Shown: piece after piece, positions 1 to 64,000 of the stretch
How the letters are laid out: each line of letters opens with the position of its first letter
Numbering within the stretch: the first letter of the stretch is position 1
Source of the DNA: Isoetes taiwanensis
Lineage: Eukaryota > Streptophyta > Lycopodiopsida > Isoetales > Isoetaceae
NCBI GenBank assembly: GCA_021234155.1
Contig: JAJEKV010000041.1
Span: 6,565,249 to 6,629,248 of the forward strand
Length of the DNA: 64,000 nucleotides
Reading direction: 5' to 3'
Notes under the pieces: generated by a model
What the model saw: only the letters and a program-made list of their open reading frames with translations
What the model was told of the DNA's origin: nothing
Databases searched by the model: none
Translations under genes and position numbers: made by a program

Positions 1-929
1 GAAGTTAGCACTAAGCATGGGCTGTAGGCTTGAGACTGCCACTAAAAACTGCTCCATTTAGCAAATGACCAATCATTCAAGATACTATTAAAATCTCTCA
101 TCTATGGAAAGAAAGAAAGATATCCTCTACATTTATCTAAATGCTTCACTCTTAAGTGCATTGCACTGTGCAGAAGGTCATATGGTACGTCAAATGAGTC
201 GAATGTATACTTATTTTGTAGCTAACTGCATTTTTTAAGCTTATTTGATGTAACATTCTATGAAGCTTAATTCGAAATCAAGAACAGCAGATAGTAAATC
301 AAGCTTTATCAACTGGCTGTAGAAAGGATGACCGAGAAAAATATTTATTTGATAGATCTATTATGTAGTTAAGCATTATCTTTATATGCATAAAGTACAT
401 GCATACTGGAAGTACTTCTCGTCATTTATTACAGCAAAGGGTTGTCTTGAGATAACTAAAGACATATATGCTCCCTTACTTTTTCATTTGCCTGTTCCTA
501 GTAAAAGCATATTTATCAAACATCAAAATTGTCTAATAAGACAAATGGCTTAAGCTTACCTCCCTATATTTGGGATAATCAGCAAGTATAATAGTCCCCT
601 TGCATTGCTCTTGTCTCCTTGGAAGTCGTCGTCATAAATCCTCGGTTACAAATGGCATTATGGGATGTAAAGATCATAATCCTGTCTCTAATCAGTGCCA
701 TAGTGTGTTTTTGATATTTTGTTTTCTCCAAAGTCATGTTATCCCCAAACAAACCTGGCTTAACAACTTCAATGAAAATGTCACAAAGCTCATAGTACTA
801 CCAGGAGTAAATAGAGCAATAGGAGCTCGAAACAATTCATTTTTTTTTTAAGCTATCATTTGTGGTTTTGATTGCCAGATTTGGTTTTGATTGCTAGATT
901 TAGTAAGTATCCATTTATAGCTGAATGGA
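1..929. other. No gene recognised
   Basis: AT-rich sequence with no open frame that resembles a known protein on either strand. It is flanked on the right by the 3' end of the LINE on the minus strand. Confidence 0.6.
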
Positions 930-985
930 ATAAGAATAAGAATAGTTTTTTATCGTCCACTGAGACCAATCGGCCTATGGGACCC
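930..985 (-). other. LINE 3' terminus: hairpin plus microsatellite tail
   Basis: On the minus strand the element ends with CATAGGCCGATTGGTCTC, a short stem-loop, then GTGGACG and an A-rich stretch, then repeats of the type TTCTTA. The same layout (CATA or TATA, hairpin, GGACG or AGACG, simple repeat) closes four other LINE copies in this window. Confidence 0.7.
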
Positions 986-1000
986 AGAAGGAGCGCAGCA

Positions 1001-1082
1001 AACTTATTACTGTCCGGGTTAAAAAAACCCTCGCCCCGAAGGGTTTTCGAGGGAAAACCGTGGGCGATAATAAGAATGTTTA
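1001..1082. repeat. Nested hairpin element, copy 1
   Basis: An outer inverted repeat (CTTATTA at the left, TAATAAG at the right) encloses an inner GGGTTAAAAAAACCC hairpin and a CCCTCG/CGAGGG stem. It lies in the LINE 3' untranslated region. A second copy with the same layout lies at 16712-16789. Confidence 0.6.
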
Positions 1083-4000
1083 TCAAACCGCATAAGTATA
1101 CATCATCATGAAATAAATGTGTATGTACATGTCAAGCGTGCGAGGACATAGCTGATCTCGCATGTCCATGACCTCCGGAAGGTGCGATCCTAGCACCCGC
1201 ATCGGATGCCGCGGCTCAATGTCACATGTAGCGGCTGGCCGGGCGATCAACTCGGCATAGCACGTCCGGATTTGATCATATCTTTGGGCAACTTTGAAGG
1301 GTATGAGATTCATCCTCAATGACTCCCATTTAGCGGTATTGACAGAGCACCGCCCCGACGTGGCTCACCAATCCATCCGGCCCTGTCCCAATTCAAGATG
1401 ATGTGCCCCCGCGGCGAATGGAGGCAATGAGTCCAAGTCTTTTCATGGGCAAGCGAGTGCGCGGTAGCATTGTGGGCCTCGTTCCAATGTGGGATTTATG
1501 TGGCGCCGGTAGTGTCTTTGTCTTGACCCGCTCAAGGGATCGCCTGGCATCCCAAAGCTTGCCGATGAAGCAAGCGTCAAGATATTGCCTCAAGTTATGG
1601 CGATCGCCTCTGTTTGCACATGTATGCACCTCGTGCTCCTGCACATTCTATCTAGCCATCCATTGAGCTCTCTTTTTTCCTCCAAAGAGGCCTCGAGGCC
1701 AGTGGCCCCATTGCCATGATATAAGCTAGTTTAGGGAGACGCGAGCATCGTCCATATTGACCACCTTCTTCTAAAATAGACAATGTGGCGATCAAGGGCC
1801 TCCCTCGAGGAGGCAAGAATCATGTCTCCCCGCAGAGAATTTGATATGGGACTGTGGACTTCACCCCTAGTGCTCGTACTAAGAAGGCTTTCTCTTTTGC
1901 TCCAAGTCATTCCAAGTAGCGAGGGATGCTACCGGGTTCCATACTTCAACCCCGTGATAAAAGGACATGCTCCACTAAGACCTTAAAACAGTGTGGTGAT
2001 GGGTCCAATCATACAACTCCGCTCTATGACTATTGTTTTGCATTGCATATAGTGCCTTCCACCATTTGTAACTTTCGTAGCCGTATGGATGTGTCCCGAT
2101 TGTATAGTAGAAGGAAACTCCACTCCCAAATATTTGTATGTGGATGCTACTTCCACATTCTCGCCCTCGATGAATCAAGGAGGGGATCCTACCGTGTCGT
2201 GAAGATGATATGAAAACCACCTTAGTCTTGGCCAAGTTGACGCGCATATCGATTAAACTTGACAAAATGTGTCCGGGCATCGAGATGTCATTGCATGTCT
2301 GGCGGTGTGTAAGCTAGGAGGTCCACATCATCGATATATTAACCGCATGATGATCTGGTAGAGAATGTGAGCTCAAATCGTCCCCATTATCGCCAAACCC
2401 GACTCTCAATTGATCAATGTAAAGCCCAAACAATATTGGGGAGAGAGGGCATCCCTGACAAACCCCGATACTACTATCAAATGGTTGGCTTGTCGGCTGC
2501 AACCGACCCGAGCATCTTTCATATAGCCTGTACACTGCATTCTGCAAATCTACAGGAACCCCCAGCTGTCGCAATCTTGCCCATAGTTTTTCCCGAGGCA
2601 CAGTGTCAAATGCCTTCGCAAAATCCACAAAGCAACAATATAGATCCTAACGGCGGTTCCTGCTGTCTTCAACCAGAGTTTGCAATGTGAAGATGTGGTC
2701 AATGGTTGAGTGTCGGGGTCTGAATCCTGCCTGGGTGAGGGCCCGTATCTCTGCTGCCTCTGCCCAGGCCGTCAATCGCCGCTTTCGAGAATCCCGGCAA
2801 GCAATTTTGCAAACACCGAATCGACCATGATTGTTCGGTGGTTGGTCAAGCGGTCTTGGGTCACCGCCTTATAGATGGAAACAACTCGCTATTGGTCCAC
2901 TGCGGCGGGGAAGCCTTCTGTAATGCCTTGTTGAACAAGGCGGTCAAGACTAGTATTATGGGCGGCCTACCTTTAAAGCAATTACCTTTTGCATACCATC
3001 CAGGTCCGGGGCTTTTCCATTGGCAAGATGCTGTAAGCCTTGTTCCACGTCCGAATCTGTGATTTCCAGCATTGGGCCTTCTTGCAGGGGTAATGCTGCA
3101 TGTGCACCCTGAGGGTCGTATAGCTGTTGCAAGTATTGCCTCCACTGCTCGGGAGTGATGTTCCCTCGTGGGTCAGACGGCTTTCTAAGAACCCTTCGCC
3201 GGAAGGTCCCGGGTGACGTTCTAGGAGATAAAACATTTCCCTTTGATGCTTGCAATAATGTACCGGCTTTCTTAGCTTTAAGGAAGACGCCGGTCTTGTC
3301 GTACATGTGGGCGTAAAGCGAGTCTTCGTGACTTGGCGGAGCCAGCGTTTGTGTTCCTTGCACTCTGCATCAAACCATTGATTACGTGGGAAGGTTGTGT
3401 TCCTGGAGGTCCGTCGTTGGTGGCTTATCCCAAAGCATCTCTCTGCCGCAGTCCTAAGCACATCAGTCAGCCGACCTGTCTGTTGCTCTAGTGTAGGATA
3501 TTGCAAAATTTCTGCCAGGTCATCTATAAGCATCTGGGCATAAGCCCCCGCATATTCATAATCCAATCGCAGCTGAGGCATGTGAGGAGCCGTTGCACAG
3601 GGGGTTCGCACAACCTGCCAAGCCAACTTCAAGTAAAGTGGTAAGTGGTCTGAGTCGATCTCTTCATCCCTATTAGTTGTTCCCACCTGGAAGTGCTTGA
3701 TGACATGCATATCCTGCTCAGGCACCAACACATAGTCCACCACACTAGATCCTCCCCCCTGGTTTTCCTGTCTACAAGTGCTCTTGCGGGTGGATGGCCA
3801 CTGTGCCAGTCCATTGCAGATTACCAGGTCAAAGATACCACAGAGCAAAAGCAAATTGTCTACCATAGCGCGTGACCTGATTGCCATCTGATGTCCGTGG
3901 TCAAGCTCCTTCTGCAGGATGCAGCTGCAATATATCATCAGTCAAGGGATCAAATCTCATGGGTTGTTCTACCCCGGTGCGCGCATTGAAGTCTCCAAGG

Positions 4001-4481
4001 AGTATGACACTGCCCAACTGCTTATGCTGCTGTATGTCATCATATAGATCGACATAGGGGTCCAGCCTATCCACATCCGAGTGTGATAGAAGTTGCTTTA
4101 CGCATGTGGAAAGTAGCGGTCGCCACAAAGAGGGGTCTCTCTTCGCAGCTTTACACACGCACCCACAAGTACCGGTTGTGCTTGTCCGTCTTGAACAAGG
4201 AGATTGACAATTACCAAGGCCGCTCGATAGTAGCGAGGCAACTCCCCATGCCCCCGCTTTCCTGTGCAATCATTGAAGATTGAGTAGCGCTGGTATCCTG
4301 GCAAGTCGGGTATCCTGTGTCCTGCATGCTCCCATGTTTCCATAAGGAAGATGAGATCCATATCTGCGGCAACAGAGTTGAGACTATCTCCCTTCTGCCA
4401 TGGGAAGCCCCGACAATTCCGTGGAGACCATGCGGAGGCACAATTCCTATTTGTTGGCGGGGCGGCGGTTAGGGGATTCAT
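1083..4481 (-). pseudogene. LINE ORF2 (endonuclease-reverse transcriptase), broken
   Basis: The start ATG at 4481 leads into an AP-endonuclease N-terminus with the spaced motif W..RNCRG...QKGD and later LIFLMETWEH. The GDFNAR motif lies near 4.0 kb and SVVDYVL...SDHLPL near 3.7 kb, so the catalytic landmarks of the endonuclease are all visible but spread over three frames. Reverse-transcriptase pieces follow: NGKAPDLDG near 3.0 kb, then DFAKAFDTVPREKLW and GVCQGCPLSPILFGLYID between 2628 and 2314. DMRVNLAKTKVV and a C-terminal region follow down to 1083. Such proteins nick the target DNA and copy the element RNA onto it. At least five frame changes or stops make this copy nonfunctional. Confidence 0.85.
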
Positions 4482-4893
4482 GGCGGCGGCGGGGGGGATG
4501 GCGTAAATAGAGGCAGCCTAAGATGTGCAAGCAACAGAAAGGTAAAGCAACTTGAGCGTGGCGTCTCGGGCTGTAGCAGCGGCGAAGCGTGGCATGGTCG
4601 TGGGGCGTTGGAGGGTTAGCGGGATTCACGGCCAGACATTTGGCGGCTTGAAAATTTGCATCTTACCTCGAATCGTCCCCGCAACTCCTCCCTGCGAATG
4701 CTTTTTAACTTTGGCCAACTCGCGTTACTGCGGTCTTCTTGTTGGGCGGGGTCGTCTCGGTCAACATATAAGGCAGCTTCCAAACCGCCTACCCCCGGCG
4801 AGGATAGCCGCTTTCACTTGGCGATCTCGCATACTATGAACGGATGGATCGCGTCAGGCGATCAAGGCGGGCTTCAAAACATGGCGTCTCGCC

Positions 4894-6183
4894 CTAATAA
4901 TATGTAATCGGCATGGGGAACGTCATTCGAGCAAGAATCAACATTTGAAGCCGGTTAATGAGGTCCTCCCCTGCCTCTTTTGTCAGGCCACGTACCACCA
5001 CATTGTGGCTTCTCCGCCTCAGCTCCTGGAACTCTCTGATTATTGGGTCAATCCTGCCCGGCACAACAGGAGTTGTTTGTTGTCGGCGGGGCATAGGCTG
5101 TGGCCTACATTGGGGCGGGGGTGGCATGGAGTGGCTTGGGGGTGCAGTAGCAGACGGCCCTGGCTGACGCCTTGCAGACTCTTGGGCAGGTGGGACTGCC
5201 GTGGCAGGTATAGTGGTCTCTCCTTCCTGAAGCCGGGAGCTTAGCTCCTGCTGAAATTGTTGCTGCCTTGTCAATTCACGCATGCACCGCTGCAATTGCT
5301 CATGAGCCTCTGCATTGAGGCCCTTGCCTTGTTCAGTGATGGCTGCCCTCGGCTCCTGCACCTTCCGATCTCGAGCTGCAGAGCTATGCTCCAGATTCTG
5401 CAAGCGAGAGTCCAACATAAGGTTCATTGCAGATGAGGCCACTTGTGTCTCAATCCTAGTTTGAAGGGCTCTCAATTGTGACTGGCTCTCTTCAAAAGCG
5501 ACCTGAACTTTTCGCATCACAGTAGCATCCTCCTCAACCTCTGATTGAAGGCGGGAGATGGTTGCCATTGTCTCTTGCTCAACATGTTGCTTGTCCTATG
5601 TCATGGTTTCAATGGCGGTGGACATGGAATCCATGCGGGCCTGCATGTCAGCAAGACTCTTCTTGTCCTTTTGCCTTTCAGAGCACTAGACGAAGGCCAT
5701 CTTCTAGGTGCTGTATGTGGGTCTCCATGCCGGAAACACGCTGTTTTTCAGTAGCCAGCTGCCTCTTGAGCAATTTGGGTGCGGAGGCCTACATTTCCTC
5801 TGCCAAGCAAGCAATTCGAGCTTTGTTGCCCTCTGCCATTGCTTGAACCTGGTTCCAGTGCTCCTCAACTGCCTGGTTTGGTGGTGGTGAAGCCCGGATA
5901 CGGCTTGCCGCTAGGCTAGAGTATCTGTCATAGGCCTGTCGAGCTATGTTTGTTGCATGAGACTTTGCCCGCGCTTCTCTTTTCAATGTGCACCTATCAA
6001 TTTTGCCAGTGTCATCTGGTCTGCGATTGGGGATGGCATCTATGTACGCTCCCAGTAAAAGTTTTGCTGCCATATCTGCTCTAGGTAGAGGGGACTGCGT
6101 ATCAGCACCATCCACATGCATATCTGTGGGGTTGGATGAAGGGACGCAGGGCTCGTCCGGCTCTTCTATCACTGGAGTTGCCA
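4894..6183 (-). pseudogene. LINE ORF1 (RNA-binding coiled-coil protein), broken
   Basis: The likely start is the ATG at 6183, after which about 130 residues are open to 5789. A second open piece runs 5568-4894, and the stretch between them is out of frame. The second piece is rich in Glu, Gln, Arg and Leu with heptad-like spacing (coiled coil), then a Pro/Gln-rich linker, then a motif NVVVRGLTKEAGEDL that looks like the start of the RRM of plant LINE ORF1 proteins. ORF1 proteins bind element RNA and accompany it to the target. No zinc knuckle was seen. Assignment rests on position before the endonuclease and on the coil-plus-RRM layout. Confidence 0.65.
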
Positions 6184-6200
6184 TGAATAGGGTGTCACCC

Positions 6201-6474
6201 TTCAGACGCTTGTCTGAGCCTCCAAGCACTTTGATCACGCACAACCTCTATCCCTTTACAGACGCCCGTCTGAAAGTTTCCACGTGTCAGAAGCAGGCGC
6301 AGGCTTCCAAGTGCAAGAAGCAAGTGCAGGCTCTTTCACCTTACAGACACCTGTCTGAAAGTGTTCAAGTGCATAAAGCAAGTGCAGCCTCAAGTGCAAC
6401 CTCTGCCACCTTACAGACGCTTGTCTGAAATGAAAATAAGCAATGGTTTTCCCTCTTACAGATGCCTGTCTGCA
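6201..6474. repeat. Array of CAGACG...CGTCTG palindromes at the LINE 5' end
   Basis: Five palindromes of the type TTACAGACGCCCGTCTGAAA lie at 6201-6217, 6256-6276, 6341-6361, 6411-6430 and 6456-6474. The first is inside the ORF1 frame near its start; the others are upstream of ORF1 on the element strand. Arms are 6-8 bp. They could be protein-binding sites of the internal LINE promoter; that role is inference. Confidence 0.6.
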
Positions 6475-6730
6475 AGGCTTTAGCATGTAAATGCTTTAAT
6501 CCAAGGTGATTGGATGGTATCACACCCTCTGAATCCTGCCTTAAAATCGGGTTGCAAAAACTGGCTGTTTTCTCCTCTCAGATCTTAAGCAAATATGGAC
6601 AAACCATATGTCTTTAGAATCATCACAGAACAAGCATTCTAATGATATGCATTGCTCCCAAAACAGAGCTGCAGATCAATAGATATGAAGAAAAGTATAT
6701 AGTGCTGAAAAATGGAAACCCTAAATCCAG

Positions 6731-7430
6731 CACTGAAAATCTGTTGTTTTCGCTCTGAAATCCTGCCCAAACGTCAGCAACATAAAATATCTTTGAAATA
6801 ACTCTGAGAGAGCTTTCCAAAGGTATAAATTTCGTGAGAAACCGAGTCACAGACAAAAATGTAATATGAACCACAAAGTGGTGGTGCAGGCTGAAAATCT
6901 ATGTTTTTGCTATGGAAACACCATTCAAACATATATAAATTACATACTTTCAGAAAGATCTCTGAGGGAGCTTTTCAACGCGATAAATTTCAGCTGAAAC
7001 GGAGTTAAAATTCCCCAAATACGATAAAAAATATGTGGACAATACCACGAGCACTTCAGGGTTTTTTGTGCCCTCAATTTGCAGCCCGAAAATCTGAGTT
7101 TTCGCTGAGGAAATAGTATTAAAAACATATACATATTACATACCAATAGGAAGAAATCTGAGATATCTTCCCAACGCAATAAATTTCAGCTGAAACGGAG
7201 TTCTTGATCTCCAGATATGATCAAAAGTGTGCAGCACCACCAACACTTCAGGGTTTTTTGGGGCCCCCAATTTGCAGCCCGAAAATCTGTGTTTCTGATG
7301 CAGAATAATTAGTGAAACATATACAAATCACATACTGACAGAAAGAACTTTGAGATGGCTTTCCAACGCAACAAATTTCGACTGAAACGGACTTCCGGAT
7401 CTCCAGTTATGATTGAAAACGTGTGGCCGG
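6731..7430. repeat. Diverged tandem repeat, about 190 bp period
   Basis: The phrase GAAAATCT recurs at about 6734, 6893, 7088 and 7281 (spacings 159, 195 and 193). Each is followed by similar text including ACATACT, CCAACGC, AAATTTC and CTGAAACGGA. No coding potential was recognised. Confidence 0.65.
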
Positions 7431-7897
7431 CTTTCAGAGCGCCTAGGGTTTCAAAGCGCATGCAACCCAAGAGAACTATCAACAATCTTGTCTTCATCAG
7501 TGCAGACTTGATGACATTCCATAACTTGTTGCACCATTGCCTATAACTCACTATCCATTGAATATCCAAGTCTGTTGACAGACCTGATGACAAACCATGG
7601 GAGAAGGTAGTCATTTGCTAACATTGTAGACTGACTTCTTCGTCACTATCCAGTAGAACATCTTGGTAATCTAGTTGATGAAATTCCTCTATTTCCCCAT
7701 GTTCCTGCTTTGTTCAAAACAAAGACCTCTCTGGTCCTCTATATGCTTGCACTAGAGAAGAGGCCTCCATCAAGCTAGTTTGGAAAAACATAAAAGAAAA
7801 CTTTAGAATGCCATAAACTCAAACGCCATCTGATGTTGGCAACGCCATCTGCTTTGGGCATCTGATGTTGATCATAAGCTTGAAGAGCTGGGAAAGC

Positions 7898-8420
7898 AAG
7901 AGCCTAATGTTAGACATCTATTCCAATTCAAAAGACATGCCTTTTATATGCGCTTCAAGCAAAGCTCCTTAAGACTACGAATGCCCTAGATGCTCACCGC
8001 TCCAGCACAAAATAAGGTTACGAATAATTGCAGTATCATTCTTTGCTATCCATTGATGATAAAATGAAAAGCACATAAGCCGGTTGTTCAAGGAGCAACG
8101 ATACAACGAGAGGAAGAAGACAGACAGACGATCAAGAGCCTAATGTTAGACATCTATTCTGATTCAAAAGACATGCCTATTTAAAAAATAGAAAGAGAAA
8201 CGATGATTGTTCAACGCACTCTCATGCCTTCTATATGTGCTTCAAGAAAAGCTCCTTAAGACTATGAATGCCCTAGATGCTCACCACTCCAGCACAAAAA
8301 TAAGGTTAGGAATAACTAAAATATCATTCTTTGCTATCCACTGATGATAAAATGAAAAGCACATAAGCCAGTTGTTCAAGGAGCAACGATATAATGAGTG
8401 GAAGAAGACGGACAAACGGT
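7898..8420. repeat. Direct duplication of about 235 bp
   Basis: Copy 1 is 7898-8133 and copy 2 is 8134-8420. Both begin with AGAGCCTAATGTTAGACATC and end with a GAAGAAGAC stretch. They are near-identical apart from point changes and an extra stretch of about 50 bp in copy 2 near 8175-8225. Confidence 0.8.
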
Positions 8421-8669
8421 TTTATCATAAAACTTCTTTTCAAATCGGTTGCATTTTTTCACACGCATAATCGAACGGACCACAACAAAATTTTTTTCCA
8501 CAACAAAATCCAACGGTCAAGATTGCGCACAAACTACTATCTTATTTCGGCTTTAGTATTATATATAGATGATGTCGTCATTCAACAAAAAGAAGAAGAA
8601 AATGAATTCAACATTCTCATGCTTCATAGTCAAGAGAAGCAGATCAAGCGGTGAATAGAAGGCTTGATA

Positions 8670-8722
8670 GGAAGGAAGGAAGAAATTTTAACGTCCGCGG
8701 AACCCAATCGGGTTATGGGACC
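8670..8722 (-). other. LINE-type 3' terminus of the ORF1-only element
   Basis: On the minus strand: GGTCCCATAACCCGATTGGGTT, a perfect 5 bp stem AACCC/GGGTT with loop GATT, then CCGCGGACGTTAAAA and a (TTCC)n tail. It matches the terminus of the other LINEs in stem position and in the GGACGTTAA box. Confidence 0.7.
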
Positions 8723-8826
8723 AGAACAAACAAAGGGGACATAAGCCCTAACAGAACAGAGGGCCGAAGCCCAAAAAACAGAGCATGGGGTCTAAGCCCC
8801 GTTACAACACACAAATGAAGGAGTGG

Positions 8827-9774
8827 CTATGCCAAGACTGTCCAGGGATCAGCCGGCCACTGATCCCGAATGATAGTCTGGCCTCCCCTATACACTGCCC
8901 ATTTCCGTTGTAGGCGAGCCTCGTGCACTAGACATAGCTCTGCTTTCCGCCTGCAAAGCTGTGCTGGGGTCAAATCTTCCTGAACAGAGAAGGTGGTCCC
9001 CTTCAAATGATTGCCATGCCGTAAGATGTGCATCCTAGAAAGAGCATCCTGAAAGCAGACCAAGAGATGACGGGGGCGGTCGGGCCGTGCTGCTCCAACC
9101 CGTTGGGCCGAAAGGATGCCGTCGGCAAGTATGTGCATCACCTGACTGAAAAAAGAGGCAGCCTCATCTGTAGCAGGCGAGTTACCCGTCTCCTTCATAC
9201 CTACAATACGCAAGGTCGGGGCCGATGCATGTTCTGTGGCACTACCAAACTTAGAAGGCGGGACCTCGGCAGGGGCAGTGGGCAACAAATCCTCAAGCGA
9301 AGGCTGTGCGGGCATTGAGACCGGTTCATCAGTCCCAGGCATAGCATCGGCCGCAGGCATAGCACTCACATGGTCCGGCGAGGGCCATGTGCTAGACCCT
9401 GGTGAAACATTATTGGGACTGGCTGAGCTGTGCCCCGCAGACTGTAGCAATAACTCAAGAAGTTGTACCCAGCCTTCTAGTGGCAACTGAGCAGACGTCT
9501 CTGTGAGAGTAACGGTAGAGCGGACCCTGTGGATCCTGGCAAGTATCCCTGAAGGCAAACACTGGAGCTGAGCATCAATCCTGTCCAAGGCCGCAGCTAA
9601 AGATGCACCGGAAAGATGGGTCAGGATGGGATGCTGGGGCCCAAAGAAGGGGGCTACCTGAAGGTATGGCTCAATTGTGGGGTCATTGGGTTTGTCAAAG
9701 CCTGACGCGGGTGCCTGAATCAGGTTCTTTGATTTGCGGGTCTCCCTAGCCATGCGCTTAATCTTCCGGGTCAT
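8827..9774 (-). CDS. LINE ORF1 protein, intact 315 aa
   Basis: The frame is intact from ATG to TAG. The first 20 residues are basic (MTRKIKRMARETRKSKN), then come a Leu-rich region, a long Pro/Ala/Ser-rich linker (about residues 110-190), and a C-terminal domain from about residue 195. That domain has the signatures of plant LINE ORF1 RNA-binding domains: LRIVGMKE, a run with ARPDRPRHLLVCF and HLKGTTFSVQEDLTPAQL, then a basic end. The protein is expected to bind RNA and act as a chaperone for retrotransposition. It has no ORF2 beside it. It is one of the very few long intact transposon frames here, so the copy is either young or its frame has been maintained. The family call is by motif only. 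Confidence 0.7.
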   Translation of the reverse strand: MTRKIKRMARETRKSKNLIQAPASGFDKPNDPTIEPYLQVAPFFGPQHPILTHLSGASLAAALDRIDAQLQCLPSGILARIHRVRSTVTLTETSAQLPLEGWVQLLELLLQSAGHSSASPNNVSPGSSTWPSPDHVSAMPAADAMPGTDEPVSMPAQPSLEDLLPTAPAEVPPSKFGSATEHASAPTLRIVGMKETGNSPATDEAASFFSQVMHILADGILSAQRVGAARPDRPRHLLVCFQDALSRMHILRHGNHLKGTTFSVQEDLTPAQLCRRKAELCLVHEARLQRKWAVYRGGQTIIRDQWPADPWTVLA

Positions 9775-9880
9775 GCTGACGCTTTACTAGGCCGTAACCG
9801 AGGAAGGAACGTGAAAAGGATAAAGGAAACTAAAGCGAGCAAGGATGCTGGAGGAGGGCAGAGATAGGAGAGGAACAAGA

Positions 9881-10829
9881 TTGCCCAACAATTATATTGA
9901 GGTTGTTTTGGCTGCAACGAAAAGTTAAGAGAAAGTTGTGGCAATGGGACAGGAATGGGACATGTATAAAGAAATGGTAGACAATTTAGAAGAACGCTTA
10001 GATGGGATACTTGGACATCTAAGGAGAGGACATGAAGATGATGATGAAATGAGAGCTTTCGGGAAGAAATAACTTGTTCTTCTATTTTATACTTCTCTTT
10101 GTATCATTTTTCTCAACATTGATTGAAGTAATATTCTCTCCCTTAACATGATCACACGATGCAAAATCACATAAATGCAAAAAAATAGCAAAGATTATGA
10201 TACAAATAAGATCGTGCGACGCAAAAGCCCACTTGTGCAAACGAGGATGGAGACAAGTATTCTGCCTCGTGTTAGCATGTATATATCAAGTAGGCTTTAC
10301 TGATTCCTTGTCTCTTCGATGTCAACTATTGCAATGATTGGGGGGCCTTAGAATCTTGTCATGCAAGCTTTCGCTTCCTCTTCAACATTATGTCAATGAA
10401 GTTTACCACTTTTGGATTACTTCTTGAAGCGACATTCTTGTCGTATTTAGCCATCGTGCTTCTATAGAATCATTCTGTCATCTGTCTCAGAGGATGGGTT
10501 CCTACTTTTCCACCCCCTCTTTGAGTGTCCCTATGAAAGGCTATTTTAACTTGTTTATGCAAATTCTATGCCTTGTGCACTCCAAATTGCTAGGCTGCCA
10601 TACTTCCTAAAAAATCAGGGTGCATAAGCCCAAAAGATGTGCAAGTAATGTGTGACTCTACTCTCTCCCCATGCATCTATGTAAGCCTTGATTAATTTGT
10701 TATTTGCTTGCACGAACATTTTTGCATCTTCTTTCGTGAGATCCATTCGCCGAATATATGGGAACAATTCAGACAATGCATCCCATGCTCGGAACATACT
10801 CCATCTGTGCGGTCTTGTGTTCTGCGTCT
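9881..10829. other. No gene recognised; one short open frame
   Basis: A 42-codon frame on the plus strand (9944-10072) is highly charged (EERLDGILGHLRRGHEDDD). It has no recognised family and could be chance or the remnant of a retroelement gag. The rest shows nothing identifiable. Confidence 0.4.
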
Positions 10830-11490
10830 GTTGAAGGTGTTCCCGGCAAAACCTTCAACCTCAATGGTGAGGTGTCAAACAAGTTGGCAAAGTATCCTTT
10901 TTCTAGTCAAAACTTTTGATGAAGTGGAAGTGATGAGTGTGACACGTGTGTGGTGATATGGAGGTGTTGGTGATGATGTGGCATGACAACATGTCCCCTT
11001 AATGGTCTAAACAACTTGTTTTGGAGAATTTTGAAGAAAACGGACATGGAATGAGGGGTGACATGTGTATGGTGTGACATGGCAATGGCGATGACGTGTA
11101 CGATGATTTGGCAACTTTTGAGTGGTGACATGGGTCAGTTTGATACTAGTGCATATAAAATTGCAAAGTTCAGGCAAAAATTAGATCCTTTGACTTTTCT
11201 TGCTTCCAATAGGAATTTTTACACTTTCTCTCTCCATTTTGACTTCTAGAGGGAGAATTTGACCCTAGACCATGGAGGTGGCCAAATTAAGCGGAATTGT
11301 TTTTGCTTTTGCAAGTTGATGGTGGTATGGTGGATGTGTGAGGTGTGAATGGTGTATGAAAGACATGTTTTGACTAGAAAAGGTTCCCTTAACCAATTTG
11401 CTATAGGATATGAAGGCTAGGCATGGAGTTTGAAGTTATATGGGATCTTTTGCATAGAAAAGGAGATGAAGAGCTTAAGATATGGATCAT
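10830..11490 (-). repeat. Interspersed repeat, copy 1 (inverted relative to 43.7-44.4 kb)
   Basis: It starts with a 9 bp arm palindrome GTTGAAGGT...ACCTTCAAC (10830-10859), then TTGGCAAAG...CTTTTTCTAGTCAAAAC and a stretch rich in GTGACATG/GATGATG words. A second TTTTGACTAGAAAAGG lies near 11365. The same ingredients occur in reverse complement at 43.7-44.4 kb, and the palindrome also at 47011-47039. The nature of the family is unknown. Confidence 0.55.
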
Positions 11491-11494
11491 ATGA

Positions 11495-11700
11495 AATAGT
11501 CATGCCAAGAACTCAATAGCAAAACCACATACCAAGAACACTCAAGGGGTCTTCCAAACTTCAAATTTGCTTTGCTTGAATCACCTTTCCTAGCATCCAT
11601 GTGTGATCTTTCATGAATGTCTTCACCTTGGTCTTCAAGTGTCCACTTATGATCTCTAGGGAAGTGTTCTCTTCAAATCAATGGTGTTTGTGTATATGTG
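11495..11700 (+). repeat. Left arm of a diverged inverted repeat
   Basis: Text such as ACCAAGAAC.CTCAAGGGGTCTTC and TTCACCTTGGTCTTCAAG matches the reverse complement of 14745-14950. The two arms flank the Ty3/gypsy fragment. Confidence 0.55.
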
Positions 11701-12490
11701 CTCAAATCAATATGCAGGCATAAGTAAATCAAAATGCATCTTGCTCGTCTATGTTGCCATAGCATGACAGCATCATGCCAAACAGAAAGAACAGGCTGGT
11801 CTACCAGCCTCTGTATTTTTGCAGATGATCAAAGTGAAGTTCATGCCAGCTGCCAATATGGAGATATGTTTGGCAGCTTTATGAGCCGGCAATGGATTAA
11901 AAGAAAAGGGTATTGACAAATGAACCAGATGATATGTATGTGATTGTGAATGTAGAAAACAGGTGAACCTGCATGACAAATGTGATTGTTATTAGAGAAA
12001 ATAGAACTGCTGGATGGAAGTATGACAACAGTCTGGTGAATTTAGTGGAGAATCATTGATCTGAAGTGCCTCAAGTGGATCAGGGGCAACTCTTGAGCAG
12101 GTTATTGTGGAAAGAATGTATGAGAGTGTACCTGCATGTGACAACATGTTTGTTAGCATAATGAGCTGCTGTTATGGTGGGAATGGCAGCAGCTATAGAT
12201 ATAGAGTAATATGGAAGAGAGTGTATAAACATGACATGTGTGAATGCAAATTCGGATGCCCTGCATGGAAATCAGAACTTAAGCGATAAGAACACATAAT
12301 TTGAACAAGCTAACATCTGCATGAATCTTCCTACATTTTGCATTAGTTTCAGCAATGGAAACCTCGAATATAAAAGTTCTAGCTAAATGACTTCCTTAAT
12401 TTAAGAATACAAACTATCTCACAAGCACTCCTGCATTATTTTTTGTCTTCTTTCTTCTTCTATTTTTATGTTTTGCAATCATAGTCAGTT
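11701..12490. other. No gene recognised
   Basis: AT-rich sequence with short open frames only; none has recognisable motifs. Confidence 0.5.
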
Positions 12491-12500
12491 CAAAAGCAAA

Positions 12501-14725
12501 CTAGACTAATCTACCTACAAATTCTAAATAAACTTCTAACCAAACAAACTTAAGGCAACATGATCTCTTCAAGTGCAAGATGTTGATGGGATTTAACAGC
12601 TCCCTACCATCAAGAACATCCCTCAACCAATAGGAGTCTTTACCTGCTTTTCCAATTACTTCGAAAGGCCCTTCCCAAAGGTTCTCAAATTTTGCTGCTA
12701 CATCTTCCCTTGCCTTATTCCATTTAAGAACCAATTCACCTGTTTTGAGTGTACCTTGGAGCTTATGAGTAGCCTTAAATGCTGCTATGTCTTTGGCTTT
12801 CTTGATCAGAACTGCATTCTCAGCTTCATACCTGTGTTCCTCCAACTGCATCAATCTTATACACCTTTCTCTTAGTGCATCCTCCATTTCTAAATTTATT
12901 TGACAAGCCGACCTAAGAGATGGGAGCTCAAGCTCGATTGGCACAATGGATTTTATGCCATAAACAAGGTTGAAGGGTGTATGTTTAGTGGATGCTTTAA
13001 TCGTGGTCCTATATGCCCATAGTGCATCATGCACTTCAAGTGCCAATCTCTCTTGGAAATGCTAATGGTTTTCTTAAGGATTGACTTCAAAACCTTGTTA
13101 GTTGACTCAACTTGACCATTTCCTTGAGAGTAGTATGCTGAGCTTTTAGAGTGCTTGACTTTAAGAGTGGCCAACAACAAAGCAATGGTTTGGTTCATGA
13201 ATTGACTTCCTCTATCAGAGACAATTTTAAAGGGAATCCCAAATCTAGCACATATATTCTCATGGAGGAATCTTGATGTGGTAAAAGAATTTGCCCTCTA
13301 AGTGGAACTGCTTCAGCCCACTTTGTGAAATAATCTGTAGCCATAAGGATAAATTGGTGCTGAGCAGATGAGGGAGGATCTGTTGGACCTATAAAGTCAA
13401 GCCCCTATGTTTGAAATGGCCCTGAAGAAGTTATGGCAGTGAGAGGAGCTGGTTGCAATACCCTTTTGCCAAAAATTTGGCATTTATGACAGCACTTAAT
13501 GAAATTGTAACAATCTTTAAAAAGAGTGGGCCAGAAATATCTAGACCTCAAAATTTTCTTTGCAGTTGTATCAGCAGCAAAGTGTCCTTCATATATACCT
13601 TCATGACAAGCTTCAAGAATCATTTTGGCCTCTCCATGATCCACACATCTTAGCAATACACCTTCCTTGTCAACTTTGCACAAGACTTCTCCAATTAACC
13701 TGAATTTCTTGCACTTCTCTTTGAATCTTCTTTCTGGACTGCTGCTCATGTCTTTTGGCAATTCATTGGTCTCCAAATAGTTCCTAATATCAACTGCCAA
13801 TCCAAATATTTTTCATGAAAAGCAATCAGGTTAGTAGCATAACCAGTCTCATTCAATCCCTCCTTATCCTCATGCACAAGGCATAAGGTAAGTATGAGCT
13901 AGGATTTTCAACTAAATTCACCACCTTGACAGTAATGTTGTAAGCCTGAATCTTGCAAGCCCATCTATACAATTTGGCCTTAGGCTGTTTTTTTGCAAAC
14001 TGAAGGGAAAAAAGATTCTGCTTCATATAAACTTGAGTGTGATTATTTTGCAGCAAATGACCTTGTCTGTCTATTAGAAACATTAATGCAGCTGCACTCT
14101 TCTCGAGCCTGGGAAATCTCAATTTAGTGTCAGACCACATCTTGCTAGCAAAGGAGATACATAGTCATCCTGGAGTAATGCCAAACCAATTGCCTTTTTT
14201 GTGACACTGATGTAAGCCTTAAAAAGTTTCTCAAAATCTGGAGGTTTCAGCAAAATAGAATGACAAATAGCATTTATGATTGTATCAAAAGATTCTTGAC
14301 ATGTTTCATTCCAATCAACAAAGATATGCTTACTTTTATTTTTTGAGAATTTTCCAACCTTTGTAAGGTTAGAAATTGGACTTATAGTGTGTGAAAAATG
14401 AGGAACATACATTCTCAAAAAGCTAGTCATTCCTAAGAAGCTTTTCACCTGTTTAAGTGCCTTTGGAGGAGCAAGCTTCTTCAAAGCCTCAATTTTATTC
14501 TCTGCAACCTGAATACTTCTTGTGGATACTTCATGTCCTAGCAAATCTCCTTTTGAGCATAAAAAGACACACTTTTTTGGCTTTAGGCTGACACCTCCTT
14601 TCTGCACAAGGCAAATAATTTTGTCAGAGAATCAAAATGATATTTGCAAGAAGTACCTAAGCAAAGATCATCCAAAAAAATTGGAGGCATATCCTTGAAG
14701 ATAGTTGCTGCCATGCTATGGCCGC
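12501..14725 (-). pseudogene. Ty3/gypsy pol fragment (RT end, RNase H, integrase), no chromodomain
   Basis: On the minus strand the order is: end of reverse transcriptase with the catalytic variant FLDD near 14.67 kb; connection domain (14607-14119) with LGHEVS and SFLGMTSFLR; RNase H remnant; integrase zinc domain (ACHEGIYEGHF...CCHKCQIFGK) near 13.5 kb; integrase core end (AYYSQGNGQVESTNKVLKS) near 13.1 kb; and an integrase tail ending near 12501 with GPFEVIGKAGKDSYWL. The zinc domain and the absence of a chromodomain point to a non-chromoviral lineage of the Tat/Athila kind. There are several frameshifts, no LTRs nearby, and gag and protease are missing. Confidence 0.85.
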
Positions 14726-14744
14726 ATGGAAGAGCAAGGATATT

Positions 14745-14950
14745 TCACATTCTTATGCTCATATCTTGATTTGAACTTAGAGACACAAGGAGAATTCATA
14801 TATGCACATCTTGAAGAGCAAGGTGAGGACATTTGACTTAGGTCACACAAGCAAGACATGAAGAAGAATCAAGCAAAGTTTGAAGACTTGAAGACCCCTT
14901 GAAGAGTTCTTGGTATGGGATGCTATCATTTGAGTTTTTGGCATAATTAC
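14745..14950 (-). repeat. Right arm of the diverged inverted repeat
   Basis: Reverse complement of the unit at 11495-11700, including GAAGACCCCTTGAAGAGTTC and TTGAAGAGCAAGGTGAGGAC. It borders the 5' break of the gypsy fragment. Confidence 0.55.
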
Positions 14951-15180
14951 ACCCTTTGATTTCCATCCTACATCCTCCACATCCTTTGCCATCAAGAAAT
15001 GCTCTTGAAATCTCAAATTCCATGCCTACATCTCATCTCCCAAGTCAAATTACAATAGAAGAAAAGAGAGACGAACTAGGAAAATAAAGGCAAAATAGAA
15101 AGGACGATGCTGTTGGAGACCATAAACATGCTAGAACTTGGACTCATACAAAGATTAGCTGCAGCAAAGAGACAAAATGA

Positions 15181-15366
15181 ATTCCATTTTGGAATATCTA
15201 TTTGAAGCTATATCTGTCCAGGTAGGCCCTTTCTAGCAAAACTGATTCCAATTTGGAATATATGTTTGGATCTACATCTGTCTAAATAGGCCCTTTCTGG
15301 CAAAACTGATTTTAATTTGGAATATCTATTTGGAGCTGCATCTGCCTAGGAAGATCCTTTCTAATT
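15181..15366. repeat. Three tandem units of about 64 bp
   Basis: Each unit contains ATTTTGGAATAT or a variant, then ATCTG.C...TAGGCCCTTTCT.GCAAAACTGATT. TTGGAATAT recurs at about 64 bp spacing. Confidence 0.75.
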
Positions 15367-15369
15367 TCC

Positions 15370-16660
15370 AACGGATTTCTTTGTGGAAACATCAATCAAC
15401 CTTGATTTAAGAGAGATACATCGAAATATTTCTTGAATGCATTTGAGATAGATCAAAGGTATGAAGAATTAATCCCCACCGGTATAGGCGGCAAGGGCGA
15501 CTAAAACCTGTCTTCTGTTTTCCTCTAAACTTGCCAAATTACTCCTCTATTTCTGCTATATCCATCCAAATTTGAAATGGCAAATGAAGGATCCATTCAT
15601 AGTCACTGTTTCACAACCAATCTATGTATTTAAGGCATTAAATAGAATATCTTAGTGCAAATAATCAACTATTAATGGGCTTAATAAAATCACCTCACCA
15701 CCACATGGGCTTATGCAATTAAGTGCCACTTGAGGCATGAGCAATCATCCTTGTTTTTGACATTGCAAACCTGTGTAAATAAAAACTCAATAAATCAAAT
15801 TTAAGAATTTATTGCATCAGCGAAACTTAGAGCGGTTTTGCTTTTAGCTTCAGTTGCATTTATAATTGTACTACACTGAAAAGGTCTACCTGCAATTATA
15901 TGGAGGGATAGCCGAGGGATCATAAGGTGACATCTTCTAGAACTGAAATTCATATACCCGCTTGCCATATCTTTTTGTGAATGAGCATTAGGTATAGATA
16001 GAACCTTCAAGGTCAAATTGACCATCTGCAAATCCTTGGTTCCAGTAAAAGAAAAAATAACATGAGCAGGAGTACGAGTATCATGGTGATTTCTACATAT
16101 ATAATTGGCACAAAACAAGCCCGAAAGTCGAAGTCATATCTATGGCAGATAAGTTCAAAAGTTGATAGTGCCAAAATCTAAGACCAACAACCCTAAAAAA
16201 AACCTATTTCGAACGGACTCGAATATTACATGTGAAGGACCCCGTATATATTATTAAACCTAGTAAAAATATATTCTGGAGCAAGAATACAACATGGCAA
16301 ATAGTCTAAGCTATTAAAAAAAAGCAATAAAATTAATGCGAGCTATGCACACTCTAGATATACGCATCAGTACGTCCACTCAAATACACTACTAAATCAT
16401 AGCAAAACCATATTAAAAATCGCATAAAAGACAAAGAGAACCCCTGCTATTATGTTAGATATTGGAGTCCTTCCTATTCTTTTGTTGCCAAACCTTGAAT
16501 TCTTTATCCACTAAATTTGTATTCTCGAATAAGGGCTCACATCAAAACAGACAAAAGCTAGGCTTTTCATTCATCTCAGCAAAATTCTACAATGGTTGAG
16601 AGTGGGTAGCTGCACATTTGCAAGCTACCCACAATAAAAAAACATAGGGAATATCCAGTT
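15370..16660. other. No gene recognised
   Basis: Nothing identifiable on either strand. A 105-codon frame on the minus strand (15801-16118) has no recognised motif and is probably chance. Confidence 0.5.
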
Positions 16661-16711
16661 ATATCATCTGGACCCCCAAAAAATTCTACAGATGTCGGTT
16701 AAGTGTACATG

Positions 16712-16789
16712 CCGAGAGCTTATCGCGGGGATTAAAAAACCCCGCCCTTTTGGGTTTTCGAGGAAAAACCCTAGTGATAAGCCCTCGGC
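16712..16789. repeat. Nested hairpin element, copy 2
   Basis: The outer arms CCGAGAGCTTATC and GATAAGCCCTCGG pair over 13 bp with one mismatch. Inside are GCGGGGATTAAAAAACCCCGC, a perfect hairpin, and GGGTTTTCGAGGAAAAACC. The layout and some words (GGGTTTTCGAGG) match 1001-1082, which lies in a LINE 3' end, so this may be another LINE 3' remnant. Confidence 0.6.
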
Positions 16790-16925
16790 AAGGGGCTTGG
16801 ACACAACGTAAGGCTGAAAAAAATGCTCCCACAAAGAAACACACGAAGCCTGAAGAAGACGGAGTGTCACATCCCAATGTACCTATACATCAACAAACTA
16901 GAACATAAAGATAAGAAAACAACAA

Positions 16926-17021
16926 CCTCGAAAAACGAGAGGCTGGTCACACGTGCCATGCGACAAAAAACACCCTCGAAAAAGCGAGGGACTGGTTACG
17001 CGTGCCACGCGACAAAAAATA
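16926..17021. repeat. Two tandem 48 bp hairpin units
   Basis: Unit 1 (16926-16972) holds CCTCGAAAAACGAGAGG and unit 2 (16973-17021) holds CCCTCGAAAAAGCGAGGG. Each is followed by CTGGT.AC.CGTGCCA.GCGAC and an A-run. The stems differ in sequence but both pair. Confidence 0.7.
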
Positions 17022-17029
17022 ATATTTAT

Positions 17030-18780
17030 AATAATATACACATTAAGGGAGGGTGGGTGGGAGTCAAGGGAACTGCTGAGAGAGGAGAAAACACCGATGA
17101 GAAGTCGATGAAGAAGCTGCAAGAAATAGCAATCCCAAATGAACCAGAGCCACAGAAAATGCATGCAATGCATGCATGCATCGCCCATTCGAGAATACCG
17201 ATCCGATGGCTCGGATCGATGGCATAGTTGCTAGAGGAATCTCTAGCTTTTCTTGTGGATTAAGCTTTCTCCTAGCCTCTCTCTCCAATTTGGCAGAGTG
17301 AATTCTCTGGTGCTGAATTGAATAATCCCTTTACCATTTCTATCTTCCAAAATTTAGTCTTTCTTGAAGTTTCTCTTGCTAGGATAGCCAGGTTGGATGG
17401 TGAGCTTTCCTCTTAAGGGGTGGAATTGTGTTTAAATCCTTTATTTCCTAATGTTTATTCTTGCATATACAGCCTAGGGATCAGTCCTCTATCACAATTC
17501 AAATGCTGGAGAAATTGAGAAATTAAAGTGTAAGTTATTTATCTTTGAAAGGTGGGACTTTGATAGCACATACGTAGTAGCTTTGCCAGATGTATTAAGG
17601 TTAACAAATGTTGGGAAGACCGTAAATGTCGCTGCGAGTTTGCTTCTAGTTCAAATTGAATTTATCAGATCAACTTTACTATTTGCTATTTAGATTCCTT
17701 GTGGTACAAACTATCTATTATCTAATTGAACTATCTGCTATTTAGATTCCTTGTGGTACAAACTATCTATTATCTAATTGAACTATCTATTATCTAATCT
17801 TTTGTTTTTTGCGAATGAACGGCATTATCTCTTTTACAAACTTCTAAACATAATTCTTTTATGATCATAAAAGGCAGCTCATAAATAAAAAGACACAACT
17901 GATGTGGAATGAGTTAAATGTGTGGGTAGAAAGGTTGGATAAAGCCATAACATCTTAAGAGAGTATTTAGAAAAGTTAGTGACATAGTTGAGACACCAGT
18001 CGAGCACAATGACTTGCCTCATGAGTTGCCCAAGACAATTTTGTACTTACCATGATACAACCACTATATTACGTTATCATTTTGAGGACAAGGAATTACT
18101 TTATCTCAAAGTAAAGAATACTTAAAGAGAATGCAAGCCACACTTATGTGTATGTTTGTGAAACAATTCTTTACAAGAGACGATGCTTTGCAAATCGAAC
18201 AAATTCTCTTTCCAAAGGCTGGGTTGCCCTGATCCCCAAAAAAGCAATGGGAATAAGCAATGGGGCACATATATCGTCGAGATCATGCACATGCATGAGC
18301 TCAAAAAAAGCAGACTTAAGGATCACGAGTCATGATATACCCCCATGCAAGGAATTAAAAGATTAATAGAACGCGCACATCGTAAAACAAGGTTTCAGAG
18401 TAATTATATATTAGAAGCAGCCGACAGGCACACAAGCAAACAAAACCAAAATTTTGAAGGAAAAAAACAAAAGAAATAATAGTTAACAATGGCAGAGGCA
18501 GGTACGCTCTGCCCTATGGATCCACCCCTGAAAATAAAATCTATCTACCTGCCCCCTCTTAGCCTGCCTGTACCAAAGCCCGGGAAAGTACCAACCGGCA
18601 GTACCCACCGCTGGCCGGCAACCGGAATAGGGCGGTGAGAGTGACCGGCGGAGGCCTTGGCAGCTTTTACATGCATGCGGAGGTCGAGAGTGGAGCACCG
18701 GCGGCGAAACCACGTGGCTCTCCCCTGCTGGTGGACATTTCCGAGCGTGTCCTTCATACCGGCCCAGTGGAAACGACAGC
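17030..18780. other. Intergenic; short tandem duplication, no gene recognised
   Basis: A 52 bp duplication lies at 17684-17790 (TGCTATTTAGATTCCTTGTG repeated). The ATGCATGCATGCAT stretch near 17160-17185 is a CATGCA-rich palindrome. No protein family was recognised. The right end is probably the promoter side of the F-box gene. Confidence 0.4.
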
Positions 18781-19674
18781 GTCCTCCCAATTTTTTTTCT
18801 CTCACATTTGTATTTATTTGCAACATTTATTTTTATTATTTCGTAGCTTTAAGCGCCTTTGTGGCTATGGTGGCCTTCCGGCGACGCTACCGATCCGAGC
18901 AGGCCGTTGGCCGCTAGGCCTCAACCTCCAGGCGCGCCATCAACAGGCTTTCATATATTTATTTTGTGCTGTGATTGGCGGCTATTTTCTAGTTTGTTTC
19001 GGCCGGTTCTGGCGTAGGATTTTTTTTGATGGGTGCGGGGATATGTTCATGCGTATCTTTTTCCATATGAACGCTTCTTGCAGTTTTAATAACAGCCATG
19101 GTTGTGTAGTGCCGGGCTCCGATCGGCAGGGGTAAATGTAAGGCTATCTATTTGCCGCGCTTTAGGAAGCACTGGATACTTCTTTATTTTATCCAAGTAC
19201 TTGTGAACAAAAGGATTGAATGGGCATTCGTATTGGAATGAAAACGTGCGTTTTTGTCCAATGCAAGTTCTTTTTTGGTATTTTTGTCGAAGAAATCTTG
19301 CAATCAATTGCGGATGCTCATGGTATCGGATAGTCTGGATGTAAAAAACTTGCACCGATCCACGCTCAAGTGCTAATGATCCTCTTTTGTGTAAGGTAAA
19401 TTTCCGCTTCCTTTATAGTCAAGCCAGCCCTTCTGCTATTTCCGATTCAATTCATCTCTGCATGCATTCATTTGTTTTGTCTGTGTAAAGGTCGCATAGG
19501 GATATCCATGCGCCTGCCATGAATGAAGGCAAGATTTTGAAATTTCTACGTATTTTTCTTTTCCCATAGATTCTTAACCTTCCATCCATTCTATTTTTAT
19601 CAATTGCTTCCCTGTTTCTTAGCCTCTTCTCTCATTCTTGACAACACGTTTAATTCTTCCTGCAAGAACGGAAA

Positions 19675-19687
19675 TTTTATCTTGCAG
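19675..19687 (+). other. Possible 3' splice site of a 5' UTR intron
   Basis: TTTTATCTTGCAG lies 17 bp before the F-box ATG and has the form of a pyrimidine-rich intron end. The matching donor could not be chosen with confidence (candidates near 19134 and 19393). Confidence 0.4.
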
Positions 19688-19703
19688 CTAGACTTTGCTG
19701 CTA

Positions 19704-21197
19704 ATGGGTGAACATTGGAGGCAGCTGCCTGTTGGCACTGTTGCTGCACCTAGTGGCTGGTTTGTTCCTGATAGTATGAGGGGTCAGTTTGTTGACCACC
19801 AATTGTGGGGAGGGGAAGCCAATGCATTAGAAATGGCAACCAGCACAAGGGAGTGGACTAGATTGGAACAAGGCTTGTGTTGGGGGGAAAATGTTTTAAT
19901 TGATGAGGAATGCTCTTTGCGAGGTAAAACTGGCAAAAGTGCTTGGGACTTGGGCCAATCATATGGCAGTCAAGCACCATTCGACATAGAACAAACTGCT
20001 CTTCCAGAGCTGACTGAAAATTTCTCGAGCTTTCACTGCAGGGCAGATTTGGTAATATTAGATTGCAGTTCAGATGGAATTACACTAGAGAATAATGAAA
20101 AATGGAAGCATAGGGAGCTTCTTAATGGTTTACCCGATGACCTTCTTGAGAGGATTTTTGCTGCATTGCCTCTCCTCAGTCTGTTCCGAGCAAGAGCTGT
20201 TTGCAAAAGGTGGAATTTAATAATCGACTCCAGTTCTTTTCGGGCTCTTTGTGCCCAACATGCTAATCATAAACCTTGGTACCTCATGTATAAGGACTCA
20301 GAGAAGCCCATTGTAGTCGCATTTGATCCTTCATCTAAAAGGTGGCACAACTTTGTCCTTCCTCATTTTGATCCTATGACAAGTTTCGTTGCCTCTGCAG
20401 ATGGTCTGGTTTGTTTCATGGATAAGACCAATTGTGACATGATTTATGTATGTAATCCAATGACAAAGGCTTGGAGAGTACTACCTAAACCACCTGATCA
20501 TTGGATTTCTGATTACTGTGCAGTTTCAATGACAATAGGCAAAGATCAGAGAACTTACAAGATTGTTATTGCTCGATCAAAGCAAGTACCCGATGATTAT
20601 ACACAGTGGGATTTCTCTATTGAAGTCTATGATTCTGCGTTAGACTCTTGGATGAGTTCTAGCAGCAAGGTCTTGAAAGGATGGCGAGCAGGAGAAGAGA
20701 GCAATATCTGCAACGATATGTTTTATTGCGTTACGCACCCTACTTTTGGTGTTGGTCAGGATAACTCAAGGCATGGATTGATTGTGTATGATCTTTGTAC
20801 TACAACATTTCAAGATATGATTTTGCCAATGCCTTGTTCCCTCTCCTGTGTTAGACTGATGAGCCGTTGGGATCGTCTTATAATGGTGGGCGGTATTGGC
20901 ACATATGATTTTATTAAGGGGGTTGGTGTATGGGAGCTTGATACAGAATGGAAGCAGATTGCTAGAATGCCTACCAAGCTGTTTCATGGCTTTATAGGAG
21001 GTCTTGATGATGTATTTTCATGTTGCGGACATGGCGACCTTGTTTACATTCATAGTTATGGAAGTCCACAGCTGATGGTACATGATATATCTCAGGGATC
21101 ATGGAATTGGGCAAGAGCATGTCCTACTCTCAGGCGAGATCCTTTGCACCTCTTTGCAGGTTTCTGTTTCCAGCCACGTCTTGATATTTTAGTATAG
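19704..21197 (+). CDS. F-box/kelch-type protein, 497 aa
   Basis: A single uninterrupted exon. The start chosen is the ATG at 19704; the frame opens slightly earlier but without an ATG. Residues 1-135 are a poorly conserved N-terminal region. Residues 139-184 are a clear F-box (LLNGLPDDLLERIFAALPLL, then VCKRWN), the part that binds SKP1 in an SCF ubiquitin ligase. Residues about 195-497 form a kelch-like beta-propeller region with repeated aromatic strand motifs such as GLVCFMD, WDFSIEVYDS, LIMVGG and SWNWARACP, expected to hold the substrate. The layout (long N-terminus, F-box in the middle, C-terminal propeller) resembles Arabidopsis At5g15710 and its relatives. There are no transmembrane segments. 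It is the only intact host gene in the window; the substrate is unknown. Confidence 0.9.
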   Translation: MGEHWRQLPVGTVAAPSGWFVPDSMRGQFVDHQLWGGEANALEMATSTREWTRLEQGLCWGENVLIDEECSLRGKTGKSAWDLGQSYGSQAPFDIEQTALPELTENFSSFHCRADLVILDCSSDGITLENNEKWKHRELLNGLPDDLLERIFAALPLLSLFRARAVCKRWNLIIDSSSFRALCAQHANHKPWYLMYKDSEKPIVVAFDPSSKRWHNFVLPHFDPMTSFVASADGLVCFMDKTNCDMIYVCNPMTKAWRVLPKPPDHWISDYCAVSMTIGKDQRTYKIVIARSKQVPDDYTQWDFSIEVYDSALDSWMSSSSKVLKGWRAGEESNICNDMFYCVTHPTFGVGQDNSRHGLIVYDLCTTTFQDMILPMPCSLSCVRLMSRWDRLIMVGGIGTYDFIKGVGVWELDTEWKQIARMPTKLFHGFIGGLDDVFSCCGHGDLVYIHSYGSPQLMVHDISQGSWNWARACPTLRRDPLHLFAGFCFQPRLDILV

Positions 21198-21284
21198 CAT
21201 TTAAATTATGGAGGCACACAAAGGATTGAACTTGAGAGTCGTGCAATTTTGAGGGGCAGTTGAATTTATTTCTGTGTTAGAAGA

Positions 21285-21290
21285 AATAAA
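21285..21290 (+). terminator. Polyadenylation signal of the F-box gene
   Basis: AATAAA about 90 bp after the TAG stop, within a T/G-rich region; position and sequence fit a plant poly(A) signal. Confidence 0.5.
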
Positions 21291-21299
21291 AGTTGGCAT

Positions 21300-23380
21300 C
21301 ATTGCTAGGTCTTGGAAGTTTGGAAAAGTTTGTGCCTCCAATAGGGTCTATAGTTTACTATAGGAATTCTTTTATCAGGCAAAGGAAGAACTATTTGGTA
21401 TTGCTATGCTGATTTATCATTGTTATTTGTTTTTGTTAAAAGGCATGGTGATGACATTCCTTAAATTTGGTATTGTAGCTGTTAATAGTTCTTCATTTGC
21501 TGAGCTGTTTGACAGTTTTTCCTTCACGTTTTTGAAGTCGTTGACGAGTGATTAAACGAGTTCTAGTTTTGGTGCCGGTTTGTCTTTCTTGTTTGTTGGT
21601 GTTTAAGATGTGGCTGGATGATGGCCATGTGCTGGCACAGGAGTGGGTTGGGATGGAAGCACACTTGCTCTTAGAACAGAAATTTTTTATTATGTAAGGG
21701 TTCTTAAGCTGAAGATATGGCTCGAGAAAGACTGCTGGAACTTCTGTGTAATGGCAGATTCATTGAATTGAAAAAGAAGACATTGTGTCATTCCTAAAGC
21801 ATGTTTGTCTCCCTTTGCTATACCATTCCTAAGCACGTATGTCTCTTTCCTCCATGATTTAATTCTGATGCAGAAATTAATGTCCGCTAGACATAACAAG
21901 GTGCTCCCATTGCCCTCCCCCTATGTCATTGGAGGAGAGTTAATTTATGAACTAATTCTTTAAAAATAAGAGACTGCATTTGAGCTTTCAAGGCTTGCAT
22001 TCTCTTAAACATCTTTGCCAGGCTCTAAAAATTGGAGAATCTGACTGGATTTGCAAAAGTTCTTGGCGTTTTTCGCGTTTTGGGGTCAGATTAAGGGGAG
22101 AGCAGATCTAGAAAGATGAACTGTTTTCTAGACTAATTAATCTATTGACCTATCATCGCCTACTGATGTAGTTCCATGGGGTAGAAAGAAATGACCTATC
22201 AATAGCCTACTGATGTAAAGAAAGAACAAGTTTCATGCAAAGTTGTGGGGTAAAAAGAAAAGGAACGTATGGAGAGAGGTTTTACCTTTAACAAATTATT
22301 ATGCAAGACAATTTTAACAAATAATGTTGAATAAAGTAAAAGATTCGTAAGGTTTGCTATAGATGATTCCCATCGGTTTTTTAAAGGTTGGGGAGGTTTG
22401 TTGATGTTTTCTGTTTTCTGTTTTCTTGATGTTCGAAGGTTTATTTTTAGAGTCACATGGGCTTCCTTTCTTGGCAGAACCTAACTTTCTTGCACGGCGA
22501 TGGCGGAAGAAGCCATTTTTCTTGCAGAGCAACGATAAAAGGAGAGGGCAACAAATTTGTTAAGGCGGGATTGTGTGGCAACGGTTTTACCGGGGTTGTA
22601 CTCCCCGCTCCTCCCTGTGCTTAGAAAATGTTGTTTTTCTTCCCATTATTCGGTGTTCTTTCCCTCAGACCGTAGTTTAGCCACAATTTTGCCTTCGCTC
22701 ATACTGTAGTTACTTACAAAATGTTTAAGAATTTCTTCTTCTGTTTGATCCACTTTAGTACTTGATTGATGAAAACGCTGTGCATGTATTTGTGATTCAA
22801 AAGCTCACTGTCTGCATCCAGAGCAGAAAGAATCGATCATTCGGCTTTCATTCCTCTTCCATTTCTGTTCATCCTTGGAGATTTGTGTGCGTCCACTTCG
22901 GTTGTTGCATCTACCTCTGAATCTCGCTTTTTGGTTGTGGCCATTGCATGTGCTGTAGCTGCCACTGCACATGATTTTGCTGCAGGTGCTTCGTTTGCCG
23001 GAGCTTTTCAGGTTCAGGCTCTGGCTTCATCGAACCACTGACTTGTGCATGTATTTGCACATTTTGGTGTATTCGTTGTTTATATATGACAATTCAATGG
23101 TTTAACAATGGTTACAACTTTTAAAAAATACAATAATGATAATGCAATAAAATCGACATTTCTTGGACAGGGATACCCCATCATCACATCATCCTATATA
23201 TAGTCCATTTTTTGCCTCTTTTGCCATCGGTGTTCACTTGAGCCTTTGTTGTTAGGCGCTATTGGCCCTACCTAGTTGCAATCACGGTTCTATTTTGTTG
23301 GTCACCGCTCGCATGACTCTTAGGTCCACGCCTTTCCATCCACGCCTACCTCATCCAACACCCAAAGAACCACCTCTTGC
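21300..23380. other. 3' flank of the F-box gene; no further gene recognised
   Basis: A frame without a start (about 22820-23040, plus strand, Ala/Val-rich) shows no family motif. The remainder is AT-rich and unremarkable. Confidence 0.4.
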
Positions 23381-23394
23381 TAGCAAGTCCACGA

Positions 23395-24120
23395 TATGGC
23401 AGATCAGGGCTCTTCCAGTACCTCGTAGGCTTCTTTGTGAGCCCAGAAGGCTAAACGGGTGGCGGTCAGTTCTGCCCCATCCACCCCACCTGTTCGACGC
23501 ATGCGCATGTCTACGCTTTCTATTGCACCAGATGTGCCTACTATGCAGACTTTTGCTGCCTCTGTTGACACCATTCCCCCAGTTATCCCTCCTGTGAGAC
23601 GTATAAGTGCAGCCTCTCATTCTGATTCTGCTGGTTCTTCTCGAATTGTTTCTTCAGTATCATTTGCCTCGGTGCCTCCTCCAGTTTTTTTCCTAGCATC
23701 CGCAGGTCCTTCTGTGGGGCCGAGCCACTCCTTGCCGACCGCAAGTTCTGCAGTCCCATCCCCATCTCCATCTTTGGATATGGTGCCACAGTTGCTCCAG
23801 ACCCATCAGTTACAGATGGCGCAGATCCAGAGCCTACACTCTTCTCTTACTTCTGATGTATCTGTTCATGAGCAGATTGAGGTTCTTCGGCAGGAGGTTC
23901 GAGAGGTGCTTCTCATCCGGTGCCTAATTTCAAAAGGGTGTCGTCTCACCACTAGTACGAGTTCCTTTGCGCTACGGAGTGTAGATTCCGAGAGCTGCAT
24001 GCGCGATTCACCGCCTTCTCTGCTCGTGTTCCCAATTTGGTCTTCCAGATTGTTGAGGAAGGTAAGGCAGCCATTCACCAAGATAAGGAAACCTGGATAA
24101 AGAATGTCAATATATACAAC
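23395..24120 (+). pseudogene. Ser/Pro-rich frame with coiled coil, unknown, broken
   Basis: ATG at 23395 (MADQGSSSTS) is followed by an early stop and then an open frame to about 23950, rich in Ser, Pro and Val. From about 23790 comes a helix-forming stretch with QLLQTHQLQMAQIQSL and EQIEVLRQEVREVL. A shift near 23950 moves the likely continuation (RELHARFTAFSARVPNLV, ending WIKNVNIYNYVK) to another frame, up to about 24120. Composition and coil resemble retroelement gag or ORF1 proteins, but no diagnostic motif is present, so no function is assigned. The upstream stop and the shift mark it as decayed. Confidence 0.4.
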
Positions 24121-24250
24121 TATGTAAAGCTCAATTCTACAAATTGAAAGCAAACAATCTTAATGTATGGTGTAAGTTGAAAGATATCCACAAATAACCC
24201 AAAATAAAAAAAGACAATTTAGGTAAATAACATGCAATCCAGCTTCAGAA

Positions 24251-24535
24251 TTAAAAAAAAAGGTGTTTTTTTTTTTTTTGGGGGGGGGGAGGAGATGATT
24301 GATAGATAGATGGATGGATGTGAGCATATTCGGAACAATGTATGAAAACATGATGTTCGTCCTTGACATGTCCTGATGTGCATACCCTACATAAATGGCC
24401 TTCCACCGGGGTCTTTGTCCACCTTCCTGCCTCTATTTCCAGCTTGTTTGAACCAGTCCAGTATCTTGCTATCAGCTGTCTATGCACCCTTGGTATGCTC
24501 GCCTTCATGTATCTTTGATTTTCATATATATTCAT
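24251..24535 (-). pseudogene. LINE ORF2 C-terminal zinc-finger fragment
   Basis: The minus-strand frame contains LIARYWTGSNKLEIEAGRW followed by CRVC...DEHHVFIHC, the C-x2-C...H...C pattern of the zinc-binding domain after plant LINE reverse transcriptases. The NQLEIEVGR version is found at 56.2 kb. It ends in a homopolymer-rich stretch near 24270-24290. Reverse transcriptase proper is missing. Confidence 0.6.
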
Positions 24536-24539
24536 GTGG

Positions 24540-25415
24540 TTAACCTTTTGTTTAATATTGCTGCATTCTTTTTCCAGGTTCTGCCCACAAATGGTCGATT
24601 GCTATCTTTTCTAACAGAGTTCTTACTTCGTGCTTTTCACTAGGCCAGTTTGCATCTTCTAAAAATAAACCCTGCAAAAATTTAAAGCTAAAATCAATGG
24701 CAAATCATACAAAAGTTTATAAAAGTATACTATTTTCCTTCCTTACTCATCTTTCCTTAGGTCTCGTCCTTTAGACTGAATCCGTTTAGGAAAAATTCCA
24801 AATATACCCCTCAAGTTTGTAAAAATTCCAAAAAAACCCTCCAATATACTTTGTTCAATTCGTTTGGTATAGGAGGAGGCTTTTTTGGCACTGGTTAAGG
24901 CTATGATTGCCTTATGGTATTATATTCAAAATAATAGTTTTTTACATGTGAGAGAAGCTTAAAAAGACCCAGAGAGTAAGTCTAGTTATTACTGTAAGAC
25001 TATAGTATCATAGCAATTATGAAATGATAATTGGGAGTGCTAGGGACTAGGGGAGATAATCATTGTTTCATTGGAGATGCACCACTTGTCTATTCGTTTA
25101 TCAAGTTGCATGATGCAAGATGTGACTCATTTCCATCAAGGACTGCTCTGCATTTAGTACTAAGCATTCCCCCCATTTTGGTGGCTAAATGCACAAGAAG
25201 GAATACTATATTGATGGCATAAAAGAAGAAGAATTGGTAGGCAAAAAATATATGTTTCCTATAGCGTTGACAAATAGTGGCAAATTATTTTGGTGGATCC
25301 CAAATCACGATAAACTATTCTTTTTGTTAACATCTACTTGCTTTTCATTTTCTATACCGCAACTGAATGAGGAATGTACGAATATTATAGTCACATCTAT
25401 GCTCTCCAGGCATTC
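24540..25415. other. No gene recognised
   Basis: AT-rich, no identifiable frame or repeat. Confidence 0.5.
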
Positions 25416-25419
25416 ACTC

Positions 25420-25492
25420 TTAGAGGTAGATTCGAACCACTGGCACAAGGACTTTCAATTCTTTGCTCTAACCAACTAGGCTATCTAGACGA
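25420..25492 (-). repeat. tRNA-derived SINE head or tRNA pseudogene
   Basis: On the minus strand, TAGCCTAGTTGGTTAGAGC matches a pol III A box and GGTTCGAATCT a B box, with 26 bp between them. The acceptor stem does not pair, so it is not a working tRNA gene. The body downstream was not delimited. Confidence 0.5.
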
Positions 25493-26029
25493 GAATGATT
25501 AGCAACTAATACTACATGTACAACCTCATTTAGTTTGATTATTTTGGGATCAATACCTAACATACGCGTTTCTAGGTCATTGATCACCCATTCTCATCGA
25601 TTCCATTATTTAAACAAAGGTTAGGGAATGAGAATTAATCATATCATCTAATAAAGCAGAACAAAAATAAAAAATAAATTCTCAAACCAGCCCTTAAGCC
25701 CAAAACTCACCACCTAATTGGGCTTGCAAAAGCAAGAAATCCAGAGATAGTCCATGCGAAGTTTAAGTTACAAAAGCAAGAATTTCTTTGGACCGCTCTG
25801 CTCAGCAACACTATATCAATTCCTCCGTTGATCGCCCTCAATCAAGGAACATAACCAAGTCCATGGTTACATCCCTACTTGAGTCCACAACTAGAAATCT
25901 CAACCCCAGCCCTTAAGGCTAAACGTTTTATTCAAGTCCAACCCTTAAGACAAAAGTTTATGAAAATGGTATGATTACCAAGATCAACTATTATGATGCA
26001 ATCATAATAGCTATGTCAAGATGTTCTTT

Positions 26030-26280
26030 TCTGCCAGGCGACTGACATGCGCATCAACTTGGCCAAGACCAAGGTGGTCATATCATCCGCACGACAACCA
26101 AGGTTCTTCACCCTCACTTATCGAGGCCAGAATGTGGAATCCGCTTGCAAATATTTGGGAGTGGAGTTTCCATCTGCCATGTACTGGGACACTTCCATCC
26201 GACTATGAGCAGCAATAGACTGGAAAGCATTTTATGACGGATTTTCCCGCATCCTCATCATCCGGCCTCAAAGGCAAAGA
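26030..26280 (+). pseudogene. LINE reverse-transcriptase fragment, same family as the 0.9-6.5 kb LINE
   Basis: The frame reads DMRINLAKTKVV...YRGQNVESACKYLGVEF and stops after about 60 codons. The nucleotide text is clearly similar to 2270-2000 (minus) of the first LINE, including a shared AAATATTTGGGAGTGGAGTT. Both ends are cut off. Confidence 0.8.
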
Positions 26281-26289
26281 TGGGACCAG

Positions 26290-27445
26290 TTTTGATGCTA
26301 TTCCAAGCAAAAGAAAGAAGGAAAAAAAAATGGACGAGAAATTTTGAGAAAATTTTGAGAATAAGAAGATATGAAAAATTGGAACAATGTAAAAAAGAAC
26401 CATGGAAAAGATGTAGGAAAATAAATAGGATGCACCACTTTATTCAAGAAGGTAATAAAAAAAGCTTCAAGACATCTTGCATGGGGGAAGAGGTCTCTAA
26501 TACCATCTTCCCAGGGCTGCCACTACCCTTGCTCCATGTGAGATTCTAGAGCCCTAAAAAGAGAGGAGGAAAACAAGTCCCCTCAAAATATTTATAATTT
26601 TTGTACATCAATATCGGCCGTCCACTTGTCACGATCGTGTCCATCCTTTTTGACAACTCATCAATCTCCCCAAATTTGTCTTCTTCTCCCTTTAACAACT
26701 TTGTCTTTTTTCGATAACAATAGGCACAATTTGATTAAGGCCGTTAAATTGTAACAACAAATACAAATGAATCTAGGCCCTTGATCTTCTCCCCCCCTCT
26801 TAGACCATTAGATAGTAATTCTTCCATGCTGACCGGGATTTTGCCAAAAATTCGGTCAACATCACGCCCAAACAAAAGATGTGGTCCGTCCCCTCGGCCG
26901 CCAACTTCAAAACTTTTCATATTTCAAGTATAATAAGTTAGTCTTATTTGGCACAAAGAAGGGCAACTGGGGGTTTTAAGGATCCCATCGAATCTATTAA
27001 GAAAATGGGGGTTTTAACAGACCCTCCAAACCTATTAAAAGTTATAATAATTTAGAGTTTTTAAGGTGTACTCCAATACCAATATTTATGTGCTATGAGA
27101 AAGATTTAAAAAAGCAATGCCAGTTTTGGCCTTGGGTTAGGGTTTAAATGCAATGGGCAATGGTCTTAGAGAGAGGGGTACATCCAAAAAAATGTCTTAG
27201 GCAAGACAGATGAAGAATACAAAAAATAGTATGACATGAATGGTGGGAAAGATTAATGGGGTAAAAAGCAAAGGATAAGATAGCTCATAAATAATTCATG
27301 GGCCAAAATAGTCGCGAGATGTAGTAAGAGAAAAGAAATTAAAAGAATGGTAAGCAAAACAGAACGTGGAAACAGAAAGGGGCAAATTGTTTCTTTTCTT
27401 GATATGGGCGCAACGAACTACAGGCGGCTAGGTGGCTATGGCGGA
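26290..27445. other. No gene recognised
   Basis: Purine-rich and AT-rich text without recognisable motifs. Confidence 0.5.
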
Positions 27446-27449
27446 AGCA

Positions 27450-27690
27450 AGATTCGGCAGGGAGAGAATGGCTATGGATTCGGTAGGCAGAGCAAGGCGG
27501 CGATTGGATTCAGTAGGCAGAATGGCGGCTATGGCAACTTCTCTTCTTATCTCCTTCTCTTCCCATCTCTTTTCTTGACTCCTACACTGCCTATTCTTTC
27601 TTGGAGGTGGCAATGGCAGAGACAAAGGCTATGGCAGTTGGATTCAGCAGGCAGAGAATTGCTATGGTTGGATTCGGCAGGATGGAGCAC
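27450..27690. repeat. Minisatellite around GATTCGGCAGGCAGAG
   Basis: Variants of GGATTCGGYAGGCAGAG with GGCTATGG recur near 27452, 27477, 27505, 27640 and 27668, with an unrelated stretch between the third and fourth. It directly follows the ubiquitin fragment on the minus strand. Confidence 0.6.
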
Positions 27691-27695
27691 GGCAT

Positions 27696-27893
27696 GCCTC
27701 CTCTGGGCCTCAAAACAAGATGAAGGGTAGACTCCTTCTGAATATTATAGTCAACCAAGGTCCTGCCATCTTGAAGCTGCTTTCCAGCAAAAATCAACCT
27801 CTGCTGATTAGGAGGAATTCCTTCCTGCCTTAACATTATCAATAGTATCAGAGCTCTTCACTTCAAGAGTAATGGTTTTACCAGTAAGAGTTT
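27696..27893 (-). pseudogene. Ubiquitin gene fragment
   Basis: On the minus strand the text encodes ubiquitin from Lys6 on ([19 protein letters not shown], then NVKA), loses about 14 bp (residues KIQDK) with a frameshift, and continues as [17 protein letters not shown] to HLVLRPRGG. The C-terminal diglycine is present and followed by non-ubiquitin residues. Substitutions relative to plant ubiquitin include D39N, E52Q, A57V and L73P. The 5' side is cut exactly at the first base of the adjoining LTR (27894), so residues 1-5 are missing. The matching 5' part was not found beyond the other LTR. It is a pseudogene. Confidence 0.85.
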
Positions 27894-28481
27894 TGTTACG
27901 GCACAAGCTCAGGGGAGCGACGCAGAGGATTTGCAGAGATGAACAAAGTGGCAAAGGTGTTTGTTAGCATTTTGAAATCTAAATGTGTGGTGGAATTAAA
28001 GCAAGAAGCTATTTTAATATAAAAGGCAACTGCCTGCTAAAAAAAGGCTAGTCTTGGAGAGGTCTATAAATAGAAGTTAAACTTCAATTGGATATATCTT
28101 AGCAATCAGAGCTGCGATTGAGGCGATTTTACTTCATTGGAACCGACTCAGAGTCTAGTTTCCAATTGGAATGGCACATTCTATAATTCGTCCATATGAG
28201 AGAGTAATGGACGAAAATGTGATAAGAGGTCATAAATTACTGCAGCAGCGACATCACAATTTTGTAACCAAGTCTTTATGATCCGCAATTGATCCCAGAG
28301 AAGTTGTTCAGTTGAACAACAGAATTCTCAGTTTTGGGAAGAGCCACAGAGATCCTTTGCAGTGTTCGCAAATCTGAGCCCGATCGGTGGTGAATTTGTG
28401 CCAAAAGGTCTTGTTCCTGGGTTTTAAAGTTGTGTTCGATTAACTGTGACGACTAGTTTTGCAGGTAGAAAAGACAGTTCG
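27894..28481 (+). repeat. 5' LTR of the outer element
   Basis: About 590 bp, closely similar over its whole length to 42808-43397. It contains CTATAAATAGAAG (near 28067), a good TATA box for the element transcript. The 3' boundary is set by the end of similarity. Confidence 0.8.
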
Positions 28482-28488
28482 TATCAAT

Positions 28489-28500
28489 TGGTATCAGATC
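28489..28500 (+). promoter_or_regulatory. Primer binding site of the outer element
   Basis: TGGTATCAGATC just after the LTR matches the initiator tRNA-Met primer site TGGTATCAGAGC at 11 of 12 positions. Confidence 0.75.
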
Positions 28501-28808
28501 GTAAGTTGACCTTGTTGAAGTAATCTTGTGTTAGGCCTTCAACACGTTTCGAGATTAGCCAATTCGACGTTGTAATATATACCTGATGCCTAGGAAGTTT
28601 CAGAGAGGTTAGCCGGTTGATTTAACAGAAGGAAGGAAGAAACTGCTGTTGTTCTTGATGCAGGAAAAGTAAGAAAGAACAAGAGACAAAAGAGATTGTC
28701 CTGAGCAGTTGGAGTCAAGAAGATATTGAGCAAGAAAGCATGCTTTGCAAATGATCTGAAAGATCCATCCCCAATTTGACAAAGAGAAGACAGAAGCCTA
28801 AGAGAGAG

Positions 28809-30295
28809 TGTGACGTCCCCTACTCGTATACGATGCCCGCACCGTATACAAACAGGAGTTCATCCCCCGCACCAGCTCCACACTGATACAGGGCCCTCCA
28901 CATATCACTGTGACCGTCTAGAGTCCACAGTGGGAAGAGTGAAGGGGTCATTTTACCCCGTCTCCCTCAGGGTCTACCTAGCTGCGGAAGCGTAAACATA
29001 CACGTCAGTAACATAACATCATATATCCACCTCGAAGGGTGGCACATCAACATCTGCGTAGACGAAGATCAGCACAATACAAAGGAAGTTTCTACCCAAG
29101 GCTCAGACTCCAGGGGATGACTGACTAGCTTGGGTCTCCGAGTTCGGTCGCGGGCATTTAATCATGACGATGGATTGGGCTGGCATAAGAACATGGCTTA
29201 GGGTTGTCCACTCCATCCGCCCCTCCTATGCACACTTTGCAGAGTAGGTTGAAAAGTGTTGGGACCTGGATCAGCCTGCGGGTGCATAGCCAAAGGGGCT
29301 ATTCCCCAAAGTTACATCTCCCAGTCCCGATGGGGCGGTAGGGATCACTCCCTCCGTAGATCTACATGTCGACCCAAGGTGACTAGAGAGCCACTGCCCT
29401 TATTCGACTTAACCCACTGGAAGGTGAACACCTGTCGAGCCCATGCCTTACCCACACTCAGTGGCAAGCCATTAGACCTAGTCACTCTGATCCCCGGTAG
29501 ACTTTACACGCCAGAGGGATCGGTCAAGGGTCCTCATTCTAAGCCAGTCTGGCCCCTTCACCCACAACCAGGTGGGCTCCTGTACACAGGCCGAATTCTA
29601 GTAATGCACTAAGAGGGACTAGCTAGGAGTATCATCTACTAAGCTTTAAGTCTCTACCCCCCTTCCCAATACAATGAGTCCACATAATATATCCGTCCAT
29701 CATATGAACATAAGTAATAAGAACTAATCTAATACATAGAGTTAGGTTCTTTAGTTAGAGTCAATGTCGGGACACCTTGCTTATTACTAAGGGCGATTTA
29801 ATAGGCTAAACCCTCTTTGGTTCAAGGCCGGAATAAGGTTTAGGCTATTCAATCGACCAAATACCTGATCCCTGGTTCACTCCTCTTGATCCGAAGGCAT
29901 CCATGTCTCTGTTCTGCTTCGGGATGCGGTCGGAAGGATGATCTGACAAGCTGGGGCGCAATGGCAGATCGTGGGAGTTGGAATTGACTCCTCAGGCGCG
30001 CGAATCGGAGCTCGGGAGGTCTGTGGGCGAAAAAGGGAATGTTAGGGTTTGGTGCCTTATGTAGGCTATCAGTTAGGTTTAGGGTTTCCATGACCTTGGT
30101 CTACCTTTAATGGGTTAAAGGTCTAAAGGTGCGCGCATTGCTAAGTGTGCGCATCATTGCAAGTTGCCCCCTAGGGCGTCCTTGCTTGGGTACACGCGTC
30201 GGCATTACCGCGTCGATTGGGCCGGCGATATGCGGCGTGGATTTGCAAAGATGCGGTATACGTCTTGGGACCGTATAGCGTACTGGAACGTCACA
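28809..30295 (-). repeat. 3' LTR of the chromovirus
   Basis: On the plus strand it starts TGTGACGTCCCC and ends GGAACGTCACA, so the ends form a short inverted repeat (TGTGACGT/ACGTCACA). It is paired with 40798-42277. Confidence 0.9.
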
Positions 30296-30308
30296 TTCTC
30301 CCCACCTT
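30296..30308 (-). promoter_or_regulatory. Polypurine tract of the chromovirus
   Basis: On the minus strand AAGGTGGGGAGAA directly precedes the LTR start, the position of the plus-strand primer. Confidence 0.8.
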
Positions 30309-31128
30309 GAATTGATGCTATCCGCTGCATCTTGGGTCTCCCCACCTTGGGATCTTCTTAACCTGCAATCAACCTCGTGCATACCACATACTTTACTTGT
30401 TATTATAGTTATACATTTAATAGGATTACCTTAAGGTAATATTTATAGAACATTATTATACTATTATTCAATCCAATAGTTATCACTTATGTCATTATAA
30501 CAATAACTCCTAATGTTTCGGTTTATTATTATTTATACAATTATTCCTCGAGGTACTCTTTATTCCTTGCAACACATTACAACAAAATTGTGTTGCAACA
30601 AAATTGTGTTGACCTCCTGGCCCTCTGGAGCGCTCTATTGGCCTGCAGGTCAACACTACGTTAGTACCATTAATATTAATAAATTTTTTGGTTATATGGT
30701 GACCATCCCTATCTACATGAATGCATGGCTAATCTCCCGGCGTAGGAAGAGGATGATTCTTCCATCTTGGCCGAGGAGACAGCGCCTATAATGCCTATAT
30801 GGCGCTCATGCCTACACCTTTAGTTGCCCAGCGTGGAGGATAGGTCCTTCCCGTATATGGGGCGTGAAGGCCAGATTCCTCCTATCAAAGCATATATGGG
30901 GCTAGAGGTGCTTTTCCTATCAATGCATTCCTCAATGACCTCCTTTCTCTCGAGGTCGTCTACTTCCGTGGGACAGAAGTAGACTTTCCAAGCAGAACCG
31001 CGGTCATGCCTACATTGACATTACACCACGTCCTAGAGATCACCGTAGTAATCTCATCATCGGTAACAACGCATGCAACCCTTACCTCATAGGTTGCATG
31101 CGTAGATTATACTTAACTAGGCTAGCTA
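30309..31128. other. Chromovirus 3' untranslated region
   Basis: Between the stop of the chromodomain-bearing pol and the polypurine tract. No frame of interest; AT-rich. Confidence 0.5.
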
Positions 31129-34100
31129 TTAATCTACACAGATCGACATGCCTGAGCCGATTTCTTCGGAGATGACCTTGCCGTCCCATTGCTCCATAAA
31201 CTGTGGGTATTGTTTTTCCAGATCTCTTTTAAGTACCCATGTGGCGTCTTCCACTGGCAAGTGTTTCCACTTGACCAAGTATTGGATGAACTCCGATCTC
31301 CTTGTTTTCTTGAAGGCTTTATCAAGAATTAGCTCTGGAACTATTTCTAACTGCTCTTCTGTCATTTCCAACATCGTTGGTGTATCCAAAACTTCCTCTG
31401 GATTGGGAGTATGCTTCTTCAGCAGACTCACGTGGAAGACTTTGTGGATCTTTAAGTGTGCTGGCAAGTCTAACTTGTAGGATTGGTTACCCACTCTTTG
31501 GACTATTCTGAAGGGTCCAGCCCACCTTGGAGCAAGCTTCTTGCAATTTCCGATGCGGAGTTTCGCCTGCTTCACTTTGATCTTGAGCCATACATCCTCT
31601 CCAACTTGGAATTCTCTGACTGTCCGGTGTTTGTCGGCAATGCTCTTCTGCCGACTCCTTGCTGCTAGAAGATATCCTCGAACTTCTTCCACAAGCTGCT
31701 GCATGTCGCTCAACATCTGCTGCGAAACTTCCACTTTTGACACGGGATTGTGCCAAGTGTCTGGAGTTAGGCATTGATAGCCGTAGTTGATCATGAACGG
31801 CGACATTTGGGATGATTTGTGCTTGGTGCTATTGTATGCAAACTCCACCAAGTGAATAAATTCCTCCCACATCCCTTGCTTGTTCCAGACATAGTTTCGG
31901 AGCATGTCTTCCAATATTCTGTTGATACGCTCCGTTTGCCCATCCGTCTGTGGGTGATAGGCCGTGCTCATGGATAGCTTCGTTCCAATCGTTGTGAAGA
32001 GATCCTGCCAGAAGGCACTCATGAACTTCGGATCTCGGTCAGAGATAATTTCCCTGGGCATGCCATGGAGTCTGAAGATCTCTTTGGTGAAGAGCTTTGC
32101 CGTATCCATAGCTGTGTCCGTGGTCCTGGGCCATCTTCGACAATTTGTCGACCACGACCATCAAGGCATCCTTACCTCTTACTGTCCTTGGCAGTCCTGT
32201 TATAAAGTCCATGCTGACGACCTCCCACTTAGCGTTTGGCACCGCTAATGGTTCCAATGCCCTTGGTATTCGAAGTTGTTCTGCCTTTGTTTGCTGGCAT
32301 AGCTGACACTCCTTGATGTAGCGGGCTATCTGCTTCTTCATTCCCGGCCAATAGTAGCTGCTACGCACTTTAAAGTATGTCTTCATGAATCCTGCGTGGC
32401 CGGCTATTGGGCTGTTGTGGGTGTCGTGGAGGATCAACTTTCTTACTCCAGATGATTCCGGCACGCACAACTTGTTCTTATGGTATAGGAGGTTACTTTC
32501 CTTCTTAAAATTTTTGAAGGTTTCCCTCTCCTTATCCGTTCTCGCTTCCTTGCACAAGCTTGCCCATACTTCCTTGAAGTCCATGTCCGTTGGCAAGGTT
32601 TCTTCTATCTTTTTCCCGAAATCGCTGAAGAGAGTCGAGATTGCGTTGCAGTGCACCCTGGTTGTCAGTTGATGCCTTGAAAGCGCATCTGCTACCACAT
32701 TAAGCTTCCCGGGCTTGTAGACTATCTCAAAGTCGTACTCCTCGAGAAACTCCATCCACCTTCGCTGCCTCAGATTGAGATGTGGCTGCGTGAATACGTA
32801 CTGGAGGCTCTGGTGATCAGTGTCCAGCTGGAACTTCCTCCCTAAGAGGTAATGCCTCCAGATTCTCAATGCCCTGACAACTGCTAGCAGCTCTTGGTCA
32901 TGCGTCGGGTAACGCGTTTCGGCGTCGTTCATCTTCCTTGAGTCGTACGCTACTACCCGTTCTTTTTGCATGAGCACTGCACCTGTGGCTATCTTGCTTG
33001 CGTCCGTCGCCACTAACTTGTCCTTTTCCGGGTCTGGCAGGGTTAAGACGGGGGCGGTTGTTAAAGCTTCCTTTAACAATTCAAATGCTGCCTGGGCTTT
33101 CTTGAGCCAATGGTCTGCCCAATTTTTCACTTTCTCCGCCTTTGTCAAGTCTGTCAGTGGGGCTGCTATCTTTGCGAAGTTCTTCACGAACTTTCTGTAA
33201 TACCCTGCTAGGCCAAGGAAATTTCTGACCTCATGGACGTTCTTTGGTGCCGGCCATTGGATTACTGCTTCAATCTTGGCGGGGTCTGTCGAGATTCCTT
33301 CCGCTGAAATCACATGACCGAGGTATTCCACCTTTTCTGTTGCGAAGTGGCACTTCGACAACTTGGCATACAACTGATGCCTTCTTAACTTCTCGAACAC
33401 CTTTCTTACGTGTTGTACATGCTCTTCAACAGATTTGCTGTACACCAGAATATCGTCGAAGAATACTATCACAAAGGTGTCCAAGTATTCTCAGAAAATG
33501 TCGTTCATGAGTCTCATGAACGTAGCTGGGGCGTTAGATAAGCCTAAATGGCATTACGGTGAACTCGTAATGCCCATACCGGGTTCTGAAAGCCGTTTTG
33601 TGGATGTCCTCTTCCTTTATTCTGATCTGGTGATACCCTGACCTTAGGTCGATCTTGGAGAAGACCTTTGCCCCTTGGAGCTGATCCATCAGGTCGTCTG
33701 ATCTGGGGAGTGCGTACTTGTTCTTGATGGTGTGCTTGTTCAATTGTCTGTAGTCTATGCACATCCTCAAGCTTCCATCCTTCTTCTTGACAAAGAGGAT
33801 GGGTGCCCCAAATGGTGAGACACTAGGCCTGATGAAGCCTAGATCGAGCAATTCTTGGAACTGCTTCTTTAGCTCCGTGAGTTCATGTGTGGTCATTCTA
33901 TATGGGGCCTTGCTCGTCGGCTTGGTCCCTGGTTCGAGTGCTATCTCACACTCCACTCCCCTGTAAGGAGGAAGCTTCTCGATCTCATCTGGAAAAAGAT
34001 CGTGGAACTCCGTGATCAAGTTGGCGATTTACTTGGGCAACTTGCTGAGCACTTTGTCTTCTTTGCTTCCCTCCGACTCGGGTTCCTCAACCTCGAGTTT

Positions 34101-34867
34101 GAAGATGTATGCTACCTGCTCACTCTTTATAGACTTGAGCAGCTTCTTAACAGACATACACTGCATGATGGGAGTAACTCCTTTACCTGTGATTTCAATG
34201 GCTTTGCCGTCGGGTGTTGGGAAGGTCACCTTCCGCTTTCCACAATCAATGATGGCCCCTGCAGGCCCAAGATACTCCATTCCAATGATCAAGTCATACT
34301 TGCCAATGCCCATTACTTACGCCCCATCCGGATATTAATCCACGGCAAGTCGATGTCGAAGTTGATCCTTTTTCCAGGTGTATGTCTTCTTTGCTCAAAA
34401 CTTGCCAAGATTACGAGTCTTGGTTTGGACTTTAGGGGTTTCAATTTCAACATTTCAACCATCCTCGGGGATGCGAAGTTATGGCTACTTCCGGAGTCTA
34501 TCAAGACTATGAAAGACTTGGCCTTTGCCTTCCCTATTGTGGAGATTACCTTATACTGGGTCTCTGCCTGTTCTGTATCTATAGCAGCGAAGATGTGGCA
34601 CTCACCCTGAATGTAATCGCGTGCCTCCTCGCCGTCTTCGTCGTGAGTGTCCCATCCGCCCAGATGCGCGGTGGCCGAGCTCATAACAAATGGGCGGTTC
34701 ATTTGTTGGTTGGCGGTGGAAACATCTAAAAGCGGCTGCTTCTCTATGCATTCCTGCCTTTTCTCCTTGGGCATCGCCTGTAAGAAGGACCGTACTGCTT
34801 TCGAGTAATTGGAACCTTCTTGTTTGTCCTTGAAGAACACACCTTTCTTTCCTGCTTTGTTTCCCAC
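31129..34867 (-). pseudogene. Chromovirus pol: protease, RT, RNase H, integrase, chromodomain
   Basis: Order on the minus strand: protease with IVLIDSGSSHNF (34.5 kb); linker YDLIIGMEYL; reverse transcriptase with [33 protein letters not shown] and catalytic FFDDILVYS; RNase H with [13 protein letters not shown] and the DTDHQSLQY end; integrase zinc domain (H...H...CQLC) and core with [17 protein letters not shown] and HPQTDGQTERIN (D, D, E); then a chromodomain YLVKWKHLPVEDATW followed by YPQFMEQ. Defects: frame change near 34313, TAA at 34029, shift near 33535, TGA near 33495, and a shift with loss of codons near 32120. The chromodomain defines a chromovirus; in known cases it guides integration to marked chromatin. 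The copy cannot make a full polyprotein. Confidence 0.92.
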
Positions 34868-35850
34868 AGTTTGCTATTGTATGGGGACTTTCTTTGGACT
34901 TGGGCTGGCTGCCCTAGGGACTTGTAGCTCCTGTTGCTTTCCCTCTATCGATAGTAAGGCTGCCTCGTGTGTTGTTCTCGGCCCGAATCCTTACAAACTA
35001 ATTGCTTTGGATTCTGCTTCCGATACTGTTTTAGGGTCTATTGCCCTTACAAGTTTCCTGATTTCCTCGTTGAGCCCTTCTATGTAGCTTTCCCTTTGCA
35101 TGTTTCTCGCTTCGGCTTAGACACATACTGACCTTAGTCTCATGAACTCTTGATTGTATACGCACCATCTTGTATCCCTGGCGCAATCTGTAGAAGCTTT
35201 AGACTTGTGTTCAGAGGAACATAGTGGTTCTTAAAGCTTTTGAGAACTTCTTAAATCGGCATGCATCTCTTTCAAACCATGGGCCTTGGCATAGCCCTTC
35301 CACCATATCGTCGTGCGGCCCCCTTCGGGTTGGTTGTTGCCACCACTGCCTCTATCCTTATCCTTCATGCGTAGGCATTGCCATACTAAACTCATTTAAA
35401 TCGAGCCATGCCTCTGCCTCTAAGCCGGATCTGTTCTCGCCCTAGAACTGTTTGAGTTTCCGGGCTTTCCATACATTGCCGAGCGCTGAATCCACCTTCT
35501 TCTGGTAATCCAGGGCCTTAGTGTCCTTCTGTCTGCCGTCTCTACGGTCCGGCGCCTGCTCGGCCTCTTTCTCGGACTCAGAATCCGAGGTCGAGCTTGA
35601 GTCGGAGGTCTCTGTGCTAGGGGACCTCCTTCTCTTACTCCTCCTCTTGTCTTTCCCCGACTTTTGGGGTGTCGTTTGTGGCCCGGATGATGCTTGGGCT
35701 GCTAGTAGGGCCTTTATCTGGTCCAGCTCTGTTCGCATCTGCGACATCTCCTCTTCAAATTGTCGGGGACCATATCCTTGAACGAGGTTCCTTTGAAGGG
35801 GTTGTCTGTCGGGGGTCTCTTCATCTGTTGGGCCTTACGTTACTTTCGAC
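34868..35850 (-). pseudogene. Chromovirus gag, degraded
   Basis: An open piece of about 100 codons (35747-35442, extended upstream in frame to about 35845) has a helical start (QFEEEMSQMRTELDQIKALL) and then a Lys/Arg/Ser-rich stretch and DYQKKVDSALGNVWKARKL. Downstream to 34868 the frame is broken many times. Neither the usual gag core motifs nor a CCHC zinc knuckle could be seen. Assignment rests on position directly before protease. Confidence 0.6.
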
Positions 35851-36049
35851 CGATTCGTTGTTCCCTATCTGCATACACAATTGGTCATGGCTGTACAGTT
35901 AGTTTTATTTTGTTCTCTTGCATTATATGTGTTGTTGGTATAGTTGCGGGACAAAAATACATCAACAAAACATTTAAAGTGCAAAAGAAGTTATATTCAT
36001 ATTATATAATATGTTAATATAAAAGGACTTCCGGGATCAAGATTCCTAA

Positions 36050-37560
36050 CTATTCTTGACAACGCCGGTAGGATGGATTATCCTCTAGGAACTTCTTCAC
36101 TTGGGCTGTTCCCACTGAATGACCTAAGTTCCTAAGGACGTTGACTGAAGATCCACCCTGCAAAGCTCCCGCCAACTCTTCTATCCTGCGCTCGGAGGTA
36201 TAGGCGACGGTCATTGCCAGTCTTCCCTGCCGTCTGTAAGGTATGGCGAAGTAAAAAACATCGAGTGCTACCGCTCTCTTCACCAGGATGGCATACTCGG
36301 TGTTGGGAGCTAGCCGAGCATGCCGGCCAAAGCCTGAGAGTGCAATTAGCATCGATACTCCTTCCTCGCCCCTGGGGGTGAATTTGCAGTGTATTACCGC
36401 TATTCTTCCATCCATCAGCAGGGGAAGGTAATACCGCAAGGACCTGTCGTTGCGTGACGGGTCCTTGCCTCCTCAGCCTCCAGCTCTGTGTCTACCGGCA
36501 TAGTCATCGACTTCCACCGTGGTGAGCTCCCTGTAGTCTCTGACTGTTGCTGAAGCTCTCCTTAGGTCGAACTCGCCTCTTCGCTCCCGGGGAGGCGTTG
36601 TCGAAGAACTTGCCGTTAAGATGTTCGAGGTTGCGTGGCGGATCCCCATCTGTTCCTGTAGAGCAAGGAACTCTTCCTCCGTCGGTAGTTGCCCTGCCTC
36701 CATAATCTGCCTGATGTTGCTGTAGGCTTGCATATCAGAGGTCGACTCTCCCGTGTAAGTGTCGGCTTCCCTTACTTGGAGTGGGAAGTCGGAGGTTCCT
36801 CGGACGATGAAGTCGTCCAGGTCAGTTCTCCGGAGTTGGTGCAGCAATTCGTCCGGTCGATACTCTCTTTCCCTGCACTCTGGGAGGTTTTGGATGTCGC
36901 TTAGGAGCAAATATTCTTCGCCTTCGAGGATGATGGGGGCTAGGCTTGTGATACCTAGCCCAAGGGGTGGCGCGATCCTAAGAGTTTGCCGTGCAACTCT
37001 TGTTCTGCTAGCCGCTGCTCTTCCGCTGGGTCGAGCTCGACGTAGTCCTCATCCTTTTCCTCTGACTCCTCGTCTTCTTCTTTTCCTTCTTGCTCCTGTT
37101 CGTACTGCGAAAGGAGTTGTTGCGCTGCTGCTGTGGCTATTGGGTCCACGTCCATGGGGGGAATGGAGGTTTCTCCCATGGGGTTCTCGGCACGGTGGGT
37201 AAGGAAAATTGCTAAGGCAGAGTTGAAAGAGAAGTACTTGGTCCTGTTGACAGTCAGGACCATTGGCTCGGGCATGCGCTGGGCCTTGTTTGTGAGATAC
37301 TTGCCAATGTTTGGAATATCGCCTAAGGCTGCTTGAAGGGATTGCCTAGGAACAAAGTAGCCTATGCAAGGTGGAAGCTGCACTAATGATGGCTCTACCC
37401 TAGCTTGAAATTCAGACAGGACTCTGCTATATGTTGGGGTTGCATGCAAGATTGCTTGGACATCTATTTCTTTCCGGAAGATTCAGAAAATCTCATCGAT
37501 GTCAGCCTCGGCAGCATGAGCGCTGGCGCTGTACCATCGCCTGAAATCAGAAGTTGCCAT
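36050..37560 (-). pseudogene. Chromovirus extra gene B, unknown protein of about 500 aa
   Basis: The start ATG at 37560 (MATSDFRRWYSASAHAAEAD) lies 114 bp after a TATA box. The frame runs with TGA at 37483, an acidic stretch (EEDEESEEKDEDYVELD) near 37.05 kb, one frameshift near 36.99 kb, TGA at 36473, and a final TAG at 36050. Repaired length would be about 500 residues. Other visible parts are GYFVPRQSLQAALGDIPNIG, APPLGLGITSLAPIIL and LRYYLPLLMDGRIAVIHCKF. No transmembrane segment, signal peptide, zinc finger or known enzyme motif was seen, and I recognise no family. It sits between gene A and gag on the same strand with its own promoter, which argues for an independent mRNA. Coding is supported by long shared frames and codon-like composition across two stops. 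Confidence 0.6.
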
Positions 37561-37673
37561 GAGTTTAGCGAGGAAGAGACTAGCAAATGGATGCAAGAGC
37601 GCCTCAGGGAGCTGGGAAATCGGCTAAGGGGGCAGGAGCAAACTCGTAGGGTGCTACGTATGAAATGAGGGAC

Positions 37674-37682
37674 CTATTTATA
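37674..37682 (-). promoter_or_regulatory. TATA box of gene B
   Basis: TATAAATAG on the minus strand, 114 bp before the ATG. The leader that follows shares CCCTCATTT and CAGCTCCCT words with that of gene A. Confidence 0.65.
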
Positions 37683-37875
37683 GAAAAGGGGAAAAACCCT
37701 AATTTTTGGGTGACTTGGAAAATTCTTGGGGTTGGGCGGTTCTAGCCTATGTTGAGGTCAAAATGGGAATTGGAAGACTAATTTAAGGGTTTGAGCATGA
37801 CTGGATTACCTAAAGATGCTAATACAACAGGTTGAATATCATTTGGACAAGTTATGGTGAAGAAATGGTAGGAGG

Positions 37876-37940
37876 TCTCACAGGTAGTGCCTCGTTCAAA
37901 AGCTATACTTTAGTTTCTTGACCAGGCGCGACGTGTGAGA
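37876..37940. promoter_or_regulatory. Palindrome B1 (about 65 bp)
   Basis: Arms TCTCACAGGTAGTGCC and its near complement GGCGCGACGTGTGAGA, with an inner AAGCTATACTTTAGTTTCTT core. It is one of four related palindromes, here 190 bp upstream of the gene B TATA box. Confidence 0.7.
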
Positions 37941-38074
37941 CATCACTCTCATTTTGATCAAAACATGTCCAATTTGGGTAAAATAAGGGTGTAAGGATGA
38001 CAGACTCATCAAATCAGGCAGACTTGATCCCTTATTTGGTCAATTTGGAGCTGTTTTGGGTAATTTTAGGCAAG

Positions 38075-38140
38075 GTGTCACAGCTAGCGCCTCGTCCAAA
38101 AACTAAACTTTAGTTTCATGACCAGGCGTGACCTGTGAGA
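38075..38140. promoter_or_regulatory. Palindrome B2 (about 65 bp)
   Basis: GTGTCACAGCTAGCGCC pairs with GGCGTGACCTGTGAGA around AAAAACTAAACTTTAGTTT. It lies 199 bp from B1, between the end of gene A and the promoter of gene B. Confidence 0.7.
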
Positions 38141-38247
38141 CATCACACTTTTCGAAAACCTGCTATTCGTCCTAATTAAGCAAGATTTGACATATAACTA
38201 CTCAAAATCGATTTATATTACAGAATTTTCGATTATTTACAAAATGT

Positions 38248-40116
38248 TTAATGGCGTTCTCCCTTGATGCGACTAGCAAGATACATGTCTTGCCTCATAA
38301 GTGTTACTCGCTTTGCATGAACAGTGCAAGCCGTCGAGTCCTCAAAATGTTGCACTATTTTCTGCTCCGCCGCTTCCTGTAGTGCCAGCAGCATCTCATC
38401 CGTGACCCTCATGTCAGTCTTGAAGTCCTGCATCACTTCTCTGACTAGACGGGCAAAGGGGGCACGGGGGATTAGGAGGCCGTAGCTGCGCTGAAAGTGT
38501 CTGATCTCTCTCAGTGCTCTTCTTTCGGTCTCCTTCCTGCTGGGTTTCTTCTTAGCTGGTCTCTTAGGGGCCTTGGGCTTTGGTGGTGGCGGCCTTAGAG
38601 TCTGCTGCTTTGTCGGATGTCCACCCTCGATGGTGCGTACTCTGTTCTCCTGATAGTAGGAGTTGTAGGCCTCCCACTATGCCTCGTGCTCTCGCATCTT
38701 TCGCTCGTAGATCTTTACGGGGTCCGTGACATAGGACTCTCGGGCAGGCCGGGGTTGCTTCTTCCTGTCCCACTTTGGATAAGGAGGGAGCTTCTGCACT
38801 TTGTCCGGTTGCTCCTCCTCGGGCGCTACCTGCTGGGTTACCACCTGCTCAACGATCGGGGGTTTGGAAGAGCTTGCCCCCTCAGTGTTGGGGTTATGGT
38901 CTTCGTCAGAATCCTCGGAGGAGGCCGGGGGCTGATCAGGTGGCCGTTCGGTAATGGTGACCTTGGGGTTGGGCTTCTTTACTTTTGGGACCTCCTTGAG
39001 CTTTCTTGGGCTCCCCACCCATTTCCCTTTCTTCTGCTTGAGTTCCTCTGCCGCTTTCGCCTCCTCCTCTTCCCTCTTCCTCTTCTTTTGTTCCCTTTTC
39101 CTTTCTCGGCGTTCATACTTTGCGATAAACGCAGCGAGGTCTTCTTCCTCCGCCGGCTCAAGCCTCGGCTCCCGCTGTTCCTCTCGTTCCTCGGCCTCCT
39201 TCTCGCGGATCCAGGCTTCGAGTTGCTCTTCAATGGTGGGCTCGGGAGTCGGTAGTCTCTGCTCCTCACGAGCCTTGGTCCTCAGGGTTGCCCTTAAGGG
39301 GCTATTTATAGCCAAATGGCTATATTTTGAATATTTTCGAAAATGAGATACTAAAGCTGAATAGGTTACTATTGAAAATAAATTATATTCTTTCGCCAAA
39401 GTTTTACCATTTCGTCTGCCCGCCTTTCTTAAATTAGCCATGCATTCTTAAGCTCAGATCTAGAGTTTCGCCTCCAGTTCCATGGATCTAAGTGTTTAGG
39501 ATCATAGATTATCCCCTTAACAACATTGTAGATCAAGTAATTGTTTGCTAGCTCTAGTGGACCATAGTAGAATACTCAAAAAATCAACAATTACTCAAAT
39601 TTTGCTAAACATAAATCCTTAATCCTGTAAGTTGTATGTGAATTGACATCTAATTTATTTATTCCAATTACCACATTAACGTTGGCAAGGTTTGCCAGAG
39701 TTTCTATAAAACAGTTCAAGTCGCAAAAAGCAATCGCCTACAAAATTAATATAGAAAGCTTATGATTCGCCTCACCTTCTAAATCACGCCTATGCAGATA
39801 TGGCCTTAAGGGCAACCCTGTTGGTCCTTCGTTCTCGCTGTGCTCCCTCCTCTTCTTCTTCAATTATCTCCGTTCCTGCTTCTGAGTGCACCTCTTCTTC
39901 TCGGTCGACCTGCCGGTCTCTCTCCTCATTCTGTTCTGCTCTCCGCTGGGATCCTTCACTATTGTGCTCATTCGAGGGTTCTCCCTCACTCGAAGAAGAT
40001 TGACCGTTGGGGTCAAGAAGGCGCTCCTGAAGCATGCGCCGAATCGTGCTGGAATCAAGGGCGCTGGTCGATTCGCCTGGGCGGGCTTTCCTGGCAGTCT
40101 ATTTTGTTCGGGCCAT
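38248..40116 (-). pseudogene. Chromovirus extra gene A: histone H3-like protein with long charged insert
   Basis: Start ATG at 40116 gives MARTK-stop-TARKA, i.e. histone H3 residues 1-9 with Gln5 changed to TAG (40099-40101). Then follow about 340 residues of acidic and basic runs (EIIEEEEEGAQRERR; RRERKREQKKRKREEEE), a hAT MITE (39283-39820), a TAG at 38677, a basic Pro/Lys linker, and from 38517 an H3 fold: [59 protein letters not shown], ending RIKGERH. The fold is 89 residues from ALREIR to the end, as in canonical H3, with about 51 identities by hand count. Removing the MITE with one target copy leaves one frame of 441 codons including stops. HFQ, LLIP and TLMR are CENH3-like; loop 1 is canonical length. 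Role in the element is inferred. Confidence 0.85.
39283..39820. mobile_element. hAT-type MITE, 538 bp
   Basis: The 17 bp terminal inverted repeats CAGGGTTGCCCTTAAGG / CCTTAAGGGCAACCCTG are exact. Both sides carry the identical 8 bp TTGGTCCT (39275-39282 and 39821-39828), the target duplication length of hAT elements. CAGGG ends are typical of hAT. It has no transposase. It interrupts gene A in its charged region. Confidence 0.92.
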
Positions 40117-40215
40117 ATTTGACGGATCGACAATCGGGTATCGGGCGCCAAAGATCGCCCTAGGGAGCTGGAGCAGATTTCTAAGGCGGGAACGTCTAAA
40201 TGAGGGGGTCTACTT

Positions 40216-40224
40216 CTATTTATA
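40216..40224 (-). promoter_or_regulatory. TATA box of gene A
   Basis: TATAAATAG on the minus strand, 100 bp before the ATG of the H3-like gene, matching the arrangement at gene B. Confidence 0.65.
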
Positions 40225-40328
40225 GCTTGGCAAATTTTTAGGTCAAAATTCAAGTTGCTCTATTTAACATGCCAAGGCACCTATTTACTTAAAACTTACA
40301 CTTATTTCAGACTTTTTCTACTTATTGG

Positions 40329-40393
40329 TCTCACAGGTAGCGCCCTGTTCAAAAACTAAAGTTTAGTTTTTAGACCAGGCGCTAGCTGTGAGA
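40329..40393. promoter_or_regulatory. Palindrome A1 (about 65 bp)
   Basis: TCTCACAGGTAGCGCC pairs with GGCGCTAGCTGTGAGA; the core AAAAACTAAAGTTTAGTTTTT is itself a perfect palindrome. It lies about 105 bp upstream of the gene A TATA box. Confidence 0.75.
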
Positions 40394-40519
40394 TCTTACA
40401 CATTTTTAAGTAATTTAAGTAATTTAAACATGCTATTCTAACTAATTCCTACCTTGGAAGTAGCCTTACCATATTACTTTTCTCAAATTCATCAAGTTTA
40501 GTGTGTTCTTGGCTCGATG

Positions 40520-40584
40520 TTTCACAGGCAGCGCCCTGCTCAAAAACTAAAGTGCAGTTCTTTGACCAGGCGCGAGCTGTGAGA
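40520..40584. promoter_or_regulatory. Palindrome A2 (about 65 bp)
   Basis: TTTCACAGGCAGCGCC pairs with GGCGCGAGCTGTGAGA around AAAAACTAAAGTGCAGTTCTTT. It is 191 bp from A1. Confidence 0.75.
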
Positions 40585-40784
40585 CCACCTTGCCTGGGGA
40601 GGTTTTGGCTCATTCTTTTTAGTCTTATTAAGTTCCAATTCACTTAACTGTTACTAGCTTAGCATAAACTAAAAATGAGAAAAAAATTTCCCACTTTTCG
40701 AGGCTTAAGGGTCCTATCAAGTTAGTACTACTGGGAGCATGGTCAGTGCTTTGCTCTTGGTCTCCAAGAACATGGCTCTGATAC

Positions 40785-40797
40785 CATTGTGACGTCC
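40785..40797 (-). promoter_or_regulatory. Primer binding site of the chromovirus
   Basis: On the minus strand TGGTATCAGAGCC follows the 5' LTR after one base; it is a perfect match to the initiator tRNA-Met 3' end complement used by many plant LTR elements. Confidence 0.9.
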
Positions 40798-42277
40798 CCT
40801 ACTGTCATATATCGATGCCCGCACCGTATACAAACAGGGAGTTCATCCCCGCACCAGCTCCACACCGATCTGAGGGCCCTCCACATATCGCCGTGGACCG
40901 TCCTAGAGTCCACATTGGGAAGAGTGAAGGGTCATTTTACCCCGTCTCCCTCGGGGCCTACCTAGGCTGAAGCGTAAACATACACGTCAGTAACATAACA
41001 TCATATATCCACCTCGAAGGGTGGCACATCAACATCTGCATAGACAAAGATCAGCACAATACAAAGGAAGTTTCTACCCAAGGCTCAGACTCCAGGGGAT
41101 GACTGACTAGCTTGGGTCTCCGTGAGTTCGCAAGGCATGTAATCATGACGATGGATTGGGCTGGCATAAGAACATGGCTTAGGGTTGTCCACTCCATCCG
41201 CCCCTCCTGTGCACACTTTGCAGAGTAGGTTGAAAAGTGTTGGGACCCGACTATAGCCCGCCGGGTGCATAGCCAAAGGGGCTATTCCTGGGTTACATCT
41301 CCCCAGTCCCGATGGGGCAGGTAGGGATCACCCCCTCCAGAGATCTACATGCCGACCCAAGGTGACTAGAGAGCCACTGCCCTTATTCGACTTAACCCAC
41401 TGGAAGGTGAACACCACCCCACGGGTGTCGAGCCCATGCCTTACCCACACTCAGTGGCAAGCCATTAGACCTAGTCACTCTGATCCCCGGTAGACTTTAC
41501 ACGCCAGAGGGATCGGTCAAGGGTCAGAACACGAACCTCATTCTAAGCCAGTCTGGCCCCTTCACCCACAACCAGGTGGGCTCCTGTACACAGGCCGAAT
41601 TCTAGTAATGCACTAAGAGGGACTAGCTAGGAGTATCATCTACTAAGCTTTAAGTCTCTACCCCCCTTCCCAATACAATGAGTCCACAGAATACATCCGT
41701 CCATCATATGAACATAAGTAATAAGAACTAATCTAATACATAGACTTAGGTTCTTTAGTTAGAGTCAATGTCGACACCCTTGGCTACTAAGGGCGATTTA
41801 ATAGGCTAAACCCTCTTTTGGTTCAAGGCTGGAATAAGGTTTAGGCTATTCAATCGACCAAATACCTGATCCCCGGTTCACTCCTCTTGATTCGAAGGCC
41901 CATGTCTCTGCTACGCCGGGATGCGGTTCGGAAGGATGCTCGACAAGGCAGCGCGCCGCGGTCGTGGGAGTTGGAATTGACTCCTCGGTAGCGAATCCGG
42001 ACTCGGGAGGTCTGTGGGCGAAAAAGGGAATGTTAGGGTTTGGTGCCTTATGTAGGCTATCAGTTAGGTTTAGGGTTTCCATGACCCTTGGTCTACCTTT
42101 AATGGGTTAAAGGTCTAAAGGTGCGCGCATTGCTAAGTGTGCGCACCATTGCAAGTTGCCCCCTAGGGCGTCCTTGCTTGGGTACACGTCGGCGTACACG
42201 TCGATTGGACGGCGTGTACGCGTGACGGTGCAGTACGATATACGTCTTGGGACCGTATAGCGTACTGGAACGTTACG
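40798..42277 (-). repeat. 5' LTR of the chromovirus
   Basis: It pairs with 28809-30295. The right end reads GGAACGTTACG where the other copy has GGAACGTCACA, so the terminal bases have mutated. Confidence 0.9.
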
Positions 42278-42472
42278 AATTCACATTGATTATCTAAAAG
42301 ATAAGTAAACTAAATAAGTTTGTGTATGCTTATAATGATTAGTTAACTGAGCATAGCTCTTTATTTGACTTAGAAAAGGGTTTCTTTTCACTCAAATATT
42401 GATGTAGAGTTTAGAAGTACGGAGGTGACTATGACTGCAGCACAGAAGCCAGATCCTTAAAATAACGTTTTG

Positions 42473-42793
42473 TAGGCAGATGGTAAGTCTACCAGCCTAG
42501 GAGAAATCTTTTCAAAGCAGATAGTCATGCGACTAGCTTAGAACGAAAGGTGAATTATTCCAGCAAAGCGGATAGTCAGGTGACTAGCTTTGGGAAAAGG
42601 TGGTTGTTTCCGCAAGACAGATGATCGAGTACGATCAGTCTTGAGACGGAAAGGAAAGAAATTGTTTCCGCAGGACAGATGATCGAAAACGATCAGTCTT
42701 GCCCGCAAGGCAGACGATCAAGTACAATCAGTCTTAAGACGAGAAGAAATTATTAAGACCTGCAAAGCTGATGATCGAGGACGATCAGTCTTG
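42473..42793 (+). repeat. Seven bulged hairpins upstream of the outer 3' LTR
   Basis: Hairpins at 42473-42499, 42515-42539, 42565-42591, 42613-42643, 42671-42701, 42706-42736 and 42763-42793. Each has a lower stem, a 3-base bulge (AGA in five; GGA or TGA in two) on the 5' side, an upper stem and a 4-base loop. Upper stems differ yet still pair: TGGTA/TACCA, TAGTC/GACTA, TGATCG/CGATCA. The sixth is partly degraded. The fourth is extended by TTTCCG/CGGAAA. It would be in the element RNA just before the 3' LTR. Confidence 0.8.
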
Positions 42794-42807
42794 AGACGAG
42801 AAGGAAT

Positions 42808-43397
42808 TGTTACGGCACAAGCTCGGGGGAGCAACTCAGAGGATTTGCAGAAATGAACACAGTGGCAAAGGTGTTAGTTAGCATTTTGAAATCTGGATGT
42901 GTGGTGGAATTAAAGGAAGAAGCTATTTTAATATAAAAAGCAACTGCATGCTGGAAAAGGCTAAAGTCGTGGAGAGGTCTATAAATAGAAGTTAGACTTC
43001 AATTGGATATATCTTAGCAACTAGAGTTGCGATTGAGGCGATTTTTACTTCATTGGAACTGACTCAGTGTCTAGTTTTTGATTGGGATGGCACATTCCGT
43101 AATTCGTCCATATGAGAGAGTAATGGCTGAAAACGTGATAAGGGGTCATAAATTACTGCAGCAACGACATCACCATTTTGTAACCAAGTCTTTATGATCC
43201 GCAATTGATCCTAGAGAAGTTGTTCAGTTGAACAACATAATTCTCAGTTTTGGGAAAAGCTACAGAGATCTTTTGCAGTGTTCGCAAATCTGAGCCCAAT
43301 TGGGTGGTGAATTTGTGCCAGAAGGTCATGTTCTTGGGTTTTAAAGTTGTTTGGATTAACTGTGACGGGTAGTTTTGCAGGTAGAAAAGTCGGTTCA
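42808..43397 (+). repeat. 3' LTR of the outer element
   Basis: Closely similar to 27894-28481, including the TATAAATAG box near 42980. The 3' boundary at TTCA is the end of similarity. Confidence 0.8.
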
Positions 43398-43725
43398 TAG
43401 AGAGTTCAAGACAATAGCCAGCCTATTCGAGGACAAGAGTAGATCTAGGACAATAAGTTCTTCAACTCAAAGGTCAAGCTATGCAGATATAAAGATACAT
43501 CACCTCCGACAGCAAACCAATCACGGAGGAGAAGTCATGAGGCTTTGCTCGCCAGGAAGATGCACATGGGGGGACAAAGGCCACAAATTGGAAGCTGGAG
43601 AAGTGCTAGCAATCAACCACTTCCACAAGCTCTCTAGATGCAACATGAGGTTCAAAACTGAGGAGCGTGATCAAGTGCAACTAGAAAGTACCACAAACCA
43701 GAAGGCAACAACATAGCACCGGATT
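43398..43725 (+). other. Flank of the outer element; unassigned frame
   Basis: A frame of about 110 codons is open through 43716 and rich in His, Arg and Ser, but no family was recognised and its upstream part lies in the LTR. Probably chance. Confidence 0.3.
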
Positions 43726-43729
43726 CTTT

Positions 43730-44400
43730 GTGGCTAGTTCCAAAATTTTTGCACGAGTTCTATTTCCCAAGGCTTCCTACATGTTCCTACCAATCCCATC
43801 CATGGACACCATACATGCTTCATAACTCATATCTTCATGCCTCATCATCATTTTCCCTAGCCCAAGTTGGCAAAGAGTCTTTTTTCTAGTCAAAACACAT
43901 CTTACACGCATCATACACCCATCATACATTCACCACCTTTGAAAAAAGAAAAAAATTCCACCAAGTTTGGCTATTTACATGGTCTAAGATCATCTTCTCT
44001 CTCTAAAAGCTAGAAAGTGCACATTTTCTTCAAACAAGTATGGAGAAGTAAATTATCCAAGTCATTGCATAAAAGATCTATTGTTATGTGCACTAGTACC
44101 AAATTGGTTGCCAAATTGTCCACATTCCTCAAAAATGCCAAATACCATCCACATCATCACCCAAGCACATCCTTGTCATCATACACGTGTCACCTACCAC
44201 AAAACGTTTTTCAAAAGTTTTGGCCTAAGTAAAGTCATTTTGATACTTTAGGTGACATGTCATCATCTCGGTGCCACATCATCCCCAAGTGCTTCCACAT
44301 CATCATACACATGTCATCCACATCACCTCCACTTCATAATAAGGTTTTGACTAGAAAAAAGTCATTTTGCCACCTCACTTGACACATCATCACTTCATAA
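43730..44400 (+). repeat. Interspersed repeat, copy 2
   Basis: Reverse complement relative of 10830-11490: TTGGCAAAGAGTC, TTTTTTCTAGTCAAAACACATC, then long CATCATACAC-type text, with a second TTTTGACTAGAAAAAAGTC near 44345. Confidence 0.55.
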
Positions 44401-44414
44401 TGTCATTTCACCAT

Positions 44415-45111
44415 CCCTTTTTTTTTTTTTGGAAGAACTGTGTCATCAATATATTAAAAGAATGGTAATGTTACAAAGCAAGTGAGGAGGAAGGAGAACT
44501 GCCCCAAAGAGACAGCGATACCTCGACACTCCACAACAAACTCACAGAAAAACTGCAACTCTACTGCTGTACAAACCGACCATCACCATCTACAACACCC
44601 AAGAAGTCCCGCCAAATGGCAAACTTCCGCTCTACTACTCCCGGGAACACCAGAAAGCTTTGAAATAGCTTGTACCTGAGTCGAGGAATCGAGAGAGGGC
44701 TGCAGTCTTCAATCCCCCGAAAGATCCACAACCGCCGCCGCTTCCAAATCAGCCACACCAACCAAGCCACGCACAGATGCAAGGCTTGCTGCCGCAAGAG
44801 CGGCCAAGCACCAGGATACACATGAAGCAGCAAGCTGGCGGCTAGTCAATCTCACGAAAGCGAGCCCTAACCCAATCCCGGCAGCACGCAAGTGAGGGCA
44901 TAAAACCGGACAATGCTCCACAGTCTCACGATGAAGGCCACAACAAAGGGCGTAGAGGGCTCACACCCGGCCTAAACCAACTCACAAGGGCATTCACCAC
45001 GATCTGGTGCACCACCACCCGCCCGAAGCACCCTAACCTTCGGTGGGGGAAGTGAGCTCCATGTCCACCATCCTTTTGCCAAATCACCCCACCAACTTGC
45101 CACATCATCAA
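44415..45111 (-). pseudogene. LINE 3' fragment with poly(A) tail
   Basis: Minus-strand pieces such as WQVGGVIWQKDGG, RRLGCFGRVVVHQIVVNALV and CVAWLVWLIWKRRRLWIFRG look like the Trp-rich zinc-binding region at the C-terminus of plant LINE ORF2. A run of A (on the minus strand) at 44417-44430 ends the copy. The poly(A) tail differs from the tetranucleotide tails of the other LINEs here, so it is another lineage. Confidence 0.6.
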
Positions 45112-45460
45112 ATTTCACTTCCATTTTTAGCCAAAAAATCAAATGCTCTTTTTTGCAAAAAGATTTTCCCATCTTGAAGAGCATCAAAAAAGATTCCATG
45201 TGAAAAAAAGGAATTTTTGGAAAAGACCCTATATTGACCTTCATTTTTCACTTCTTGGGATTCGTGCCAAATTTGAAAAAATTAAAAAAAATTCCTATCT
45301 ACCCCTACCCCCCCATCACTCCCCATCCAATCTCCCCACCTTACGTTGGTACACTTTCAGTGTGGGGCGGCAACGGGCCGAATCCCACGTGGGCATAACA
45401 CAAATGGATTAATAATAAGATTTTATTAGTGCTTATATACCCAAGCTGCTTCTTCTGAAA

Positions 45461-45745
45461 ATGACTGTGGGATATTACCCTAAAAATAGATTCATACCAA
45501 GATCCAGATTTGCAGATGGATTTAACAGCCTAATCATACCTATTCTAAGCCAAGAAATCCAGAACCAAATTAAAAGACAAGATTGGATGCTGGATTTGCC
45601 AAGAATGAGCCGGAAACAGAGGATTAAGAAAGGGGAATTTTGTTACAGAGATTTAAGGGCTTTGGACGCAAGAATCGATCAGAATATCTCTCATATAGAC
45701 TGGATTGACCAATTGATGCTTGAATCTGTCTTCCTTGCTTCATAG
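45461..45745 (+). other. Unassigned frame of 94 aa
   Basis: The frame from MTVGYYPKNRFIPRSRFADG to a stop after VFLAS is rich in Ile, Arg and Asp and includes WMLDLPRMSRKQRIKKGEF. It looks more protein-like than its surroundings, but I recognise no family. It may be an exon or gene fragment caught in repeats. Confidence 0.3.
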
Positions 45746-45749
45746 ATCG

Positions 45750-46300
45750 ATGGATTATTTGAGGCAAATCTTTTGATTTCTACTGTTATGTACTTTTGAT
45801 CCTGTGCCCAAGACATTAGAGCTTGGGAATGATTTGATTGACTGTATGCTATTCATATGAATGAAAATCCGACCCTTGGCACAAAAACTTTCATTCAATT
45901 TACATTCAACATTGCAAAATGAGGTAAAGTGAAGAGCTAAGGGTGAGATTTAAGCAAAATGCAATGTCTTCTCTGAAATTCATATTGAGATGTATGGGAG
46001 CATCTGGATATTGGGAGTTATAAGAAGGGAAAGTGAATGCACATAGGCATAATGCACTACTAGCTTAAAAGCAAAAGAAAAAAGAGGATAAAATTAAAAA
46101 GTTGAAGGCTTTACTTTTTCAGTCTACATCTAGCATATCATAGGCAAATTGCATCTCATATTGTACTCTGAACAAATTTCAAAAAGAAAAAAGTTGAAGA
46201 CTTCTAGAGTAGATTGCTCGAGTTTAGAGTTGTCTTAGAAGATTAAATTATCACAAGCAGGTTGAGCACTATATTTTGAGTTTTATTCCACATGCAGAAC
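45750..46300. other. No gene recognised
   Basis: AT-rich, nothing identifiable. Confidence 0.5.
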
Positions 46301-46309
46301 TACTAGAGT

Positions 46310-46735
46310 TGTTAGGAAGTGTCAAAGGTAAGAGAGAAAGTGTCAAAAACTGTTTTACAAAAGTTTGCTTGCTGTTTTTTTTTTGGCAAAATTACAGCAT
46401 ACCAGTCAAAAATCATCTAATCTGACCATTTTAGCATCAAGTCTTACCCAAAAAGTTGATCCCCTTTGCTTACAGATCTATCAGAGGTGTCAGGAGTTGT
46501 CAAAAGTAAAAAAAGATCACTAGAACTTGATTTACAAAAATTTGCTTGCTGCTTTTGCACTGTAACAGTCTTTGTGCAAAAAATCTGAATTTCAGGGCAT
46601 TCTAGCATATTTTTTTTGCCAAAAAACTTGTTGAACCTTGTGTTCAGATCTACAGAGATAGGATCAAGTGTCTGAAGTTAAAAAGGACTCATTCTTTTTG
46701 ATCTGCAAATTTAGCTTGCTGCCAGGGATATTGAC
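46310..46735. repeat. Diverged tandem repeat, about 175 bp period
   Basis: TTGCTTGCTG or TTAGCTTGCTG recurs near 46364, 46541 and 46711, each preceded by a GTGTC.AA.GTAA-type stretch and TTTACAAAA or a variant. Confidence 0.55.
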
Positions 46736-47010
46736 CAAGTTTTGACTTGGCCAGGATCACAAATTTGAGAGATCTCTGCAAATCTTCTTGCATCTGGCTT
46801 TTGGTCCCAGATTCCTTGAGTGTCAGAGCAACTTTTTGAATTGGAACCATGTCAAAATTCGAGTCTGTTTGCAAATGGCATCATTCTTGTTGAGGTCACC
46901 TTTTTCTAGTTTTGGGAAAGTAGTGCTAACTCATTGTTTGGACTTTCTTTTTGCAATTTTCTTGCTCAGAGTGGTTGCCTAAAGCAACCTGGAAGTTCTA
47001 AGCCATTGAG

Positions 47011-47039
47011 GTTGAAGGTTTGCCAGGAACACCTTCAAC
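47011..47039. repeat. GTTGAAGGT...ACCTTCAAC palindrome, copy 2
   Basis: Nine-base arms around an 11-base centre; reverse complement of the palindrome at 10830-10859 with only two differences. Confidence 0.6.
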
Positions 47040-47169
47040 ATAGCCCCATCCATGTCATAAATTTTTCTATCAACTTACTGTCTAATAGCCCCATCCACGT
47101 CATAAATCAATCTCAATTCATCCACGTCAAAACTCAATCTTTTTCTGAAGATTTTCTTCCAACAGATAC

Positions 47170-50076
47170 TGATACGAAGATGGTAGCTCGGGGGTGTGGT
47201 CTTGGACGTTAGCCTTGGTGGACTAGCATGGTTGTTTGGGTTTGACAAATTATTGGCAAGGCAAGGCAAGGCAAAAATAATGGCAAAATCAAATCTTATA
47301 AAGGATATGGTCTAAATCATATATTTTAAACCAAGATATTCTTACCACGTTTAAGTGTTAACCTTTAAATAAAGGTTAGGGCCAATATCGAATCAAAGGT
47401 AAAAAGGCATGCGATCTTCAAAAGGCGGACCTAATATAGATCATGGATACATCATCGAATTGGCATGGCATTGCTTATGGGCGCTACAATAACTCTAGGA
47501 CAAGGGCGACCATTCTCGGACTGCTACAGTAACAGTTCGACTATAACAAACTCAAGGATTGGGAACAAGGCTGCATCGAAATAGCTTCAAGTAGTCTTCA
47601 ATGATCAACAACTACCAAATCCGGCCAATTCATTGCCTGAAGCTTTCGCCAGAATAATCAGCGATTGAATTCTGATCCCTTAAGGATCATACTCTTAATA
47701 TATTGGAACTATGAGTAATAATTTGCTGTTACCTAATGCTTTCATAATTTGCCAGTTCCTAGCACGGATTGACCTGGTTGGACAGTGAACTACCTTAATT
47801 AATCTAGATAGTAGAATCTTTCTTCGATTTTGGTGAATTGGATACTGCCTATAAGAAGTTATTGGTGTAACTTCTATCAGAAGGAGTTTAAGACGGTTTT
47901 GATGAACTGTTTAACATCTCTGTGCCCTATTTGCTTATTATCTTGTTATTTCATGTTTGATACATTTGTTAACAATTTTGTTTGTGGTTTCTATGCTTAT
48001 GTAGATGATCTAAGGATTACAAGACCTTGTTTAGCTGAAGAAGTCTTGTATTATGGTTTCTGAAGTTAAAAAGGTTCTGATAAGTGGTGTGATCTGTAAT
48101 AATTGATATCAAGAGCCTGGCTATTCTTGATGTTTGCAAGTCATCTAGTTGGTGTTGGGGATTGCAAACTGGAATAAAAATCCTTATCCTGAGAATCCAA
48201 ATGATCTCTCTCTAAGAATTTAGATTTATATCTTCTTGATCTATTCTTACCAATCTGATTTCGTTAAAAGCAAGAGAGCATTCCAGAGTAATTTTTGAAT
48301 ATCAGTATGGCGAATTCTTTTTGTTGCAGGAAACACAGATACAAATTTCTTAGGTATGGGTGATTTGGAATAAGCAATGCGAATTTGCCTATCCTACATG
48401 ATCAATCCATTTCGTTTTGTCAAAATAAATCTCTTTCAAATCAAGCCTAACTAAAACTGACAATCCATCTCCTTGGCCAGGATGGATCTTTGATTAAACT
48501 CTTCCTCTATCTACAGTGGACGAATCTATTTCTATCCAAGCTAATCAAAGACTAAACAATATAAACTGCATCTTTTTTATGAGTCCATTGTTTCTAGTTG
48601 ATGATAACTAGAGTTTGTTGGTAAGTAATTGTGGTTATGTGTAGATGAGAGGAATTTGTAAAAAGTTCATGAAGTGGTCAGTATTTCTAGAGAAATTGTG
48701 GATCAATTTTATGATTGTATTGTTTCTTATGAAGTTGTTGATGCCATTATAATATGCACAATATTATGGTTGGTGCCATAAGTATTTGATAATAATGTAT
48801 AACACTAAATGTTTTAGATTGGTGTCTAAGACTTTCAAGAGTAGTTGGTGCTACTGGTTGATGTTGGTGCTTCAACAAAACTCCATGACTCTTTTCTCAA
48901 GCTTTGTCCATTCTTTGAATTTAGAAACTTATTGTTTAATTAGTACAACTCAAAACCTTGTTAATCGTATTCCCACTTGGTAGATCAATTCAATCCTTTC
49001 AGTATCTTAATCATCATCCTTAGCCAAAAAATTGTGATTGTAACGAATAGTTGGTGCTATTCGCAAGATCATAATCCTAATCTTTCGACCTTAAAACATT
49101 GGTGCTCAAAGGACACAAAGTGAGTTGGCATTTAATTTGTGGTTTAGGGATACATGCAGGTCAGTTGCTTCCAAAAACGGAATAGTTGATACGAACATAG
49201 TGGGGGGGGTGGTTTCTGACGTTAGTCTTGGTGGGTGGGTAATTGGGTTTCACAAATTATTGGCAAAGCAAGGCAAAAATAATGGCAAAAGTAAATATTA
49301 TAAGAGCTATGGTTTAAATTATTCTTACCATATTTAAATAAAGGTTAGGGCCAATATTGAATCAAAGGTAAAAGGGCATGCGACCTTCAAAAGGCTGACA
49401 TCATCGAATTGGAACGACGACTACTTATGGGCGTTACAATAACACTCTAGGACGGCGACCATTCTCAGATTGCTACAGTAACACCTGGACTATAACAAAC
49501 TCAGGGATTGGGAACACGGATGCATCGAAACAACTTCAAGTAATCTTGAGCGACTAACAACAACCAAACCCGACCAATTCATTGCCAGAAGCTTCCGCTT
49601 GAATAACCAGCGGTTGAATTCTGATCCCTTAGGGATCCTGCTCTTAATTTTCTTGAAACTGTGATTAATAATTTGCCTTTGCCTAATGCTTGCCTAATTT
49701 GTCAGTTCCTACCACCAATTACCCCATGGAGCGGTGAACTACCTTAATTAATTTAGATACCAGTATCTTTCTCTGATTTTGGTGAACTGGATACTGCCAA
49801 TAAGAAGTTATTGGTGTAACTTCTGTTAGAAGGATCTTAAGACGGTTTTTGTGAACTGTTTAAAATTTCAAATTATTGGTGTAATCTGTGCCCCGTTTGC
49901 TTATCATCTTATTATTTCATATTTGATGCATTTGTTAATAGTTTTGCTTTTGGTTTCTGTGCTTATGTAGATTTATAAGGATTACAAGACCTTGTTTAGC
50001 TAAAGAAGTCTTGTATTATGGTTTCTGAACTGAAAAAGGTTCGTATCATTGGTGTGATCCGTACTCTAAATATCAT
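47170..50076 (+). mobile_element. Non-autonomous LTR retrotransposon
   Basis: Direct repeats of about 0.9 kb (about 47170-48105 and 49187-50076) share long text, e.g. AAATAAAGGTTAGGGCCAATAT and GGTGTAACTTCT. A primer-site-like sequence follows the first repeat. The interior of about 1.1 kb has no gag or pol, so it is an internally deleted or LARD-type element. Exact ends and target duplication were not settled. Confidence 0.7.
48107..48124 (+). promoter_or_regulatory. Primer binding site of the non-autonomous LTR element
   Basis: TTGATATCAAGAGCCTGG resembles TGGTATCAGAGCC with one substitution and one inserted A, placed directly after the 5' LTR. Confidence 0.45.
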
Positions 50077-50111
50077 AAAACTCTTAATACTTATTTTCTT
50101 TTCATTTCTTT

Positions 50112-50240
50112 TTTAATATTGAAGGGGAGGAATGCACATCGTGAGGTGAGGCTTGCACTCACTCTTAGCCCACCTAGTGGCAACCAATGGGATTTGAATG
50201 AAAGCCCAACCATCTAACCATCAGACTATCACCATGACGG
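50112..50240 (-). repeat. tRNA-derived SINE
   Basis: On the minus strand GATAGTCTGATGGTTAGATGG (A box region) and ATTCAAATCCC (B box) are followed by a body of about 70 bp ending in TTCAATATTAAAAAAG, an A-rich tail. Total about 130 bp. Confidence 0.5.
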
Positions 50241-50934
50241 GTACGCTTAGTACTTCTTACCAAGTCAAACTTATCAGATTTCTCGAGTTTTAACATCTAT
50301 ACCCAAAGAATCCTAGTCAAGGTTCTAAGGCTCAAAATGATTATTCCGAAAATAATCAATAGCTCCAAAGAAGTAATTTTTATAGTTAAAGTAATTTACA
50401 ACTTTATTGTTCCTTCTTTATCAAATCCTAAAGGCCGAGTCTTCCCCAAAACATAGGGCATCGAATTTCAAGATTAGTGCAACTAGGATCGATCAGAGCA
50501 TCTTCTTCTATAGTAGCTTAGATCTATTAAGATGACTCGAAAAAAAATATCTTGATGGACTTTCAGAACCATAGATTTGGCAGTGGCTTAGATAATACAA
50601 AAGAAAAAGATTGTCATTTAAGCACACCTAGATTCATAAATTGTTTGCAAATTAGTAACTTTTGCCAGATGTCCTAGAATGTTCTGGAAGACACAAAAAA
50701 GTGACTAGTCGATTTCAAAATTAAAAAAATTACCGCTCTTGCTTCTAGCTATGCACCAACTTGAAAATATATCAACTCTATGCTATGCCAAAAGCTTACC
50801 ACCCTTGGCTCCAGCCATGCACAAGCTTGAACTTGCACTTTAAAAATGCGTAAATTTCTTGTATATTACAACCATTTGGAATTCAATAAATATATACATA
50901 TAATTAATGCGTGCAATTCTTCAAACAAGCTTCA

Positions 50935-51078
50935 TCATGTACTTTCTTTTTTCTTGGCACAAATCATAATAAAACCTTGCTTTTGAATTTGTTTGTATGA
51001 TATAAGACCACAAATCCTACAAAGCTCCTCAAGCTCACCATCACTCCAGTACCTAATTGGGCGAACAAGACCTTCACT
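50935..51078 (-). CDS. Methyltransferase, terminal exon (At1g78140-like)
   Basis: Acceptor TTTTTTAATGCAG precedes the exon; the frame opens with SEGLVRPIRYWSDGELEELC, continues RICGLISYKQIQKQGFIMIC and ends at TGA after 47 codons. The pattern (aromatic-acid-rich EL-E-LC, CGL, FIM) matches the C-terminus of the plant SAM-dependent methyltransferases At1g78140 and At2g41040, which are predicted chloroplast proteins of unknown substrate. Intron phase 0 agrees with the donor of the exon at 60277-60378, so the two join in frame. This end of the gene is intact by sequence. The expected upstream exons (signal peptide, SAM-binding motif I) are outside the window or were not found. Confidence 0.75.
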   Translation of the reverse strand, partial: SEGLVRPIRYWSDGELEELCRICGLISYKQIQKQGFIMICAKKKEST

Positions 51079-51310
51079 CTGCATTAAAAAACGATAAGGT
51101 AAAATAGTATGTACTATGATCAAAAGAGACAGAAAGAAAGAGACCGAGACATCGTTTTACCATGTTTTAACATGGCGTTAGAAGATTATATCAAGAGGTC
51201 TTAAAGCCATACATAGATTTTATGTCTGACACAATTTTTATGTCTATGATATATGAGCACACATTTCTTTTAAATAGAAAGATTTTCTATTAGAGTTAAG
51301 AATATATATA

Positions 51311-52316
51311 GGGAAAATTTTAAAAATACCCTTAAATTTTAGTGCATTTGTCAAAATGCCCTTGTATTTCTAATATTTATCAAAATGCCCTATTTTTGTA
51401 TACGCTTCTACGCTTCTGAATCCTTGAAGACCTATACAGGTCCGATAGATGAATTTTGGCCATTGCTCCTACCAATCCTGCATGCAATATGGCTTTTGAA
51501 ACCACTCAACCAGATTTTTATTACAGAAGTTTGCTTCTTCTTCTAGAGCTTCCACTAGCCCCAAATTAATTTCTTTATTAAAAAATTCCAGCTATGGTGC
51601 TCTTACAGGTATTAATTTCTGGATCCAGAGATTACAAGCTCAAATCCGAGTCAAGCTTTGAACTATTTGTTCTTGATTTGAAACGATCAAGCTTTGAACT
51701 ATTTGTTTATGATTTGAAACGAGGATTTCTAATGAAACCAAAAGCCAGAAATTTGAGACAAAGCCATAATGAAACTTAGTTCCAGCGATTATAGTTTCAG
51801 CTTTGGCGGAACTGTACAAGCCAACCAATCAACAACAGATAGCAATCATGTCTTCGCTGGATTCAAGGTGCCATTTTTCAGTAGAGACCGCATTTGTGAC
51901 ATCTCCGACATCCTCTGGTTAATTTGTCTGCTAAATCCATTCTTGTTGCTTCCAATCTTTCCGTTCGATTCCTCTATTCAATCTGATTCTATTTTGCCCT
52001 TGTTTTGAACTAATTGCTCTGTTCTGTCCCTATTTCTTAGTAAAATCCATCGGTTCCAAAATCTAGAAACAGGTAATCTTTCAACCCAGGAAGAAGAATT
52101 AGTCATGAATCAATAAATCCTAAATTGTAGGGCAAGCATTACGTGCATGATAAACAAGAAGATAAATGGGGCAAAAGATGAGCATGGCTATGGCCAAAAA
52201 CAAAACGATGTGGGAGTTTTCACCCCGCCATACTAGGGGCATTTTGGTAAATATTAGAAATATAGGGGCATTTTGATAAATATATGAAAATACAAGGGCA
52301 TTTTTAAAATTTTCTC
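51311..52316. mobile_element. DNA transposon with about 90 bp inverted ends (MULE-like)
   Basis: The left end GGGAAAATTTTAAAAATACCC and the reverse complement of the right end (GAGAAAATTTTAAAAATGCCC) match, and the similarity continues through ...TCAAAATGCCC for about 90 bp. Length 1.0 kb, no transposase. Long inverted ends of this type suggest the Mutator superfamily. Flanks are AT-rich and a 9 bp duplication could not be proved. Confidence 0.65.
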
Positions 52317-52320
52317 ATAT

Positions 52321-52465
52321 TATATATACAAGAAATTTAATGCGTCCTACGGTGCATGTTCGAGTTTTAGCATGTTCCTATGCTGCAAGTTCTTGTATAT
52401 TATATATACAAGAAATTTAATGCGTCCTACGGTGCATGTTCGAGTTTTAGCATGTTCCTATGCTA
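52321..52465. repeat. 80 bp tandem duplication
   Basis: TATATATACAAGAAATTTAATGCG starts at 52321 and again at 52401; about 65 bp after each start are the same except one or two bases. Confidence 0.85.
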
Positions 52466-53190
52466 CATTCTAAAAGAATCTTTTGAGAATACTCTAAATT
52501 CATAGATTCTCTAAGATTCTACCAAGGTTCTCTTGGAGGTTTCATGGAGATTCCTCTAAATTTTATAAGATTCCCTCTAGATTCCATTAGATTTCCGTAG
52601 ATCCTCTAAGATTCTATGAAGATCCCCCTAGATCCCCTTAGATTCCCTTAGATCCCTTTAGACTTTATGAGATTGCCCTAGGTTCCCTTACATTATATGA
52701 GATTGAAAGAGATTCTATAAAGATTCCCCTAGACACTCTAAGATTTCATCAACATTTTTTCATTTTTTTAGATTCCCTTAGATTTTATGAAGATTCCCTT
52801 AGATCCCTCAGATTTTAAGAGATTCCCTTAGGCTTGTAAATATTTTCCCAGATTCTCTTACATTTTATGAGATTTTTTTAGATTCTATTAGATTCTTCTG
52901 GATTTCTTTAAATTCTAGAACTTTTTAGAACATTCTAAGACTTTCTGGAACATTCTAAGACTTTCAATATATTCTAGAACTTTCTGAAAGTATTTCCCTA
53001 AATTTCCTTACATTCCCGTAGATTCCCCTACATTCTAGAACATTCTAAAATTTATTAGAACAATTTGGAACTTTCTGGAAGAATTTTCTTAGATCCCATA
53101 TTCTCTTATGTTCTAGAACTTTCTAGAAGATTCTAGAACTTTCTAGAGCCTTCCAGAACATTCTAGAACTTTCTTGAACTAGCTAGAATG
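52466..53190. repeat. Degenerate minisatellite (AGATTCCCTT type) grading into TTCTAGAACT decamers
   Basis: About 720 bp of short units. The left part is variants of AGATTCCCTTAGATTC(TATGA); the right part turns into phased decamers of TTCTAGAACT form (52913-52965 and 53111-53180). Confidence 0.8.
53111..53180. promoter_or_regulatory. Perfect heat-shock-element array
   Basis: Seven consecutive decamers (TTCTAGAACT, TTCTAGAAGA, TTCTAGAACT, TTCTAGAGCC, TTCCAGAACA, TTCTAGAACT, TTCTTGAACT). All are TTCnnGAAnn except one GAG, so GAA/TTC blocks alternate every 5 bp over 70 bp, the consensus bound by heat-shock factors. Function in this intronic repeat is unproven. Confidence 0.6.
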
Positions 53191-53261
53191 TTAGTCTATT
53201 TTATCTTAATGGGAACATTACCCTTAAGTACATTTAAAACATAAAACATTCATGGAATTAA

Positions 53262-53330
53262 TGCTTGGTCTAGTGGTTAGAATGGGGGGCTGGGGGGTCA
53301 ATGGCCAGGGTTCGAATCCTCCACACAACA
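53262..53330 (+). repeat. tRNA-derived SINE head
   Basis: TGGTCTAGTGGTTAGAATG (A box) and GGTTCGAATCC (B box) on the plus strand with 24 bp between. The 5' and 3' flanks do not form an acceptor stem. Confidence 0.5.
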
Positions 53331-53423
53331 TAAAAATTTTAAAAGCCTTTTCCTAAAGGATGAGCATTCAACCTGGGCCGTAGGGTCTTGGACCCGATCA
53401 AGGGTCGAGATAAACTCATGTGC

Positions 53424-53715
53424 ACCTTAGGATATGTGCCAAGCCACGTGAGCCGTAAGATCTCGGATCGACGATCAGGATCGGATCAACCTAGACCGTA
53501 GGATCGATTACATATAATTCCCAAAGCCATGTGCACCGTAGGATGTGTCCCAAAGCCACGTGAGCCGTAGGATCTCAGACCGACGATCAGGATCAGATCA
53601 ATCTGGACCGTATGATCGCTTACATATAATCTGAAACAAACTCCCAAGCCATCTGGGCCGTAGGATGTGTCCCAAAGCCACGTGAGCCGTAGGATCTCGG
53701 ATCAACGGCCGGATT
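53424..53715. repeat. Three tandem units of about 110 bp
   Basis: Each contains CCACGTGAGCCGTAGGATCTC or a variant and (units 1 and 2) GATCAGGATC.GATCAA.CT..ACCGTA. It directly follows the SINE head and may be its body. Confidence 0.7.
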
Positions 53716-53719
53716 CAGG

Positions 53720-55735
53720 AGGACAAACATAAGAACATATATTATGATATGTAGCTGATCCGAGAAATTTTTTCGGCCGGCAGCCGACGGCAGGAAAATA
53801 TTAAAAGTAATAAACACTTGCTTCAAATTACATACAGAAAAAAAATTTCAGGAAGAAATTTTTGTTAGCAGCTATGGCGGAGGCAGACATTGCAGTGGCA
53901 GCTCGTGAAAGCAGCAACCCACGACTGAACAGAGATGCAAATGTGGGATGAACTGGATTTGACTCAAAGCTCTGTTTCATGCCAGGCTTGAGCTTCAAAA
54001 GGGTTTTTACCTTCTGTTTCATGCCTGAGGCCTTTTTCCACGACAAGCTTGTCCTGAACTTCGATTTGGTCTGGGCTTTAAAGTCCTATTCTGGTGATCA
54101 TTCAAGCTTCTAGATTTAAAAATTTGTAGGGTTCTTATTTAAAAATCACCCAAGTAACTTGCTCTTTCTATCGGTTCTTCTGGAAATTTAACTCTAACCC
54201 TATTTTCGCTTTTGGGTTTAAGATATACAAAAGAAAACTTTCTAATCACGAAAACTTGCGGTAGTATTCCCAAAACAAATTCCGGTTAAACTACTATATA
54301 CCACAGAACGTCTCTCTGCAAAGATTCTGTGGCGTGGATCCTTACCAGAGTCAATGTTTTGAGGCAAGTCAATTGCTGCAGCATGTCTTTGCTCCAAGAT
54401 CTAGAAAATAGTCATTGCAGCAGGTCTGTGGAAAACCTAGATTTTATATTATTATATATGTCTTATATTTAGATAATGGAAAATGGATTTTTTTAGGACG
54501 TGTCGTACGTATGACATGGAGGTGACATGAAGCCCAAAAGGGTGTCTTATAAAATAAGAGTGCTGTGGAAAAAGGGCCTGAATCTAAACTCCATAATCTC
54601 TATCGTATTTGGCTGCTACGCTATAGTATAAGCTGTATTTGAGCTCTTATCCCTTGTTTATGCCAGACTTAGTGTCAATTACTATGATCCATGTCGGATT
54701 TGGGTTAAGACCCTGTGACCCATGTCGGATTTACTCTTTCCCATGCCTCCTCATGAGTTAGAATGTTTTGGCCTGAAATGAAAATCTGCAAGACCCTCTA
54801 AATCTCGCTAGAAGATCCATATATATGCTCTGCGAATCAGAATTTTGGCGTAAGATACAGCCAAAATGAATCTTATTATGGATAGCTGGGTGGGGATGGA
54901 AAAGAAAGAAGAGTGCCCTAGGTTTTCGAGTTCATTATGGTCGGAATAGTGATCCAACCTGCAGTGCACTTCAAAACATAGAAAAACAATATCCCACATG
55001 GCGGCGCCACTATAGAGAGTGGGGATGCATATTGCGCGTGATAAAATGTACAGAAGTTTAAAGTAATTTGAAGCAAGTGTTTATTGCGATATCACATGTG
55101 ACTGCATAAAATCTCCATTAATAAATCGTTGGCATCTTCCTCTCCTTCTCATTTCTTTCTGAACAGGAACTCTTACAAGCTTGCAGGATCTGGAGCGGAT
55201 TTGTATCAGCACTCTGTTGGATCAGGTCTTGTCAAATTTGAGTAAGATATGAGCAAGAATTCATCAAATCTGTAACAGAAAGTATAGACAGTTGCTTTTT
55301 AGAGCTTTTGTGACGATTCTTGAGTAAACTGAGTTTGAATTATATTTTGATCAATGAGTCGTTTTTTATCAGCAGATCAGTATTATCAAGTTGATGTACA
55401 GTTTCAAGGCATGTAGGCTAGTTTCTTGAATGATTTGTTGGACAGATTTCAGTCCACAGTTGACTCCTTTGATAACTTTTTGAAATAAAAGACGCATGAT
55501 CTGCAACTAAAAGATATCTGAGAATATAAACAATTGTTTTCAAGAGTCTTTGTGATGATTCTTTGTAGATTTGAATTATACTTTAATAAGTGGTTTGGTT
55601 TTGACCACCACTAGACCAGCATGATAAGGTTGATTTACAGTTTCAAAATGCTCCATTCACAGTTTCAAGACGTTTCAGCTTCTTCTTGACTCTTGAGCTT
55701 TATCTCCATGACTCTTCATCTTTTTCTCACTGATA
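53720..55735. other. No gene recognised
   Basis: Intron sequence without recognisable motifs; short frames only. Confidence 0.5.
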
Positions 55736-55739
55736 CCCC

Positions 55740-56944
55740 ATGATATAATGCTTGCTGAATTTAATGTGAAACCTCTGAGGGTTGAAATTGCCTTTCAAAC
55801 AGTGACTTATTTACATCAGTTACACCGTTTTGGACAATCACAAGGTGGTAAAAAAAGACTTCCCTGGTTGGCATATGTGTCGTCTAAAATATACATTGGT
55901 TTAAAATATACGTTGGCAGACCAGGGTAAGCGCTGTTGGTCCTCAAGGACATCTAAATTGTTTGAGAAGATGGGCTTCTCTATGGGAAATATCCCACCTT
56001 TTCAATACAGTATAATGGATGATAATCTGAATTTTACTCAGCAAAAAGTTTATCAACTTATACGCCATGACTTGGAGTGTCTTTATGTTTCAAATATATG
56101 GGTAAATCCCGTCAAAGATCTGCCTGCTAAAAAGAAATTCTATAAGGATAACTATATCAGCAGATGGTTTTATCGTAAGGCCTGGATATTTGGATATTGA
56201 TCTGCCGAATAAAGTGAGATGCTCTATGGGGCAGTTTAGAGTGTCATCTAACCAGTTGGAGATTGAGGTTGGTAGGGCGAAAAATATTAGTCGTGAAGAT
56301 CGGAAATGCCCAATGTGCGATTTTATAAGAACAACATTTTATTTTTACCTGCCCAACTTACTACAGCATTAGAGGCAGATATCATTGTCTTTTTTAGAGA
56401 CCCCGCATCTCTACGATACCTAGTAGTAGAATATTACAATTAGAAATGTGTATCTCACTTTGTATATGAACTATCCCTAGAACGGAGAAATATTCTCAAA
56501 CAAAATAATCCAACAGGCCTGAAACAAACAGAAATAACCTTTTTATCTGAGTCAAACGATGATAGAAGGCATCACAGAAGAGGAAGTATCCTGACCCTAA
56601 AGGGTGACTTTGGCACTGTCTAAGAAGATAAAACAATCTGCAGCCATGAAACATAAAAAGTCTTTCCAGAATAGGCTGAGCATCAAGCATCAAAGCAAGC
56701 CAAGAAAAGGTATTATGAATTACTTTGCAGCAGTCACAAGAACAAATGGGCTATCCCCATCAAAATCTACCTGAGCAGATTCTTAGGGTTTCACTATAAG
56801 TTCCGTTAACTTATTATTTTTGTTTGTATATTTTAGATAACAGGAGGGTTTTCCTCCTGGAGGTCTTGAATTCTGTATGTGTTATGGTCTTATAGACCCT
56901 TCGGATCTTACGTAGACGTTAATAAATCTTTCTTTCTTTCACTC
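55740..56944 (+). pseudogene. LINE 3' fragment with (TTTC)n tail
   Basis: The frame 55748-56200 encodes the region after reverse transcriptase (LAEFNVKPLRVEIAFQTVTY, then LIRHDLECLYVSNIW and DLPAKKKFYKDNY). A second frame gives NQLEIEVGRAKNISREDRKC and CPMC, the start of the zinc-binding domain. The same domains occur at 62.6-63.9 kb in another copy (LAEFSATPLQLDAAFQLVSF). It ends with TATAGACCCTTCGGATCT, CGTAGACGTTAATAAATC and TTTC repeats (56886-56944). 5' truncated. Confidence 0.75.
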
Positions 56945-57367
56945 AATCTATTTCCAATTTTTTAGATCCAACCATGATTGATGACATTGCAGTTAGAGAG
57001 AACGTTTTTAACACTCTTTGAAACTGAACTTTAACTAGGGACTGAAAGAATTTGAAAAAAACTGAAGTATATCAAGTTATAAGTGAGTGAACTTCCAGTA
57101 ATCTTCATCTCCCTGAACCGAAAACCAATGAGTGGTTTGGTCATGCCATCTGCAAGTTGTTTGCCTGTTGGCATGTGAGATTTGGTCACATAGGAGACAA
57201 GAGTTATCCCGCTTGTCCTTAGTTGAAGGCATTCTCAACTTGCATTCTCAAGTCAGTTCTCCCAAATCATTCTCAAGTGTGAGGGATGTCATTTAAAAAA
57301 GCAAACTCAAGCTCTTTATCCTACACATGCTGCAGACAGAGCAGAAACAGAGTTTCAGGCCACTGAT

Positions 57368-57893
57368 TTGGTACCCCTATATTTTTGCTTGGGTGTGGAA
57401 GTGTGGGAACATTCTACATCCATTCAGTTGACTCAAACAAAGTACATTAAAAACTTCTTGGCTTTCCACATGGAGCACTGCAAACAGACCCTAAAATCTT
57501 ATAAGCCAGGTAATAAACTTGCTATTGATGCTAATGGATCCATTTTTTTTGTGTCACTTGTATCGAAAGAAGTTGGTTCACTTATCTATCTCACCATTAT
57601 TCGACCAGACATTGCATTTTCAGTTTGTCAGAAGAGTAGATTCATGCATGACTTTGGAAGATCTACCACTGGATTTGTGTCTCTATTTGGAAACAGTCCG
57701 CTCACATGGAATCCAGGAAACAAAACACTCTCAGTTTGAGCATAACTGCGGCTGAACTTAAAGCTTTAACTGCTGAAAGCCAAAAAATGCTATGTATACT
57801 ACATCTTCACGATTTGCAGCTACCAATCAAACCAGTGAAGATTTGTGACAAAGCAGGGGTCATAAATCTCACCAAGGACTTCAAATACCACCC
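57368..57893 (+). pseudogene. Ty1/copia reverse transcriptase end and RNase H
   Basis: Plus-strand text encodes LGVEVWEHSTSIQLTQTKYI, GSLIYLTIIRPDIAFSVCQK, STTGFVSLFGNSPLTWN and then, after a shift, ITAAELKALTAESQKMLCIL and KICDKAGVINLTKDFKYHP. These are the C-terminal RT region and the RNase H of copia elements. Several stops. It is followed immediately by pre-integrase text, which is the reverse of the normal order. Confidence 0.85.
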
Positions 57894-57899
57894 TCCAAC

Positions 57900-58550
57900 T
57901 AACATCTATACCCTATTCAATCATGAAGAAGTTAAGGGCTTGCCTCCCATTCATGAAAATGATGGCATATGCGAAGCATGTGTTTTGGGGAAATAACATA
58001 GGATGCCTTCCCCAAAGGATGAGTCAAGTACTCCGTTGGAGCTCACTCATGCGGAACTTTGTGGATATATGCCAGAAACATCACTTGGTGGCATTATACT
58101 TCCTTTTGTTTGAGGATGATGATGATTATTCTAGAATGATGTGGATTTATTTTTTCAAAAGAAAATCTGGAACTGTTGAGCATTTTCAGAAATTTAAGTT
58201 GCAGGTTGAGGCTGAAACAGGGCAGAAGATTCGCTGCCTTAGGACTGATAATGGAGGAGAATTCACTTCAAAGAAGTTCGAGGAATTTTGTGCCCAGAGT
58301 GGCATTCAAAGACACGTCACTGCACCATATTCCTCGCAGCAAAATGGAGTTGTTGGAGAGATGCAATCGGACCATTGCTAACATGCTCAGATCCCTTATG
58401 GCTCAATGGAAAATGCCTCATAGGGTTTGTGTTGAAGCGGCTTTGACTTCAGTCTATCTTCTCAACAGGTCGCCAATAAAAAATTTGAATGGCACGACGC
58501 CTTATGAGGCGTGGCAGAAAACCAGGGGTAAGATACTTGAAAATTTTTAG
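57900..58550 (+). pseudogene. Ty1/copia GAG-pre-integrase and integrase
   Basis: VKGLPPIHENDGICEACVLGK is the pre-integrase zinc motif end. YSRMMWIYFFKRKSGTVEHF, RTDNGGEFTSKKFEEFC and APYSSQQNGVVGE are integrase core motifs (second D and final E region), and LLNRSPIKNLNGTTPYEAW follows. Two frames, so broken. Gag, protease and the rest of pol are missing. Confidence 0.85.
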
Positions 58551-58559
58551 ATGCAAAGC

Positions 58560-59995
58560 ATTTGTTTTCATTCATAAAGAACGAGGCAGAAAAAAATCTG
58601 ACCCCTCAATAGAAAACAATTCTGAGACTAACAGCTCTGAGATCTTCTGAGATCTTGAGATCATCCATGCAAGGAGTTTTTAAGTTCTTGCTCCACAAAT
58701 CCCCGTAATATTCCTACAGCAATTTCTGACACCATCTTTGAAGTTTCTTTTGCATGATCATGTATTGCAACTTGCTACATCGTGCTTTCCACATTGTTTA
58801 TGCCTAGAGCTTCACGCCAAGGACTATCAATCCAACGAGAAGCATCAGAATTTCTGAAACTTGCAGTACTGTTGAGAAAAAAATGTCAAATAATATCTCA
58901 GACTTTCCAAATTAACTCTGCTCAATTTGAGATTTCTGTTGCTTTTTCTGTTCATTATTCTGCCCAAACTCGGATCTCCAGAGGTTTTGGGAACTATAAA
59001 TGTAGTTTGCCAAATCTTGAGACGCAGAGGATGACCTATAGTTAGCTTTATAGATGTGTAACCTATATCATTCACATCAAGAGTAATCTCTGAAGGGTTC
59101 TGTCCTCTTATAACATGCTAGAGACCTTGTGAAATTAGTGATCATGTCATTTGAAATCTTCATTTTTAATAGTTATGACTGCTAAGAAACTTATCTTTCA
59201 GAGAAGCGACAATCTCATACAACCCCTCCTGAATTATCATAAACTCCTCCGGAACTGTAAAGTGCTACACAAATCTAATTGGCTGCAAGCTGTGTCACAA
59301 ATACAATTAATCTAAAGTTAGGTCAGATTATTGAAAGATATTCTGCTCTCTGCTCCATACCCTGCAGATCCATTAGCCCAACAAGAATTAAAGGCCATTA
59401 AGAACCCTAAATTTTATCTCCACAACAATACTAATTAACATTAAAGGCCATTAAGGTCTGCTACGTTAACATGCAAAATATATCGTCCCTTGTCCTTTAC
59501 ACCCTTTTGGAAGGATAAAATATGGCTTCCGCCTCATTTCGATCAATCTTGGCCACATTAAACCCTGAGGTCCATAGACACGCAAACACAGCTTTCCTAG
59601 ATCCGATCACAATTTGCCAAACGTCACAGACCTAACTCCAATTCGACAGATCTTCGCTAATCATCATAGACTCCAAACTACACAACTCAAGGTCTTCTCT
59701 CAAACATCAAATCCGAGTACTAAACTCCAGATCCAACTCTTTCCAAATTTAGACGAAAAAACTTGCAAGATTGCATAAATGTCTGCAGAGAATTTTTCAG
59801 CTACCACATTCTAGACCCGCAGCACGTTCTAGCCCCCTTCTAGACCAATTCTTGCAATAAATGCAAGAAAAATTGATGCCAATTCCTCCGAATACCACAC
59901 TCTGATCCCCCTGCTAAGCTCCAAAACTCATCCCATCCCGCATTCCTGCTCTAATACAATCAAGATTTATGAAACCACTGTATGCATATATATAT
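58560..59995. other. No gene recognised
   Basis: AT-rich intron sequence; no motif or repeat with confidence. Confidence 0.5.
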
Positions 59996-60001
59996 GCTAG
60001 A

Positions 60002-60245
60002 ACGGAAGAGATACACGAGATAGCTAGGCTATGAGTAAACTGGATAAAGAACTATAAAGCATGACTATGGCTTTATAGGAGAGCCATGTCAGTAACATAC
60101 ATGGCATGCCTCAGTCATCTAAGATACGGAAGAGATACACGAGATAGCTAGGCTATGAGTAAACTGGATAAAGAACTATAAAGCATGACTATGGCTTTAT
60201 AGGAGAGCCATGCCAGCAACATACATGGCATGCCTCGTCATCTAA
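60002..60245. repeat. 124 bp tandem duplication
   Basis: ACGGAAGAGATACACGAGATAG begins at 60002 and 60126; the two copies differ at only a few bases. It lies 31 bp downstream of the methyltransferase donor on the gene strand. Confidence 0.9.
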
Positions 60246-60276
60246 GATATTACAAAACTAAATTCATGGTAATTAC

Positions 60277-60378
60277 CCGTAACAAGGGTAAGAATTGAGC
60301 CATATAATTTGTTGAACCCAAGAATGTAGTAGCTACAAATATGCCGCCAGGTTTCAAAACTCGGCTTATTTCTGCCAC
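60277..60378 (-). CDS. Methyltransferase, penultimate exon (At1g78140-like)
   Basis: Acceptor TGTTTGCAG|GTGGCAGAA and donor CGG|GTAATT delimit 34 codons. They read VAEISRVLKPGGIFVATTFL, then GSTNYMAQFLPLLR. EISRVLKPGG is the late core motif of class I methyltransferases of the UbiE/Methyltransf_11 type, where a beta strand follows the GG turn. It matches At1g78140-like proteins, which read AEISRVLRPGG at this point. Joining to 50935-51078 is in phase 0. Upstream exons should lie to the right; none was recognised up to 64 kb, so the preceding intron is also at least 3.6 kb long. Confidence 0.8.
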
Positions 60379-60527
60379 CTGCAAACACAAACCAATAACA
60401 GATAGTATTACAAATTGTGAGCATACCCTAAATAAGTTAGCCTAATGTAGCTAGACTAAATTAGGGTATGCAGCTAATATAAATGACATCATTTCCTAAT
60501 CTGCGGCTGCTTACATTCTTTCACAGT

Positions 60528-60680
60528 GTAACGAGGCCATGAGCACTGACCAAGATATACATGAGCTGCTTTGCTTTCTAGATTGACCAAATACCTAATA
60601 AACTATGCAATGAGGCCACAAGCACTGACCAAGATATACAAGCTGCTTTGCTTTCTAGATTGTCCAAATCGCTAATACCA
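60528..60680. repeat. Tandem duplication, about 77 bp period
   Basis: GAGCACTGACCAAGATATACATGAGCTG... and AAGCACTGACCAAGATATACAAGCTG... are two near-identical copies, each ending CTTTGCTTTCTAGATTG. Confidence 0.8.
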
Positions 60681-60757
60681 TCAAGCAGCAATTGAGCTGA
60701 TCACTATATATTGAGCACATATTAGGGTCAAATTGAAAATGATACATCGACATGGTA

Positions 60758-60985
60758 TCATTTGGGACTCACATCCAGTACCATTCTTGGTTGCTTTGCA
60801 TCAACATCAAATGAATCCACCTGAGATATGAACTCGGGGGACACAACTAGGTAGTCTACCATAGCGTTACCACCTTTATAAGGAAAGCATGTATAACTAG
60901 CAGAATCAGGCCACTTTTGAAGCCCATTCATATTATAATCTGTCTTAAGTCCCACAACATCGTCCATATGCTGTAACAGGGGCAT
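60758..60985 (-). pseudogene. LINE endonuclease fragment
   Basis: The minus-strand frame contains WPDSASYTCFPYKGGNAMVD followed by YLVVSPEF, the C-terminal part of a LINE AP-endonuclease (YTC...S/IDY pattern). A helical stretch upstream (61134-60928) may belong to the same copy. No reverse transcriptase follows. Confidence 0.6.
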
Positions 60986-61110
60986 TGTCGCAATATGATC
61001 ATTTGGCTAAAGTCTGGGCTTGCAAGTTCCTTCTCTGGCTCTGTCATTTTTGCCTTAAGATTTGCCATCTCTGTCTTTAGTAAATATAATCTGTCCAGCG
61101 GTCCATTCAA

Positions 61111-61825
61111 ATGCCTCCCCGAGATTTGAAGCATAAAATCTTGGCCAACACTAGGGTAGTAGAAGTTCCTGTTCCAACAGGGCCAGCAGTTGGCTGGCGA
61201 TTATACTTGGCAATTGTACTGATGTCTCCATCAGAGAAGCTTCAGACACATGGGCCACAAGGGGAATGGTTTCGGCAAAAGAGAAGTTCGATTGTTGGGT
61301 AACGATGCCTAAACGAATGGTTCCAGCAGGTCGGAACAGCAAATGGATAAAAAAGGAGTAAATTGGTCGTCCAAACGTGGACAAGGTGGTCGTCAAAAAA
61401 CAGGAATTAGAGACCAGAAGACTAGGAAGGCACAACTTCATTATCCAGCATCTCAATCATACAATTCTGTAAAATCCAATGATAAAGGTAAAGGTAAGAA
61501 GGAAGATGCTGCTGCCCAAGAAGAGATTTTAGGGAGGCCAGCGGATTCACTATTGGTGGAGGCTGGGTTTTCTGGTCCATTCTCATACATACTTAGGGTT
61601 AGGAGTGTTTTTACCCATCGAGTTAGTGTAAAATTCACATGGCATATCCCCTTTATCCCTCGGACATCTCTCGGGCAGGGAGTAAGGACAAGTCCCGCTG
61701 TAACTACTATCCTGAAATATAACCACCTCCAAAGCTTGTTTTTACTGTTGCTGTCAATCCAGAGCATTTCACTAGAAGTTTGTTCCATGAATTCAAGTCT
61801 TTTCACCAATACACAAAACCCATAG
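61111..61825 (+). other. Unassigned open frames
   Basis: Plus-strand frames include a Lys/Gly-rich stretch (KRGQGGRQKTGIRDQKTRKA, later KGKGKKEDAAAQEE). The opposite strand is also open in part. No family was recognised, so no gene is called. Confidence 0.25.
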
Positions 61826-61829
61826 GTAA

Positions 61830-62400
61830 GGAATACTTTGGAAGTCATTATAAAGTTGAAGACTGATCCGGAAGCTGAAAATTAGCATCTTGTACCACTG
61901 CCATGGCATAAACCCCCAAACAAGCTAACACCAAAATGCAGCAGCCTAAGTCATATGACAGTGCATCATCAATCCAATAACTGCCCCTAAGTTACAAAAT
62001 ATGCTTGACAGACCATCTTCTCTGCATAATACAACAAATTCCCCCAGCCCAAGACACTTCATTACCCTGGGAAACAGCTTTCATCCTCATAGATCTACAC
62101 TCCTTATCTCAACATTTACCATATTTTCCAGCGATTGTAAAAGATCTGAAGAATGCCTCTAATCAGCCAAGAACAACCTAGAATCCTTGAATAACTGACC
62201 AGATTCTTCTCTATAAATGCTCAAATCCCCCCTGGAGTCTAAGCTTTCTAGATGTTCTCTGCAAATCTTCATGATTTGCATCTCAGGCTTTAGCATTACG
62301 TCAAGAAACAAGATACACTCAATAATGCAATGCAGCTAAACAATTACTCTCTCAGAACCTAAGCTTTGGCACCATGTTAGAATTCAGAAAAACTGGGAGA
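61830..62400. other. No gene recognised
   Basis: Nothing identifiable. Confidence 0.5.
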
Positions 62401-62475
62401 AAGAAAGAAAGAAAAGGAAGATTTATTAATGTCTACATAAGACCCGAAGGGCCTATGAGACCATAACACATACAA
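62401..62475 (-). mobile_element. LINE 3' terminus, severely truncated copy
   Basis: On the minus strand TATGGTCTCATAGGCCC, TTCG loop, GGGTCTTATGTAGACATTAATAAATC and a (TTTC)n-like tail. Little or nothing of the body remains. Confidence 0.65.
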
Positions 62476-62580
62476 AATTCGCCACTTTTGTTAAGAGAAG
62501 GGGATGTTCAATGAGCACTTCCAAGATTTTTATGTAGTAGTTTGGCATGGATCAATTTCTAGCGTTAAATTGAACTCAAG

Positions 62581-63875
62581 AGAAAGAAAGAAAGAAAGAT
62601 TATATTAACGTCTACGAGAGACCGCTTGGGTCTATGAGACCAAATATACATCAATCATGTCCAGCTAGGGGCGCATTTGCAGCCACCTAGAGATATTGCA
62701 TAAAAAAGGAAAAAGAAAACTAAAACAATGAGATTAAGAAACTTTTGTCTTCTTGGCCACGGGCTCAAAGTATAAAGTAATGTCAGACTTGTTTTCTCTT
62801 TTGAAGGACTGCTTATGTTTATCCTTTACCGTCCGCTTTCTTCTTCTCGACACTTTCATGGTTACTCCTTTTGAGATTGGATGAGATGGTCCGAGGAGAG
62901 AACCTGCCTTCCGTTTATTATCATTATCACCTCCAATGAGAAAGAAAGTGATCAGTCTTTCGCGTGGGATCGTTTTTCATGTCCCGCTCTTCCCCCAGCT
63001 TGCTCCTTTAATAGATTTCTTCTATGCACAGTCATTTGGTGAAGAAAAAGAGCTATACATTTCTGATCCTCATAGGCGATCAGTTTGGAGAGGGAGGTAG
63101 GTTCCCGAAATAGGCAATGGAATCTGCCCCGTATTTCATAATAGACTGGACATGTGAAGATGAAATGTTCCTCTGACTCAATTACATTCAAGTGACATAG
63201 TCTGCAGATTCTTTTCGGCTCTCCACCTTCGGTCTACTAGCGACCAGCTTCGATCTCGAGCTGATGAGATGAGACCCTGAGCTGACCGATAGCATGTCTC
63301 ACCTTATAATGCGAGGTGAATATTCAAATATCCTGGTCGCTCGATGAAACCATCTTCATTGATCTCAAGGAAGTGATCTTTGTAAAATTGCATCTTGGTA
63401 GGAAGATCACTTGGGGTTAACCATGTCCTTGATATGTATAAAATTTCCAGATCGTGCCGTATGAGCTGGTTCTTCTCTTTTTCAAGTCTCTTTTTTGCTC
63501 CAGGTTTTACCGCTGTATTAGCTGCAGCTACATTATGTTGAAAGGGGGGCAGGTTTCCCAAGCCAAATCCTAAGGAAGCAGCCCATTGCGATGCTTTTGC
63601 GTACCAACATTCCTGCACTCCCTTTTCAGCCAGATCTTTGGAGCTCTTGAGAGCAATCCATGGAAGCCTGCATTGGCCTTGCTGCGAGGACCCGAGTTGG
63701 TGCACTTTATGCAAAAAGGAGACTAACTGGAATGCTGCGTCCAGTTGAAGCGGAGTGGCTGAAAATTCTGCCAATATGATTGAATGTGGCACAGATGCTT
63801 TGCTCATAATCATTTTGGACAGAAAATAAATTTGCAGTCTGTTGAGTGGAGAAGATGATCTGAACAGCAAAACAC
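62581..63875 (-). pseudogene. LINE 3' fragment with (TTTC)n tail
   Basis: Minus strand from 63870: SVPHSIILAEFSATPLQLDA, LIRHDLEILYISRTWL and DLPTKMQFYKDHF (region after RT). Then after a shift ICRLC..NVIESEEHFIFTC (zinc-binding C-x2-C...H...C), and a basic tail region MKVSRRRKRTVKDKHKQSF near 62.85 kb. It ends with CATAGACCCAAGCGGTCTC, GTAGACGTTAATA and TTTC repeats. 5' truncated near 63875. Same family as 55.7-56.9 kb. Confidence 0.75.
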
Positions 63876-64000
63876 TATGGAGAGAAGAGGAGACGCACCA
63901 AGTAACAAAGGAGGAGCAAGAAACTTGTGTATTACCCTAACTCATAAGGTGTACATATATATATGTGCCACGTCCTCATGTTGGGTGGCAAATAGGGAAA
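63876..64000. other. Unassigned right edge
   Basis: No recognised frame; the sequence continues beyond the window. Confidence 0.4.

Follow-up and report, generated by a model that had tools for sequence, protein, structure and literature searches.

A Ty3/gypsy chromovirus of the quillwort Isoetes taiwanensis holds an H3-type histone gene between its primer binding site and gag. The element is 13.5 kb in length and lies on the minus strand of the window, by which is meant the whole stretch of 64,000 nucleotides that was analysed. The context of the gene in other copies identifies it as cargo of the element, and the pattern of substitutions among those copies supports the view that it is kept by selection.

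The chromovirus and its parts

The two LTRs of the window copy are 90.8% identical over 1522 columns (K2P 0.084), and they enclose a primer binding site, which we take to be of the tRNA-iMet type, a purine-rich tract ahead of the 3′ LTR, and pol domains that follow one another, by Pfam, in the order protease, RT, RNase H, integrase, chromodomain (Table 1). The enclosing Ty3/gypsy element described by an earlier sequence-only reading of this DNA is thus confirmed in each of these parts. All the marks of a chromovirus were found (an LTR pair, a primer binding site, gag, the PR-RT-RNaseH-INT series, a chromodomain and a 5-bp target duplication), with gag assigned by position and the duplications taken from two other copies. 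The window copy has no 5-bp target duplication at the element ends. A direct repeat of ~595 bp, 91% identical, lies outside both of its LTRs (27893-28483 and 42807-43399), and the window element may be a nested or recombined insertion.

About 4.9 kb of extra sequence separates the primer site from gag. Four related imperfect palindromes of ~70 bp flank the H3 gene, a pair to either side, with predicted RNA folding energies of -33 to -39 kcal/mol; 66-bp hairpins upstream of the H3 gene are present in 16 of 20 copies. A second accessory ORF (ORF2) follows the H3 gene and precedes gag. In the C1065 copy it is a single frame that counts 529 codons from stop to stop, its dN/dS between copies is 0.15-0.23, and it has no Pfam or NCBIfam family above cut-off and no PDB match better than E=0.45. 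Elsewhere in the window, the interval 19695-21197 (+) encodes an F-box protein with a beta-propeller (Pfam F-box E=2.1e-9), probably a host gene, and two ORFs at 55748-56200 (+) and 63304-63870 (-) are alike by eye, with a LIRHDLE motif, a DLP...FYKD end and no Pfam family at E<=0.01.

Table 1. Parts of the chromovirus, with positions in the window, strand, and basis of assignment or remark
Feature	Position	Strand	Basis or remark
5′ LTR	40788..42276	-	pairwise identity with 28809-30294
Primer binding site TGGTATCAGAGCC	40774..40786	-	sequence; 1 base inside the 5′ LTR edge
Hairpin 1, ~66-bp imperfect palindrome	40519..40584	.	repeat comparison and RNA folding
Hairpin 2	40328..40393	.	repeat comparison and RNA folding
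H3-type gene, N-terminal part: tail tip MARTK(stop)TARK and acidic segment	39821..40116	-	sequence
538-bp insert in the H3-type gene	39283..39820	.	inverted ends CAGGGTTGCCCTTAAGG, 8-bp target duplication AGGACCAA, absent in L003
H3-type gene, charged linker	38677..39282	-	TAG at 38677-38679 in the window copy
H3-type gene, C-terminal part with H3 histone fold	38248..38676	-	Pfam Histone, PDB; stop codon 38248-38250
Hairpin 3	38073..38149	.	repeat comparison and RNA folding
Hairpin 4	37873..37949	.	repeat comparison and RNA folding
ORF2, second accessory ORF	36050..37482	-	three overlapping or adjoining frames in the window
gag region, assigned by position only	34900..35900	-	degraded in the window; 343 codons open in the C1065 copy
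Protease	34313..34867	-	Pfam RVP_2 E=1.5e-4
Reverse transcriptase, N-terminal part	33534..34019	-	Pfam RVT_1 E=1e-14
RT, RNase H, integrase zinc domain	32039..33484	-	Pfam RT_RNaseH E=9.1e-35, Integrase_H2C2 E=2e-20
Integrase core end and chromodomain	31129..32109	-	Pfam SH3_Tf2-1 E=1.9e-21, Chromo E=5e-10
3′ LTR	28809..30294	-	LTR-LTR comparison

The H3-type gene in the window copy

The interval 38251-38676 (-) encodes an H3 fold that matches the Pfam Histone family (PF00125) with E=3.1e-29. Its best PDB chain is H3.3 (E=5.7e-31), and H3 is found in 60 of 60 among the best 60 of 176 PDB matches. The fold runs from ALREIR to RIKGERH over 89 residues, the canonical H3 length. The profile search that the earlier reading had proposed therefore returned a significant H3 match, and the 89-residue fold that it had read from the letters was borne out; its hand count for the window of about 51 of 89 residues shared with canonical H3 agrees with 52 of 89, at equal length and with no gap, for the sister copy L003 against a provisional plant H3.1 reference. 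Chance similarity to H3 is ruled out by the E-values and by the copies.

The tail begins at an ATG at 40116 and reads MARTK-stop-TARK. The window copy is broken by this TAG at tail codon 6, by the 538-bp insert at 39283-39820 and by a further TAG at the end of the linker. An intron between the tail and the fold was considered and ruled out, because the gap corresponds to the insert, which has inverted ends and an 8-bp duplication and is absent in L003; from the size of the target duplication, the insert is presumably a hAT-type MITE. The single frame from tail to fold that had been read here holds for its start at 40116 and for 6 of 35 distinct copies, in which the frame stays open from the ATG of the tail across the fold, whereas the frame of the window copy is interrupted, and in all 29 of the 35 copies are not open.

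Copies across the genome

The fold piece of the window was searched against the organism's own genome (1,658,258,908 bases in 1110 contigs, a single genome). Where the earlier reading had allowed for the case that no other copy of the family contains the frame, at least 150 scored matches were obtained, spread over many contigs and all with at least 82% identity (82-98% for copies other than that of the window); in 124 of the 150 the matched part is free of stops. Any copy number above 150 rests on 10,929 first-look candidates, which are unscored. The L003 copy comprises one open frame of 444 aa, made up of MARTKQTARK, a charged linker of ~345 aa with acidic and basic blocks, and the H3 fold.

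The context of the gene was sampled in 20 copies, fifteen from the top 30 matches and five lower ones, each over a stretch of 8 kb whose last base is that of the H3 match. An LTR end, whole or partial, and the leader with the primer site lie upstream of H3 in 19 of these copies, and L038 has neither. Two copies were followed to the far side, where two more hairpins, ORF2, gag, pol and a 3′ LTR follow, and both have matching 5-bp flanks by eye (GGCAG and TCGTA). The LTRs of these two copies differ by K2P 0.048 and 0.104, which indicates that they are not fresh insertions. Host DNA around an element is ruled out by the shared LTR end and leader and by the LTR-to-LTR copies with target duplications. 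The H3-type gene is thus element cargo rather than flanking host DNA, as had been claimed from the window copy. At a further locus, L053 (G000:C1032:11103600-11109000), the H3 cassette is present as three tandem units of ~1.68 kb that are ~97% alike; the joints fall within a hairpin, and units 2 and 3 are without the ARTK tail tip.

Selection on the tail and the fold

The tail was absent from the search query and hence provides a fair test, and it could be read in 27 of the 35 distinct copies. Seven of the eight that dropped out have no tail match and the eighth, L016, is one base out of register (MAWTKQTAGK); L010 was kept although it is shifted inside the tail. Over tail codons 2-10 of the 27 copies, pN/pS is 0.068 (pS 0.519, pN 0.035), and at codons 11-12 of the same copies pS is 0.439 and pN 0.252. 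ARTKQTARK is exact in 18 of the 27, with codons that vary freely. Residue 10 is A in 19 copies, P in five and another residue in three, and S in none of the 27. The predicted tail tip is thus the canonical ARTKQTARK, in which K4 and K9 are kept and S10 is replaced.

For the fold, the pooled pN/pS over 595 pairs of the 35 copies is 0.099, and that of the stretch ahead of the fold is 0.173; because protein similarity was used to rank the 35 copies, dN is biased downward here, a bias from which the tail test is free. Between L003 and L049, a pair picked for heavy synonymous change, the fold has 12.5 nonsynonymous differences, and the lowest of 1000 neutral draws was 23 and their mean 34. Among three copies with both sides known, dN/dS is 0.07 and 0.01 for the fold and 0.15-0.28 for ORF2, gag, pol and the linker. 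Judged from these substitution patterns, the fold is under strong purifying selection, and this constraint together with the tail pN/pS suggests that the gene works for the element. That a captured host histone gene merely rides along without use is most improbable: 29 of the 35 copies, that of the window included, are broken between tail and fold, as passive cargo would allow, but selection acts on both tail and fold although the synonymous sites have changed heavily.

The synonymous divergence between L031/L051 and L043/L052 is 0.91 in the H3 part, 0.18 in pol and 0.22 in ORF2. A second pair of copies has no such excess (0.15 in the H3 part vs 0.12 in pol). The excess in one of the two pairs may indicate that the H3 module has been exchanged between lineages.

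Nature and origin of the fold

The plant references used for H3.1, H3.3, rice CENH3 and Arabidopsis CENH3 are provisional sequences, and in comparison with them the fold appears to mix H3 and plant-CENH3 features. The L003 fold leaves C110, H113, K115, R116, T118 and D123 unchanged, all of which have roles in histone contacts, and differs from H3 at R63, K64, Q68 and L103. It shares 54 of 90 residues with the rice CENH3 reference, which by identity is about as close as its 52 of 89 with plant H3.1. At the 12 sites where the two CENH3 references have one residue in common and H3 another, the fold is CENH3-type at eight, H3-type at one and neither at three; at 11 of those sites, L003 has the CENH3-type residue at eight and L048 at seven, and none of 120 H3-type database proteins has it at more than five. 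FastTree places the element fold with the CENH3 references, and the protein begins with MARTK, as plant CENH3 does according to these provisional references.

These features would suit a histone derived from CENH3 that guides the element to centromeres or competes there, a reading that is nevertheless quite improbable. The support of the FastTree grouping is 0.458, and BLAST bit scores place the H3.1 and H3.3 references above those of rice and Arabidopsis CENH3 for four of four element folds. Over the sites that differ between the H3.1 and rice CENH3 references, the fold splits 10 to 10, and over those that differ between H3 and the Arabidopsis CENH3 reference it splits 11 to 19 in favour of H3. 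The longer loop 1 of the CENH3 references is absent from the fold, where loop 1 has the length found in H3. The element protein further differs from plant CENH3 in keeping QDFKTD, in its ARTKQTARK tip, in its linker of ~345 residues and in being encoded by a retroelement. The matches also lie on many contigs, and repeats are evenly distributed in the genome of Isoetes taiwanensis according to the available part of its description (PMC8566536). A CENH3 origin of the fold is accordingly offered here as a lead.

Transposable-element proteins are often masked in annotation, so that a missing database relative is weak evidence of absence elsewhere. With that reservation, the closest H3s to the fold piece in the protein database have at most 61% identity among the best 120 of 1354 matches, the linker piece has no match at E<=10, and the whole L003 protein matches, among the best 120 of 2203, histone-domain proteins only, which cover at most 50% of the query. 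A close annotated relative of the element H3 was thus not found beyond the histones themselves among the matches listed, and 16 pattern matches in viral contigs yielded 0 relatives. The predicted monomer model of the fold alone is of low confidence (mean pLDDT 60.7).

Possible functions of the element histone

We give an even chance to the reading that the accessory gene between the primer site and gag encodes an element-owned H3-type histone that acts via host chromatin. The H3-type protein would be translated from the element RNA, its fold would pair with host H4, and the protein would enter nucleosomes, either of the host or of the newly integrated element, with the K4/K9 tail tip held out on the long linker arm. 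This would change how the host silencing machinery, or the chromodomain integrase of the element itself, reads element chromatin. Chromatin targeting, packaging of DNA and escape from silencing, which the sequence-only reading had put forward, would be conceivable uses of such a gene. Two observations speak against entry into nucleosomes, namely a linker far longer than any standard H3 tail and the changes at R63, K64, Q68 and L103, and they make incorporation less than certain; the many copies that are not open from tail to fold speak against use of the gene.

The same tail also bears on a rather unlikely alternative, in which the protein is a histone mimic whose ARTKQTARK tip weakens silencing of the element by occupying the host proteins that write or read K4/K9 methylation, while the fold only binds H4 or a histone chaperone. 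The tip is kept while the residues that follow it vary, the long linker with its acidic blocks is unlike a nucleosome tail, and S10 is absent from every tail read; without S10, K9 would lack its neighbouring phosphorylation switch. However, the fold is strongly constrained as well, and a pure tail decoy would need no such constraint.

The integrase suggests where an element-owned histone might find a partner. Its chromodomain, read against the published rule, looks like the plant group II type. As far as the available text of that study goes, the first cage aromatic, and as a rule the third as well, is missing from such chromodomains, and the factor that interacts with them was not found (PMC3350952). 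The lack of cage aromatics makes classic H3K9me binding by the integrase doubtful, and the lack of a known partner leaves room for one made by the element. Both this missing factor and the place of the gene, ahead of gag in an element with a chromodomain integrase, agree with a role as part of the particle or the integration complex, in which the protein would package element cDNA or bridge integrase to nucleosomes, for example as the missing chromodomain partner. We think such a role unlikely, since a packaging protein has no need of a canonical K4/K9 tail tip. A more specific form of the element-owned histone, to be treated as a tentative and rather doubtful idea, is that a histone of CENH3 lineage has been turned into a tool of the element: it would form element-specific nucleosomes or tethers, present the K4/K9 tail on a long arm and be recognised by the group II chromodomain integrase or by host silencing readers, which would give the element its own chromatin address.

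Relation to known systems

H3 has already been published as cargo of fungal hAT DNA transposons. The elements of Pyrenophora tritici-repentis and of Pseudocercospora and its relatives are, like that of the quillwort, transposable elements that multiply an H3-type ORF (PMC3538342, PMC6710886; both available in part). In the same available portions, the P. tritici-repentis element is a DNA transposon with 26 very similar copies, and its H3 has tail insertions and fully matches neither H3 nor CenH3 (PMC3538342), and the P. fijiensis element has hundreds of copies inactivated by RIP (PMC6710886). By contrast, the quillwort element is a plant LTR retrotransposon with many diverged copies, in which selection was measured on both tail and fold. 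No hAT transposase or terminal inverted repeats surround the quillwort H3 gene, which lies within LTR elements, the hAT-like 538-bp insert being a distinct piece located inside the gene of the window copy.

The bracoviruses, xenomaviruses and NCLDVs that carry histones have DNA genomes, whether as viruses or as particles of viral origin. They too are selfish elements with a captured core histone (H4 in bracovirus, H3 in xenomavirus and NCLDV), which combines a conserved fold with an altered tail, and the available part of a review of such single viral histones contains no word beginning with "retro" (PMC9145170). Among plant LTR retrotransposons, orchid Ty3/gypsy elements have likewise acquired, in an additional ORF, a regulatory domain of host type, an AlkB m6A demethylase, but their cargo is an RNA demethylase whereas that of the quillwort element is a histone. 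In the portion available of the associated study, which screened 121 angiosperm genomes, the main text uses "histone" twice, in neither place for an element domain (PMC9289625). A survey of plant H3 variants that includes one lycophyte has, in its available part, no word beginning with "retrotranspos" (PMC4357034). Group II plant chromoviruses share with the quillwort element, on the partial text at hand, the LTR, PBS, gag, the PR-RT-RH-INT order and a chromodomain at the integrase end (PMC3350952); the quillwort element differs from them in its length of 13.5 kb and in having two accessory ORFs and four palindromic hairpins in the interval from primer site to gag.

The literature search for an LTR element with a histone gene found none, and its coverage of subscription journals was poor, so that this is no proof of absence. 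The novelty claimed from the window copy, that histone genes had not been described as cargo of plant LTR retrotransposons, therefore holds to the extent that no report was found for LTR retrotransposons, and it has to be narrowed in view of the fungal hAT elements. H3 cargo in an LTR retrotransposon appears to be new; H3 as transposon cargo is not.

Significance

Histones normally serve the host in silencing transposons. Here, a high-copy LTR retrotransposon family maintains its own H3 gene under selection, including the very tail tip on which K4 and K9 are methylated. This points to an element that handles host chromatin with a histone of its own. The element H3 is also a candidate for the partner of the plant group II chromodomain; the factor that interacts with this domain is reported as not found in the part of the study available (PMC3350952). 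Many natural variants of the H3 tail and fold are available within one genome, and the ability of retroelements to write chromatin marks, or to fake them, becomes testable.
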